Shown here: positions 1 through 64,000 of the stretch, one piece after another
Numbering within the stretch: position 1 is the first letter of the stretch
How the letters are laid out: every line of letters starts with the position of its first letter
Source: Ruminococcus sp.
GTDB lineage: Bacteria; Bacillota; Clostridia; Oscillospirales; Ruminococcaceae
NCBI GenBank assembly: GCA_029055625.1
Contig: JAIDCY010000148.1
Span: 1-64,000, forward strand
DNA length: 64,000 nt
Reading direction: 5' to 3'
The notes under the pieces: generated by a model
What the model was told of the DNA's origin: nothing
Seen by the model: only the letters and a program-made list of their open reading frames with translations
Database searches by the model: none
Translations under genes and position numbers: made by a program

Positions 1-61
1 ATAATAAAACAGACAGAAAAAATAAAATTCTGCATTTAAATAAAAAAGGAGTCTGATTGCA

Positions 62-1516
62 TTGAAGAATATTTTATTTGCAGCCTCGGAATGCGTACCG
101 TTTGTCAAGACCGGCGGACTTGCCGATGTTGTCGGTGCACTTCCGAAGTACATAAACAAAAACGAGTTTGACGTAAGGGTTATACTGCCTTACTATACCT
201 GTATTCCTGCAAAGTACAGGGATAATTTCAAGTATGTTACACATTTCTATATGGATTACGGTATGAGGACGGATAACGTACACGTCGGCATAATGGAGTA
301 TGAATATAACGGTATAAAGTTCTATTTCGTGGATAACGAATACTATTTCAAGTGTGATACGCCATATTCTGCCGATTTAAAGTGGGATATAGAAAGATTC
401 ACTTTTTTCTGTAAGGCTGTACTCGCAATACTTCCGGTAATAGGATTCAGACCGGATATTATCCACTGTCACGACTGGCAGGCTTCACTTATACCGGTAT
501 TCATGCACTCTACTTTTGCAACCAATCCTTTTTACAGTTCAACAAAGTCTATCATGACAATTCACAACCTCAAATTTCAGGGTGTGTGGAATATCGATAC
601 TTTCAAGTATAATACCGCACTTCCGCAGTATATGTTCACACCGGATAAGCTGGAGTTCAAAAAAGATGCGAATATGCTTAAAGGTGGTCTCGTATATGCC
701 GACTATATAACGACAGTCAGCGAAACTTATGCGGAGGAAATAAAGTATCCGTTCTATGGTGAACAGCTTGACGGTCTGCTACGTGCAAGGTCTGCGTCAC
801 TGCGTGGTATCGTAAACGGTATCGACTACAATGTTTTTGACCCTAACAACGATAAGCATATCTATAAAGAATATCATGCGAAGAACTTCAAGAAGAGAAA
901 GGCTGTCAATAAGGCGGAACTTCAGAAAGAACTCGGATTGCCCGTTGACCCTGACAAGTACATGATAGCTATTATCTCACGTCTCACAGACCAGAAAGGA
1001 CTTGACCTGATAAGCTATACTATGGAACGTATCTGCGACGAAAACACACAGTTTGTCGTAATCGGTACGGGTGACCACAGATACGAAGATATGTTCAGGC
1101 ACTATCAGTGGAAGTATCCCGACAGAGTTTCCGCAAATATACTTTATTCCGATCCTCTCGCACATAAACTTTACGCCGCCGCAGATGCTATGCTGATGCC
1201 GTCACTGTTTGAACCGTGCGGACTTACTCAGCTTATATCGCTTAGATACGGTACAGTTCCGATAGTCCGTGAAACAGGCGGTCTTAAAGATACGGTAAAG
1301 CCATACAACGAGTTTGACGGTACAGGTACGGGCTTCTCATTCGCTAACTACAACGCCGAAGAGATGCTTGGTGTAATAAACTACTCGAAACACATATATT
1401 TCAATCACCGTGACCAGTGGGATAAAATGGTATACAGGGGCATGACTACTGATTATTCATGGAACAGTTCCGCAAGACAGTATGAAGGAATGTACAGCTG
1501 GATGATTAACTGGTAA
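62..1516 (+). CDS. glgA: Glycogen/starch synthase (ADP-glucose type)
   Basis: Full-length 484 aa ORF; N-terminal KTGGLADVVGALPK and C-terminal PSLFEPCGLTQL..GGLKDTV motifs typical of GT5 glycogen synthases. Confidence 0.96.
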   Translation: MKNILFAASECVPFVKTGGLADVVGALPKYINKNEFDVRVILPYYTCIPAKYRDNFKYVTHFYMDYGMRTDNVHVGIMEYEYNGIKFYFVDNEYYFKCDTPYSADLKWDIERFTFFCKAVLAILPVIGFRPDIIHCHDWQASLIPVFMHSTFATNPFYSSTKSIMTIHNLKFQGVWNIDTFKYNTALPQYMFTPDKLEFKKDANMLKGGLVYADYITTVSETYAEEIKYPFYGEQLDGLLRARSASLRGIVNGIDYNVFDPNNDKHIYKEYHAKNFKKRKAVNKAELQKELGLPVDPDKYMIAIISRLTDQKGLDLISYTMERICDENTQFVVIGTGDHRYEDMFRHYQWKYPDRVSANILYSDPLAHKLYAAADAMLMPSLFEPCGLTQLISLRYGTVPIVRETGGLKDTVKPYNEFDGTGTGFSFANYNAEEMLGVINYSKHIYFNHRDQWDKMVYRGMTTDYSWNSSARQYEGMYSWMINW

Positions 1517-1529
1517 GGAGTTTTTTATT

Positions 1530-1664
1530 ATGGGATTTTCATTTTCATCAAAGAAAGAAACTACTAAAAACGGCGTAACGAAGACTACTACAAGGAGTTA
1601 CGAAAGCGGAAAAGGTTTCAGTTCTTCAAAATCCGTAAAGCCTGCGGATAAGAAGAAAAAGTAA
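1530..1664 (+). CDS. Small Ser/Thr/Lys-rich protein (44 aa)
   Basis: ATG after an AAGGAG site just downstream of glgA; translates MGFSFSSKKETTKNGVTKTTTRSYESGKGFSSSKSVKPADKKKK*; not in the supplied ORF track. Confidence 0.5.
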   Translation: MGFSFSSKKETTKNGVTKTTTRSYESGKGFSSSKSVKPADKKKK

Positions 1665-1724
1665 ACGCAATCTATGGGCGGACATGAAAAACTGTCCGTC
1701 CTGTTTTTCAGGGAGTGATTTTTT

Positions 1725-2378
1725 TTGAAGATAAAGGGTGCAGTTTTCGATATGGACGGTCTCATGTTCGATACGGAAAAATTACTTGTCCGTTTCTGGA
1801 AAGAATCCGCAAAGTATTACGGTTACGATATGACAGACGAAAATGTATATGAAATAAGAAGTCTTTCAAGAAAGTATTCCATACCGCTTCTTAAAAATAT
1901 TTTCGGTGAAGAATTTCCGTTTGAGAAAGTCCGGAGCAGGCGGATAACTTTAATGAATGACTATATAGATACATACGGATTTGAGATAAAAGAGGGTCTG
2001 TATGAGTTGCTGGAATTTCTGAAAGAAAACGGTTATATTATAGCCGTCGCAACCGCTACTGAACGCACGAGGGCGGAGAGTTACCTGAAAAAAGCGGGTG
2101 TATATGATTATTTCAACGCCATAATATGCGGAGATATGGTGAAAAACGGTAAGCCCGAACCTGACATATATATTACCGCCACTGCTGAATCAGGACTTTC
2201 GCCGGAAATGTGTGTAGCGTTTGAAGATTCGCCGAACGGTATAAAATCTGCTTACTCGGCAGGGTGTAATGTGATAATGATTCCCGATCTCACGCCCCCT
2301 GATGACACTATCAGATATATGTTAAGCGGAGTATATGAAACACTCGGCGATGCAAGGAATTTTTTTAAGGAGGTCTGA
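1725..2378 (+). CDS. HAD-family hydrolase (beta-phosphoglucomutase-like)
   Basis: DMDGLMFDTE motif I, later KPEPDIY and FEDSPNGIKSA motifs; TTG start. Confidence 0.9.
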   Translation: MKIKGAVFDMDGLMFDTEKLLVRFWKESAKYYGYDMTDENVYEIRSLSRKYSIPLLKNIFGEEFPFEKVRSRRITLMNDYIDTYGFEIKEGLYELLEFLKENGYIIAVATATERTRAESYLKKAGVYDYFNAIICGDMVKNGKPEPDIYITATAESGLSPEMCVAFEDSPNGIKSAYSAGCNVIMIPDLTPPDDTIRYMLSGVYETLGDARNFFKEV

Positions 2379-2381
2379 AAG

Positions 2382-2639
2382 ATGCCAGGGAAAACAAGTG
2401 CATCTGAAATTTTTGAAATACCGGTTTTCTATTACTTCGCAAGCGGTAACGATTATTCCGGCAGTAAGGGAGATTTTGCGTATAAGATTAAGAATGGCAA
2501 TACGCTGAAGTGTCTGACCTGGCACGGCAGACTGTGTTCAATGAAAGCGGTCATAGAGAATGAACGGGATTTCGATAAAACCCCTGAAGGTTTCGCTGAT
2601 ATGATAAAATGGCTTGAAGATTTAGTTAATAATTCATAA
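2382..2639 (+). CDS. Hypothetical protein (85 aa)
   Basis: ORF directly downstream of the HAD gene with GGAGG ribosome-binding site. Confidence 0.6.
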   Translation: MPGKTSASEIFEIPVFYYFASGNDYSGSKGDFAYKIKNGNTLKCLTWHGRLCSMKAVIENERDFDKTPEGFADMIKWLEDLVNNS

Positions 2640-2644
2640 TTAAA

Positions 2645-2698
2645 TGTACCTTACGTATAAATGTTTTTTCCATACTATACATAAGGTACATATTTTTT
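2645..2698. terminator. Intrinsic terminator-like hairpin
   Basis: Inverted repeat TGTACCTTA...TAAGGTACA followed by TATTTTTTAA. Confidence 0.65.
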
Positions 2699-2760
2699 AA
2701 TCATAAATTAACAGGCGAAACGCAAAAAATAATTATTAATTATGCATTATTAATTATAAA

Positions 2761-5025
2761 TTAAATAACGCCTGGGTCATCGCCACCGCTGAGGTCTATT
2801 TGTGGTTCGTCGACTACCGGTGGAGGTTCTGTCACTGCCGGAGGGTCAGTATATACAGGTTCTTGTACAACCGGAGGGTCAGTAACAACAACAGGGGGGT
2901 CAGTGATTACCGGTTCTTGAGTAGCCGGAGGGTCAGTAACAACAATTGGTGGGTCTGTGACAACTGGTGCCTGAGTTTCCGGCGGATTGGTATATACAGG
3001 TTCAGTTTCTGCTGATTGTGCCTGCGTTGTCACCGGTGGGTCTGTATATGGTTCTGTATACTGCGGTTCTACCCACTGGCTTACTGTTTTTTTCGTAGTT
3101 TTTTCTGTTGTCTCCTCGTAATCGTATGACTGTTCAGTAGTATATTCCTGAGTTGTCACCTGCTCCGGTTCGTCGTATGATTCTGAGGTTTCGTAATCCT
3201 GAACAGGCGGATTGCTTATATACAGATTTTCGCTGTTGGTTGAAACGCTTTCGGAGTAGTAATATACGATAAGTTTCTTGCCGTCCTTGTTGCTGAAAGT
3301 ATCGCCTGCCTTTACGTCCTTGCCCTCTACCTGCAAGCCTATTACTACATTAGGATTTACTTTTTTATCGCTTTTTGTTGCGAGAATAGAATAATTTGAT
3401 ATACCGGCTTTTTTGAGTTTCGCCTGATAGTCTTTTATCTCGACGTCCTTAAACTCCGGAATTATCGCATTTTCTTTACCTTTACTTACTTTTACTTCTA
3501 TAGTAGCACGTCCGCCTATAAGCTGTGCTCCTGGTTCGATGTTCTGCCAGAAAATTTTATCCGCTTCGTAATCGTCGTTGTACTCGTATTCCGGTACAAG
3601 ATTAAAGAAATCCTTATATTTTTCCATAGAAAGTTCATAGAATTTTCCGACGAGGTCAGGCATAAGGGTATCAGGAAATTCTTCCGTAATTTCTTCCGTT
3701 TCCTCTTCTGTGTCGCCGGAAACAACGTTATCAGATACTGTTGTATTCTGTTGACGCAGTTCTGAATTACGCTGGCGGTCTGTGCGTGTATCGGTAATCA
3801 TATTTACTATGAATACCGCAATTATCATTAGTATCGCAATAAGCAGTACGCCTATTATAACCGGAACTTTCAGTCGGTCGACGGTTTCGTATCTGTAACC
3901 GGTGTTTTCATTGCCCACAGGTTCATAATAGGAATTGTTATCATAAACTTCCGGATTATTTTGTTTTTCCCTTGGTTTATCTTTTGGTTTATCCTGCTTT
4001 CTGGGTTTTGATTTTTCCGGAGTTGTATTTTTTGTAGCAGTATTCTGCGTATTCTTTGTAACAGGCTGTTCAAAGAGCTTCGTTACAAGTTCGGTAATAG
4101 TCTGAATACGGTCACAACCGGAAAGGTTCATACCGTCCATAATTATTTTAGAGACGTTACGGGGTATTTTAGCACTCAGCATACGGGGTTCGCATAGTTC
4201 GTCTTCTTTGAGCCTCCGCATGGCATCCACCGGCATACACCCTGTCAGTGAACGGTACATCAACGCACATACACCGTAAACGTCAGTCCATGAACCCTGA
4301 CGGCTGTTAGTACCGGCGGAATACTGTTCTGGAGCGGTATAACCTCTGAAAAGTTCGTATTCAAGACCGGAATCAGCAGTACGCACCGACGATATACAGA
4401 AACCTGTAAGTTTGAGTTCGCCTTTGTTGGTTATGAATACAGTTTCCGGACAAATCGCACGGTGAATTATTCCGGCGTTATGGAGTATGCCAAGAGTAGT
4501 AAAAAGCGGTGGGAATAGTTTTGAAATCTGTTCCCAGCTTAATTCACCGGCGTTATCCTTGAGATAGTCCAGCATACTCACGCCCTCTATGTGTTCAAAA
4601 ACGGCGTAAGTTGTGTTGTTATCGTTGAACATATCAAGCATGGCGTTTATATTCGAGTTGTTACGCAGATGTGCCAGTGACTTGTTAAGCTCGGTAAATT
4701 CCGCCATAAAAGCCTTATACTTTGCGAGGCTTTCATAATTTACGTTTAAATTCTTTTTGTTTTCCGAACGTGTGCAGAGATTCACCGGCATATATTCTCT
4801 TATCAGAACAGTGCATTCCGTTGACGTATCATGGGCGGTATATGTAGCCCCTTCGCCGTTATATCCAAGCAGAACGCCTATGAGGTATCTTTCATGAAGC
4901 ATAGTTCCGGGTATCAGATATGCAGGGTTTGACGGTGTATTTTCAGCGTATGCACATAACGGACATATAGAAAGATTGCTGTCATAACGTTTCATGCATC
5001 TGTAACATATTTTACGTTCTCCCAA
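2761..5025 (-). CDS. Zinc-ribbon / protein-kinase-like (predicted pseudokinase) / TM / PASTA-like protein with Pro-Thr-rich C-terminal tail
   Basis: N-terminal CYRCMKRYD..CPLC; kinase-like fold with degenerate VLIR, HRA and GFC motifs; TM segment VPVIIGVLLIAILMIIAVFIV; two PASTA-like units; (V)TDPP repeats at the C-terminus. Confidence 0.85.
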   Translation of the reverse strand: MGERKICYRCMKRYDSNLSICPLCAYAENTPSNPAYLIPGTMLHERYLIGVLLGYNGEGATYTAHDTSTECTVLIREYMPVNLCTRSENKKNLNVNYESLAKYKAFMAEFTELNKSLAHLRNNSNINAMLDMFNDNNTTYAVFEHIEGVSMLDYLKDNAGELSWEQISKLFPPLFTTLGILHNAGIIHRAICPETVFITNKGELKLTGFCISSVRTADSGLEYELFRGYTAPEQYSAGTNSRQGSWTDVYGVCALMYRSLTGCMPVDAMRRLKEDELCEPRMLSAKIPRNVSKIIMDGMNLSGCDRIQTITELVTKLFEQPVTKNTQNTATKNTTPEKSKPRKQDKPKDKPREKQNNPEVYDNNSYYEPVGNENTGYRYETVDRLKVPVIIGVLLIAILMIIAVFIVNMITDTRTDRQRNSELRQQNTTVSDNVVSGDTEEETEEITEEFPDTLMPDLVGKFYELSMEKYKDFFNLVPEYEYNDDYEADKIFWQNIEPGAQLIGGRATIEVKVSKGKENAIIPEFKDVEIKDYQAKLKKAGISNYSILATKSDKKVNPNVVIGLQVEGKDVKAGDTFSNKDGKKLIVYYYSESVSTNSENLYISNPPVQDYETSESYDEPEQVTTQEYTTEQSYDYEETTEKTTKKTVSQWVEPQYTEPYTDPPVTTQAQSAETEPVYTNPPETQAPVVTDPPIVVTDPPATQEPVITDPPVVVTDPPVVQEPVYTDPPAVTEPPPVVDEPQIDLSGGDDPGVI
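2791..3050. repeat. Degenerate tandem repeat encoding TDPP/VVTDPP/VTEPP units
   Basis: Recurrent GGAGGGTCAGTAACAACAA / GGGTCAGT units in the 3' part of the kinase-like gene. Confidence 0.75.
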
Positions 5026-5197
5026 AAACTGTCCCTCCTTTTTTCTTAAATAATATAGTTACTGATTAATTTTATCATTATTCAGATTAAATGTCAACTG
5101 CCGGAGCGATAATATAATAAATTCGTCGGAATTTGTATCTGATTTGTAATCAATTTATTACCTGTCTGTAGTAATTGTGATATGATATATTATTTAA

Positions 5198-6478
5198 TTA
5201 TAAAGTAATCAGTCCGCAGTCAAGCATTTCCTGCACGGCAAGCATAACGCCTGTTTTACCGCTTGTGTAGGTTATACCGCCCTGCATCCATACCGCAAAA
5301 GGTTCACGGATGGGAGCATCTGCGGAAAGTTCAATAGACGCACCGTTTGTAAACGCACCGGCAGCCATTATTACTTTATCGGAATATCCGGGCATATCCC
5401 ACGCCTCGGGAGTGACGAAAGAATCAACCGGTGCACCTTTCTGAATACCACGGCAGAAAGCTGTCAGTAATTCTTCATTGCCGAGTTTAACGGCGGTTAT
5501 GATGTCACCACGTTTACCGTCCTTGCGTGGCGAACATTCAAAGCCTAACATAGTCAGTAATTCGCTTGCAAATGCGGAGGTTTTTATCGCATTGGCTACA
5601 ACGTCGGGAGCGAAAAAAAGACCAAGTAAAATTTCACGGTTCATGCCGAGGGTACAACCTACTTCCTTACCCATACCTACGCACGTAAGCCGGTATGAAC
5701 ACAATTCCACAAGGTCAGCCCGTCCGGCAATGTATCCGCCTGTACGAGCGATACCGCCACCGGCATTTTTTATCAGCGAACCTACTATTATATCCGCTCC
5801 CACCTGTGAAGGTTCGTATTCCTCGACGAATTCGCCGTAACAGTTGTCAATCATAACTATAATATCAGGATTTCCCTTTTTGGCGGAAATAATCATTTTT
5901 TCAATATCTTCTATTGTAAAAGCCGGTCTCAGCGAGTAACCACGGGAACGCTGTATATACGCAATCTTCGCACCCTGTACCGCTTTTTCGATACTCTGAT
6001 AGTCAGGCGAACCGTCGGGGAGCAGGTCAACCTGTCCGTATCCGATGCCGTAATCCCTTAAAGAACCGTCGCCGGATTTTCCGGAAATACCGATAACTTC
6101 CTCCAGTGTATCGTATGGCTTGCCGGTAATGGATACTATCTTGTCACCTGTCCGCAGTACGCCGAAAAGTGCGGTGGAAAGGGCATGAGTTCCGGAGACG
6201 AAATTGAATCTCACAAGTGCGTCTTCCGTACCGAATACCTGAGCGAAAACTTTATCAATAACGTCACGTCCGATATCGCCGTAACCGTAACCGGTAGAAC
6301 CGTAAAAGCACGGTTCGCTTACCTTGTTATCGGAAAATGCTTTCAGAACTTTCATACCGTTATATTCTGCGATACTCCCGATACGCCGGAAAGAATCCGC
6401 ACAATTGTTTTCCGCCTGCTCTGCAAGTGAGATAAGTTTTTCATTGAAATTATACAATTTATTTAATTTATTGTTCAT
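5198..6478 (-). CDS. Methionine gamma-lyase family / aluminium-resistance-like PLP-dependent protein
   Basis: 426 aa; VRFNFVSGTHALSTALFGVLRTGD, IVMIDNCYGEFVEEYEP, VGSLIKNAGGGIARTGGYIAG (PLP-Lys) typical of this family. Confidence 0.88.
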   Translation of the reverse strand: MNNKLNKLYNFNEKLISLAEQAENNCADSFRRIGSIAEYNGMKVLKAFSDNKVSEPCFYGSTGYGYGDIGRDVIDKVFAQVFGTEDALVRFNFVSGTHALSTALFGVLRTGDKIVSITGKPYDTLEEVIGISGKSGDGSLRDYGIGYGQVDLLPDGSPDYQSIEKAVQGAKIAYIQRSRGYSLRPAFTIEDIEKMIISAKKGNPDIIVMIDNCYGEFVEEYEPSQVGADIIVGSLIKNAGGGIARTGGYIAGRADLVELCSYRLTCVGMGKEVGCTLGMNREILLGLFFAPDVVANAIKTSAFASELLTMLGFECSPRKDGKRGDIITAVKLGNEELLTAFCRGIQKGAPVDSFVTPEAWDMPGYSDKVIMAAGAFTNGASIELSADAPIREPFAVWMQGGITYTSGKTGVMLAVQEMLDCGLITL

Positions 6479-7268
6479 TCGTTAATTTTCCTTTCATAAG
6501 ACTTTCTTTTTCAACGTCAACACGTTCAAGTACAATTTCTTTTTCAACTTCCCGGAAGCCTATTTCATGGTAAAAACTCACTCTCACGTCGAGTGCCATG
6601 AGATACGCTTTTTTGCCGAGACCGTTAAAAAAACCGGCAAGCCAGCGTAAGAAATCACGGGCATAACCTCTGCCCCTTGCGGATTCCGTGGTGGCAACCT
6701 GTCCGATTAATACAACGTTTTCCACGTCAAATACGGCGGAAGCTGTTGTAGAATTTCTGTAGGTGAAAGTTCTGCTTATACCGTGCCTGCACCGGTGGGA
6801 AGTATCGGTATACCATAGCGAGAAATCGGCGATATTCGGGAAACCTTCGCTTAAAATCCCATAGACTTCCGGAAGAGAGGGGTTAAAATCAACGTGATTT
6901 TCAAAGGATTCAACCGGCTGGCTATCCGGAATAAGTTCAAATACGGTACGGTTTAACTGCTGATAGTGTTCATTCAGCCCGATATTCTGTAGAATATGTT
7001 GCGAACCCTCAACCCTGAACGGTAAGTTCATACTGATAAAAAGTTCTATTTCCCCGAAGTTTTCAAGTTTATCGTCGTCGCAGATAATGAGAGTTGAGTT
7101 TATCATGAACATGAAACCCTTTCCGATACCGTCGGAAATCTTATAAAACCGGCAGAAATCGTAACCTGTGCCGTATGCCCTGAGATATGCAAGCATTTTG
7201 CGTCCGGAGAGAGTCCGGAGAAGTAATTTCCTGTCAAATTCGTTTTCCTGTCCGATTAGTTTAATCAT
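6468..7268 (-). CDS. GNAT-family N-acetyltransferase
   Basis: IGQVATTESARGRGYARDFLRWLAG acetyl-CoA-binding motif; overlaps neighbours on both sides. Confidence 0.8.
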   Translation of the reverse strand: MIKLIGQENEFDRKLLLRTLSGRKMLAYLRAYGTGYDFCRFYKISDGIGKGFMFMINSTLIICDDDKLENFGEIELFISMNLPFRVEGSQHILQNIGLNEHYQQLNRTVFELIPDSQPVESFENHVDFNPSLPEVYGILSEGFPNIADFSLWYTDTSHRCRHGISRTFTYRNSTTASAVFDVENVVLIGQVATTESARGRGYARDFLRWLAGFFNGLGKKAYLMALDVRVSFYHEIGFREVEKEIVLERVDVEKESLMKGKLTNEQ

Positions 7269-8281
7269 AACTCCTGAATCCTTTCAGTGAGTTTTTTCAC
7301 GAGTATATAAGAATTTTCAAAATCTGCCGGATTTATCACACATGACGCAGAGTGTAAATATCTGCACGGCACGGATACGGCGATAGTACGTATACCCTTG
7401 CCGGTAATGTGGATAGCCCCGGCATCATTGCCACCGGCAATCATAGTTTTCGTCTGACAGGGGATATTATTCATTCGTGCGGTCTCGAAAGCGAGGTTGT
7501 AAAGTTCCCTGTCATAGACTGTGCTTCTGTCCATGAAAGACACTACCCCACCCTCGCCGAGAGAACATACTTTCTTGTTTCCGGAAACGCCGTCTATATC
7601 GGAAGCTGTTGTAGCCTCTATGACTATAGCGAAATCAGGTTGTATGGAAAATGCGGATACTCTCGAACCTCTCAGACCTATTTCCTCCTGCGTATTGAAT
7701 ACAAACCAGGTATCATATTCCGGCTGTTCCTGAATCATGCGTATCATCATGGCACACCCTGCCCGGTCGTCGATAGCCTTAGACTTTATATGATTTCCCG
7801 ATTCCGTGAACTCCGATACAAAGTAAACGCAGTCCCCGGGGTCGACGTATTTTTCCGCATCTTCTTTGTTTTCCGCTCCTATGTCGATATACAGGCTTTT
7901 AACGTCGGGGGCTTTTTCTCTTTTCTCCTTGGAAAGATTATGTACAGCGGTAGAGCCTACAACGCCGTTAAGATTATTTTTGCCGACTGTTACGGGTCTG
8001 CCGATAGTAACGACGGAATCTATACCGCCCACCGTATCGAAAGCAAGCGTACCGTCGGGATTTATGCCGGTAACTATAAAACCTACTTCATCCATATGTG
8101 CACATATCATAAGTTTTTTATCCGTATTTTTTCTGCCTTTTCTGAAGCATATCAGATTACCGAGAGGGTCAACGGTATATTCGCAGAAATCCTTGATTTT
8201 CCCGATAATTACTTCTCTTACGTTTTTTTCGTCGCCGGAAATACTATTGATTAAACAAAGCTCTTTGAGTAAATCTTTCAT
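7265..8281 (-). CDS. M42-family metallopeptidase
   Basis: AHMDEVGFIVTGI, KAIDDRAGCAMMI, FNTQEEIGLRGS and GGNDAGAIH motifs. Confidence 0.93.
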   Translation of the reverse strand: MKDLLKELCLINSISGDEKNVREVIIGKIKDFCEYTVDPLGNLICFRKGRKNTDKKLMICAHMDEVGFIVTGINPDGTLAFDTVGGIDSVVTIGRPVTVGKNNLNGVVGSTAVHNLSKEKREKAPDVKSLYIDIGAENKEDAEKYVDPGDCVYFVSEFTESGNHIKSKAIDDRAGCAMMIRMIQEQPEYDTWFVFNTQEEIGLRGSRVSAFSIQPDFAIVIEATTASDIDGVSGNKKVCSLGEGGVVSFMDRSTVYDRELYNLAFETARMNNIPCQTKTMIAGGNDAGAIHITGKGIRTIAVSVPCRYLHSASCVINPADFENSYILVKKLTERIQEL

Positions 8282-8309
8282 AAAAATATCCTTTCCCTGA
8301 AATTTATAA

Positions 8310-9326
8310 TTATGAATTATTAATTATGAATTGATATATAAGTTCGCCGGTATAGCGTATGTCATCTAAGTCTATCACTTCAACCGGTGTATGCATATTC
8401 CGGAGCGGTATAGATATGGTACAGGTTTCCGCACCGTCACGACTTACTGAATACTGATCGGCATTGGTAGAGGTCAGACCGTTCATAACTTCAATCTGAT
8501 ATGGAATATTATTTTTCTTTGCGGTATCTATTAACTCGTCCGAGATACGCCTTGAAAGTGAGGGAGATATACCAATCATTGCACCCTTGCCGAGTTTACC
8601 GCATTTCATCTCATTTTCGCCGGTTGCATGGGCAAAGCTGACATCTACCGCCAGTGCAACATCCGGATTGATTGCAAACGCTCCGATTTTCGCACCACGT
8701 TCGCCGAGTTCTTCCTGTACGGAGAATATGACGGTTACGTTATACTTTAAAGGCTTGTCACTTTGCCTGAGCAGGTCAAGAGCATACAGAACAGCGGTGA
8801 TGCCGGAGCGGTCATCGAAAGCACCGCCGGTTACACGATTATTAAGTAACTGACGGCATTTAACGTCAAAAGTAATGGTATCTCCGAGAGAAATTATTTC
8901 TTCAAGTTCGGATTTAGTAAGACCGGTATCTATTGCGACATCATTTATTGAGGGTACGGAATTACTGTCGGAGAGGTGCGGAGGTATGGAACATATTACC
9001 CCTTTAACGTCAGATTTTCCGTGAATCACAACAGGCTGAGCAGGCAGAAGTCGCCTGTCGATACCGCCGAGATTACCGGTTTTTATAAAACCGTCTTCCG
9101 TGATATAAGACACGATAAAACCTATCTGGTCAATGTGAGCGTCAAGAACGAGTTCCGGCAGATTTTCATTTCTGATACCGAAACGTCCTGTAACGTTACC
9201 ATTGACGATTTCCGCATCAGGACAGTATTTTCTTAGTATTTCAAGGGCTTTTTCCGAAACGTTCTGTTCATTTCCGGAAGCTCCGGCGGTTTCGGAGAGT
9301 TCAAAAAGATTTTCTCTGATATTCAT
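8310..9326 (-). CDS. M42-family metallopeptidase (second copy)
   Basis: DAHIDQIGFIVSYI, GGAFDDRSGITAVL, FSVQEELGERGAK motifs; paralog of the adjacent gene. Confidence 0.92.
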   Translation of the reverse strand: MNIRENLFELSETAGASGNEQNVSEKALEILRKYCPDAEIVNGNVTGRFGIRNENLPELVLDAHIDQIGFIVSYITEDGFIKTGNLGGIDRRLLPAQPVVIHGKSDVKGVICSIPPHLSDSNSVPSINDVAIDTGLTKSELEEIISLGDTITFDVKCRQLLNNRVTGGAFDDRSGITAVLYALDLLRQSDKPLKYNVTVIFSVQEELGERGAKIGAFAINPDVALAVDVSFAHATGENEMKCGKLGKGAMIGISPSLSRRISDELIDTAKKNNIPYQIEVMNGLTSTNADQYSVSRDGAETCTISIPLRNMHTPVEVIDLDDIRYTGELIYQFIINNS

Positions 9327-9408
9327 AAAAAAAATTCCTTTCTTTCAGATATTTCTATTATATCACGGATTTTTAAATTTGTCTACTTTTTTTAAGGAAA
9401 TGCGGTTG

Positions 9409-9437
9409 TTGACAAATTTTCCTGAGTGTGATATAAT
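9409..9437 (+). promoter_or_regulatory. SigA-type promoter upstream of gltX
   Basis: TTGACA-N17-TATAAT. Confidence 0.75.
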
Positions 9438-9472
9438 TTACCTGTCAAAAATTAATAAAAAGGAATGATTTT

Positions 9473-11110
9473 ATGGATTTCAGAATACTTGCGGAAGTGC
9501 TTTTTCCGGATATAACGGAAACGCCGGAAGATATAGTAAAACGTTTTCCGGAACGGAATTTGCCGTCGGGTGCTTGTGTGACACGTATCGGACCAAGTCC
9601 GACGGGATTTGTACACCTCGGCAACCTCTACAATGCGATTATTGCGGAGAGGCTCGCCCACCAGTCAGGCGGAATTTTCTATCTGCGTATCGAGGACACC
9701 GATAATAAACGTGAGGTAGAGGGTGCGGTAGAGACACTGATAAACGCCATGAATTACTTTGGCGTGGAGTTCGACGAGGGGGCAACATCTGCCGGTGATA
9801 ACGGCATTTACGCACCTTACAGACAGCGTCAGAGAAAAGAAATATATCAGGTATTCGCCAAGTATCTCGTAAAACAGGGTAAGGCTTACCCATGTTTTCT
9901 TACGGCGGAGGAACTCGCTTCAATCCGTGAACAGCAGACCGCCAATAAGGAAAATCCGGGGATATATGGTAAATATGCTGAAAAAAGCCGTAACCTTACT
10001 ATTGAAGAGATTCAGGAAAAAATTTCCGCCGGTATTCCGTGGGTACTGCGATATAAAGGTATCGAGACCAACGAGTATATAACGGTAAATGATGCGGTAC
10101 GTGGTAAGCTGGAGATGCCACGTAATAACATGGATTTCGTACTTCTCAAGAGCGACGGCATACCGACGTATCACTTCGCACACGTCATTGATGACCATTT
10201 CATGCACTCCACACACGTTATCAGAGGTGAGGAATGGTTATCTTCGCTACCTATGCACGTAGAACTGTTTGACGTTCTCGGTTGGAAACAGCCGGTATAC
10301 TGCCATACCGCAACCTTAATGAAAATGGACGGCGGAAGCAAACGTAAGCTTTCAAAACGTAAAGACCCCGAACTTGCGTTATCGTACTATCAGCAGGAAG
10401 GCATTTCACAGGATGCTGTATGGGAATTTCTGTTAACTCTTCTGAACTCCGATTTTGAGGAGTGGAGGCTTGCGAATCCGGAAGCGGATTACAAAGAATT
10501 TCCGTATACTCTGGAAAAAATGTCAATATCGGGAGCTTTGGTAGATCTGGATAAGCTCCGTGACATCTCAAAGAACGTAATCTGTAATATGACTGCAGAG
10601 CAGGTATATAGCAAATGGCTGGAGTGGTGCGAAGTTTACGACAAGGATTTTGCGGAACTGATAAAGAAATATCCGGAAAGAACGCTGTCAGCCCTGAACG
10701 TCGGAAAAGGCGGTAAGAAACCACGTAAAGACCTTGAGACATGGAAGCAGGCTTGCGAATTTATGAGTTTCTGGTATGACGAGACTTTCACGATACAGGA
10801 CGATATTCTGAACGAATCCGATACGGAAACGGTAAAAATTTTCTTTGAAAAGTATCTTGAAACATATAATCACGCCGATGATTCTTCCGAATGGTTTGCA
10901 AAGGTAAAGAGTATCACGGAGGAGTTAGGATTTGCGGTAAAGCCGAAGGATTACAAGAAAAATCCGGACGGTTACAAGGGAAGCATAGTAAATATCACAA
11001 ATATGCTGAGGATAGCCCTGACGGGACGTGCCAACGCACCGGATATATGGGAAGTTTCGCACGTACTCGGTGAGGATATAGTACGGAAGAGAATTGAAAA
11101 ATTTATATAA
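9473..11110 (+). CDS. gltX: Glutamate--tRNA ligase
   Basis: RIGPSPTGFVHLGNLYNAI (HIGH region), RIEDTDNKREVEGA, KRKLSKRKDPELAL (KMSKS region). Confidence 0.95.
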   Translation: MDFRILAEVLFPDITETPEDIVKRFPERNLPSGACVTRIGPSPTGFVHLGNLYNAIIAERLAHQSGGIFYLRIEDTDNKREVEGAVETLINAMNYFGVEFDEGATSAGDNGIYAPYRQRQRKEIYQVFAKYLVKQGKAYPCFLTAEELASIREQQTANKENPGIYGKYAEKSRNLTIEEIQEKISAGIPWVLRYKGIETNEYITVNDAVRGKLEMPRNNMDFVLLKSDGIPTYHFAHVIDDHFMHSTHVIRGEEWLSSLPMHVELFDVLGWKQPVYCHTATLMKMDGGSKRKLSKRKDPELALSYYQQEGISQDAVWEFLLTLLNSDFEEWRLANPEADYKEFPYTLEKMSISGALVDLDKLRDISKNVICNMTAEQVYSKWLEWCEVYDKDFAELIKKYPERTLSALNVGKGGKKPRKDLETWKQACEFMSFWYDETFTIQDDILNESDTETVKIFFEKYLETYNHADDSSEWFAKVKSITEELGFAVKPKDYKKNPDGYKGSIVNITNMLRIALTGRANAPDIWEVSHVLGEDIVRKRIEKFI

Positions 11111-11122
11111 GAGGTAATAAAA

Positions 11123-13117
11123 ATGTCAGAAAAGAAAAAGGATTTTGTGATACCACGTCCGGAATTTCCGAAAAGGGCGATTGTCACCGGCGGAATGCCA
11201 TACGGTAACAAGGAACTGCATTTCGGACACGTCGGCGGAATGTTCGTATTTGCGGATACTTACGCAAGATTTCTCCGTGACCGCATAGGTAAGGAAAACG
11301 TAATATTCGTCGGCGGAACGGATTGTTACGGTTCACCGATTGCGGAGGGCTGGAGGGTTAAAGTAAATAACGGCGAATTTTCGGGAAGTCTGGAGGATTT
11401 TGTACAGAAGAATCACGACAAACAAAAGGAAACACTCGATGCATACGGAATATCGCCGGATTTATTCGGAGCTTCCGGACTGGGACGATCGAAAGAGATT
11501 CACGCAGAAGTTACCGACTGGTTTATAAGTTCGTTGTATAAAAAAGGTCAGCTGGATAAGATTACTACAATGCAGTTTTTCGACGAAAAAGCGGGTGTAT
11601 TCCTGAACGGACGGCAGGTTATCGGAAAGTGTCCGGTAGAGGGCTGTACATCTGAAAAGGGTTACGCCGACGAGTGCGATTTAGGACACCAATATATGCC
11701 GGAGAATCTGATAAATCCTGTCAGTACGCTTACAGGTGAAACGCCTTCAATGAAACCTGTCACAAACTGGTACTTCCGGCTTCGTGACTATGAAAAATTA
11801 CTGCAGAAATGGGTTGAGGATATGAAAAAAGATAAGTCAGTCCGACCTGTTGTATGGAAAACGATTTCTGAATTTCTTAAACCGCCGGTAATTTACGTAA
11901 AGCGAGAGTTTGAGGAAAAATATAACGAACTCCGTGATACCATGCCGGAACATACGTACATTGAGGAGAAGAAAAAGCCGTCATTTACGATAGAGTTTGA
12001 AAATTTACCGGATTGTGATGAGGCTTGCAAGATACTGACGGATAACGGAATAAGATACCGTACCGGAAAAACGTTAGTACCGTTCCGCCTGACCGGTAAT
12101 ATAGAATGGGGCGTACCTGCTCCGGTTATGGAGGGTGAAGAGGGGCTGACCGTATGGGTATGGCCTGAATCGTTATGGGCTCCTATATCGTTTACGCAGA
12201 CGTATCTTGAAAAATCCGGCAGAAACCGTGAAGAGTGGCGAGATTACTGGTGCAGTAAGGATGCTAAAGTATACCAGTTTATCGGACAGGATAATATTTA
12301 CTTCTACGGTATCGCAGAGCCTGCTATGTGGATTGCACAACAGGAAAATCCCGAAAAATCGGCGGATATTCCCGACGGTGAGTTACAGATGCCGGTTATC
12401 GTTGCGAATCATCATATACTGTTTCTCGATAAAAAGGCGTCAAGTTCCGGCGATGTCAAGCCACCTATGGCGGACGATTTACTGAATCACTATACCCCCG
12501 AACAGTTACGTATGCACTGGTTAGGACTTGGATTAGGTCAGCGTTCAGTAAGTTTCATGCCGAAACCATATAATCCGCTTGCAAATCCGGATGAGGCAGA
12601 CCCTGTTGTAAAAGACGGATTGTTACTGTCGAACGTGTTTAACAGAATGATTAGGACAGCTTTTTACACCACACAGAAAGAGTTTGACGGAATAATGCCG
12701 TCGGTAGCACCGGAAGAGAAGTTCATAAAGGAAGCAGAAAAAGCGGTACTGGAATACGAAAGGCATATGTCAAAATTTGCATTCCATCAGTGTACGTATG
12801 TTCTCGATAGTTATATAAGAAACGGTAGTAAATATATGTCAAAGAACGTAACAACGGATACCGGAGATAAGGAAAAACTTTCACAGGCACTGGCGAACCT
12901 GTTCTATATGATACGTATTGCAGGCGTATTACTGCATCCGTTAGCACCGTTTGGTACGGAAAAATTACGGGAATATCTGCAGGTAGACGAAAAAATATGG
13001 TCATGGGAGACAATCTCAGAACCGCTGACGTATTTCACCGGTGAGAATCACAGACTGAAATTCTTACCGCCTCGGACGGATTTCTTTACACGTCACGAGA
13101 GCCAGTTTGAAAACTGA
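11123..13117 (+). CDS. Divergent methionyl-tRNA-synthetase-like class I tRNA ligase
   Basis: AIVTGGMPYGNKELHFGHVGG (HxGH), FVGGTDCYGSPI, FIGQDNIYFYGI; KMSKS region reads FLDKKASSSGD. Confidence 0.85.
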   Translation: MSEKKKDFVIPRPEFPKRAIVTGGMPYGNKELHFGHVGGMFVFADTYARFLRDRIGKENVIFVGGTDCYGSPIAEGWRVKVNNGEFSGSLEDFVQKNHDKQKETLDAYGISPDLFGASGLGRSKEIHAEVTDWFISSLYKKGQLDKITTMQFFDEKAGVFLNGRQVIGKCPVEGCTSEKGYADECDLGHQYMPENLINPVSTLTGETPSMKPVTNWYFRLRDYEKLLQKWVEDMKKDKSVRPVVWKTISEFLKPPVIYVKREFEEKYNELRDTMPEHTYIEEKKKPSFTIEFENLPDCDEACKILTDNGIRYRTGKTLVPFRLTGNIEWGVPAPVMEGEEGLTVWVWPESLWAPISFTQTYLEKSGRNREEWRDYWCSKDAKVYQFIGQDNIYFYGIAEPAMWIAQQENPEKSADIPDGELQMPVIVANHHILFLDKKASSSGDVKPPMADDLLNHYTPEQLRMHWLGLGLGQRSVSFMPKPYNPLANPDEADPVVKDGLLLSNVFNRMIRTAFYTTQKEFDGIMPSVAPEEKFIKEAEKAVLEYERHMSKFAFHQCTYVLDSYIRNGSKYMSKNVTTDTGDKEKLSQALANLFYMIRIAGVLLHPLAPFGTEKLREYLQVDEKIWSWETISEPLTYFTGENHRLKFLPPRTDFFTRHESQFEN

Positions 13118-13123
13118 ACAGAC

Positions 13124-13212
13124 AGTCGGGGGAGCGTGCGTACACGCTGAGAGGGAGTTATACACTCCGACCCTTTGAACCTGATACGGATAATGCCGGT
13201 GCAGGAAGACCT
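13124..13212 (+). promoter_or_regulatory. TPP riboswitch (THI element)
   Basis: GGGGGAGC..CGCTGAGAGGG..ACCCTTTGAACCTGATACGGATAATGCCGGTGCAGGAAG consensus, upstream of thiS. Confidence 0.95.
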
Positions 13213-13221
13213 GATTTCACA

Positions 13222-13260
13222 GGGGGAACTGCAATTATTTGTAGTTTCCCTTTAATTTTA
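13222..13260 (+). terminator. Riboswitch expression-platform terminator
   Basis: GGGAACTGCAA-TTA-TTTGTAGTTTCCC hairpin followed by TTTAATTTTA. Confidence 0.8.
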
Positions 13261-13271
13261 GGAGGGATAAC

Positions 13272-13463
13272 ATGATAACAGTAAACGGTGAAAAGCTTGA
13301 ATTTTCGGGGAATATTTCGGGACTGCTGGAAATACTGGAGTATAACGGAAAACGTGTAGCGGTAGAACTGAATGAGAATATAGTACCGAAAACGGAATAT
13401 GATAATACTATAGTTTCCGACGGTGACAAGCTGGAGATAGTGCGATTTGTAGGGGGTGGCTGA
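13272..13463 (+). CDS. thiS: Sulfur carrier protein ThiS
   Basis: Small ubiquitin-like protein ending in VRFVGGG (C-terminal GG) at the start of a thi operon. Confidence 0.92.
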   Translation: MITVNGEKLEFSGNISGLLEILEYNGKRVAVELNENIVPKTEYDNTIVSDGDKLEIVRFVGGG

Positions 13464-13466
13464 TAT

Positions 13467-14102
13467 ATGATACCGTCAGAAAGGGAATTTTATAACGCCC
13501 TGAAAGAACGTCACGGCGAGGAGTTGCAGAAGAAAATAACGTCTGCAAAAGTAGCGGTATGCGGACTTGGTGGGCTTGGTTCTAATATCGCCATAGCACT
13601 GGTGAGGGCAGGCATAGGACGTCTGCATATAATAGACTTCGACCGGGTAGACGTTTCCAACCTGAACCGTCAGCAGTATACGGCGGTACAGGTAGGGAAT
13701 TACAAAACCGTCGCCATGACGGAAAATCTGAAGGCAATAAATCCTTACTGTGAAATAGTATCGGAAACGGTACGTCTTGACGGAAATAATATCCCTGAAC
13801 TTCTCGGAGATGATGATATTATATGCGAGGCTTTCGACAATCCGGAAGCAAAAGCGGTACTGGTAAATACGATACTGGAAAAGTTTCCGGAAAAGTACGT
13901 TGTGAGTGGTTCAGGAATGTCGGGACTTGGTACGGCTAACACGATAATTACAAAACAGGTCATGAAAAAATTATATCTTTGTGGTGACGGTGTAAGCGAT
14001 GTTGCCGACGGTACGGGATTATTTCTGTCGAGGGTAATGGTATGTGCAGGACATCAGGCGAATATGATACTCCGGATAATTGCCGGAGAACTGAATGTTT
14101 AA
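13467..14102 (+). CDS. thiF: ThiS adenylyltransferase ThiF
   Basis: [41 protein letters not shown]. Confidence 0.92.
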
Positions 14103-14115
14103 AGGAGATTTTTTA

Positions 14116-14883
14116 ATGGAAGACAAACTGATAATAGGCGGACGGGAATTTAATTCAAGATTTATATTAGGTTCGGGGAAATACTCGCTGAATCTGATTG
14201 AATCGGCTGTAAAGTACGCCGGAGCGGAGATAATAACCCTTGCGGTACGCCGTGCGAACTCGAAGGAACATGAGAACATACTTGACTATATACCAGAAAA
14301 TGTAACACTTCTGCCGAATACGTCAGGGGCGAGAAATGCCGAAGAAGCGGTAAGAATCGCACGACTTGCGAGGGAATTAGGTTGCGGAAATTTTGTCAAG
14401 ATAGAGATAATGCGAGACAGTAAATATCTTCTGCCGGATAATATTGAGACGGTAAAGGCAACGGAGATTCTCGCAGAAGAGGGTTTTGTGGTTATGCCGT
14501 ATATGTATCCGGATTTATACACCGCCAGAGACCTCGTAAACGCCGGAGCAGGTGCGGTAATGCCTCTTGCGTCACCGATAGGTTCAAATAAAGGATTGGC
14601 TACGAAAGAGTTCATACAGATTCTGATTGACGAGATAGATTTGCCTATAATAGTAGATGCCGGAATAGGCAGACCGTCGCAGGCGTGCGAGGTCATGGAG
14701 ATGGGAGCAGATGCGGTAATGTGTAATACGGCACTTGCAACTGCCGGAGATTTGCCGGTTATGGCGGAGGCGTTCAGACAGGCTGTACAGGCAGGCAGAA
14801 AAGCGTACCTTTCGGGACTGGGCAGGGTTCTTACAAGGGGAGCATCTGCGAGTGATACGCTTACCGGATTTCTGCATGATTAA
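14116..14883 (+). CDS. thiG: Thiazole synthase
   Basis: [88 protein letters not shown] upstream of ATG 14116. Confidence 0.96.
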
Positions 14884-14919
14884 TATATTTCATTAAAAAG
14901 TGGTGAAAAAAATAATATA

Positions 14920-16173
14920 ATGGAAAATAATTATTTTATAGATTCAGATAAATTATCTGAAAGTGCATTGAGGAAAAAGCATGAACTTGAAAATAATCCG
15001 GCAGTACGTACAAATCATATGGAATACATGGACGGCATGGAAAAAATAAACTCCGATATTTGCGAAAAGATAATTTCCGCAATGAATAACTACGATTATA
15101 ATATATATACTCCGGAAGACGTACGGAAAGCGTTACAGCATGAACGGTGTACGATAGATGACTGTAAAGCGTTGCTGTCACCGTGTGCGGAAGCGTTTCT
15201 TGAGGAAATGGCGGAAAAAGCACGTCTGGAAACAAGAAAACATTTCGGAAATACGGTATATCTTTTCACGCCGTTGTATATCGCAAACTACTGTGAAAAT
15301 TACTGTGTATACTGCGGATTCAACTGTTACAATGACATAAAACGCATGAAACTGAATACAGAACAGATTGAGAAAGAAATGAAGATAATCGCAGATAGCG
15401 GTATGGAAGAAATCCTGATACTGACGGGGGAAAGCCGTACAGCAAGCGGTGTGGAGTATATCGGTGAGGCGTGCAGACTTGCGAGAAAATATTTCCGTAT
15501 GGTAGGGCTTGAAATATATCCTGTCAATACCGACGAGTACAGATATTTACACGAATGCGGAGCAGATTATGTGACGGTATTTCAGGAAACATATGACAGC
15601 GTACGTTATGAACAGTTGCACCTTATGGGACATAAAAGAGTGTTTCCGTACCGGATAGAGGCACAGGAAAGGGCATTGATGGGAGGTATGCGAGGTATAG
15701 CGTGTTCCGCACTGCTCGGATTATCCGATTTCCGGAAAGATGCGTTAGCAAGTGCGTTGCACGTTTATTATCTGCAACGGAAATATCCGCACGCTGAAAT
15801 ATCGTTATCATGTCCACGGCTCAGACCTATCATAAACAATGACAAAATAAATCCGCTTGATGTCCACGAAAAACAACTGTGTCAGGTACTTTGTGCGTAC
15901 AGAATTTTTTTACCGTTCTGTAATATAACGGTATCTTCACGGGAAAGCGAAAGTTTCCGGAATGGGATAGTAAAAATATGTGCGACGAAGGTTTCCGCCG
16001 GAGTGTCTACAGGAATCGGAGACCACGAAAGAAAGTATACCGGAAAGGAGCAGGATAGCGTACAGGGTGACGAACAGTTTGAAATAAACGACGGCAGAAG
16101 TTTCCGGCAGATGTATGATGATATGTCCGCCGAGGGTCTGCAACCTGTACTGAATGATTATCTTTATGTATAA
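14920..16173 (+). CDS. thiH: 2-iminoacetate synthase (radical SAM)
   Basis: CENYCVYCGFN CxxxCxxC cluster motif; thi operon context. Confidence 0.95.
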   Translation: MENNYFIDSDKLSESALRKKHELENNPAVRTNHMEYMDGMEKINSDICEKIISAMNNYDYNIYTPEDVRKALQHERCTIDDCKALLSPCAEAFLEEMAEKARLETRKHFGNTVYLFTPLYIANYCENYCVYCGFNCYNDIKRMKLNTEQIEKEMKIIADSGMEEILILTGESRTASGVEYIGEACRLARKYFRMVGLEIYPVNTDEYRYLHECGADYVTVFQETYDSVRYEQLHLMGHKRVFPYRIEAQERALMGGMRGIACSALLGLSDFRKDALASALHVYYLQRKYPHAEISLSCPRLRPIINNDKINPLDVHEKQLCQVLCAYRIFLPFCNITVSSRESESFRNGIVKICATKVSAGVSTGIGDHERKYTGKEQDSVQGDEQFEINDGRSFRQMYDDMSAEGLQPVLNDYLYV

Positions 16174-16738
16174 TATAATATGCGTTACAGACAGACGACT
16201 TTGTGAGGAAAATTTTCTGAAACGTCTTGAAAAAATAGTACAGACCGGCATAAAAAGCGTAATATTGAGGGAAAAAGACCTGTCCGATAGTGAGTATAGA
16301 ACGCTTGCGGAAGAGGTAGTAAAGATTTGCCATAGATACGGTAAAAAGTGTATATTGCACAGTCACCCCGATATAGTCGGCGTAACCGGTGCGGACGGTG
16401 TACACGTTACTATGAACGATTTCCGCAGAATGAAAAACAACGGTATTTTTACCGGTGTATCGTGTCATAGCGTCGACGAGGTACGGGAAGCGGAAAAATT
16501 CGGTGCGGATTACGTAATAGCCGGACACATTTTTCAGACGGACTGCAAAAAAAATCTCGCACCACGTGGACTTGAATTTTTAAGTCAGATATGCAATTCG
16601 GTAGAAATACCGGTCTATGCGATAGGCGGTATAGACAATAATAATATAGAATCCGTAATAAAAGCCGGTGCTACCGGAGGTTGTATAATGAGCGGATTTA
16701 TGAGGGGGAATATTTCTGAATATCAGGAAAATGCTTAG
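16154..16738 (+). CDS. ThiE/TenI-like (thiamine phosphate synthase-like; possible thiazole tautomerase)
   Basis: ICVTDRRLC, VILREKDLSDSEY, GADGVHV, AIGGIDNNNI; start may instead be 16166 (MYNIICVT). Confidence 0.82.
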   Translation: MIIFMYNIICVTDRRLCEENFLKRLEKIVQTGIKSVILREKDLSDSEYRTLAEEVVKICHRYGKKCILHSHPDIVGVTGADGVHVTMNDFRRMKNNGIFTGVSCHSVDEVREAEKFGADYVIAGHIFQTDCKKNLAPRGLEFLSQICNSVEIPVYAIGGIDNNNIESVIKAGATGGCIMSGFMRGNISEYQENA

Positions 16739-17336
16739 ACTTTACGCTATCACCGACCGGACGCATCTTGACGGTATGAGTCTTGAGACGGCAGTGGAAA
16801 AGGCGTTACAAGGTGGGGTAACGTGCGTACAGTTGAGAGAGAAGAATATATCATTTCCGGAATACGTATCGACGGCGAAGACGATAAAAGAAGTCTGTAG
16901 TAAATACGGCGTACCACTGATAGTAAACGACGATTACAGGGTAGCAATCGCAAGCGGTGCGGATGGCGTACACGTGGGTGCGGAAGATATGGCGGTAACG
17001 GATATAAGAAGTCACGTCGGCGATAACTTCATAATCGGAGCTACTGCAAAGACCGTTGAACAGGCACAGAAAGCACAGGCGGACGGTGCGGATTATCTCG
17101 GAGTAGGTGCGGTATTTCCGTCCCCGACTAAACAGAACGCTATCCGTATAACACCAAAAATACTGCGTGAAATCTGTCAGAGTGTGGAAATTCCGGTAGT
17201 AGCGATAGGCGGAATAAATGCGGAAAACGTCCACCTTATAAAAGACTGCAGACAAGCCGGAATAGCGGTAATATCGGCAATTTTCGGACAGCATGATATA
17301 ATAAAATCTGCTGAACGTCTGAGGGCGAAGCTATGA
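16731..17336 (+). CDS. thiE: Thiamine phosphate synthase
   Basis: LYAITDRTHLDG, VQLREKNISFPEY, PLIVNDDYRVAIASGADGVHVG, GATAKTVEQA, GVGAVFPSPTK. Confidence 0.93.
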   Translation: MLRLYAITDRTHLDGMSLETAVEKALQGGVTCVQLREKNISFPEYVSTAKTIKEVCSKYGVPLIVNDDYRVAIASGADGVHVGAEDMAVTDIRSHVGDNFIIGATAKTVEQAQKAQADGADYLGVGAVFPSPTKQNAIRITPKILREICQSVEIPVVAIGGINAENVHLIKDCRQAGIAVISAIFGQHDIIKSAERLRAKL

Positions 17337-17410
17337 AAAAGAAACTGAAAATAATAATTCCGGTGGTTGTTGCGGTAATTCTGCTTGTACCGGCACAGAA
17401 AGGAGCGTAA
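17333..17410 (+). CDS. 25-aa hydrophobic micro-ORF
   Basis: MKKKLKIIIPVVVAVILLVPAQKGA*; ATGA overlap with thiE stop; its last codons contain the AAAGGAG site for thiD. Confidence 0.4.
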   Translation: MKKKLKIIIPVVVAVILLVPAQKGA

Positions 17411-17413
17411 TTA

Positions 17414-18199
17414 TTGAAAAAAGTACTTACAATAGCCGGTAGCGACAGTTCAGGCGGAGCAGGTATACAGGCGGATATCAAGACAATGACCATGCACGGA
17501 GTATACGCCATGAGTGTTGTTACCGCCCTGACCGCACAGAATACTACCGGAGTACGTGGGATATATCCGGTATCTGCGGAATTTCTGAAACAACAGATAG
17601 ATGCGGTTTTCGAGGATATACGCCCTGATGCCGTCAAAATCGGTATGGTATCAACTCCGGAGCAGGTAAAAATAATAGCGGAAAGACTTGATTTTTACGG
17701 AGCGGAAAACATAGTCACAGACCCTGTAGCCGTATCGACAAGTGGTTCAGAATTAAGTAACGCTGAAACGTACGAAGTATTAAAAGATAAAATATTTCCG
17801 TTATCAATGTTAATTACTCCTAATATACCGGAAACTGAAAAAATTATCAGATTAAATATAAACAGTACGGAAGATATGGTGAGAGTATCGGAAAAAATTG
17901 CGGAAAAATACAGATGTTCGGTATTATGTAAAGGAGGACATCTTAAAGATACCGCTGATGATTTTCTTTACAGTATGGGCAAAGGTACGTGGTACAGAGG
18001 GAAACGCCTTACCGACAGGGAATTACACGGTACAGGTTGTACGTTATCCAGTGCGATAGCGTCGAATCTTGCGAAAGGTTACGGACTGGAAAAAAGTATA
18101 CATTACGCCAAAAAGTACGTGACGGAGTGTATAGAAAGCGTATCGGAAATAGGACACGGAAATAAACCGTTGAATCATATGAAGGGAGTTTTTAAATGA
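17414..18199 (+). CDS. thiD: Hydroxymethylpyrimidine/phosphomethylpyrimidine kinase
   Basis: [46 protein letters not shown] start. Confidence 0.95.
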
Positions 18200-19509
18200 G
18201 AGATTACAGTACACAGATGGAAGCGGGAAAAAAAGGCATCATAACGCCGGAAATGCAAGCAGTAGCGGAAAAGGAGTACATCACACCGGAGGAGTTATGC
18301 GGACTGGTTGCGAAAGGTGAGGTATGCATACCTTGTAACATTAATCATAAATCTATATCGCCGTCGGGGATAGGAACTAAAATGCGTACGAAAATAAACG
18401 TAAATTTAGGCATATCCGGCGATTGTAACAATTACGAAAACGAGATGAAAAAAGTAGAGACAGCGTTAAAATACGGTGCAGATGCGATAATGGATTTAAG
18501 CAATTACGGCAAGACAAATACATTCCGGAAACAACTGATAGAAAAATCACCGGCAATGATAGGAACTGTACCTATGTACGATGCGATAGGGTATCTGGAA
18601 AAGGATTTACTGGAGATAAAAGCGGAAGATTTTCTGAAAGTAGTAAAGGCACACGCAGAAGAGGGTGTGGACTTCATGACGATACACGCCGGAATAAACA
18701 GACGTTCTGTAGAGGCATTCCGACGTGACAAGCGGAAAATGAATATAGTTTCACGTGGAGGGTCTTTATTGTTTGCGTGGATGATGATGACCGGTAATGA
18801 AAATCCGTTCTATGAGTATTACGATGATGTTCTTGATATTCTGCGAGAGTACGATTGTACAATAAGCCTCGGAGATGCATTAAGACCAGGTTGTATAGAC
18901 GATGCGACAGATGCCGGACAGATAGCGGAATTAATCGAACTTGGTGCGTTGACGGAGCGTGCATGGAGTAAGGACGTACAGGTAATGGTAGAAGGTCCGG
19001 GACATATGGCGATTAACGAAATATCGGCAAATATGAAGTTGCAGAAGCGGATATGTCATAACGCACCGTTTTACGTATTAGGACCGCTGGTTACGGATAT
19101 AGCCCCCGGATATGACCATATAACTTCTGCGATAGGCGGAGCGGTTGCAGGTGCGAACGGAGCGGATTTTCTGTGTTACGTCACACCGGCGGAGCATCTC
19201 CGACTGCCTGATATAGACGACGTAAAAGAGGGAGTAATTGCAAGCCGTATCGCCGGACACGTTGCGGATATTGCGAAAGGTATACCGCACGCCACAGACC
19301 CTGATAATGCTATGGCGGAAGCACGGCACGTCATGGACTGGGAAAAGATGTTCGATATTGCGATAGACGGTGATAAGGCACGTGAATATTTTGAGAGTAC
19401 ACCACCGGCAGACCGTCATACGTGTTCAATGTGCGGAAAGATGTGTGCGGTACGTACTACAAATAAGATTCTGAACGGTGAGAAAGTAGAATTTTGTTCG
19501 GAAAAGTAA
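18196..19509 (+). CDS. thiC: Phosphomethylpyrimidine synthase
   Basis: [57 protein letters not shown]. Confidence 0.97.
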
Positions 19510-19513
19510 TCGT

Positions 19514-19987
19514 ATGGCAAAAGTAGTAATGATATGTGGCAGGATTTGCAGTGGAAAAAGTACGTATTCCGAAAAGTTATGTACTGAAAGTAATGCCGTA
19601 TTGCTTTCTGTAGACGAGATAATGTTGACTGTTTTCGGACAGAATACCGGCGAAAAGCATGACGAATACGTAAGAAAAGTGAAAGAATATCTGTTGAAAA
19701 AGATACCGGAATTAATTTCTGTCGGCGTAAGCGTGATACTGGACTGGGGGTTCTGGACGAGACAGGAAAGAGATTTCACAAAAAATTTCTGTAAAATGCG
19801 TGGTATTGCTTGTGAGTTGCATTATATTGATATATCCGACGAGGTCTGGAAACATCGTATAAAAAAGCGTAACGAAACGGAATCCGGCGGAAAATCGGAG
19901 TTTTATTTTATCGATAAGGCACTTGTCGAGAAATTCAGTTCAGTTTTTGAAATCCCTGACAAATCGGAAATCGACGTATTTATATAA
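19514..19987 (+). CDS. P-loop ATP-binding protein / zeta-toxin-like kinase
   Basis: Walker A GRICSGKST at N-terminus, VILDWGFW motif; 4 nt after thiC. Confidence 0.75.
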   Translation: MAKVVMICGRICSGKSTYSEKLCTESNAVLLSVDEIMLTVFGQNTGEKHDEYVRKVKEYLLKKIPELISVGVSVILDWGFWTRQERDFTKNFCKMRGIACELHYIDISDEVWKHRIKKRNETESGGKSEFYFIDKALVEKFSSVFEIPDKSEIDVFI

Positions 19988-19993
19988 AAAAAA

Positions 19994-20026
19994 TCCCCTG
20001 AAAGTTTTTTCAGGGGAAGTTTTTTG
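19994..20026. terminator. Intrinsic terminator (bidirectional-looking)
   Basis: TCCCCTGAAAG-TTTT-TTCAGGGGA with A-run on the left and T-run on the right. Confidence 0.85.
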
Positions 20027-20037
20027 CGTTTTGCGTG

Positions 20038-20352
20038 TTAAATCATAATAGTTTCAAGAGTTTTCACAGAGTCGGAAATGTCTTCGATACTTTCAAAATC
20101 GACAACGGATTTACAGAAATATTGGTTTTTATCGAAACTGATGCATTCCAAATCCACCCAGTAACAGCCGTTATTTTCAAATAACTGGATAGTTCCCTGA
20201 CTGTTTTCAGCGGAAAGTTCAATCCTGTAATTATGATAGTACATTTCAGTTTTTTTCTGATAAGATGCATTTTTTACTGTAATTCCCATATCAGACCATA
20301 TATTTTTCCGTACATTGAACCAGTTATCAAATAAGCGGAATATATCGTTCAT
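20038..20352 (-). CDS. Hypothetical protein (104 aa)
   Basis: ORF 2 nt downstream of asnA on the same strand. Confidence 0.6.
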   Translation of the reverse strand: MNDIFRLFDNWFNVRKNIWSDMGITVKNASYQKKTEMYYHNYRIELSAENSQGTIQLFENNGCYWVDLECISFDKNQYFCKSVVDFESIEDISDSVKTLETIMI

Positions 20353-20354
20353 GA

Positions 20355-21368
20355 TTAAAGAAGTGTTATACCATGTTCAGCACATTTTGCAATCATTTCG
20401 TCGCTCCATATAGAAGACTGTACTTCACCTATGTGTGCCTTTTCGAGCAGGTACATACAAAGCCTTGACTGTCCGATACCACCGCCGATAGTAAGCGGAA
20501 GTGTACCGTTTGCAATCATCTTGTGATAGTCATATTGCATTCTGTCTTCAGCACCGGCTTCAGCGAGTTGAGTTTTAAGGGAATTTTCGTCTACACGGAT
20601 ACCCATTGAAGATATTTCAAGGGCATTATCAAGAACTTCGTCCCATACGAAAATATCGCCGTTGAGTGACCAGTCGTCATAATCGGGAGCTCTGCCGTCG
20701 TGTTTCTGACCGCTTGCGAGAAGTCCGCCAATCTGCATAATGAAGACGGTTTTGTGTTCCTTGGTAATGAGACGTTCACGTTCTTTCGGGGATTTGTCGG
20801 GGTACATATCTTCGAGTTCCTGCGTGGTAATGAAGAATACGTCTTCGCATACGCTACCGGCGATTACGGGATAACGCAGACCTACTTTTCTCTTGACGAA
20901 TGATACCGCCTTGACAACATTTCTTACGGTCTCCTTGAGGAACTCAACGTTACGCTGTTCACGTGTGATAACTTTTTCCCAGTCCCACTGGTCAACGAAA
21001 ATTGAGTGGGTGTTGTCTGTATCGTCGTCACGGCGGATAGCGTTCATATCGGTATAGATACCCTCACCGGCGTTATAACCGTAACGATACAGAGCCATAC
21101 GCTTCCACTTTGCGAGCGACTGGACAACCTCCGCCTCGCAACCGCCGATTTCTTTGATAGTGAAATCTACTTTTCTTTCAACGCCGTTGAGATCGTCGTT
21201 GATACCGCTACCCATACGGACGATAAGCGGTGCGGAAACTCTGTCAAGAGTGAGGGCGAAGGACAGTGCCTGCTGGAAAACGTCCTTGATGTACTTGATA
21301 GCGTGTTGAGTTTCTCGGAGTGTGAGGGCTGATTTGTAACCCTCCGGAATATACAGCGATTTTGACAT
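20355..21368 (-). CDS. asnA: Aspartate--ammonia ligase
   Basis: LYIPEGYKSALTLRETQHAIKYIKD, HSIFVDQWDWEKVI, GGGIGQSRLCMYLLEKAHIGEVQSSIW. Confidence 0.95.
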   Translation of the reverse strand: MSKSLYIPEGYKSALTLRETQHAIKYIKDVFQQALSFALTLDRVSAPLIVRMGSGINDDLNGVERKVDFTIKEIGGCEAEVVQSLAKWKRMALYRYGYNAGEGIYTDMNAIRRDDDTDNTHSIFVDQWDWEKVITREQRNVEFLKETVRNVVKAVSFVKRKVGLRYPVIAGSVCEDVFFITTQELEDMYPDKSPKERERLITKEHKTVFIMQIGGLLASGQKHDGRAPDYDDWSLNGDIFVWDEVLDNALEISSMGIRVDENSLKTQLAEAGAEDRMQYDYHKMIANGTLPLTIGGGIGQSRLCMYLLEKAHIGEVQSSIWSDEMIAKCAEHGITLL

Positions 21369-21463
21369 AAAAAACCATTCCTTTACTGTTTATTTAATCA
21401 GGAAACAGCGTCATTGATGCTTCCTGATGCTGTCATATTATATGCGGAGTATCGGGGGAAAAA

Positions 21464-22834
21464 TTATCTGATACTGCCGACTGTACGGGGATAAAGAATA
21501 ACGTCACGGATATTTGACATACCTGTAGTATACATGATAAGTCTTTCGAATCCAAGACCAAAACCACCATGTGGCACAGAACCGAATTTTCTTAAATCGA
21601 GATAATCGGAATACAGGTCAAGATTCATGTTGCGGTCTTTCATAGCGGTAACGAGTTTGTCGTAATCCGCTTCACGTTCGCTACCACCGATAATTTCGCC
21701 AACCCCTGGTACGAGTAAGTCAACCGCCGAAACAGTTTTTCCGTCGGGATTCTGTTTCATGTAAAAAGATTTAATTTCTTTCGGATAGTCGGTAACGAAA
21801 ACTGCCTTTTTGAATACTTTTTCAGAAATATATCTTTCATGTTCGGTCTGTAAATCGCAACCCCACTCTACAGGGTAAACAAAATTTTCGCCGGATTCCT
21901 GAAGTAGTCTGATAGCTTCCGTATAGGTAACTCTGCCGAAATCGTTTGAAATGAGTTCTTCAAGACGTGCTACGAGACCTTTTTCAAAATGAGCGTCAAA
22001 GAATTTCATATCATCGGGGCAGGTATCGAGTAATTCACGGATAACGAATTTTAACATATCCTCGGCGATTTCTATAACGTCATCGAGTTCTGCGAAAGCT
22101 ACTTCCGGTTCGATATGCCAGAACTCCGCAAGATGTTTAGGGGTATTACTGTTTTCCGCACGGAAACTCGGTCCGAACGTGTAAATCTTCCCCATAGCCA
22201 TAGCAGCCATTTCACCTTCAAGCTGTCCGGATACGGAAAGTCCCGCACGTCTGCCGAAAAAGTCGTTAGCATAGTAATCTTCTTCCGATTTGTATTCCGT
22301 CGAGTAACCAATAGTTGTTACGTTGAACATCTCGCCTGCTCCCTCGCAGTCGCTACCGGTAATCAGCGGAGTATTTACGTATACGTAATTATTCTGCTGG
22401 AAGTATTTGTGTATGGCGGAAGCCAGTACGGAACGCACACGCCATACCGCATTAAAAGTATTGGTACGTCCCCGGAGATGTGGCATAGTACGGAGGTATT
22501 CCATAGTACAGCCCTTTTTCTGTAGCGGATAGTCTTCCGGACACGTTCCGAGAATATCCACGCCCGACGGTACTGCATTTATTTCAACGGTATTATTTCT
22601 GCCCTCAACGAGTTCGCCGGTTACTTTTACGGACGTGCCAACCCTTGCAACCTTGTAATCGGTATCTGCGGATTTATCGACGACTACCTGAATATTTTTC
22701 AGGGAAGTACCGTCATTTACCTCGATAAATGCGACACTTTTTGAATTTCTTGACGTACGCACCCATCCGCATACTGTAACTTCCTGATTTTCCGCCTTAC
22801 TGCTGAGCAGGTTTTTAATATCGATATGTTTCAT
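21464..22834 (-). CDS. asnS: Asparagine--tRNA ligase
   Basis: VCGWVRTSRNSKSVAFIEVNDG, FRAENSNTPKHLAEFWHIEPE, GGFGLGFERLIMY (class II motifs). Confidence 0.96.
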   Translation of the reverse strand: MKHIDIKNLLSSKAENQEVTVCGWVRTSRNSKSVAFIEVNDGTSLKNIQVVVDKSADTDYKVARVGTSVKVTGELVEGRNNTVEINAVPSGVDILGTCPEDYPLQKKGCTMEYLRTMPHLRGRTNTFNAVWRVRSVLASAIHKYFQQNNYVYVNTPLITGSDCEGAGEMFNVTTIGYSTEYKSEEDYYANDFFGRRAGLSVSGQLEGEMAAMAMGKIYTFGPSFRAENSNTPKHLAEFWHIEPEVAFAELDDVIEIAEDMLKFVIRELLDTCPDDMKFFDAHFEKGLVARLEELISNDFGRVTYTEAIRLLQESGENFVYPVEWGCDLQTEHERYISEKVFKKAVFVTDYPKEIKSFYMKQNPDGKTVSAVDLLVPGVGEIIGGSEREADYDKLVTAMKDRNMNLDLYSDYLDLRKFGSVPHGGFGLGFERLIMYTTGMSNIRDVILYPRTVGSIR

Positions 22835-22859
22835 AAAAAAATCAGTCCTTTCATAAAAA

Positions 22860-23112
22860 TAAAAACCGTCCTGTCTGGAAAAAAACAGGACGGGAATAAA
22901 AAAATTCTCGTGGTACCACCTGAATTACTGTAAAGAAATACAGTCACTCTATCCGTTTAACGCACGGCATACGGTTCGCCTACTTGCCAGATAGCTTTCA
23001 GGTCACAGCTCGGAAGTGTTATTCGCACGGCATCTGATATGCGGATTTCAGCGGATTCCGCACTCTCTGTGAACGTCAGACCGTGTTACTTGTCTTCGTC
23101 AATGCATTTACT
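22860..23112 (-). promoter_or_regulatory. T-box leader upstream of asnS
   Basis: Minus strand reads AATTCAGGTGGTACCACGAGAA (T-box), AGAGAGTG element, putative specifier ..GAATAACAC.. (AAC = Asn), and a CGTCCTGT..ACAGGACGG terminator with T-run. Confidence 0.9.
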
Positions 23113-23118
23113 GTAGAT

Positions 23119-23147
23119 ATTCTAACATTATTTTCATGATATGTCAA
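23119..23147 (-). promoter_or_regulatory. SigA-type promoter for T-box-asnS
   Basis: Minus strand TTGACA-N17-TAGAAT. Confidence 0.65.
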
Positions 23148-23170
23148 GTGAAAACAGATAAAAAATTGAT

Positions 23171-23809
23171 TTAACAATTATCGAAAGTCAGGAGCTTATC
23201 CCTGTAGTATTCGTATTGTTTTTTTCTTAATTCAATTTCTTTGTATAATGATTTTATAAGTTCCTCGTTTTTTTCGGAATATTCGTCAAGAATACGTACT
23301 ATTTCACGCTGTACTTCCAAGGGTGGAGCAGGTATTTTAATCTGTTTTAATTCTGATACAGAAGGCACATTTTTTATAGCACCACCATGTGCCTTATCGT
23401 TTAAAATTGTTGATACTGTATTTTCAAAACAATACTTTAAAAATTTACTTGTTATGTTTTTATTGGGTGTTAATTTCAGTAAGGCTTGATTAATAATTCC
23501 CTGTGGTGCATTTTCAGGAATAATCATAACCTTGCCGATAGTTCCGGAACAACTTACTATTAAATCATCTGGTCTGACTTCAAATCTTTTAAGTTCTTTG
23601 AATTTTTCGCTGTCTATATAGTATCTGAATAAAAGTTCGGAGTAAATAGCGTGTTGCTGTTCATAGACGACATAGCCATTATCAACAAAACATTCTTTTT
23701 TTAAACTGCTTCCAAACGGACCTCTTATAATAGTAGCAATTTCCCCCAGCGGTTTAAACTCTACGCCCTCTGGACAAAGTTTATTTATTAAATCATTCAG
23801 TTTACTCAT
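23171..23809 (-). CDS. Type I restriction specificity subunit-like protein (single-TRD, half-size HsdS)
   Basis: LINKLCPEGVEFKPLGEIATIIRGP..., IPAPPLEVQREIVRILDEYSEKNEELIKSLYKEIELRKKQYEYYRDKLL; only 212 aa. Confidence 0.88.
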   Translation of the reverse strand: MSKLNDLINKLCPEGVEFKPLGEIATIIRGPFGSSLKKECFVDNGYVVYEQQHAIYSELLFRYYIDSEKFKELKRFEVRPDDLIVSCSGTIGKVMIIPENAPQGIINQALLKLTPNKNITSKFLKYCFENTVSTILNDKAHGGAIKNVPSVSELKQIKIPAPPLEVQREIVRILDEYSEKNEELIKSLYKEIELRKKQYEYYRDKLLTFDNC

Positions 23810-25053
23810 AGTGAATAGTTCTCCGCTTCTTTTATCAGTTTTATATCAACAAGGGCGTCTATCAGAGTACCGTTTTCCGTGTATTCTTCGGAGAAAATTT
23901 TACCGTCAATGCGTATTCTGTTAATGAAAGATGTCCTGTCATACGGAATCATTAAATTCATACGTCTTGAAGTTTCCGGAAGATTTTTCATGATACATTC
24001 AAGTAACCGGTCGAAACCGGATTTTTCCTTAGCACTTATCAGAACCGTATTGTCATTTTCAAAAACTGTATCGGTATAGCGTGAAATATCCGCTTTATTC
24101 ATAACGTCAATCTGTGGTATGCCGTCACAACCGAGTTCCGACAGTAAAGAGCGTGTAACCTCTGCGTGTTGCTGACGTTCCGGTGAAGAAATATCCTGAA
24201 CATTCAGGATTATATCCGCACATGATGCCTCTTCAAGCGTCGATTTGAAAGCCTCTACCAGATTATGCGGAAGTCTGCGGATAAGTCCGACGGTATCTAT
24301 TAACATTACGCTTCTGCCGTCGGGAAGTTCTATCGAACGGGAAGTTATATCGAGAGTGGCGAAAAGTTTGTTTTCAGCGAGAACTCCGGCATCAGTAAGG
24401 GCGTTGAGCAGGGTGGATTTTCCTACGTTCGTATAGCCGACTATCGCACAGCATAAAACGCCGTCTTTTTTCCGTCGTGAACGTGAGAAATCACGGTGTT
24501 TTTTAAGTTCGTCAAGTTCGTTTTCAAGATAAGATATTCTTTTCCGGATATGTCGCTTATCAGTTTCAAGTTTAGTTTCACCCGGACCTCTTGTACCTAT
24601 ACCGCCACCAAGTCTTGAAAGTTCCGTACCCGTGCCGATAAGGCGAGGGAGTCTGTATTTCTGCTGTGCGAGTTCAACCTGTAACTTACCTTCTTTGGTC
24701 CTTGCACGTTGTGCGAAAATATCGAGTATAAGGGTGGTACGGTCAATGACACGGATTTCAAGGATTTTTTCGATATTACGTACCTGTACGCCTGTAAGTT
24801 CGTGGTCAAAAATGACGAGTTCCGCTTCAAGGACTTCAAGCTGTTCTCTGAGTTCTTCGAGCCGTCCCGAACCCATACAGGTGGCAGGGTCATAAGACTG
24901 TTTTTTCTGAATTATTTCCCCGACTACTTCCGCATTGGCGGTCTGTGCGAGTTCTGCGAGTTCCTTTATAGACACTTCCGCATCAAATTCGCCGGTATCC
25001 ACGCACGCAAGAATTGTTTTTACCGGTATATCTTCGTTTTTGTTTTCGTACAT
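23806..25053 (-). CDS. hflX: GTPase HflX
   Basis: GGIGTRGPGETKLETDKRHIRKRI, VGYTNVGKSTLLNAL, LIDTVGLIRRLPHNLVEAFKSTLEEA. Confidence 0.95.
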   Translation of the reverse strand: MYENKNEDIPVKTILACVDTGEFDAEVSIKELAELAQTANAEVVGEIIQKKQSYDPATCMGSGRLEELREQLEVLEAELVIFDHELTGVQVRNIEKILEIRVIDRTTLILDIFAQRARTKEGKLQVELAQQKYRLPRLIGTGTELSRLGGGIGTRGPGETKLETDKRHIRKRISYLENELDELKKHRDFSRSRRKKDGVLCCAIVGYTNVGKSTLLNALTDAGVLAENKLFATLDITSRSIELPDGRSVMLIDTVGLIRRLPHNLVEAFKSTLEEASCADIILNVQDISSPERQQHAEVTRSLLSELGCDGIPQIDVMNKADISRYTDTVFENDNTVLISAKEKSGFDRLLECIMKNLPETSRRMNLMIPYDRTSFINRIRIDGKIFSEEYTENGTLIDALVDIKLIKEAENYSL

Positions 25054-25062
25054 AAAATCACC

Positions 25063-25938
25063 TCATTGACCTCCGGCGAGTTTTCTTAATTCCTCCGGTG
25101 TGAAAATGTATTCCTTTCCGCAGAAATGACAGTTGATAGAAATATCCTTGTTGTCGTCGGCGATTGAATCGAGTTCCGATTTACCGAGACTTATTAAAAC
25201 TCTTTCCGTACGTTCACGGCTACAGTCGCATTTATAGACCGGTGCTGACTGGTCAAGAGGTTCAGGGTTCAGCCCGTCGAGTAACATATCTGCGATTTCT
25301 TCGGGAGTTGTACCATCTGCAAGCATTGCGGATACCGGACGCATTTTGTTTAAATTTTTTTCAATAATATCTATACATTTTTCGTCAGCGAACGGCAATA
25401 ACTGTACAAGAAATCCACCGGCAGATTTTACCGACAAATCGGGATTAACGAGAACTCCGAGACTGCAAACCGTCGGAATCTGTTCGCTTGTGGCGTAATA
25501 ATTGGCTATATCTTCAGCAATTTCACCGGAAACAAGCGGTATAACTCCCACATATGGCTCTTTAAGTCCCAAGTCTTTGACTACGGAAAGCGTACCGTTA
25601 TGACCTACCGCACCGCCGACGTCGAGTTTCCCCTGTGCATTGAGTGGGATTTCCACAACCGGATTATTTACGTAACTTTTCACGTTACCCATACTATCGG
25701 AAACCGCTACAAGCTGACCGGTCAGACCGTCGCCGTCGATACGGAGTGTGATACTGTCATTCTGACCTTTCAGCATATATCCCATGAGTGAAGCCCCTAT
25801 CGTAAGCCGTCCTAAACCGGCGGTCACTACGGCGGACGTTTTGTGTATCCTTTCGATTTCAGAAACTATGTCTTTTGCATCGAGGACGGAAGCAAATGCT
25901 GAACCGTCAGCGGTGATAACTCTGTATAATTTGCCCAT
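25063..25938 (-). CDS. hslO: Hsp33 redox-regulated chaperone
   Basis: GYMLKGQNDSITLRIDGDGLTGQL; CDC..CHFC zinc-site cysteines at C-terminus. Confidence 0.94.
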   Translation of the reverse strand: MGKLYRVITADGSAFASVLDAKDIVSEIERIHKTSAVVTAGLGRLTIGASLMGYMLKGQNDSITLRIDGDGLTGQLVAVSDSMGNVKSYVNNPVVEIPLNAQGKLDVGGAVGHNGTLSVVKDLGLKEPYVGVIPLVSGEIAEDIANYYATSEQIPTVCSLGVLVNPDLSVKSAGGFLVQLLPFADEKCIDIIEKNLNKMRPVSAMLADGTTPEEIADMLLDGLNPEPLDQSAPVYKCDCSRERTERVLISLGKSELDSIADDNKDISINCHFCGKEYIFTPEELRKLAGGQ

Positions 25939-25939
25939 T

Positions 25940-26707
25940 TTAACAACCCTCTTTCATAAGTCCGCACCGTGCAACGTAAATTATTCTCTGTGATGTTTCT
26001 TCCGGTGCGTTGAAAGTATCATCACTGTATTTTGCAAGTATATAGAAGTTATTTTCAGTAAGTAGTTTGTCAATAATTTCCGTACTGTATGCCTTTTCAG
26101 AAAAACTATCGGAACTTCTCGAATAAAGCCCGTTTTCCTGGAGTTCGAAAAATTCGAGATTCATTCTGACTTCGTTTGTATTTTTGTTAAGTGAATTTTC
26201 CCATATACAGTAAAGATTATCCGTTTCGTAAGTAAATGTATTGTCTGCCAATATATTTCTGTGTTTGTATAATGTGTTGATGTCAAATATGAATAAGCCG
26301 TTATACTCGGAAAATAATGATACTCTCTGAAATACTTTCCGTACGTCTTCGATATCCGACAGATGATTTATACTGTCTAAGGCACATATAGTAATGTCGA
26401 TAGTACCGAACATATCAATATACCGCATATCCTGGCACAGATACTGAATATTTAGACCGCTGTCAAATTTCTTGTCAAGTGCGATTCCTAACATTTCCTG
26501 CGAGTTATCCACACCGATAACGTCGTAACCGAGACGTGCCATTTCCTCTGATATACTACCAGTACCGCAAGCGAGGTCAAGAAGAATATTACCGTCAGTT
26601 TTTTTGAATTTATTAATTATTTTATTGAAATATTCCGCACGTTTTCTGTAGTCTATATTTGCCGTGAGTTCGTCATAGTAGCGTGCAAAAACACTGTAAC
26701 CGCTCAT
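25940..26707 (-). CDS. Class I SAM-dependent methyltransferase
   Basis: ILLDLACGTGSISEEMARLGYDVIGVDNSQEML. Confidence 0.88.
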   Translation of the reverse strand: MSGYSVFARYYDELTANIDYRKRAEYFNKIINKFKKTDGNILLDLACGTGSISEEMARLGYDVIGVDNSQEMLGIALDKKFDSGLNIQYLCQDMRYIDMFGTIDITICALDSINHLSDIEDVRKVFQRVSLFSEYNGLFIFDINTLYKHRNILADNTFTYETDNLYCIWENSLNKNTNEVRMNLEFFELQENGLYSRSSDSFSEKAYSTEIIDKLLTENNFYILAKYSDDTFNAPEETSQRIIYVARCGLMKEGC

Positions 26708-26776
26708 TTAATCACCTCCATTTTAAATAATGAACTGTCTTCCGGTCTTTAATATAGAAATAATTCATATTATCTC

Positions 26777-27262
26777 CTATTTTTTTCTGTATCCAATATG
26801 CAAAAATGTACTATTATCTTTAACATATGTTACTGTTGACCTATTACATAAAATAGTTTCCTTTATATCTTTTTCATCATGAATAATAAAAAAAGAAAAC
26901 ATTTCTATTATTGCGGATATTAATTCACTTTCATATTCTTTAAAAAATTTTTGAGCAAATATATTATTTATATTCCATCTTATTATTTTTTTAGTTGTAA
27001 GTTTTTCTTCAATAAATTAAATTATATACGAAATATAAATACTACAATAGTGTTCTTTCCATACAATTGAATAAATTGCTGGTATATATCCAATCATATT
27101 AGATAACTTTAAGAATTGAATTTTTCGAGTTTCGTCAACTACAATATCATATAATTCAGCAGGATATTCATAGCCTCTTTTTTTATGTGGATGGTTAAAT
27201 CCATTTTTAGAAATTATTTCATTTTTTTCTTTATCTGTTAATTTACTATAAACAAGAGCCAT
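26777..27262 (-). pseudogene. Hypothetical gene interrupted by one in-frame TAA (81 aa + 79 aa)
   Basis: ORF MALVYSKLTDKEKNE...SYII ends at TAA (27019-27017); the same frame continues FIEEKLTTKKIIRWNINN...HIGYRKK to TAG at 26777 with no other start. Confidence 0.5.
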
Positions 27263-27275
27263 AAAATCACCTCCA

Positions 27276-28340
27276 TTAATATTCACAGAGAAATTCATTT
27301 CCGTTTTCATCAATATAGTACCATATTTTATTATTATCCGTATCTGTCTCACAGCGTTCAACTAAATTCAGACTGTCGCCGTTCCATTTGTATATAAAGG
27401 TTTGACCGTCCTCAGTGTCCAAAGAAAGAATTTGTCCTATTCTTACATTTTGTGACATACCAACAGTAAAAAGTTTGCCGATTTTATTTAATTCGTCCCA
27501 CTCCTCAAATTGCTCCATGTCGGGATTATAGCGGTAGTATGTACCATGAAATTCGTTCCATTCATCCAAGTTCGGAATATATAAATCATTGTAGCCGTCA
27601 AAATCGAAATCGGAATTATTAATAAATGTTTCGGGTGCAATATAAAGACCAAGCGAACCGCAAGTTTTATACAGGGTTTTATTTTCAATGGACTGAATAA
27701 TTTTTCCGTTACGCATAACATTTACTGAATTTTCGGTTACCTCAAAGTAAATAACTTCGTTACAATTGGTAATTTTACAGTGTGTATTATTTTCCGGATT
27801 TATGATTGTACGCTCAATAAGGATTTTACTTCCATCGGGCTGATATTCATAGAGGTCTTCTATGTCGCCTTCATGTGTAGAGTAGCATTTCAATAATTTA
27901 ATAGGTTCAAGAATATCATCATTCCATCTGTATGTTGTATAATCATTTAAATAGGAGGAATATTCAGTAAGAGTATTATCAGGATTAACTTCAAGTATAT
28001 TATCTATTTTATTTAGCTCGTCCCATTCCTCAAACTGTTCAGTATCGGGATTGTAACGGTAATATGAATAAAGTCTCATATCATAAAATGTTGGAATACA
28101 GATATCCGTATATCCGTCAAAATCAAAATCTTCTGCTGAAATATCGTCCTTGTTTATATTGTGGTCAAATTCAAGTGTCTGAACTATTTTTTTATTAAGT
28201 TTCAGGTTAACTTTATTTTCCGTGACTGAATATGCAATATAGTTACTTTGAGATTGGGTTGTTGTAGGAAGTTCCGTATTGTTCTTCGATGCACAACCCA
28301 CCAGAAACAAAACAGCAAGCAAAAAAATATATTTTTTCAT
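27276..28340 (-). CDS. Predicted lipoprotein with two related DFDFDGY repeat units
   Basis: Start at internal Met MKKYIFLLAVLFLVGCASKNN (lipobox); DFDFDGYTDICIP and DFDFDGYNDLYIP, each followed by YYRYNPD.EQFEEWDELNKI. Confidence 0.8.
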   Translation of the reverse strand: MKKYIFLLAVLFLVGCASKNNTELPTTTQSQSNYIAYSVTENKVNLKLNKKIVQTLEFDHNINKDDISAEDFDFDGYTDICIPTFYDMRLYSYYRYNPDTEQFEEWDELNKIDNILEVNPDNTLTEYSSYLNDYTTYRWNDDILEPIKLLKCYSTHEGDIEDLYEYQPDGSKILIERTIINPENNTHCKITNCNEVIYFEVTENSVNVMRNGKIIQSIENKTLYKTCGSLGLYIAPETFINNSDFDFDGYNDLYIPNLDEWNEFHGTYYRYNPDMEQFEEWDELNKIGKLFTVGMSQNVRIGQILSLDTEDGQTFIYKWNGDSLNLVERCETDTDNNKIWYYIDENGNEFLCEY

Positions 28341-28389
28341 ATTAGTGTCCTTAAAACAAGGGACGGAAAACCTCCGCCCCGATATGATT

Positions 28390-31143
28390 TTATTTATTGT
28401 TCTTTTCTTTGCAACATTTCTTATATTTTTTACCGCTTCCGCACGGACAAGGGTCATTATCGCCTATGGTATCTTTTTTTGCGGTATTCTGAAAACTTCC
28501 GTCATCTGCTCCGGCATTTGGAGCGTCAGGTTTTGCAACCTGTTCACGCTGTGGGGTCTGATTTTTCTGAAGTTTCACGGTAAGTAACATACGGATTGTA
28601 TCTTCACGGATAGATTCAACCATAGCGTCGAACATCTCGAAGCCTTCATATCTGTATTCTATAACCGGATTCTTCTGACCGTACGACCTCAGACTGATAC
28701 CCTTTTTGAGTTCTTCCATATCGTCGATATGTGCCATCCACTTGGTATCTACTACCTTAAGAAGTATAACCCTTTCGAGTTCACGCATTATTTCCGTACC
28801 GTATTCCTCTTCCTTCGCCTGGTATATTTCCTTAGCCTTCGTATCAAGTGCGGTCACAATATCCTGTTTTGTTACGGAAACCAGTTCTTCATCTGTAAAA
28901 GTGAGGTCTTCCTGACCGATAAGCCAGCCAAGGAAGAAATCTTTAAGTCCTACCATATTCCAATCGGTCCGCTCGTCCTCGTCGACAAGGTACGTATTTA
29001 CAGTAGCGGTAATAAGTTCTTCAATCATTTTCATGATGCTTTCGTGTAAGTCTTCACCGTCGAGAACCTGTGAACGCTGTTTATAGATTATTTCACGCTG
29101 TGTATTCATTACGTCGTCGTAATTGAGGACATTTTTTCTGATACTGAAATTGTTTCCCTCAACCTTTTTCTGTGAGGATTCTATAATTTTCGTCAGCATT
29201 TTACTTTCTATAGGCATAGTTTCTTCTACGTTCAGAGTTTTCATCATATTTTCGAGACGGTCACCGGCGAAAATACGCATAAGGTCATCTTCTACCGAAA
29301 GGAAGAAACAACTTTCCCCGGGGTCACCCTGACGTCCCGCACGTCCTCTTAACTGGTTATCAATACGGCGTGATTCGTGACGTTCCGTACCCAGTATGTA
29401 AAGACCGCCTGCCTCACGTACCGCAACCGCTTTTTCCTTGACCTCTCTGTTGAATCGGTCGAAAAGTTCCTGATAGAGTTTGCGAGCCTTTATAACTTCG
29501 GGGTCTTTCGTATCCGCAAATCCGATAGCTTCCGTTATGAGTTCTTCCGGCATCTCACGCTTACGGAGTTCAGCCCTGGCGAGAAATTCTGCGTTACCAC
29601 CTAACATAATATCCGTACCACGTCCTGCCATATTGGTGGCGATTGTAACAGACCCATATTTACCGGCTTGTGCGACGATTTCCGCTTCTTTGGCGTGATG
29701 CTTTGCGTTGAGGACGTTGTGTTTAATGCCCTTACGTTTGAGCATTGCGGAAAGAAGTTCCGATTTTTCGATTGATACCGTACCAACAAGTATCGGCTGA
29801 CCTTTTTTGTTACACTCAATAATCTGTTCGATTATGGCGGAATACTTACCTTTTTCCGAACTGTATATCTGGTCATTGTGATCTATACGGATAACCGGCT
29901 TGTTAGTTGGTATGGAAATAACGTCGAGTTTATAGATTTCCTTGAACTCGTCTTCTTCCGTCATAGCTGTACCGGTCATACCGGAAAGTTTGTTGTAAAG
30001 CCTGAAGAAGTTCTGGAAAGTTATTGTAGCAAGCGTTTTTGATTCGCTCTTGACTTTTACGCCCTCTTTCGCCTCGATAGCCTGATGGAGTCCGTCATTG
30101 AAACGTCTTCCCTCCATCATACGACCGGTGAATTCGTCTACTATTACAATTTCGCCGTCCCTTACAACGTAATCTATATCATTTTTCATTACGCCGTTAG
30201 CTTTGATAGCCTGATTGATGTGATGTAAAAGAGTTAAGTTTTCGGAATCCATGAGGTTATCGACATTGAAAACCTGTTCTGCTTTTTTAACACCACGTTG
30301 AGTAATCGTAGCGGTTTTAGCTTTTTCGTCAATGATGTAATCTGCAGTTTCGTTGAGTGCGTCCTGGTCTTCTTTGCTGTCCATTTCAACAACAGTTGTT
30401 GAAGTAAGGGTTTTTGCGAAACGGTCAACTATGGAATAAAGTTGTGTGGACTTATCGCCCTTACCGGAAATGATTAACGGAGTACGTGCTTCGTCAATCA
30501 GGATAGAATCCACCTCGTCGACTATTGCGAAATTCGGCTTACGCTGTACACGTTCTTCCTTGTGCGTTACCATGTTATCACGGAGATAATCGAAACCGAG
30601 TTCATTATTTGTAGCGTATGTGACGTCGCAGTTATAAGCTTCACGACGCTGTTCATTGGTGAGACCGTGCAGAATACAGCCTACCGTAAGACCTAACCAC
30701 CGTAAGACTTTACCCATTTCTTCCGCTTGTGTCTTTGCGAGATAGTCGTTGACAGTTACGACGTGTACACCAAGACCGGTCAGGGCGTTGAGATACGATG
30801 CCACACACGCAACAAGTGTTTTACCTTCACCGGTACGCATTTCCGCAATACGTCCCTGATGCAGTACTATCGCACCTATAATCTGTACCGGATACGGTTT
30901 TTTCTCAAGTACTCGCCATGCACCCTCTCTTACCGTCGCAAGAGCTTCCGGCATAATGCTGTCTATGCTCTCACCCTCCTGAAGTCTGTACTTGAATTCC
31001 TTTGTTTTGTTTTTGAGTTCCTCATTTGAAAGTTTTCCGTATTCCTCTTCAAGTGCGAGGACTTTATTTTTTATAGGTTCTATGCGTTTCAACTCCCTGT
31101 TTGAATACGCATTTGCACCGAAAATGTTCTTGAATAAACCCAT
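28390..31143 (-). CDS. secA: Preprotein translocase subunit SecA
   Basis: [57 protein letters not shown]-terminal [13 protein letters not shown]. Confidence 0.97.
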
Positions 31144-31194
31144 TCTGTTTACCGCCTTTACAATTTTATTGTCCTGTATGGATACATATAATAT

Positions 31195-31223
31195 ATTTTA
31201 CAACAAAGAAACGGTTTTGTCAA
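31195..31223 (-). promoter_or_regulatory. SigA-type promoter upstream of secA
   Basis: Minus strand TTGACA-N17-TAAAAT. Confidence 0.7.
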
Positions 31224-31278
31224 TACCCGATTTAAAAAGCGGTGAATAAATTAAATAAAGAAAATATGTTCTTATGAC

Positions 31279-31307
31279 TTTACTGTAATGTAATATTATG
31301 GTATAAT
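31279..31307 (+). promoter_or_regulatory. SigA-type promoter upstream of hsdS-uvrB-NADAR-uvrA
   Basis: TTTACT-N17-TATAAT ahead of AGAAAGGACGG and ATG 31341. Confidence 0.6.
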
Positions 31308-31340
31308 GGAAATGTATTCAGAAAGGACGGTAAAAATTTT

Positions 31341-32537
31341 ATGGGAGAATGGAAAAAATATAAAGTTTCTGATATAGGGAAAGTTGTTACAGGAAGAACT
31401 CCTAAAACATCAAATCATGATTTTTACGGTGGAAGTATTCCTTTTCTGACACCTTCCGATGATATGAACGTAAAGTATGTTTTACCAACATTAAGAACTC
31501 TTACAGAATCAGGTAAGTTATCCGTAAAAAATTCTGTAATTCCGGCGGATTCAGTATGTGTAAGTTGTATTGGTTCTGATTTGGGAAAGGTTGTTATTAC
31601 AACAGAAGAAACGGTTACAAATCAGCAGATAAACTCAATTATTATAGATAAATCAAGATTTGACGTTGATTTTGTTTATTATTCCATGATTATAATTGGA
31701 AAAATATTAAATTATAATAGTAAAATTTCTACAGCAGTTCCTATTATAAATAAAGGTTTTTTTTCTCAATATGAAATTTTTTGTCCCCCACTGGAAGAAC
31801 AAAAACAAATAGCCTCTGTATTGTCCGCACTTGACGACAAAATAGAACTCAACAACCGGATTAATAAAAATCTTGAGGAGCAGGCACAGGCAATATTTAA
31901 AAGCTGGTTTGTGAATTTTGAACCATTCGGGGGCGTTATGCCTGAAGACTGGAAAATAACAACGTTAGGTGAAGTATGTTCATGTGTTCTCGGCGGAACA
32001 CCAAGCCGGAAAAATCCTGAATATTGGAATGGTAATATTTCGTGGATAAATTCCGGTGAAGTAAACCGGTTTAGAATAACATCACCGACTGAATTAATTA
32101 CAAAAAAAGGCTTAAATTCTTCCTCAACAAAATTATTACCTGAAAAAACTACTGTATTAGCGATTACAGGGGCGACATTAGGACAGGTAAGCTTACTTGA
32201 AATAGAAAGCTGTGCCAATCAGTCAGTTGTAGGAGTAATTCCGAATGAAATTCTACCTTATGAATATATTTTCCCATTTATCAAATCTAACATTAAAGAA
32301 ATCACTTCATATCAGACAGGCGGAGCTCAGCAACATATTAATAAACAAAATGTAGAAAGTCTGCCGGTTTATATACCATATGAAAAAAGTATTGAAAATT
32401 ATAAAAATATAACATCTCCAATATATAATATGATAGCAGAAAAATGTTTTGAAAATCAACATCTTTCCGCCATACGTGATGTCCTGCTCCCTCAACTCAT
32501 GAACGGCAGAATAGATGTATCAGAAATCCGCATATGA
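31341..32537 (+). CDS. hsdS: Type I restriction specificity subunit (two-TRD HsdS)
   Basis: [48 protein letters not shown] central helix and second [28 protein letters not shown]-terminal [15 protein letters not shown]. Confidence 0.93.
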
Positions 32538-32550
32538 AAGGAGACGGAAA

Positions 32551-34512
32551 ATGAAAAATTTTGTACTTCATTCAAAGTACGCCCCCGCCGGTGACCAGCC
32601 ACAAGCGATTGATAAACTTGTAAATGGTATACAGTCCGGACGGAAAGAGCAGATACTGTTAGGCGTGACGGGTTCGGGAAAGACTTTCACAATGGCGAAC
32701 GTCATCGCACGAGTGAATAAACCTACACTTGTACTCGCTCATAATAAGATACTCGCCGGACAGTTATGTGCGGAGTTTAGGGAATTTTTCCCTGAAAATG
32801 CGGTGGAATATTTCGTATCATATTACGATTACTACCAGCCGGAAGCGTACGTACCGAGTACGGACAGCTACATTGAAAAAGATTCGTCAATAAACGAGGA
32901 GATAGACAAGTTGCGACATTCCGCAACCACAGCACTGGCAGAGCGTCGGGACGTAATAATAGTAGCGAGCGTATCGTGTATATACTCGTTAGGCAGTCCG
33001 GAGGAATACCGTTCAATGGTAGTATCGATACGTCAGGGGGCGGAGAAGTCGAGGGAAGAGTTGATAAAAGAACTGGTAAAAATCCGTTACGAGAGAAATG
33101 ACGTATCATTTGAACGGAATAAGTTTCGTGTACGAGGTGATGTTGTAGAAATATTTCCGGCAATGTCGAGTGATACCGCAGTTCGTGTGGAATATTTCGG
33201 CGACGAGATAGACAGAATTTCCGAGATAAACGCCGTCACAGGAGAGGTAAAAGCGACGGTAAGTCATGTTGCGATATTTCCGGCATCGCATTACGTTGTA
33301 AGCGACGACAGAATAGAATCCGTTCTTGAGGAAATCGACAGGGAACTTGCGGAACGTATAGAATATTTCACCGCAAACAATAAACTTATAGAGGCTCAGA
33401 GAATCGAACAGCGGACACGTTATGATATGGAGATGTTACAGGAAGTCGGCTACTGTAGCGGTGTGGAGAACTATTCACGGATACTCACCGGACGTCCTGC
33501 CGGAAGCACACCGCAGACGTTGTTAGACCATTTCCCTGAAGATTTTCTGTTGATAGTCGACGAAAGCCACGTAACGTTACCGCAGGTCAGGGCGATGTAC
33601 GCCGGAGACCGTGCGAGAAAATCGACGCTTATAGATTACGGATTCAGATTGCCGAGTGCATACGATAACAGACCGTTAAATTTCGACGAGTTCAACACAC
33701 ATATAAATCAGGCGATATACGTCAGTGCGACACCGTCGAAACTGGAGCGTGAAAAAACTGATATAATCGTGGAGCAGGTTATAAGACCGACCGGATTAGT
33801 TGACCCTGAAATAACGGTCAAATCGACGATTGGACAGATAGACGATTTATTTTCAGAAATTAACAAGCGAATCGCAAAAAATGAACGTGTACTTATAACT
33901 ACCCTCACAAAGAAAATGGCGGAAAATCTTACGGAATATTACGGAAATTTAGGCTTGAAAATCCGGTATCTTCATCACGATATCGATACGATAGAGCGTA
34001 TGGAGATTATAAAAGATTTAAGAAAAGGAGTATTCGACGTCCTTGTAGGGATAAACCTGCTCCGTGAGGGGCTGGATATTCCGGAGGTAAGCCTTGTTGC
34101 GATACTCGATGCCGACAAAGAAGGCTTTCTGAGAAGCGAAACGTCACTGATTCAGACTATCGGACGTACCGCACGAAACAGTCACGGACAGGTAATAATG
34201 TACGCCGACGAGGTAACCGGTTCTATGGAGCGTGCGATAGTAGAAACAGAACGCCGTCGTAGTCTGCAGATAGCGTATAATCAGGAACACGGTATAATTC
34301 CGGAAACTATTATTAAAGACGTTCGGGACGTACTGGAAATAACGTCGAAGAAGAAACTTGAAAAATCCGGTAATAAGAAGCTGACAGCTAAAGAACGTGC
34401 GGAACTTATAGAGAAACTCACGGAAGAAATGAAGATATCCGCCAAAATGCTGGAATTTGAACACGCTATATATTTACGTGACAAGATAAATGAACTGAAA
34501 GGAGTAAAATGA
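32551..34512 (+). CDS. uvrB: UvrABC system protein B
   Basis: [72 protein letters not shown]; start with GGAG at 32551. Confidence 0.97.
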
Positions 34513-35078
34513 TTATGAAGTATACTGTAACAGATATACAGAAAAGATTTGATAAAAAGGAAAAATTGAAGTACATTTTTTTCTGGGGACATACACCCTC
34601 ACCGGACGGTACGATAACTAAAACCTGCCTGAGTCAGTGGTATAACTGTAAGTTCACCGTCGACGGCGTGGAATACTCAACCGCTGAACAGTACATGATG
34701 TCACGGAAAGCGTTACTTTTCGGCGATACGGAAATAAATAAACAAATCATGTCGGCGAAACACCCGAAAGAGTTCAAGGCACTCGGCAGAAAAATACGTA
34801 ACTTCAATGATAAGGTATGGAACGAACATAAAACGGCTATCGTAATAAAGGGAAATTACGCCAAATTCTCACAGAATCCGGAACTGAAAGAATTTCTGTT
34901 TAAAACCGGAAAACGTGTACTTGTCGAGGCAAGCCCGCATGATAAGATATGGGGGATAGGTACGCCTGCGAACACTGAAGGTATAGAAAATCCGGCGATA
35001 TGGAACGGTGAGAATCTGTTAGGGTTTTGTTTAATGGAGGTCAGGGATATGCTTGCGGAGGAAAATGATAATGACTGA
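34509..35078 (+). CDS. NADAR-family protein (YbiA-like; predicted ADP-ribosyl hydrolase)
   Basis: [45 protein letters not shown]...[16 protein letters not shown]; overlaps uvrB stop by ATGA. Confidence 0.92.
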
Positions 35079-37887
35079 TAAAATTATCATACGTGGTGCG
35101 AGGGCAAACAATCTGAAAAATATTGACCTTGAAATTCCACGGGATAAACTGATAGTTATGACGGGACTTTCCGGATCGGGAAAGTCTTCGCTTGCTTTTG
35201 ATACGATATACGCCGACGGTCAGAGGCGTTATGTGGAAAGCCTGTCGTCATACGCCAGAATGTTTTTAGGTCAGATGGAAAAACCTGATGTAGACAGTAT
35301 AGAAGGACTATCACCGGCAATATCGATAGACCAGAAAACAACATCTAAAAATCCACGTTCAACAGTCGGGACGGTTACAGAAATATACGACTATCTGAGA
35401 TTACTTTACGCAAGAATCGGTATACCACACTGTCCGGTATGCAACAGGGAAATCTCGCACCAGAGCATTGACCAGATAGTTGATAAAATAATGTCTCTGC
35501 CGGAAAGAACCAAGATACAATTACTTGCACCAGTGGCACGTAATAAAAAGGGTACGTTTCAGAAAGAGTTTGAAAGTATACGGAAAAGCGGATTTGTACG
35601 TGTCAGGGTAGATGGCATTATTTACGACATCAACGAAAAAATAAAACCGGAAAAAAATGTAAAACATTTTATAGAAATAGTTGTAGACAGACTTGTGATA
35701 AAGGACGGTATACAGTCGAGACTTGCGGATAGTCTCGAAACGGTATTCAGTCAGGGAGAACTCGCAATAGTCGACGTTATCGACGGTGAGGAGATGTTAT
35801 TTTCGCAGAATTATGCTTGTCCGGAACATAATATAAGCATTGGAGAATTAGAACCGGTAATGTTTTCTTTCAATAATCCTATGGGAGCGTGTCCGCATTG
35901 TACGGGTTTAGGGATGTACCGGCATATAGACCCTGAAATAATCGTACCTGACAGAAACATTTCCATAAAAGACGGTGCGATAAATGCACACGGCTGGAAC
36001 AGTCTGACGGAAAATTCAATATCTATGATGTATTATAAAGCGATTTCCGGAAAATACGATATACCGCTTGATGTACCGGTAAAAGAACTTAAAAAAAATC
36101 AGCTTGATATTTTTCTGTACGGTACAAACGGTGAAAAACTTACTCTGAAACGTCCGGAGAGTTTAGGCGGTGGTAGTTATAACGCAATTTTCGAGGGCGT
36201 AATAAATAATCTTATGCGACGGTATCGGGATACGAACAGTGAGAGTTCACGGAATGAGATTGAAGAGTATATGAGCGAAACGGAATGTCCGGAATGTCAC
36301 GGAAAGCGTCTGAAACCGGAGTATTTAGCGGTAACGGTAGGCGGAAAGAATATAAATGAAGTTACGGAAATGTCGGTAACGGATTGTCTGAAATTTTTTG
36401 AGAATATGCAACTTTCCGAACACAATTCAATGATAGGCGGACGGATTATAAAAGAAATAAGGGAACGTTTAGGATTTCTGCAGAGTGTCGGACTGGAATA
36501 TCTTACACTGTCGAGGTCTTCCGGAACGCTTTCGGGTGGAGAAAGTCAGCGTATAAGACTTGCTACACAGATAGGGTCATCACTGGTGGGAGTTCTGTAT
36601 ATTCTCGACGAGCCAAGTATAGGACTTCATCAGCGTGATAACGATAAACTTATTGCGACGTTGAAAAAATTAAGAGATGCGGGAAATACTCTGATAGTGG
36701 TAGAACATGATGACGATACAATGTTATCGGCGGATTATATCGTTGACATAGGAGTGGGAGCAGGTATAAACGGCGGAAATGTAGTATATGCCGGAGACGT
36801 TAAAGGTTTACTGGAGTGTACGGAATCGATTACCGGACAGTATCTGAGCGGACGTAAAAAAATAGAAGTACCTGAAAAAAGACGTTCCGGAAATGGTAAA
36901 TTTCTTACAGTACACGGAGTTTGCGAAAATAATCTGAAGCACGTAGATGTAAAAATACCGTTAGGGGAGCTGGTATGCGTAACAGGAGTATCCGGTTCAG
37001 GAAAATCGTCGTTAGTAAACGAGGTGATATATAAACATCTCGCAATGAAACTGAATCGTGCGAAGATAAAAGCCGGAAAGTTCGACAGTATGGACGGTCT
37101 GGAAAATCTCGACAAGGTAATATGCATTGACCAGTCACCGATAGGACGTACACCACGTTCAAATCCGGCGACGTATACCGGAGTTTTTACGGATATTCGG
37201 GAACTTTTCGCACAGACTCCCGATGCCAAGGCACACGGTTATAACAGCGGACGTTTTTCTTTCAATGTAAAAGGCGGACGTTGTGAAGCCTGTGAGGGCG
37301 ACGGAATCATTAAAATTGAGATGCACTTTCTGCCTGATGTCTATGTGCCGTGCGAGGTATGCAACGGCAGACGTTATAACCGTGAAACTCTTGAAATAAA
37401 GTACAAAGGCAAATCCATTTACGACGTACTGGAAATGACCGTCGACGAAGGTGTTGAATTTTTCGCCCATATGCCGAAGATTTCCCGAAAACTTAAAACT
37501 TTACAGGAAGTGGGTTTAGGATATATAAAACTCGGACAATCCGCTACAACGTTATCCGGAGGTGAGGCACAAAGGGTTAAACTTTCGACGGAATTGTCAA
37601 AACGTTCCACCGGAAAGACTATATATATTCTCGACGAACCGACGACAGGACTTCATACCGCAGACGTGCATAATCTGATTGATGTACTTCAGAAATTCAC
37701 GGAGCAGGGAAATACAGTCCTTGTGATTGAACATAATCTCAATGTGATAAAAGTCGCTGACCATATAATTGACTTAGGATACGAGGGTGGCGACAAGGGC
37801 GGTATGATTATCGCACAGGGTACGCCGGAAGAAATCGCACAGTGTGAGGAATCGTATACCGGACAATATCTGAAAAAATATCTTTAA
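35071..37887 (+). CDS. uvrA: UvrABC system protein A
   Basis: [64 protein letters not shown]; two ABC modules, LSGGE signatures and zinc fingers. Confidence 0.97.
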
Positions 37888-37909
37888 ATAAAGAAAGTTA
37901 ATCCCCGAA

Positions 37910-37945
37910 ACAATTATTTATAACTGCTTCGGGGATTATTGTTAA
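37910..37945. terminator. Terminator-like hairpin after uvrA
   Basis: AATCCCCGAA...TTCGGGGATT. Confidence 0.7.
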
Positions 37946-37997
37946 TATTTGATTACTTGCATAAATCAAACTTTGTCCATGATTTTTTATTTCACCA

Positions 37998-38369
37998 CTA
38001 TTCATTCAAAACTGGAATATAAGCCGAATCAAGTTCTCTCACAATAGCAATAAAATCCTCATATTCTTTTTCGTTCAGGCAATTAAAGTGTCTATCTGAT
38101 GTAAGAATTTCTGATGTAATATTTTTAATATATTTTATGGAATTTTTACTCAATGAGTTTGCCAGTCTCCATACAAAATAATAAAATAGTACATTCATGA
38201 TTGTTTCTTCTTCTGAACCTGATACTGTCTCCATCTCTACTTCGTCACCATGCAGACATGCTATTGTAGAAGATGTTATTCCTCTAAGTCCAAGCATAGT
38301 ATCAACGTCAAATTTGATTTCAGCCTTTACAATAAAGTATTTGTTATCATTTGATTGATGTATATACAT
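37998..38369 (-). CDS. Hypothetical protein (123 aa)
   Basis: Isolated ORF, plausible codon usage. Confidence 0.6.
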   Translation of the reverse strand: MYIHQSNDNKYFIVKAEIKFDVDTMLGLRGITSSTIACLHGDEVEMETVSGSEEETIMNVLFYYFVWRLANSLSKNSIKYIKNITSEILTSDRHFNCLNEKEYEDFIAIVRELDSAYIPVLNE

Positions 38370-38447
38370 ACTTATTACCTCTAAATTCCGATTTATCTTA
38401 ATAATAATTATACATCAAAGCCGTTACATTGTCAATAGAAAGTCTTT

Positions 38448-38984
38448 TTATTTTCGGGTAATGTGTTTTCTTATGTAACGAAAAGTATAGTCTTCACCCT
38501 TATCGGCGAGCATACGGAGCAGGAACTCTATTTTCCGTGCGGTATTTTTTTCTATGAAACGGTGAGTTTTTCCTCTTGTAAAGTATTCCAGCGGACAGGA
38601 ATCATTATATTTTTCCTTGTTGTAGGTCTTTGAGGCGGAAAGCCTGTCACAGAACATCTCTACTATGTAGTCGTCAGGCATGGGGACAGGTTCTATGCGT
38701 CGGGTTTTCGGGTTGTAATCCGTCCAGTACTCGAAATGGTGACGGTTTCTGCCCTTATGGTGAATCCATGCTTTAGAATATCCTTCAATTTCACGTTCTT
38801 TTTCGTTAGGACTTCTGTTACCCTGGAAGTACAGTACACCAGGGATAAATTCAGTCGGTGAGAATTTAGATAAGTCATGCAGAAGACCACGTTTTAATAT
38901 ACCTGCTCGGAAACAGTGCCACATTACGAGGTGTCTGTGATGCAGTACGGTTTTAAGATGTCCGAAAAAATTTTTAATCAACAT
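38448..38984 (-). CDS. DUF5662-like protein
   Basis: HLKTVLHHRHLVMWHCFRAGILKRGLLHDLSKFSPTEF...HHKGRNRHHFEYWTDY. Confidence 0.8.
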   Translation of the reverse strand: MLIKNFFGHLKTVLHHRHLVMWHCFRAGILKRGLLHDLSKFSPTEFIPGVLYFQGNRSPNEKEREIEGYSKAWIHHKGRNRHHFEYWTDYNPKTRRIEPVPMPDDYIVEMFCDRLSASKTYNKEKYNDSCPLEYFTRGKTHRFIEKNTARKIEFLLRMLADKGEDYTFRYIRKHITRK

Positions 38985-39019
38985 ATAATCAGCTCCTTTT
39001 CTATATTATAACACAAAAA

Positions 39020-39042
39020 TGACACTCTGTCAAAGAGTGTCA
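39020..39042 (-). terminator. Terminator hairpin overlapping 3' end of the 39030-39212 ORF
   Basis: Perfect inverted repeat TGACACTCT-GTCAA-AGAGTGTCA with T-rich run on the minus-strand side. Confidence 0.65.
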
Positions 39043-39212
39043 GGGATTTTGATGTCAATTTCCGTTACCGGCGGAAAAATACCGGGTGAATCGTCTATGG
39101 TATCTTCTCCGGCAATCAATGGTATAAATCCGGAATCATTCCACGATGCCGACGGAAAAAAGTATTCGTAATCCTTTGCGAACGGGTCAGGTACAGGAAT
39201 TTCTTTATTCAT
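39030..39212 (-). CDS. Small hypothetical protein (60 aa)
   Basis: ORF MNKEIPVPDPFAKDYEYFFPSASWNDSGF... with GGGAG-like site upstream. Confidence 0.5.
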   Translation of the reverse strand: MNKEIPVPDPFAKDYEYFFPSASWNDSGFIPLIAGEDTIDDSPGIFPPVTEIDIKIPDTL

Positions 39213-39285
39213 TTTATCATCTCCCGAATGTTATTATGTACATTCAGGTAAATAATATTAATGGTATATTTTTACATATTTTCAC

Positions 39286-39314
39286 TTGATTTTTTTATGG
39301 AAATATGATAAAAT
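39286..39314 (+). promoter_or_regulatory. SigA-like promoter upstream of DUF1292 pair
   Basis: TTGATT-N17-TAAAAT. Confidence 0.55.
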
Positions 39315-39346
39315 AAGTTATACAGAAAAAAGGAGGTATTTTTTCT

Positions 39347-39700
39347 ATGGTGGATTTTGATGATGACGAAGAGTATTTCAGTAGTGAGGAGGTACAGGAA
39401 CTTATGGCGGAAATAGCCGGAGATTTCGCAACACCTGACGAATCACCGGAAAATGAGTTTATAACCCTTACCAATGAGGACGGCGAAGCGGTAGAATTTA
39501 TGGTACTTGGTATAGTGGAGTATGCGGAAAAATTTTATATAATACTTCTGCCGACCGCTGAGGATACCGACCATAACGTAATTCTGGAACTCGTTCCCGA
39601 CGAAGAAAATAATTGCAGTACGTTCGCACCAGTACCGGAAGAGATTTTACGGGATATATTCAATAAATTTCTTACGGAATACGGTGAGAATCATGAATAA
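39347..39700 (+). CDS. DUF1292-like acidic protein
   Basis: FITLTNEDGEAVEFMVLGIVEYAEKFYIILLPTAE...VILELVPDEEN. Confidence 0.8.
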   Translation: MVDFDDDEEYFSSEEVQELMAEIAGDFATPDESPENEFITLTNEDGEAVEFMVLGIVEYAEKFYIILLPTAEDTDHNVILELVPDEENNCSTFAPVPEEILRDIFNKFLTEYGENHE

Positions 39701-39715
39701 ACAGGAGGTTTTAAG

Positions 39716-40012
39716 ATGAGTGATTTTATCGAAAATGAAGAGTTTGAAGAGGAAGACGAAAATTATATAACCCTTACAGATGATGACGGAAATGAAGTAT
39801 CTTTTGAGGTAATCGGAGAGGTTGAGTATCAGGAGCGATATTTTGCGGTACTTTTACCTTTCGACGAGGACGACGACGGTGTAGTTATACTTGAAATTAT
39901 GCCATCCGATGACGAAAACGGCGAATTTCTTTCCATCGATGACGATAAACTTCTGTATGAGGTTTTCGACAAATTCAAATCAGAGTACGACGGAGAATAT
40001 GAGTTTGAGTAA
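39716..40012 (+). CDS. DUF1292-like acidic protein (tandem paralog)
   Basis: YITLTDDDGNEVSFEVIGEVEYQERYFAVLLPFDEDDDGVVILEIMPSDDE. Confidence 0.85.
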   Translation: MSDFIENEEFEEEDENYITLTDDDGNEVSFEVIGEVEYQERYFAVLLPFDEDDDGVVILEIMPSDDENGEFLSIDDDKLLYEVFDKFKSEYDGEYEFE

Positions 40013-40029
40013 AATTTAATCAGAAAAAA

Positions 40030-40058
40030 ATCCCCTGTCGGTCAGCACAACAGGGGAT
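40030..40058. terminator. Bidirectional terminator between DUF1292 pair and gdhA
   Basis: ATCCCCTGT...ACAGGGGAT with A-run on the left; convergent genes. Confidence 0.8.
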
Positions 40059-40108
40059 TCGATATTTATATTATTTTTTCTGATAAGTCACTGTCAGTTA
40101 TTTCTTAA

Positions 40109-41618
<1,510 letters not shown>

Positions 41619-41622
41619 TAAA

Positions 41623-42900
41623 TCATTTTCCGAATTTATTTAAGTATTCGCTTGCAAGATAAAGTGAACCGCATACAACAACTATGCCGTCGTTTAAGAG
41701 TGCGTATTCCTTAGCCTTTGCGACAGCATCAGTCAGTTTATGATAAACGCCGGTATGTGTACCGAACTTTCGGGATATTTCAGCGAGTTTTTCTGCCGGT
41801 ACTGCATTAGGTGCGAAGCCGTCTACAGTAAACATGACTTTTGAACATCTTGCAATATGACGTACACACTCTGGATAATCCTTTGAATCAACCATACCCA
41901 TGACTGCATAAATCGTTTTATTCGTAACTGAAGAAGAACAGTATAACTGGTAAACTCCTTCCGGATTATGTCCGCCGTCCACAATAACAGGCGGATTGCC
42001 GTTGATATACTGTATACGTGCCTTTACCTGAGTATTTTCTATGGATTTTTTAATATTTTCGTCAGAAATTTCAAAACCTTTTTTTCTGAGATATTCACAC
42101 GCCTCAATAGCCGTCACGGCATTCATGGGCTGGTGAAATCCTAACATAGCCATTTTATACTGTTCTTTTTTGTAAGTAAACGGCTTATTATCTGTTGGAG
42201 AGGCTACCAAATATTGTGTACCACAATGTTTAAAATCTCGATGGTCAGGCATTATAAATTCAGCATTCTTTTCCTTTGTGACTTTTTCAACAAGATATTT
42301 TACATTGCGTTTATTGTCAATGGAAAGAATAACAGCGGAATTTTCCTTTATTATACCGACTTTTTGCTGTGCGATTTTTTCAACAGTATCGCCTAAAATG
42401 TCTGTATGGTCAAGGGATATTGAAGTTATCACCGACAGCAGAGGAGGCGGTATAACATTTGTACAGTCAAGCAGTCCGCCGATACCGCATTCCAATACCA
42501 CTATATCGCAGTTTTCACGGACATACCACAGAAAAGCAATCGCCATAGTAATTTCAAACTGTGAGTAAGGTTTATCGTCAATTCTTTTACTGATAAGACT
42601 ACATATTCTGCATAGTGAATCGTCATCTATTTCCGTACCGTTTATGCGGATTCTGTCGTTATACCGGAGTATATACGGCGATGTGAATTGTCCGGTTTTG
42701 TAGCCGGAATATATCAAAGCATTTGAAATATATTCCACTGTAGAACCCTTTCCGTTAGTACCGGCAATGTGTACGAATTTAAGTTTTTTTTCCGGATTTC
42801 CGATAATTTTCATTAAATTTTCAGCCCGTGAAAGGTCAGTAATTTTTCCGCCGGATTTACTGTAGGAATTTATAAATTCCGTACATTCATTAATATTCAT
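41623..42900 (-). CDS. folC: Folylpolyglutamate synthase / dihydrofolate synthase
   Basis: FVHIAGTNGKGSTVEYISNAL, VVLECGIGGLLDCTNVI, VDGGHNPEGV. Confidence 0.94.
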   Translation of the reverse strand: MNINECTEFINSYSKSGGKITDLSRAENLMKIIGNPEKKLKFVHIAGTNGKGSTVEYISNALIYSGYKTGQFTSPYILRYNDRIRINGTEIDDDSLCRICSLISKRIDDKPYSQFEITMAIAFLWYVRENCDIVVLECGIGGLLDCTNVIPPPLLSVITSISLDHTDILGDTVEKIAQQKVGIIKENSAVILSIDNKRNVKYLVEKVTKEKNAEFIMPDHRDFKHCGTQYLVASPTDNKPFTYKKEQYKMAMLGFHQPMNAVTAIEACEYLRKKGFEISDENIKKSIENTQVKARIQYINGNPPVIVDGGHNPEGVYQLYCSSSVTNKTIYAVMGMVDSKDYPECVRHIARCSKVMFTVDGFAPNAVPAEKLAEISRKFGTHTGVYHKLTDAVAKAKEYALLNDGIVVVCGSLYLASEYLNKFGK

Positions 42901-43189
42901 AGTCTATGCAGGCACGGTCAGTTTTTATAGTACCGATAAACTTTCCGAATGCTATGTGTGCAGGGTGTACCTGATAGGCGTTGAGGTCTTCTATAGTCTC
43001 AAAGTCGCAGAGCAGGGAAATTGTATAGTTTGACTGGTCTGCATCTTTCGAGTTGATAACAACTTCACCCTTTTTGAGTTCCTTTACATTTGCGATAACG
43101 TCGTTGAAACGCTCCTTGGCTTCGAGGGCGTTTTCGTAAACTGTTTTGTCAGTTTCCTTTAATCTGAACATTACAATATGTTTAATCAT
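42890..43189 (-). CDS. Dabb-family (stress-responsive A/B barrel) protein
   Basis: MIKHIVMFRLKE...ALVCDFETIEDL-type pattern, YQVHPAHIAFGKFI. Confidence 0.85.
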   Translation of the reverse strand: MIKHIVMFRLKETDKTVYENALEAKERFNDVIANVKELKKGEVVINSKDADQSNYTISLLCDFETIEDLNAYQVHPAHIAFGKFIGTIKTDRACIDYEY

Positions 43190-43203
43190 GATAAAAAATC
43201 TCC

Positions 43204-43731
43204 TTATTTTAAAATCATTCTGTACTTTTTACATCTGAAAGTCCGGCTGTTATCGAATTTTGAGTATTCGGAATATTCCTCGAAAACAAGACCGCATTTT
43301 TCTATAACTCTTCCGGAAGCTATATTTTCTATGGCGTGTTCTGCTACAAATTCACGGGCATTATGTTCGGAGCAGGCGTATTTAATCATACGTTTTGAAG
43401 CTTCTGTTGCGTAGCCGTATCCCCAGCAGTCGAATCGAAGATTATAGCCGAAACTCCATACATTTTCGTTGGTTCTGAACCGTATACCCCCCGAACCAAT
43501 CAGCATATTATCCGATTTCCTTACAAATCCCCATGTATACTCATTTTCAAGGTTTTCAAGGGATTTTAACCACTCTTTCGTTACTTCTGTATTTTCGTGA
43601 CACGGATAAATCATATACTCTGCAACTCGTTCGTCACCTGTCCACGAAAATACGGCTTGTGTATCGGCGACGGTAAGCGGTCTTAAAATCAGGCGTTCCG
43701 TTTCGATAACAGGGATTATAAAAATACTCAT
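43204..43731 (-). CDS. GNAT-family N-acetyltransferase (RimJ/RimL-like)
   Basis: ETERLILRPLTVADTQAVFSW, ARASGRVIEKCGLVFE-type C-terminus. Confidence 0.88.
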   Translation of the reverse strand: MSIFIIPVIETERLILRPLTVADTQAVFSWTGDERVAEYMIYPCHENTEVTKEWLKSLENLENEYTWGFVRKSDNMLIGSGGIRFRTNENVWSFGYNLRFDCWGYGYATEASKRMIKYACSEHNAREFVAEHAIENIASGRVIEKCGLVFEEYSEYSKFDNSRTFRCKKYRMILK

Positions 43732-43738
43732 AAAAATA

Positions 43739-44095
43739 TCACCTGTCTATAATATTATAACTTTCGTCAATGATGTTGCATAATATTTTAAAGTCAATAT
43801 TTCCGTCAAGGATTATCGAAATCCATAGTTTTTTGTTCATATGGTACGCCGGAAATGCTTTACCCTCCGCAATGAGGCACTCTCTGGTAAGCGGTTCGCA
43901 TTTCAGGTTTATAATATCAACTATTGTATTATCATCATATCCGAATACAGATTTTTTCACCTGTAAAACTGCCACATACCATTTTTTATTTTTCCGGTTT
44001 CTTAAAACAAACGTATCGGGAGTTTTCAGCCACAGATATTCCGGTTCTGTGGCGTACTTCTCCCTGACATATGCTATTATCTTATCACGCATCAT
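43739..44095 (-). CDS. MmcQ/YjbR-like protein
   Basis: YVREKYATEPEYLWLKTPDTFVLRNRKNKKWYVAVLQV...AYHMNKKLWISIILDG. Confidence 0.8.
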   Translation of the reverse strand: MMRDKIIAYVREKYATEPEYLWLKTPDTFVLRNRKNKKWYVAVLQVKKSVFGYDDNTIVDIINLKCEPLTRECLIAEGKAFPAYHMNKKLWISIILDGNIDFKILCNIIDESYNIIDR

Positions 44096-46713
44096 TTTTT
44101 AAAAGCTTCTATAGACTGTTTTATTTTAGTCATTTTTTCCATAGCCTTGGCGAGTTTGGCTTTTTCCGCTTCTATGAGTTTTTCCGGAGCTTTTGCAATG
44201 AATCCCTGATTACTGAGTTTTCCGCTCAGGAAGTCAATATCTTTCTGAACTTTTGCCTGCTCCTTTTCGAGACGTGCTATTTCCTTATCCTTGTCAACGA
44301 GTTCGTCCATAGGGATAAAAATTCTTGCGGAATCGGTTACGGCATTAGCGGAATCCGGTATATCGAACTTTTCGCCGGTCTCTACCGCAGATGCAGAAGC
44401 AAGTTTTTCAAAGAATAACGCACATGATTTAAATAAATCTGGTTCTGTGGTCTCAATGAAAAGTTTAGCTTTTACAGACGGTGGAACATTCATTTCACTT
44501 CTTGTATTTCTTACTGCCTTTATAGCGGAAATTATCTTTTCAAATGATTTTTCTTCCGCTGAGTAGTCAATGGATTCGTCGTAAACAGGGTAACTTTCAA
44601 GTATAATCATTGACTTCTCATTAGTGAGTACCTGCCATATTTCCTCCGTTATGAACGGCATGAACGGATGTAACAGTTTCAGCATACCTTGCATAGACCA
44701 TACGAGTACGGCTTGTGCTTTTGCCATAGTCTCGCCACCGGCTTGTATGCGTGGTTTGGTGAGTTCAATGTACCAGTCGCAGAAAACGTCCCATATGAAG
44801 TCATAGAGTTTCTGAGAGGCTACACCTAATTCAAATTTATCGAGATTTTCATTTACTTCTTTTGCGAGATTATTGAATTTATTGATAAGCCATTTGTCTT
44901 CCGTTTCGAGTTTGTCGGGAAGTCCGGTAAATTCGAAGTCTTCCGGAAGATTCATCATTATAAAACGTGAGGCGTTCCAGAGCTTGTTTGCGAAATTTCG
45001 GGCGGATTTAACTTTTTCGTCGATATAACGCATATCATTACCAGGGGAGTTACCAGTTGCGAGCATAAAGCGGAGAGCATCTGCACCGTATTCGTTGATT
45101 ACTTCGAGGGGGTCAATTCCGTTTCCGAGGGATTTTGACATCTTACGTCCCTGCGAATCACGTACCAGTCCGTGTATCAGTACCGTATCAAACGGAACTT
45201 TTCCCATATTTTCGAGACCGCTGAACATCATTCTGATTACCCAGAAGAATATTATATCATATCCGGTTACGAGGGTGTTAGTCGGATAGAAATATTCAAG
45301 GTCTTTCGTATTTTCAGGGAATCCGAGAGTCGAGAAAGGCCATAACGCTGAACTGAACCACGTATCGAGAGTATCGGGGTCTTGACGCATTGGCTTATTA
45401 CATTTCGGACAGTTACAGGAATCTTCTTTTGTTACTACCATTTCACCGCACTCGTCACAGTAAAACGCCGGTATCTGATGTCCCCACCATATCTGACGTG
45501 ATATGCACCAGTCACGGATATTTTCGAGCCAGTGGAAGTATATTTTATCAAATCTTTCCGGTACAAATTTTGTGTCACCGTTCTTTACCGCATCTATCGC
45601 CGGTTGTGCAAGAGGTTTCATTTTTACAAACCATTGCGTAGAAACTTTCGGTTCTACGGTAGTACCGCAACGGTAACAAGTTCCGACGTTATGGCTGTAA
45701 TCTTCTATCTCGACTAATGCCCCCTCTTTTTCGAGGTCTGCAACGATAGCTTTTCTTGCTTCGTATCTGTCCATACCTGCATATGCCGGATAGTCTGTGG
45801 TAATAGTAGCGTCGTCATTCATTACGTTTATTACCGGTAAATTATGTCTCAGACCTACCTCAAAATCGTTAGGGTCATGAGCAGGCGTTATTTTTACGAC
45901 ACCTGTTCCGAAATCCATTTCAACGTAATCGTCCGCAACTATCGGGATTTCTCGGTGTACTATCGGTAAAATTACGGTCTTTCCGACGAGTTTTTTATAA
46001 CGTTCGTCAGCCGGATTTACTGCAACGGCGGTATCACCTAAAAGAGTTTCCGGACGTGTTGTAGCTAATTCGAGATAGTCTTCGGTATCCTTGATTTTGT
46101 ACCGTAAATGCCAGAAATGTCCAGCCTGCTCCTCGAAATTTACTTCCGCATCTGAAAGAGATGTCATACACTTCGGACACCAGTTAATAATTCTCTCGCC
46201 ACGATATATAAGACCTTTGTTATAATACTTGACAAACACTTCCTTTACCGCTTTTGAACAGCCTTCGTCCATGGTAAAGCGTTCCCTTGACCAGTCGCAA
46301 GAAGAACCGAGTTTCTTTAACTGTTCGACGATTCTTCCGCCGTACTGTTCTTTCCACTTCCACGCACGCTTCATAAATCCATCACGTCCGAGGTCTTCCT
46401 TTGTAATACCCTCCTTACGCATGGATTCTACTATTTTAGCTTCCGTAGCTATTGCGGCGTGGTCAGTACCTGGTAACCATAACGCAGAATATCCCGACAT
46501 TCTTTTCCAACGTATCAGTATATCCTGTAACGTTTCGTCGAGGGCGTGCCCCATATGCAACTGACCTGTAATGTTCGGCGGTGGGATTACTATTGTGTAC
46601 GGAATTTTTTTCGGGTCAACTTCCGCACGGAAACAACCCTTTTCGTACCATGCCTTGTAGATTCTGTCTTCAAAATCTTTCGGACTGTACGCTTTTGCAA
46701 GTTCTTTTGACAT
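44092..46713 (-). CDS. valS: Valine--tRNA ligase
   Basis: IPPPNITGQLHMGHALDETLQD, WRFPGTDHAAIAT-type, KMSKSLGNGIDPLEVI, C-terminal coiled coil. Confidence 0.97.
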   Translation of the reverse strand: MSKELAKAYSPKDFEDRIYKAWYEKGCFRAEVDPKKIPYTIVIPPPNITGQLHMGHALDETLQDILIRWKRMSGYSALWLPGTDHAAIATEAKIVESMRKEGITKEDLGRDGFMKRAWKWKEQYGGRIVEQLKKLGSSCDWSRERFTMDEGCSKAVKEVFVKYYNKGLIYRGERIINWCPKCMTSLSDAEVNFEEQAGHFWHLRYKIKDTEDYLELATTRPETLLGDTAVAVNPADERYKKLVGKTVILPIVHREIPIVADDYVEMDFGTGVVKITPAHDPNDFEVGLRHNLPVINVMNDDATITTDYPAYAGMDRYEARKAIVADLEKEGALVEIEDYSHNVGTCYRCGTTVEPKVSTQWFVKMKPLAQPAIDAVKNGDTKFVPERFDKIYFHWLENIRDWCISRQIWWGHQIPAFYCDECGEMVVTKEDSCNCPKCNKPMRQDPDTLDTWFSSALWPFSTLGFPENTKDLEYFYPTNTLVTGYDIIFFWVIRMMFSGLENMGKVPFDTVLIHGLVRDSQGRKMSKSLGNGIDPLEVINEYGADALRFMLATGNSPGNDMRYIDEKVKSARNFANKLWNASRFIMMNLPEDFEFTGLPDKLETEDKWLINKFNNLAKEVNENLDKFELGVASQKLYDFIWDVFCDWYIELTKPRIQAGGETMAKAQAVLVWSMQGMLKLLHPFMPFITEEIWQVLTNEKSMIILESYPVYDESIDYSAEEKSFEKIISAIKAVRNTRSEMNVPPSVKAKLFIETTEPDLFKSCALFFEKLASASAVETGEKFDIPDSANAVTDSARIFIPMDELVDKDKEIARLEKEQAKVQKDIDFLSGKLSNQGFIAKAPEKLIEAEKAKLAKAMEKMTKIKQSIEAFKK

Positions 46714-46744
46714 TTCTTTAACTCCTTTTTTTGAAATATTTCCG

Positions 46745-47017
46745 GTAATAACAGAAAAATCCCCGAACCTCTGACGGTTCAGGGCGAATAGTTGCTATCC
46801 GTGTTACCACCTGATTTTCAGAAAATATAAATTTTCTGCACTCTTAATCCCTGTAACGTGGGAAAATTACGCCGACGCTTACTGAATAGAAAATCCGTTC
46901 ACCGCCGGAGCTCAGGAACTACTTCAGAACATTCAGTCATATCACCTCACACCAACCGGTGACTCTCTGCAAATCGTTAAATGTACCTACTTGTTTCCGT
47001 CGTTGCTTTTGGAATAT
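46745..47017 (-). promoter_or_regulatory. T-box leader upstream of valS
   Basis: Minus strand TCAGGTGGTAACACGGATAGCAACTATTCGCCCTGAACC..GGTTCGGGGATTTTT (T-box plus terminator), GCAGAGAGTC element, putative specifier GAATGTTCTGAAG (GTT = Val). Confidence 0.9.
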
Positions 47018-47023
47018 AAGTAA

Positions 47024-47052
47024 ATGATAACATATCCGGCGTATTTTGTCAA
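47024..47052 (-). promoter_or_regulatory. SigA-type promoter for T-box-valS
   Basis: Minus strand TTGACA-N17-TATCAT. Confidence 0.65.
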
Positions 47053-47191
47053 CAGTTCAGGTGAATTTTTTTGAATTTTCTTTTTTAATTCATAATTATT
47101 AATTCTGCATTTTTAATTACAATTTTACCACTGTTCAGGGTAAAAGTCAACAAGATACTTATTTTTTTATGCTAGTTTTGAAAAAACAGCG

Positions 47192-47220
47192 TTGACATGG
47201 TAATAAAATTGTGATAAAAT
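47192..47220 (+). promoter_or_regulatory. SigA-type promoter upstream of pcrA
   Basis: TTGACA-N17-TAAAAT. Confidence 0.6.
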
Positions 47221-47373
47221 AAGAAATGGTATAATTGAATTAACAGGGGTCTTGACAGGTATGTTATAATAATAATTATCGGGAATACACAGCTATCAGA
47301 AATTTACAGCATGGCTTTTTCTGCATAATCAGATTTCCCCCGTACTAATAAATAATTTTGTAGGAGACTTTTT

Positions 47374-49752
47374 ATGAATAATGATTCTTTTTTCAAGCAA
47401 AAAAAAGCTGCACTTAAAAAGTATTTCAGCCATCTGAATCCGATGCAGCAGGAGGCAGTATTTGCCGTGAAAGGTGCGGTGCTTGTACTTGCAGGTGCAG
47501 GAAGCGGTAAGACTACTGTTATTGTGAACCGTATCGCAAATATGATTAAATTCGGCAATGCCTATAACGATACGACAGGTTCAGCACGACCTAATGACAT
47601 TGAGTTTCTGAAAGACTATGCATTAGGTGAGTACGACGATGACCCCGACGCTGTTCTTGATGTTCAGGATATAATAGCAGTAGATACCGTAAAGCCTTGG
47701 AATATATTAGCGATTACTTTTACCAACAAGTCGGCGGACGAACTTAAAACCCGACTGGTTGATATGCTCGGTAACGACGGTACGAAAATTAACGCCTCAA
47801 CGTTTCATTCAGCGTGTGTGCGTATTCTCAGGGCGGAAATTGAAGTACTCGGCTACAGAAAAGACTTCACTATATATGATTCAGATGACAGTAAACGTCT
47901 TGTAAACTCGATACTTCGTGAGGAAATGGATTTATCAGAACAGATGTTTACAGCGAACAGCGTACATAGTGAAATAAGTTCCGCAAAAAATAAAATGATT
48001 TCGCCGGAAAGAATGCTGATACTCGCCGGACAGAATTACAGGAAAAAAATAATATCGAGGGTATACAGTACGTATCAGGAGCGGTTAAAGCAGGCAAACG
48101 CCGTGGATTTTGACGATTTACTCACTCTTACGGTAGAAATATTTGAAAAATTTCCGGATATACTGAAGAAGTATCAGGAAAGATTTAAATATATACTTGT
48201 TGACGAGTATCAGGATACTAACCACGTACAGTTCAGACTGGTTTCACTGCTTGCCGGAGATAAAAAAGATGTATTTGTGGTTGGCGATGATGACCAGAGT
48301 ATTTACGGATTCAGGGGAGCGGATATAAGTAATATCCTTGACTTTGAAAAAGATTTCCTCCCTTCCGTTACAATACGCCTCGAACAGAATTACAGGTCTA
48401 CACAGAATATACTTGATTCCGCTAATGCGGTAATATCAAACAATACAAACCGTAAGTCTAAAAAATTATGGACTTCCGGCGAAAAAGGGTCAAAAATTTA
48501 CTGGTATAAATCCTTCGACGAAAACGACGAAGCAAAATTTGTAGTAAATACGATAAAAAAGCGTTACGAGGTTACGGGAAAATATGCTGAAAATGCGATA
48601 CTCTACAGAATGAATGCCCAGTCAAATGCTATAGAAAAAGCATTTATTCAGGCGGATATACCGTATAAAGTGTACGGTGGTATGCGGTTTTTCGATCACA
48701 AGGAGATAAAAGATGTCATAGCGTATCTCGCATTTATAAACAATCCGTTTGATATGTTGCGTTTCAAGCGTATTATCAACGAACCTAAACGCAGTATCGG
48801 AGATGCTACAATAGCACTTATCGAGGATATAAGCCGAGACCTTAATATATCACCGTTCGGAGTAATGAAGAGGTGCGAGGAGTATACACCGCTTGCGAAA
48901 AAAGTGTCTGTACTTAAAAGCGTAGCCGGTATGTTTGAGGAACTCATAGAAAAATCTTTTGAGATGCCACTTGATGCTTTTTACGATTTCGTACTTGACA
49001 AGACAGGTTACCTTGATTATGTCGGCACACTCGAAAAAGCGGAAACACGTATTGATTACATACAGGAAATGCGTTCTACAATTGTAACATACATGAATAC
49101 CGCACCGTGTCCGACGTTAAGCGGATTCCTTGAGGAGATAGTACTGTATACGCAGGCGGACAGGGATAAAAGCACCGATGATAAAGTAACTCTTATGACG
49201 GTACATTCCGCAAAAGGTCTTGAATTTGAGAACGTTTTCGTAATCGGTATGGAAGAGGGAATTTTTCCTGTATCTCAATCGTCGGGAGATGAGAAGGATT
49301 TAGAAGAAGAACGCCGTTTAGCTTACGTCGCCATAACACGTGCGAAAAAGCATCTGTATCTTACGAGTGCATCGCAGAGAATGCTTTACGGTCAGACACA
49401 AAGGAATATCACGTCAAGATTTATGCGTGAAATAGGTACGGAACTTATCGAAAAACACGATAACGCTACAGTAATGAGACGTAACGCAAATACTAACGAT
49501 AATACTGTTACAGCGGTTTACTCGTCAAGTCTGCAACAACAGCTTGCACGTAATAAAATGCACTCCGTTACGTCTGCAAGTTCCGTCCGTGAAACGTATT
49601 CTGTCGGTGAAAGAGTTCAACATAATGTTTTCGGAGCAGGCACGGTAATATCTTCAAGTCCTATGGGTAACGACGCTTTACTTGAAATTGCTTTTGATAC
49701 CGTCGGGACTAAGCGTATTATGGCGAATCAGGCGAAACTGAAAAAACTTTGA
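47374..49752 (+). CDS. pcrA: UvrD/PcrA-type DNA helicase
   Basis: LNPMQQEAVFAVKGAVLVLAGAGSGKTTVIVNRI, VDEYQDTNHVQF, VVGDDDQSIYGFRGADI, VTLMTVHSAKGLEFENVFV. Confidence 0.95.
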   Translation: MNNDSFFKQKKAALKKYFSHLNPMQQEAVFAVKGAVLVLAGAGSGKTTVIVNRIANMIKFGNAYNDTTGSARPNDIEFLKDYALGEYDDDPDAVLDVQDIIAVDTVKPWNILAITFTNKSADELKTRLVDMLGNDGTKINASTFHSACVRILRAEIEVLGYRKDFTIYDSDDSKRLVNSILREEMDLSEQMFTANSVHSEISSAKNKMISPERMLILAGQNYRKKIISRVYSTYQERLKQANAVDFDDLLTLTVEIFEKFPDILKKYQERFKYILVDEYQDTNHVQFRLVSLLAGDKKDVFVVGDDDQSIYGFRGADISNILDFEKDFLPSVTIRLEQNYRSTQNILDSANAVISNNTNRKSKKLWTSGEKGSKIYWYKSFDENDEAKFVVNTIKKRYEVTGKYAENAILYRMNAQSNAIEKAFIQADIPYKVYGGMRFFDHKEIKDVIAYLAFINNPFDMLRFKRIINEPKRSIGDATIALIEDISRDLNISPFGVMKRCEEYTPLAKKVSVLKSVAGMFEELIEKSFEMPLDAFYDFVLDKTGYLDYVGTLEKAETRIDYIQEMRSTIVTYMNTAPCPTLSGFLEEIVLYTQADRDKSTDDKVTLMTVHSAKGLEFENVFVIGMEEGIFPVSQSSGDEKDLEEERRLAYVAITRAKKHLYLTSASQRMLYGQTQRNITSRFMREIGTELIEKHDNATVMRRNANTNDNTVTAVYSSSLQQQLARNKMHSVTSASSVRETYSVGERVQHNVFGAGTVISSSPMGNDALLEIAFDTVGTKRIMANQAKLKKL

Positions 49753-49772
49753 ATTTTTAAGGAGAATATTTT

Positions 49773-51197
49773 ATGAGAAAAACTAAAATAGTCTGCACGA
49801 TAGGACCTGCAACTGATGACAAGAATATCATGCGTGAACTTATGTTAGCCGGTATGAATGTAGCACGTTTCAACTTCTCGCACGGAGATTACGAAACACA
49901 TGAAAAACGTCTCAGAATGGTGGAGAAGTTACGTAAGGAACTTGATTTACCAGTAGCAACACTTCTTGATACGAAAGGACCTGAAATACGTCTCGGAAAG
50001 TTTGTAGACGACAAACCGGTTGAGATATACGACGGCGATTTATACGTACTTACTACGGAAGACGTTCTGTGTGATAATAAGAGAGGTAGTATAAGTTTCA
50101 AGAAATTACCACGTGATGTAAGCATAGGTACACGCATACTCATTAATGATGGCGTAATAGAACTTCTTGCGGAAAAGGTGACGAAAAATGAGATAATCTG
50201 CCGGGTAATACATGGTGGCACACTGTCGAATAATAAGGGAATAAACGTACCAGGTGTTAAACTTTCGATGCCGTATCTGAGTGAGAGCGATATGAATGAC
50301 CTTGAATTCGGAGCGAAAATGGGATTTGATTTCATAGCCGCAAGCTTTGTACGTACCGCCGCCGATATAAACTATTTAAGGAAATTCACGCATAGTCTGG
50401 GATGGTTTGATGTCCGGATAATCGCAAAGATAGAAAATACTGACGGTGTGGAGAATATTGACGAGATACTCGAAACCGCTGACGGTATAATGGTAGCACG
50501 TGGAGATATGGGCGTTGAGATACCGTTTGAACGTATACCGGCGATACAGAAAGAACTGATACACAAGGGATATAACGCCGGTAAACAGGTAATAACCGCC
50601 ACGCAGATGCTTGAATCAATGATAACCAATCCACGTCCCACACGTGCGGAAATAACAGACGTTGCCAACGCTATTTATGACGGTACAAGTGCTATAATGC
50701 TATCCGGTGAAACCGCTGCCGGTGCGTATCCGGTAGAGGTAGTGAAGACAATGGCGTTGATAGCGGAGACGACGGAAAACAATATAGATTATAAAGGTGA
50801 GTTCGCAATAAGACGTACGGAGCCTAACAGTAATATTGCGGAGGCTATCGCACACGCTGTAGTTACTACCGCACACGATTTAAACGCAAGAGCCATTATT
50901 ACCGTATCACTCGGCGGAGGTACTGCAAGACTTATTTCAAAATACAGACCGTCCTGTCCTATCATATGCTGTACTACCGGCGAAGTCGCACAGAGACAGA
51001 TGAATATGAGCTGGGGCGTAATACCGCTGATAGTCGAGGAAAAAACGAGTACTGACGAACTGTTTTCTACAGCAGTAGAAACAGCGGAATCTCACGGACT
51101 TGTACAGGACGGCGATATAGTAGCGATTACCGCCGGTGTGCCTATCGGTGTATCGGGTACTACAAATATGTTAAAAATCGCTAAAATAGGAAAATAA
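49773..51197 (+). CDS. pyk: Pyruvate kinase
   Basis: RKTKIVCTIGPATDDKNIMRELMLAGMNVARFNFSHG, IMVARGDMGVEIPFERIPAIQK, MLSGETAAGAYPVE. Confidence 0.97.
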   Translation: MRKTKIVCTIGPATDDKNIMRELMLAGMNVARFNFSHGDYETHEKRLRMVEKLRKELDLPVATLLDTKGPEIRLGKFVDDKPVEIYDGDLYVLTTEDVLCDNKRGSISFKKLPRDVSIGTRILINDGVIELLAEKVTKNEIICRVIHGGTLSNNKGINVPGVKLSMPYLSESDMNDLEFGAKMGFDFIAASFVRTAADINYLRKFTHSLGWFDVRIIAKIENTDGVENIDEILETADGIMVARGDMGVEIPFERIPAIQKELIHKGYNAGKQVITATQMLESMITNPRPTRAEITDVANAIYDGTSAIMLSGETAAGAYPVEVVKTMALIAETTENNIDYKGEFAIRRTEPNSNIAEAIAHAVVTTAHDLNARAIITVSLGGGTARLISKYRPSCPIICCTTGEVAQRQMNMSWGVIPLIVEEKTSTDELFSTAVETAESHGLVQDGDIVAITAGVPIGVSGTTNMLKIAKIGK

Positions 51198-51198
51198 T

Positions 51199-51612
51199 AT
51201 GGAAACAGTCTTTTCATACAGTCTTAAAAATGAATGTTTTGATAATATATCAGATATAGAAGTTTATGATTCCGGAACGGTAAAATGTACTTATGAGGAT
51301 TCAGAAACAACATATCAGATTTCCGACAGTGTGATTAAGGAAATTTACGGAATAATAAACAGATTTCCCGAACTGATGCAGATGTACGATATTTTTGATA
51401 TATTTTATCCGTATGCACTTGACGGATTCAGTAACAGGTTTATTTTCAGTAATGGTGAAAAGTCCAATATTATTATTGCAACTAATTTAGGATATTTTAA
51501 AGATAACGATTCAGTAGAAAACAAAACAGCGAATATTCTTATACAGGTATTTGAGGAAATAACCGGCTTGCTTGCGGAAAACGGCATAGACAGTAAATAT
51601 CTTTCATTATGA
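51199..51612 (+). CDS. Hypothetical protein (137 aa)
   Basis: ORF starting 1 nt after pyk stop. Confidence 0.6.
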   Translation: METVFSYSLKNECFDNISDIEVYDSGTVKCTYEDSETTYQISDSVIKEIYGIINRFPELMQMYDIFDIFYPYALDGFSNRFIFSNGEKSNIIIATNLGYFKDNDSVENKTANILIQVFEEITGLLAENGIDSKYLSL

Positions 51613-51655
51613 TAAAAAAACTCTCCCCGATAATGAGGAGAGTTTTATTTTTTTT
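51612..51655. terminator. Intrinsic terminator
   Basis: AAAAAAACTCTCCCC-GATAATG-AGGAGAGTTTTATTTTTTTT; between convergent genes. Confidence 0.85.
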
Positions 51656-51676
51656 GCGTTTTGCCTGTGAGATTTT

Positions 51677-52894
51677 TTACAGACTGTTTACGGTGTACAT
51701 ATTATTACCGCCGTTACGCTTTACATTATGCATAACGTTATCCATTTTCAGGAGCAGGGAACTTACATTCAGGCAGTCGTTAGCGAGGTAGTGATATATA
51801 CTTCCCGAAGCGGTACACTGTACCATTATTCCCTCTATGGTTACAGTTCCGTTGATTGAAGCAAGTATTTTTTCCGCAGTACGTGGTATCTGACTATCCG
51901 GTATATCGTCATTGAAAATAAAACAGAACTCATTGCTTGTGATGTTGTAGATTTTAGCGTTTTCCCCGAACTCATCCGTAAGTCTTTCAGCTATTGCGGA
52001 AAGATATTCATCACCGAATTCGTAACCGTACATATCGTTTATCATACGGAAATTATCAATATCGAATACCGCAATATTGAAATTGTCAGTTTCAAGACGT
52101 TCTGCTAAATCGTTTTCCAGTGCGTAACGGTTCGGCATATCGGTAAGTATATTTTTCATTGCTATGTCATACATCTTCTGCGTTGAGGTTTCCAGTTTAC
52201 GTCCGGCGGCGGCAATCTGTCTTTCCTGCATTTCAATTTGCATCATACGGTGTTTTGTAGCCCTTGCGAGTGAGTGTACAATAAGTTCTGCCACTATCAG
52301 TACTATAAAAAGGAATATGAAACCCGTTCCGAAAAACATAAAATTCTGTTTCATAAGATTTTCCGCATCATTTTTACCGATTTCGAGGGTAGCCATAATC
52401 ATTTCAACAGCGGCGGTCTGTGTGGGGTGAATTTCCTGTAAATAGATGTCTTTCATCTGCTGGTCATCAAGATTTGCGAAAGAGTGTTCAAGGTTCAGGA
52501 GTTTGTTATCATACGATTCAACAAGCATTTTTGCGTGATTGTAACGTCTTGTTTCAAGTTCGGAGTGCTGGAGTTCTTCATACTCTTTCATTGCTTTACG
52601 TATTACGTCATAGGAATTATGTATGTTATTTACGCTTGACATAGGGCTTCCGATACCGGAGACTATAATAAGTACCTCACGGTTTACATTTAACAGTTCT
52701 TCGCTTATAGTGGACATATGCTGTAAAGAGTTCATATTGCGGTCATAGACACGCCTGCCGTTAAGGAAAACTATTGAACTGTCAACGATATTGATAATCA
52801 TTATTACAAGTATTACTATATACGCAACTGTAAAGTTTTTCTGCGTTTTCGAGCCGTTATATACGTTATTTCCGGTATTACTTTTTTTAGACAT
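51677..52894 (-). CDS. Membrane-bound GGDEF-like protein with degenerate signature
   Basis: Two TM segments flanking a 4-helix-bundle-like extracytoplasmic region; ILTDMPNRYALENDLAERL...FDIDNFRMINDMYGYEFGDEYL...ITSNEFCFIF (SNEF in place of GGDEF). Confidence 0.85.
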   Translation of the reverse strand: MSKKSNTGNNVYNGSKTQKNFTVAYIVILVIMIINIVDSSIVFLNGRRVYDRNMNSLQHMSTISEELLNVNREVLIIVSGIGSPMSSVNNIHNSYDVIRKAMKEYEELQHSELETRRYNHAKMLVESYDNKLLNLEHSFANLDDQQMKDIYLQEIHPTQTAAVEMIMATLEIGKNDAENLMKQNFMFFGTGFIFLFIVLIVAELIVHSLARATKHRMMQIEMQERQIAAAGRKLETSTQKMYDIAMKNILTDMPNRYALENDLAERLETDNFNIAVFDIDNFRMINDMYGYEFGDEYLSAIAERLTDEFGENAKIYNITSNEFCFIFNDDIPDSQIPRTAEKILASINGTVTIEGIMVQCTASGSIYHYLANDCLNVSSLLLKMDNVMHNVKRNGGNNMYTVNSL

Positions 52895-52911
52895 TTTTTC
52901 TTTACCTCCTG

Positions 52912-53916
52912 TCAGTTCAGCATGGGGTTCATTATAAGTTTTACGTCGCTGTCGTGTATATTTTCCTTGGTAACGAGAGTTGCTCCGGTATCTATAGAAT
53001 CGGCTATTGTCTGACCGTCAATGATGTCCTTTGCGTAACGCACACCAAGATAACCCATATTATACGGATTCTGTACTATAAAGCCGTCGAGTATGTCATC
53101 TTCCGTATATTCCTGTGCACTCTTATAACCGTCACCTTTACTGAAAGAGTCGAAACCTACTATCTGTATGGTATCCGCTTTGCCGAGTTCTTCCACAGCC
53201 ATACAAGCCCCGATAGTACCGCCCTGATTGGTAGCGAAAACCGCCTTTAAATCGGGATAATCGTTAATGAGTTTCAACGTCGCATCTTTTGACTGTTGTA
53301 TATCACCGTCACCGTTTTCCGTTGCAACGACGTTAAGAACAGGTGCATCACTTTCTGAGTTGTACTCGTCGAGTTGTTTTATAAAACCGTTTTTGCGTTC
53401 GATAGCTGTTGCAGAAGTCGGGGCGTGTGTAATAATGCCTATATCGCCGTTATTACCGATAAATTCGGATAATTTCCGTGCGGAAATAGCACCGCCGTAA
53501 GTATTGTTTGTGCTGATACACGATTCCCTTACGTCTTCCCTCATATCAGAATCTATTATAATTACGCTGATGTTGTTGCTTTTAGCTTTTCTGAGAGCGT
53601 CGGCGAGTTCGTCGCTGTCCTGTACGGGAGCTATTACGATAACTTCCGCCTTGTTTGATATGGCGTTGTTGACATACTTTACCTGCTCTGTAACGTCTTC
53701 TTTTTCCGAGGCGTTGTAAGTTATCCTGATGCCCATTTCCTCTCCGGCATCTTCCGCCCCTTTTCTTGCGGATTGCCAGTATTCGTCACTGCTTTTGCAT
53801 ATTACCGCTATATGATGTTCCGTATTGTCTTTACCGCACCCACCTGTAAGGATAAGTGAAGCCGTCAGCGTACCGACAGCGATAAATTTTATCAGTTTAT
53901 TTTTATTTTTTTTCAT
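52912..53916 (-). CDS. Periplasmic (sugar) binding lipoprotein, ribose/LacI-type fold
   Basis: LTASLILTGGCGKD lipobox; IAVICKSSDEYWQSARKGAEDAGEEMGIRI, AVFATNQGGTIGACMAVEELG, IVGFDSF. Confidence 0.9.
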   Translation of the reverse strand: MKKNKNKLIKFIAVGTLTASLILTGGCGKDNTEHHIAVICKSSDEYWQSARKGAEDAGEEMGIRITYNASEKEDVTEQVKYVNNAISNKAEVIVIAPVQDSDELADALRKAKSNNISVIIIDSDMREDVRESCISTNNTYGGAISARKLSEFIGNNGDIGIITHAPTSATAIERKNGFIKQLDEYNSESDAPVLNVVATENGDGDIQQSKDATLKLINDYPDLKAVFATNQGGTIGACMAVEELGKADTIQIVGFDSFSKGDGYKSAQEYTEDDILDGFIVQNPYNMGYLGVRYAKDIIDGQTIADSIDTGATLVTKENIHDSDVKLIMNPMLN

Positions 53917-54109
53917 TTCCGTTAAAAACCTCCTTATAAAGTATCCTGACGTTATTTATCAGTAATAATTATAGCATATGCAGTGCCGGATTTCAAGATA
54001 ATTTTCAATAATTTATTTTAAAAAAATCTGTTTTTTTTGTGTTATGCATATACTAAACGGCTTATTTTTGTGACAAATATAAAAATTTGGTTAAAATCTT
54101 TGTTAAGAC

Positions 54110-54138
54110 TTGACTTTTTTGCGGATACGTGTTATACT
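54110..54138 (+). promoter_or_regulatory. SigA-type promoter upstream of the TerY-P-like cluster
   Basis: TTGACT-N17-TATACT. Confidence 0.55.
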
Positions 54139-54291
54139 TCAATAATGGGTGATATTATATTCACTCTTATATGCAGAATTTTTAATTATATACAGATTCT
54201 GTAATAAGCCGGTGACTTACGGCGAAATGCTTTGATTATTATACTATACTGCAAAAAAAGATTATCCATAAATACATCAGGAGGATTTATT

Positions 54292-55380
54292 ATGTTTTGT
54301 GAAAGATGTAGAAATGAAGTCAGCCCTTATGCCGAAGTATGTTTAAAATGTGGAACGCCGGTATCAAGAAATGTCGCCGGTTTTGAAAATACTGCTGATA
54401 TAAAAAGAGCGTTGAAGTCAATGATTACCGAACACGGGCAGGATATAATAAAGGATTCTAATAAGTTTGTATCATTACTGCGTGACTATATACCGGAATA
54501 TGAAAAAGAATGCCGATTATTGCGGAATATGTTGCAGACGGGAATACTTGCCAATATGTTACGTGAGAGTGAACAGCAGGCGATATCGATTATGAAAGCA
54601 AGGGAATATATGACATCTGAAATGTTCCTTTCGGAAAATGCAACGGAATTTGTAATAGTATGTTTCACGTATATGCTCGGCTGGGAGTATAAACCTAAAC
54701 TTATTGAAAAACCTAAAAATTCTATGGGACAGTCCGGAAATATGGGTACAATGGGAGCAGGCGGAATGAACGCTCAGCAACCTAAACCTGTAAGAAAACC
54801 CGCACCTATGTTTGAAAAGGTATTCACAAAAGGTGACGCTGGCAAATACAGACTGAAAGGTACGGTAAGAATACCGGAGGGTTATAACAAACTGGATAGT
54901 TTCGCTTTCGACGGTTTCGGCTTCATGAAGAGTATTGAACTTCCTTCTACACTTATAACTATAGGTGAATACGCATTTTCAGAATGTAAGAGGCTTAAAA
55001 GTGTTGATATACCGGCATCTGTACAGGTCATAAAACTGGGAGCGTTTCAGTCATGCGGAAAACTTACGGTAGTAAGACTGCCGGACGGTATGTTTGAGAT
55101 AGAAGACAATACATTTTCTTTCTGTGGCAATCTTGAAATAATAGACGTTCCCGAAAGTGTAAGCAGTATAGGAAAAGAAGCGTTTTCCGGGTGCGAGAAG
55201 TTAAGGAAGCTGTTTCTTTCGGAAAACATAAAGTTTATAGATGACGGAGCTTTTGCAAACTGCAGGTCACTTGTAATAAAGTGTTATGAAAATTCATACG
55301 TACACCGTTACTGTATGGCAAATCATATGAAAGTGGAAACGGTTGCGAAAGGTACGCCGTTCAGTAAAATAAATACGTAG
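54292..55380 (+). CDS. Zinc-ribbon / helical domain / BspA-like leucine-rich-repeat protein
   Basis: MFCERCRNEVSPYAEVCLKCGTPV zinc ribbon; C-terminal LRR_5 pattern (SFAFDGFGFMKSIELPSTLITIGEYAFSECKRLKSVDIPASVQVI...); start at 54292 with AGGAGG. Confidence 0.87.
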   Translation: MFCERCRNEVSPYAEVCLKCGTPVSRNVAGFENTADIKRALKSMITEHGQDIIKDSNKFVSLLRDYIPEYEKECRLLRNMLQTGILANMLRESEQQAISIMKAREYMTSEMFLSENATEFVIVCFTYMLGWEYKPKLIEKPKNSMGQSGNMGTMGAGGMNAQQPKPVRKPAPMFEKVFTKGDAGKYRLKGTVRIPEGYNKLDSFAFDGFGFMKSIELPSTLITIGEYAFSECKRLKSVDIPASVQVIKLGAFQSCGKLTVVRLPDGMFEIEDNTFSFCGNLEIIDVPESVSSIGKEAFSGCEKLRKLFLSENIKFIDDGAFANCRSLVIKCYENSYVHRYCMANHMKVETVAKGTPFSKINT

Positions 55381-55410
55381 AAAAATAAATCAGGAAAGGA
55401 ATGAAAATAA

Positions 55411-56754
55411 TTGATAGAATTAAAAATCGGCGAACAGGTTGAAATGGAGTACGGCGGTTATGCAACTGTCAAAAAGATTCTCGGCAGTGGCGGACAAGGT
55501 ATAGTATATCTTGTGGACTTCAACGGTATCGACTATGCGTTGAAGTGGTATGACATCGACAAGATAAAGAACGCCAGAGCATTCAGAAAGAATATCGAGA
55601 ACAACATAAAAGACGGTGCACCAAGTGACAAGTTTTTATGGCCAAAGTATCTCACGAGGGAAAACGGTACGGGTAACTTCGGATACATAATGGATTTACG
55701 CCCACAGGGTTATGATTCGTTTGTGGATATTCTGAATACATACCGTCTTGACATCGACGAACTGACAGGACGTGCTAATAAAGTATCGGTACAGTTTGCG
55801 AGTCTTTCGGCAATGGTTACGGCGGTAATAAACATAGTAAACGCATTCCGGCAGTTGCACAGAGCAGGTAAAAGCTATCAGGACTTAAACGACGGCGGAT
55901 TCTTCATAAACGTAAATACCGGTGATATACTCGTATGCGACTGTGATAATATCGCTCCGGACGGAAGCAACTTCGGTATCGGCGGAAAACCCGGATACAT
56001 GGCACCGGAAGTAGTAAGAGGTATCGCAAAGCCTAACGTTCAGACAGACAAATATTCCCTTGCGGTAGTACTTTTCAAGTTGCTTTTCCGTGGAGACCCT
56101 ATGGAAGGGGAAAAGGTTGTAAAAGATGTATGCCTTACGGAAACATCTGAATTAAAACATTACGGACAGCAGGCGGTGTTTGTTTATGACCCCGACGATA
56201 CTTCAAACCGTCCCGTGCGTGGCATACACGATAACGTAATAAAGTTCTGGCGGATATATCCGGCATACGTGAGAGATGCGTTTATACGTTCGTTCACAAC
56301 CGGTATCAGAGAACCTAACAAACGTATTATAGAAAACGAATGGCAGAAATTATTTATAAGACTGCGTTCAGAGATACTGATTTGTACGTGTGGCAGGGCA
56401 AATTTCACGTCAATGTTTGAAAAGATAGGAGATACAATTTTCAGATGCCCGAAATGTGGTTCAGAGTATGTAAGCCTTGCGTTCAGTAGCAGGGATTACA
56501 GAATACCATTATATGTAGGCAGTAAGTTTTATGAGTGCGAGATAAACCCACGTTCAGACGATTTTCAGACGGTAGCCGGTGAACTGGTAGAGAATAAGTT
56601 AAAGCCGGGTATGTTAGGAATAAAGAACAGTTCCGGCAGAACGTGGCGTGTAAAGATGCCCGACGGTATTTTTTACGACATCGCACCCGGAAAAGGTTTC
56701 CCGTTATGGAAAGGTCTGAAAATTGATTTCGGTGATGTAAATGCACATATATAA
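55411..56754 (+). CDS. Protein-kinase-like protein with C-terminal zinc ribbon (TerY-P triad type)
   Basis: VKKILGSGGQGIVYLVDFNGIDYALKWY, YQDLNDGGFFINVNTGDILVCDCDNI, GKPGYMAPEV; CTCGRANF..FRCPKCGSEY zinc ribbon; TTG start. Confidence 0.88.
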   Translation: MIELKIGEQVEMEYGGYATVKKILGSGGQGIVYLVDFNGIDYALKWYDIDKIKNARAFRKNIENNIKDGAPSDKFLWPKYLTRENGTGNFGYIMDLRPQGYDSFVDILNTYRLDIDELTGRANKVSVQFASLSAMVTAVINIVNAFRQLHRAGKSYQDLNDGGFFINVNTGDILVCDCDNIAPDGSNFGIGGKPGYMAPEVVRGIAKPNVQTDKYSLAVVLFKLLFRGDPMEGEKVVKDVCLTETSELKHYGQQAVFVYDPDDTSNRPVRGIHDNVIKFWRIYPAYVRDAFIRSFTTGIREPNKRIIENEWQKLFIRLRSEILICTCGRANFTSMFEKIGDTIFRCPKCGSEYVSLAFSSRDYRIPLYVGSKFYECEINPRSDDFQTVAGELVENKLKPGMLGIKNSSGRTWRVKMPDGIFYDIAPGKGFPLWKGLKIDFGDVNAHI

Positions 56755-56809
56755 AACAGGAAATTTTAACAGGTGGTTCACAATGGAGAGGAAAGGGAGT
56801 ATTTAATTT

Positions 56810-57595
56810 ATGAATGAAAATTTTGATAATATGCTTGATTTTGATGACGACGACCCGTTAAGTGCAACGAGTGTATCTAAAAAAAGCCTTGTGATATTTT
56901 TTCTTATAGATACGTCCGGAAGCATGAAGGGTACAAAAATGGGTGAATTGAATACCGTTATGGAAGAGCTGATACCGGAGATACGCAGAGTGGGTGAAGC
57001 GGATACGGATGTAAAAATAGCCGTGCTTACGTTCTCAAACAGTGTAATGTGGATGTATTCCGAACCGGTTTCAATAGAAGATTTTGAATGGACACGTTTA
57101 AGAGCCGACGGCGTAACGAGTATGGGTGAGGCATTCAAGGAATTATCAATCAGAATGTCAAGAAATAGTTTTCTCAGTTCACCGTCACTGTCATTTGCTC
57201 CGGTAATGTTCCTCATGACTGACGGCTACCCCTCCGACGACTACAAGGCAGGTCTTGAAGCGTTGCAGAAGAACAGCTGGTATAAGTTCGGACTTAAAGC
57301 GGCGTTAGGAATCGGCAAAGAAGCCAATGACGATATGCTGGCGGAATTCACCGGCACGAAAGACACGGTGGTGCACGCATACTCCGGCGGACAGCTTGCA
57401 CAGATGATAAAAGTTGTTGCGGTTACGTCTTCACAGATAGGAAGTAAGAGTATGACCCTCGCCGACGATACAAGCCACGAACTCAGTGCACAGGACGTTT
57501 ACGCAGCTAAACAGAAGATGCTGGGACAACAGATACAAGACCTTGTAAAATCGCAGGATTATCCGGATTCCGTACCTTTCGACTCAGGCTGGTAA
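56810..57595 (+). CDS. TerY-like von Willebrand factor A domain protein
   Basis: VIFFLIDTSGSMKGTKMGELNTVMEELIPEI (MIDAS DxSGS), TSMGEAF, MTDGYPSDDY. Confidence 0.92.
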   Translation: MNENFDNMLDFDDDDPLSATSVSKKSLVIFFLIDTSGSMKGTKMGELNTVMEELIPEIRRVGEADTDVKIAVLTFSNSVMWMYSEPVSIEDFEWTRLRADGVTSMGEAFKELSIRMSRNSFLSSPSLSFAPVMFLMTDGYPSDDYKAGLEALQKNSWYKFGLKAALGIGKEANDDMLAEFTGTKDTVVHAYSGGQLAQMIKVVAVTSSQIGSKSMTLADDTSHELSAQDVYAAKQKMLGQQIQDLVKSQDYPDSVPFDSGW

Positions 57596-57627
57596 TAAGT
57601 CTGCTGACCAAAAGGAGTTGCTTATAA

Positions 57628-58608
57628 ATGTTTAATGGTTTTTCGCATACCGTCATAGGAGCAAGCCACATTACAAGCGGTACTGTCTGTCAGGATTCGT
57701 CAGTATTCAGGATATATGAAAATTACAGTATCGCTATAGTTGCAGACGGTCACGGAAGTAAGAAGCATTTCCGGAGTGATAAAGGCTCAGAAATGGCGGT
57801 AAAGGCGGCACTTGATGCGGTCAGTGCATTTTATAAGAATCCGGAAGCGTTCGAGGAAAGTTTTATGAATGACCCTGACGGAGTAATAAAGAAAATAGAG
57901 AAGAATATAATATCACGGTGGAACAGACTTGTAATACATCATTATATACGAAACCCCTATACTGATAAAGAAAGGTCAAAATTCACTGAAAAGGAGTTCC
58001 GGCGTATAAAAGTAGAAACGGTATACGGTACAACGTTGATAGTGGCGGTAATGGGCAGAAAGTTTACATTCGGTACGCAGATAGGCGACGGAAGTCTTGT
58101 AATAATATGTGAAGATGCATTTGCTGAAATGCCGATTGCATACGAGGAGAGCGCACCGGCAAATATAACAGCTTCAATGTGTAACAGTCAGGCAATAAAT
58201 CATTTTCACAGTTTTTACGCAATAGAGGATAAGCCTATAGCTGTATTTGTTTCAACGGACGGTTTATATACATCATTCAGGAGTGATGAGGATTTTCTTG
58301 ACTATCACAGTATACTTGCGAATCAGCTTGTAAAAATAGACGCATTCAGTCCGTCGATACGGAAAAACCTGTCTAAGAGGGCACAGAGCGGTACACAGGA
58401 CGATACATCATTAGCGTGTGTGTTCGACTGCGAGATGTTGGCGGAGAAACTCGAAGACCTCACGGAGCAGGTAGAAGTAAACAAGATACACGCATCAATA
58501 CGTAAGGCGGAGCATAAAGCACGTATGGAGAAACAAAGGCTTAAAAATTCCATGAATATCTCACATTATGAGACAGAAGAAAATCTGTTCCGACAGGACA
58601 GTGAATAA
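57628..58608 (+). CDS. PP2C-type Ser/Thr phosphatase
   Basis: GASHITSGTVCQDSSVF, IAIVADGHGSKKHFRSDKGSEMAV, QSGTQDDTSLACVFD. Confidence 0.9.
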   Translation: MFNGFSHTVIGASHITSGTVCQDSSVFRIYENYSIAIVADGHGSKKHFRSDKGSEMAVKAALDAVSAFYKNPEAFEESFMNDPDGVIKKIEKNIISRWNRLVIHHYIRNPYTDKERSKFTEKEFRRIKVETVYGTTLIVAVMGRKFTFGTQIGDGSLVIICEDAFAEMPIAYEESAPANITASMCNSQAINHFHSFYAIEDKPIAVFVSTDGLYTSFRSDEDFLDYHSILANQLVKIDAFSPSIRKNLSKRAQSGTQDDTSLACVFDCEMLAEKLEDLTEQVEVNKIHASIRKAEHKARMEKQRLKNSMNISHYETEENLFRQDSE

Positions 58609-58611
58609 ATA

Positions 58612-58698
58612 ATGGAAAACAAATCGAATAAGAAGAATATACCGGTTCTGATAGTTTGTGTGATACTGTTTATAATGGTATTCATACTGCAGAAATAG
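58612..58698 (+). CDS. 28-aa single-TM microprotein
   Basis: MENKSNKKNIPVLIVCVILFIMVFILQK*; 3 nt after the PP2C stop; not in the supplied ORF track. Confidence 0.5.
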   Translation: MENKSNKKNIPVLIVCVILFIMVFILQK

Positions 58699-58830
58699 TA
58701 TCAAATATCCGGCTTACAGGCTTTACAGGTATACTCTCAAAGTTTCACGTAATGATTTCTGTTATACTCATACTGACAAGCAGAAACGACAGAATGCATG
58801 ATGAACTTATAGATAATATAAATATTAAGG

Positions 58831-58865
58831 TTTCACGTTTCCGGTAAGGAGGCGTGAAATTTTTT
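58831..58865 (+). terminator. Terminator ending the kinase/vWA/PP2C operon
   Basis: TTTCACGtTTCC-GGTAA-GGAGgCGTGAAA followed by TTTTTTA. Confidence 0.75.
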
Positions 58866-58888
58866 ATGATATAAATATCAGATTATAG

Positions 58889-58917
58889 TTGACAAATCTT
58901 TTATAATGCAGTATAAT
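58889..58917 (+). promoter_or_regulatory. SigA-type promoter upstream of 59007 CDS
   Basis: TTGACA-N17-TATAAT. Confidence 0.75.
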
Positions 58918-59006
58918 TATATACGGATAATACAGCAGAAAAAATTCTGTTGAAAACAGGAGTTAAAAAAATTTCCCTAATACTTATGAAAGGATATTGA
59001 TTTCAG

Positions 59007-60155
59007 GTGGAATTAGTTGAGTTGTACAACAAGGCACTTTTACTTGTTGAGGAAGTAAAGAATTTCAGAAGTCAGACCACAGAAAAAAATTCGACCCTCT
59101 GCATAGTAGTTACCAATACAGGCAATATTTATGCAGGTGTAACAGGAATAAGGATAAGTAACGGAACAGTGACAGAAGCGTGTTCTGAATATAATGCGTT
59201 GATGTCGATGATATGCGACGGCATAGTATCTGTCAGACAGATGATGACGATATCATGCAGTGATATGACGGTTTGCAAACCGTGTAGCGAGGGTATAGAT
59301 ATACTTTGCAGGATAAGTGAAGAAAATAATCAGTGTGAAGTAGCGGTATCTGTAAGCGAGGCGGTTCGGGTATGCGAACTTGACGGATATATTACAGAAG
59401 ACGATAAAACCGCTGAACCGGAATATAAACCAACTGCCACATTTGAAGAAGTTCCTGCATTTTCTGAACAACCGGTAAGTGATACGTTCAGTTTTGAAGA
59501 GAAGTTCGGCTTTGATTTCGACGATATACCCGAAGAACCGGCAACACCTGTACAGACTTTACCGGAAGAAAAACCTCAGGAAATGCCGTTCACAGAGCAG
59601 TCAGTAATGCCACAGGGTATGAATCCACCGTTTATACAACAGGATAACATACAGAATAATCCGCCACAGTATCAGGGTTATCCATACCCACAACAGAATC
59701 CGTATCAGCAGAATAATATGAATCCGCAGTTTGTACAGCCGGATAACATACAGAATTATCCGTCACAGAATTATCAGCAGTACGGACAGTCGGTAAATCA
59801 GGGAAGTTTTCCGTATAATCCTCAACCATATCCGCAGAACAGCTTACAAAGTCAGCCACTCAGTAACCTCTCACCGCACCAGTCCGCACCTTACGTATCG
59901 CATCACTATATGAGCAGTACCGGTTCAGTGCCGTTAGGTTCTGTACCTCTTTCAGGTGAAGGAAAATCGAAGTTCAGACAGCGTTTAAGTAAATTTATGG
60001 GTGAAGATAATCACGTTTCAACACCTGATCCGACGGTCAGACCAACTGAAGAAAGTCTGACAAAGGAAGAGTTGAAAAGAATGGCACGTGATAAAAAGAA
60101 AATGGCGAAAGTCAACGCAGAGTTTAAAAAGCGTATGAAAGACCTTGGATATTGA
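59007..60155 (+). CDS. Hypothetical protein: possible degenerate cytidine-deaminase-like N-terminus plus P/Q/N/Y-rich linker and basic C-terminus
   Basis: GTG start; TEACSEYNALMSMICDGI and MTVCKPCSEGIDIL resemble CAE / PCxxC positions; QQNPYQQNNMNPQFVQPDNIQNYPSQNYQQYGQ low-complexity. Confidence 0.55.
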   Translation: MELVELYNKALLLVEEVKNFRSQTTEKNSTLCIVVTNTGNIYAGVTGIRISNGTVTEACSEYNALMSMICDGIVSVRQMMTISCSDMTVCKPCSEGIDILCRISEENNQCEVAVSVSEAVRVCELDGYITEDDKTAEPEYKPTATFEEVPAFSEQPVSDTFSFEEKFGFDFDDIPEEPATPVQTLPEEKPQEMPFTEQSVMPQGMNPPFIQQDNIQNNPPQYQGYPYPQQNPYQQNNMNPQFVQPDNIQNYPSQNYQQYGQSVNQGSFPYNPQPYPQNSLQSQPLSNLSPHQSAPYVSHHYMSSTGSVPLGSVPLSGEGKSKFRQRLSKFMGEDNHVSTPDPTVRPTEESLTKEELKRMARDKKKMAKVNAEFKKRMKDLGY

Positions 60156-60165
60156 TAAAAAAACG

Positions 60166-60195
60166 CTCTCCGTTTCCGGACGGGGAGTTTTTTTG
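60166..60195 (+). terminator. Intrinsic terminator
   Basis: CTCTCCGTTTCCGGACGGGGAG followed by TTTTTTT. Confidence 0.75.
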
Positions 60196-60279
60196 CGGAT
60201 TTTTTTTATAATAACTATTGGAATATCGGAAATTTTATGTTATAATAAATTTAAGTACGTTATGGGAGGTAAAAAATTT

Positions 60280-60939
60280 ATGAGAATAAGACATAAACCG
60301 TGGGCGAAACCTGAACTTGAAGCCTGTCCGTTTTATGTTTTCGATACGGCAGGTCAGAAAGGTCACTGGACGGAGTTATTCAGTGAACCCGATAAACCGT
60401 TGTACTTAGAGTTAGGGTGCGGAAAAGGTGGTTTCATATCGCAGATTGCACCGGCACACCCTGAAATAAATTTTGTTGCAATGGATATAAAAAATGAAAT
60501 GCTGGTACTTGCGAAACGAAAGATTGAAGAGGCTTACAAACCGGAAAGTAAACCGGTTGACAACGTATTTATAGCGATACAGAATATAGAACGTCTGGAT
60601 TTAGCGTGGGACGAAAACGACAGAGCGGACAGGATATATATAAATTTCTGTAATCCGTGGGGTAAGGCGAAACATAAAAAACGTCGTCTGACCCATACCC
60701 GACAGCTTATGAATTACAGAAAATTCTTAAAAGGTGAAATATGGTTCAAGACCGACGATGACGAACTTTTTGAAGAATCTTTTGAATATTTCCGTGAGGC
60801 AGGTTTTGTAATAAAATTCAGTACGTACGATTTACACAGCGAAACAGGTATAGAAAATTACGTCACGGAACACGAAAAAATGTTCACGGGAGAGGGGAAG
60901 AAGATAAAGTTTCTTATTGCCGAACCGGTCAGGGAGTGA
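60280..60939 (+). CDS. trmB: tRNA (guanine-N7-)-methyltransferase
   Basis: MRIRHKPWAKPELEACPF, LYLELGCGKGGFISQIA, INFCNPWGKAKHKKRRLTH; start chosen at 60280 with GGGAGG. Confidence 0.94.
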   Translation: MRIRHKPWAKPELEACPFYVFDTAGQKGHWTELFSEPDKPLYLELGCGKGGFISQIAPAHPEINFVAMDIKNEMLVLAKRKIEEAYKPESKPVDNVFIAIQNIERLDLAWDENDRADRIYINFCNPWGKAKHKKRRLTHTRQLMNYRKFLKGEIWFKTDDDELFEESFEYFREAGFVIKFSTYDLHSETGIENYVTEHEKMFTGEGKKIKFLIAEPVRE

Positions 60940-60942
60940 CAT

Positions 60943-61158
60943 ATGGAGTACGTAAAAACAGGTAAAAAAATGACGTTCGGGGTAGGAACTGTCAGAACGG
61001 CAGGTATCGGGAAACTTTCCGACAGTAAAAAAATTACCGGTGGATATACCGCAAAGACAATCGCAGAAAGGGCAGTTTCAAGCGGTATACAGGCAATGAT
61101 GATAACTGCTGTAATATTACTGAAATGTAGTCTTGATAACAGGAGTGATAAAAATTGA
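60943..61158 (+). CDS. Small hypothetical protein (71 aa)
   Basis: ORF between trmB and pyrC, overlapping pyrC start. Confidence 0.5.
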   Translation: MEYVKTGKKMTFGVGTVRTAGIGKLSDSKKITGGYTAKTIAERAVSSGIQAMMITAVILLKCSLDNRSDKN

Positions 61159-62423
61159 ATAGCATACTGATAAAAAATATACGTGCGGTAGATACGGAAA
61201 AAGATATTGAGACGGATATTCTGATAGAGGACGGCAAAATTTCACGTATGGCGGAAAATATAGATGAATCCGCAGAAAGAATCATAGACGGTACGGGATT
61301 AGTGCTTATGCCGTCACTGTTCGATATGCACGTTCATTTCCGTGACCCGGGATTGACCTACAAAGAGGATATATTAACAGGCTGTAAGTCTGCACTCGCC
61401 GGAGGTGTAACAGGAGTACTTGCTATGCCGAATACTAAGCCACCTTGCGACAATCCGGAGACGATACGTTATATAACAGAAAAGTCACGGAATACCGGCG
61501 TTGAAGTGTATCCGGTGGGCTGTATCACAAACGGTATGAGTGGCGACGGTCTGTGTGATTACGAGGCACTGAAAAATGCGGGTTGTATATGTATTTCAGA
61601 CGACGGAAGACCTGTCGAAAATGCGGAAATGATGCGACAGGCTCTGAAGAAGTCCAACGAAAACGGTTTACTGGTAGCGTCGCACTGTGAGGATTTAAGT
61701 ATAATAAACGGCGGTATCATGAATAACGGCGAAACTTCCCGGAAATTAGGCGTAAAAGGTATGGACAGGTCTTCAGAAGACTATATAACCGCACGTGAAA
61801 TAATACTTGCATCGTCGGTAAATGCACGTATACATATATGTCACGTAAGCACCGAAGGAAGTTCCGCAATTATACGTTTTGCGAAATCAAGAGGAATAAA
61901 AGTTACCTGCGAAACCGCACCTCATTACTTTATGCTTACCGACAAGTTACTTGAAAAACATGATGCCGATTACCGTATGAATCCACCGTTGAGAACTCCG
62001 GAAGATGTAAGGGCGATAATAAAGGCGATAAAGGACGGTACAATTGACTGCATAATCACTGACCATGCACCACACGCACCCGAAGAAAAAGCAGATTTTG
62101 AAAAAGCTCCTAACGGTGTAGTAGGTCTTGAAACATCATTGTCGGCAACCCTTACCGCACTTTATCATACAGGGGAAATATCCCTGAATAAAGTTGTAGA
62201 GTTAATGTGTGCGAATCCGAGAAGAATATTAGGTCTTGAAGTACCGGAAATCTCCGTCGGAAAAACCGCAGATTTAATAGTTGTCGACGTAAATAAAAAG
62301 TGGACTGTCAGACCGGAAGAACTCCATTCAAAGTCAAGAAATACGGTCTTCAAAGGTATGGAACTCACCGGAAAAAATCTGATGACCATTTCACAAGGTG
62401 TCATAAGATACGAAAGTTTATAA
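61155..62423 (+). CDS. pyrC: Dihydroorotase
   Basis: FDMHVHFRDPGLTYKEDILTGCKSALAGGVTGVLAMPNTKP, CIITDHAPHAPEEK; TTG start. Confidence 0.95.
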   Translation: MNSILIKNIRAVDTEKDIETDILIEDGKISRMAENIDESAERIIDGTGLVLMPSLFDMHVHFRDPGLTYKEDILTGCKSALAGGVTGVLAMPNTKPPCDNPETIRYITEKSRNTGVEVYPVGCITNGMSGDGLCDYEALKNAGCICISDDGRPVENAEMMRQALKKSNENGLLVASHCEDLSIINGGIMNNGETSRKLGVKGMDRSSEDYITAREIILASSVNARIHICHVSTEGSSAIIRFAKSRGIKVTCETAPHYFMLTDKLLEKHDADYRMNPPLRTPEDVRAIIKAIKDGTIDCIITDHAPHAPEEKADFEKAPNGVVGLETSLSATLTALYHTGEISLNKVVELMCANPRRILGLEVPEISVGKTADLIVVDVNKKWTVRPEELHSKSRNTVFKGMELTGKNLMTISQGVIRYESL

Positions 62424-62450
62424 TTTTTTTACGAAAGGAAAGATTTGATT

Positions 62451-63377
62451 ATGTCATTCGACAGACTTATTGAAAAAATAATTGAAATGAAAAATCCTAC
62501 AGTAGTAGGTCTCGACCCGAAACTTGAATACGTACCGGAATATATCCGGAGCAGGCACATACAGGAAACCGGCGAAACTCTTCTTTCAGCATCAAGGGCG
62601 GTACTCGATTTCAACAAAGCAATCATTGACGAAATTCACGATATAGTACCAGCTATAAAACCGCAGTCGGCATACTATGAGATGTACGGTTATTACGGCG
62701 TACAGACCCTTGCGGAGACTATCAGTTATGCGAAAAGTAAGGGAATGTTTGTAATCACCGACGGCAAACGTAATGACATAGGGGCTACCATGGAGGCGTA
62801 TACAAATGCACATCTCGGTGAGGTAACGGTAGGCGAGACGGTCATAGAACCGTTTTCCGCAGATGCCCTTACAGTCAACGGCTATCTCGGTACGGACGGC
62901 ATAGAACCGTTACTTAAAGTGTGTCGGGAAAAGGATAAGGGAATATACGTACTTGTCAAGACGTCGAATAAGTCAAGCGGTGAGTTACAGGACAGAAAAC
63001 TTGATGACGGCACACCGATTTACGCACTTATGGGTGATATGTGCGAGAAGTGGGGAGCTGATACCGTCGGAAAATACGGATATTCTGCAGTAGGAGCGGT
63101 AGTAGGTGCGACGTATCCAGAAATGCTTACGGAGTTAAGACAGAGACTTCCGCATACAATGTTTTTAGTTCCTGGCTATGGAGCACAGGGAGGCGGTGCG
63201 GAAGGTCTTAAAGGCGGATTTGATGCCAACGGTCTCGGAGCTATCGTAAATTCATCACGTGCGGTAATGTGTGCGTACAAGAAAGAGGGTTGCGACGAAA
63301 AAGACTTCGCAAAATCCGCACGCCGTGAGGTTATCCGAATGAGAGACGATATAACGCAGTATATCAACCTTAAATGA
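62451..63377 (+). CDS. pyrF: Orotidine-5'-phosphate decarboxylase (type 2-like)
   Basis: TVVGLDPKLEYVPEYI, VITDGKRNDIGATMEAYTNAHLG, MFLVPGYGAQGGGAEGL. Confidence 0.95.
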   Translation: MSFDRLIEKIIEMKNPTVVGLDPKLEYVPEYIRSRHIQETGETLLSASRAVLDFNKAIIDEIHDIVPAIKPQSAYYEMYGYYGVQTLAETISYAKSKGMFVITDGKRNDIGATMEAYTNAHLGEVTVGETVIEPFSADALTVNGYLGTDGIEPLLKVCREKDKGIYVLVKTSNKSSGELQDRKLDDGTPIYALMGDMCEKWGADTVGKYGYSAVGAVVGATYPEMLTELRQRLPHTMFLVPGYGAQGGGAEGLKGGFDANGLGAIVNSSRAVMCAYKKEGCDEKDFAKSARREVIRMRDDITQYINLK

Positions 63378-63386
63378 GGTGATAGA

Positions 63387-63833
63387 ATGTACAGATTCAG
63401 AGTTTCCACCGACGAGGAAATAAAAGAAAATCCGGTAAAATGTGGCGAGTGGATTTACGGGCTTAACGCAGGTGATAAAGAATACGCCTTGTTTTTCGGA
63501 AAGATAAGAAATCGTTTCGGCGTGAACGACAGTATAAGTCCGGACTGGGAAATGATGTATTCATATCATATCACCGTCGAGGACGATACCGGCAACAAGT
63601 TCTTTTTTGACGTATATCACGGAGCAGGTGGTTCGTCGATAGCCACACCATTGGACAAACTCACACCGGATTACGAGCAGGCGGAAAAAGCATTGATTGA
63701 GTATATTGAGAGTGCAGAACCGACAGATTACGTATGGCAGGGCGTTTATGAAGATATTCCGGTAAATATTACGTATACCGTCAAGGACGGTAAGGCTGAT
63801 ATACAATCTGAATTTCCGGAAGATTTAATGTAA
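63387..63833 (+). CDS. Hypothetical protein (148 aa)
   Basis: ORF within the pyr gene cluster, 9 nt after pyrF. Confidence 0.6.
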   Translation: MYRFRVSTDEEIKENPVKCGEWIYGLNAGDKEYALFFGKIRNRFGVNDSISPDWEMMYSYHITVEDDTGNKFFFDVYHGAGGSSIATPLDKLTPDYEQAEKALIEYIESAEPTDYVWQGVYEDIPVNITYTVKDGKADIQSEFPEDLM

Positions 63834-63912
63834 AAAAATATGTTTAACTCATAGCCACAAAGGCGTGGACTATGTTTTATAAATTTTCAGACTAATTGAA
63901 AGGGTTGATAAA

Positions 63913-64000
63913 ATGTCATTTTTTAATCAATCGGAAAAGGCTTATCTGATGCTTGCGAATGGGCAGGTATTCGAGGGGAAAAGCCTTGGTGCGAAAGGTA
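63913..64000 (+). CDS. carA: Carbamoyl-phosphate synthase small subunit, 5' fragment (cut by window end)
   Basis: MSFFNQSEKAYLMLANGQVFEGKSLGAKG, downstream of pyrC/pyrF. Confidence 0.8.
   Translation, partial: MSFFNQSEKAYLMLANGQVFEGKSLGAKG

Follow-up and report, generated by a model that had tools for sequence, protein, structure and literature searches.

A zinc-ribbon PASTA pseudokinase from Ruminococcus, predicted to be a catalytically dead cell-wall receptor retained across its family

Gene and domain organization

The window, a stretch of 64,000 nucleotides from a Ruminococcus sp. genome (contig JAIDCY010000148.1), carries on its reverse strand a gene for a membrane protein of 754 residues, hereafter the window protein (Table 1). 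With a promoter-like sequence placed just upstream of it, the gene may be transcribed alone. The protein scores above the Pfam cut-offs for Pkinase (3.8e-18) and PASTA (4.5e-7), and AlphaFold2 predicted a kinase fold for the pseudokinase domain with a pLDDT of 94.9. The zinc ribbon has four cysteines that hardly vary within the genus and are the same in all of 52 family sequences. A predicted transmembrane helix, located by inspection, is followed by PASTA units, the second assigned by homology, which gives the layout of a PASTA-bearing membrane receptor; PASTA was found by Pfam in 38 of 38 relatives. The original prediction had described the zinc ribbon, the PASTA-like units and the Pro/Thr tail as intact. 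PASTA unit 2 of the window copy falls below Pfam detection, at which five homologous segments pass, and intactness says little about the tail, the least conserved region of the protein.

Table 1. Features of the pseudokinase gene and its upstream region in the window.
Feature	Position	Strand	Basis
Pseudokinase receptor gene, 754 aa, TTG start at 5025	2761..5025	-	Open reading frame
Near-consensus sigma-70-type promoter, TTGACA-17-TAAAAT, TG preceding the second hexamer	5069..5097	-	Consensus match only
Ribosome-binding site AAGGAGGG, graded strong	5033..5040	-	Read directly
Zinc ribbon, residues 7-24, CxxC...CxxC	4954..5007	-	Cys conservation
Pseudokinase domain, residues 41-320	4066..4905	-	Pfam and AlphaFold2 fold
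Altered glycine loop GYNGEGATY, residues 54-62 (GYNGEG, 4849-4866)	4840..4866	-	Genus alignment
VLIR replacing VAIK, residues 73-76	4798..4809	-	Genus alignment
AlphaC segment FMAEFTELNKS, Leu113 replacing Glu	4678..4710	-	Genus alignment
HRAICPET replacing HRDxxxxN, residues 188-195 (HRA, 4456-4464)	4441..4464	-	Genus alignment
GFC replacing DFG, residues 208-210	4396..4404	-	Genus alignment
APEQY, activation-segment anchor kept, residues 231-235	4321..4335	-	Glu233 in 177/177
Predicted transmembrane helix, about residues 386-410	3796..3870	-	Hydrophobic stretch, by inspection
PASTA domain 1, residues 455-515	3481..3663	-	Pfam PF03793, 4.5e-7
PASTA-like unit 2, about residues 519-592	3250..3471	-	Homology to five Pfam-detected segments
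Variable Pro/Thr-rich tail	2764..3249	-	2% of positions conserved at 85%

Elsewhere in the window, a 447-residue kinase-like reading frame (L008; 55411-56751, + strand) reads YQD for HRD and DCD for DFG. It is followed by a vWA-like protein, and its paralogue on contig C106 of the same genome (G000:C106, L009) by a PP2C-like protein, both names coming from sequence reading. The L008 locus looks like a TerY-type module.

Loss of the catalytic residues and retention of the kinase fold

The altered motifs VLIR, HRA, GFC and GYNGEG, on which the original prediction of a kinase homologue without its three catalytic motifs was based, were read again at the same positions (Table 1). Five residues were used to recognise an active kinase: the β3 Lys, the αC Glu, the HRD Asp, the catalytic-loop Asn and the DFG Asp. 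All five are replaced in the window protein. The losses thus go further than first described and include the αC Glu to Leu, the catalytic-loop Asn to Thr and the VAIK Ala to Leu; in the glycine loop, the second glycine is changed to Asn and the Phe at the loop tip to Glu. The same replacements are nearly fixed in a genus set of 89 sequences, which includes the window protein and one identical fetched copy. The Lys is changed to Arg in 87 of the 89, the αC Glu to Leu in 88 and the HRD Asp to Ala in 88, and both the catalytic-loop Thr and the NGEG of the glycine loop are found in every sequence.

Among 177 homologues, the HRD Asp is kept in none and the αC Glu in none of 176. The other catalytic residues survive in a minority (Lys in 32, catalytic-loop Asn in 33, DFG Asp in 13), and 119 of the 177 lack all five. 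The residues that anchor the fold are retained throughout: His188 of HRD, Glu233 of APE and Asp248 of αF in 177/177, and Arg306 in 176/176. The bilobal fold and the structural anchors of a Hanks-type kinase, namely the HRD His, the APE Glu, the αF Asp and its Arg, are therefore present in a protein whose residues predict a catalytically dead kinase. As the fold is predicted confidently and its anchors are invariant, with the catalytic and metal-binding sites dismantled, a protein-binding role for the domain would be the natural reading.

SelO and SidJ have unusual catalytic activities despite the loss of kinase motifs. A comparable activity, or nucleotide sensing, might be imagined here, given the retained fold and the Arg or Lys at the β3 site in 172 of the 177 homologues. 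However, the DFG Asp and the catalytic-loop Asn are kept jointly in a single homologue (1/177), the HRD Asp is missing from all of them, and the glycine loop and the VAIK Ala have been exchanged for larger or acidic residues, so that we consider this highly improbable.

Conservation and selection

The dead kinase domain is the best conserved region of the protein, with 71% of its positions conserved at 85% or above in the genus set (n = 89), compared to about 25% for PASTA, 15% for the juxtamembrane segment and 2% for the Pro/Thr tail. Pairwise comparison with a simple NG86 script gave dN/dS values of about 0.03-0.06 for the domain, which are approximate, dS being high or saturated in some of the pairs. 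Together with the near-fixed losses in the 89 sequences and the HRD Asp missing from all 177 homologues, these values bear out the prediction of a pseudokinase. Most of the relatives that carry a name are recorded as Ruminococcus sp. or R. flavefaciens, and many of these records come from assembled metagenomes; the source genome accordingly appears to be a Ruminococcus.

The loss of every catalytic motif could also mark a kinase gene that is decaying without function. The frame is open, however, the domain is under purifying selection, and the gene is retained almost universally, also in reduced genomes, which makes this scarcely conceivable. Local decay or an artefact is likewise ruled out by the near-fixed replacements, the low dN/dS and the single clade described below.

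Distribution across the family and order

Profile matches at E up to 0.001 were found in 244 of 249 family genomes, although this count alone does not prove the dead form, since active relatives and PrkC pass this threshold as well. The five genomes without a match are 55-84% complete. Motifs were therefore read at 60 family loci spread across the ranking and, for 25 genomes with low scores, in their best hits; every readable catalytic loop was of the dead form. Among the 25, one genome (G114) yielded only an N-terminal fragment, and another only the part from mid-domain onward.

In a search of the class, five genomes outside the family were found to have the dead form (L180-L184), all from a second family of the same order. 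The remaining high scorers whose motifs were read are active zinc-ribbon kinases, except L198 and L199, and hits near 110 bits look PrkC-like, most of them having been judged without motif reading. Taken together, the dead form appears to be an old, fixed state of the whole family, retained by nearly every member, and nothing particular to the window gene.

Evolutionary origin

In a tree that omits two long-branch dead homologues, L198_8641 and L199, a branch with a support of 100/100 separates 42 dead sequences from the rest. Blanking of the catalytic columns, again without these two, left the support of the dead clade at 100/100, with a bootstrap not fully settled, so the catalytic columns do not drive the grouping. 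In a quick tree that includes both omitted sequences, they fall outside the dead clade and two changes are needed; separate losses in L198_8641 and L199 are likely but not certain. Both loci (L198, 8641-10500, - strand; L199, 457-1851, + strand) encode zinc-ribbon kinase homologues on long branches with HGN for HRD.

Descent from PrkC is unsupported by the trees. They indicate instead that the pseudokinase arose within the clostridial zinc-ribbon kinase group. The original label of a PASTA-type kinase homologue changes in that the kinase domain is nearest to PpkA by sequence and fold and belongs with the zinc-ribbon group, not with PrkC.

Comparison with known kinases and pseudokinases

PrkC, PknB and StkP (NF033483) likewise combine a kinase fold, one transmembrane helix and extracellular PASTA domains. 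The NF033483 profile aligns to residues 40-634 of the window protein with 149.6 bits, far under its cut-off of 450 bits, which places the protein outside that family; it also differs from these kinases in its zinc ribbon and in the absence of the catalytic residues. The active clostridial zinc-ribbon kinases, such as two on contig C88 of the source genome, share the zinc ribbon and the kinase subtype and are the nearest active relatives in the tree, but they keep VAIK, the αC Glu, HRD and DFG, which the window protein does not. Active comparators are available in the source genome: a kinase resembling PrkC, and two of the zinc-ribbon type in which VAIK, HRD and DFG are all present. The C88 pair (G000:C88:3079-8923; L002, L004) stands in tandem with catalytic motifs intact, one member carrying several PASTA-like repeats; just upstream lies an FHA domain (C88:4164-4364). 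PpkA of Serratia (PDB 5hnv) is the best solved match to the kinase domain by both sequence and fold, and has an Asp at the HRD position of the alignment where the window protein has Ala.

Seven families are listed in a review of bacterial pseudokinases (PMC12599244); the comparison here covers ActPs3, GLW, CP1 and DYD, along with EssB/YukC. The MviN pseudokinase domain (ActPs3) is also a dead kinase fold with a link to control of the cell wall; it is actinobacterial with a hallmark deletion of the activation loop, whereas the window protein has an activation segment and APE. EssB/YukC is, similarly, a membrane pseudokinase of Firmicutes, described as a component of type VII secretion whose activation loop is attenuated; no YukC/EssB domain was found among the Pfam matches of the window protein at E up to 1. 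The DYD family, membrane-associated and partly from Firmicutes, resembles the window protein in the change of the β3 Lys to Arg and the absent αC Glu, but keeps the DYD motif and the catalytic-loop Asn, in place of which the window protein has GFC and Thr. The GLW and CP1 descriptions in the same source also do not fit (PMC12599244). Novelty is accordingly a limited claim, made against the descriptions of ActPs3, GLW, CP1, DYD and EssB/YukC in that review. The defence kinase MAD6 was rejected as well, its profile giving 85 bits where the cut-off stands at 460. No report of a dead zinc-ribbon PASTA kinase family was found in the open-access literature.

Proposed role and partner

The window protein is probably a signalling partner and not an enzyme. 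This agrees in part with the original proposal of an envelope scaffold or sensor; sequence and evolution give good support to a predicted pseudokinase acting as scaffold or sensor and not as an enzyme. Since PASTA lies outside the membrane, a wall signal is suggested as the input. Judged from the PASTA family, the two extracellular domains would touch the cell wall, with peptidoglycan fragments or lipid II as ligands. Inside the cell, the kinase fold, its shape kept and its catalytic and metal-binding residues gone, would bind another protein and regulate it or act as its scaffold, either as one half of a pair or by presenting a substrate to it; the most plausible candidate for this partner is PrkC, the canonical PASTA kinase. 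We hold this reading, of a dead PASTA wall receptor with PrkC as its most plausible partner, with moderate confidence; ligand, partner and output are all part of the proposal.

PrkC was named because six reduced genomes (0.7-1.0 Mb, three genera) have exactly two Pkinase hits each, one PrkC-like and one at the pseudokinase locus. These hits were counted by PF00069, which more distant kinases may escape, and for three of these genomes the motifs of the pseudokinase locus were read. This is co-occurrence and not binding. The same facts fit a receptor or scaffold for some other protein, for example in cell-wall synthesis or division, with PrkC co-occurring because it and the pseudokinase are both core genes: PrkC is common across the class in any case, and the neighbours of the pseudokinase gene vary between lineages. 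PrkC as the sole other Pkinase hit in the six genomes fits a pair, yet any core protein would co-occur in this way. We regard a partner other than PrkC as rather unlikely.

The gene neighbourhood, differing between lineages, names no pathway. A neighbour gene was rejected as an obligatory partner: of 179 family genomes, about 40 gave strong hits to it, and the source genome gave none. Its structural model shows only a weak resemblance to BamE/OmlA proteins. A bitopic membrane protein is often encoded directly upstream of the pseudokinase (L121, L123, L135, L137, L140, L143 and others); some copies have zinc-ribbon domains, and its predicted ectodomain is weakly BamE/OmlA-like. In R. flavefaciens relatives (L063, L072, L085 and L081, the last being the ATCC 19208 orthologue), the gene upstream encodes a membrane protein that is long and coiled, with about 775-830 residues.

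The mycobacterial MviN offers a precedent for another arrangement (PMC12599244), in which the pseudokinase would be a substrate of PrkC and an adaptor, its juxtamembrane segment being phosphorylated and then recruiting a phospho-binding protein. FHA domains are indeed present in the source genome. However, no FHA match was found in three of the reduced genomes with the pseudokinase, which speaks against an FHA switch of the MviN-FhaA type as a general rule, and the juxtamembrane segment is poorly conserved. We judge this arrangement improbable.

Returning to the wall receptor with PrkC as partner, a stronger form can be put forward tentatively, with some doubt on our side: a live PrkC and a dead zinc-ribbon PASTA kinase controlling it might constitute an old, near-obligatory two-protein unit for wall sensing throughout this family of gut Clostridia.

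Implications

As generic profiles score these dead proteins above the Pkinase cut-off, annotations of gut genomes are prone to call them kinases. If the proposal is true, a large family of gut bacteria would depend on a non-catalytic receptor for its wall signalling, and the small genomes that combine a single kinase with a single pseudokinase make the role of a bacterial pseudokinase directly testable.
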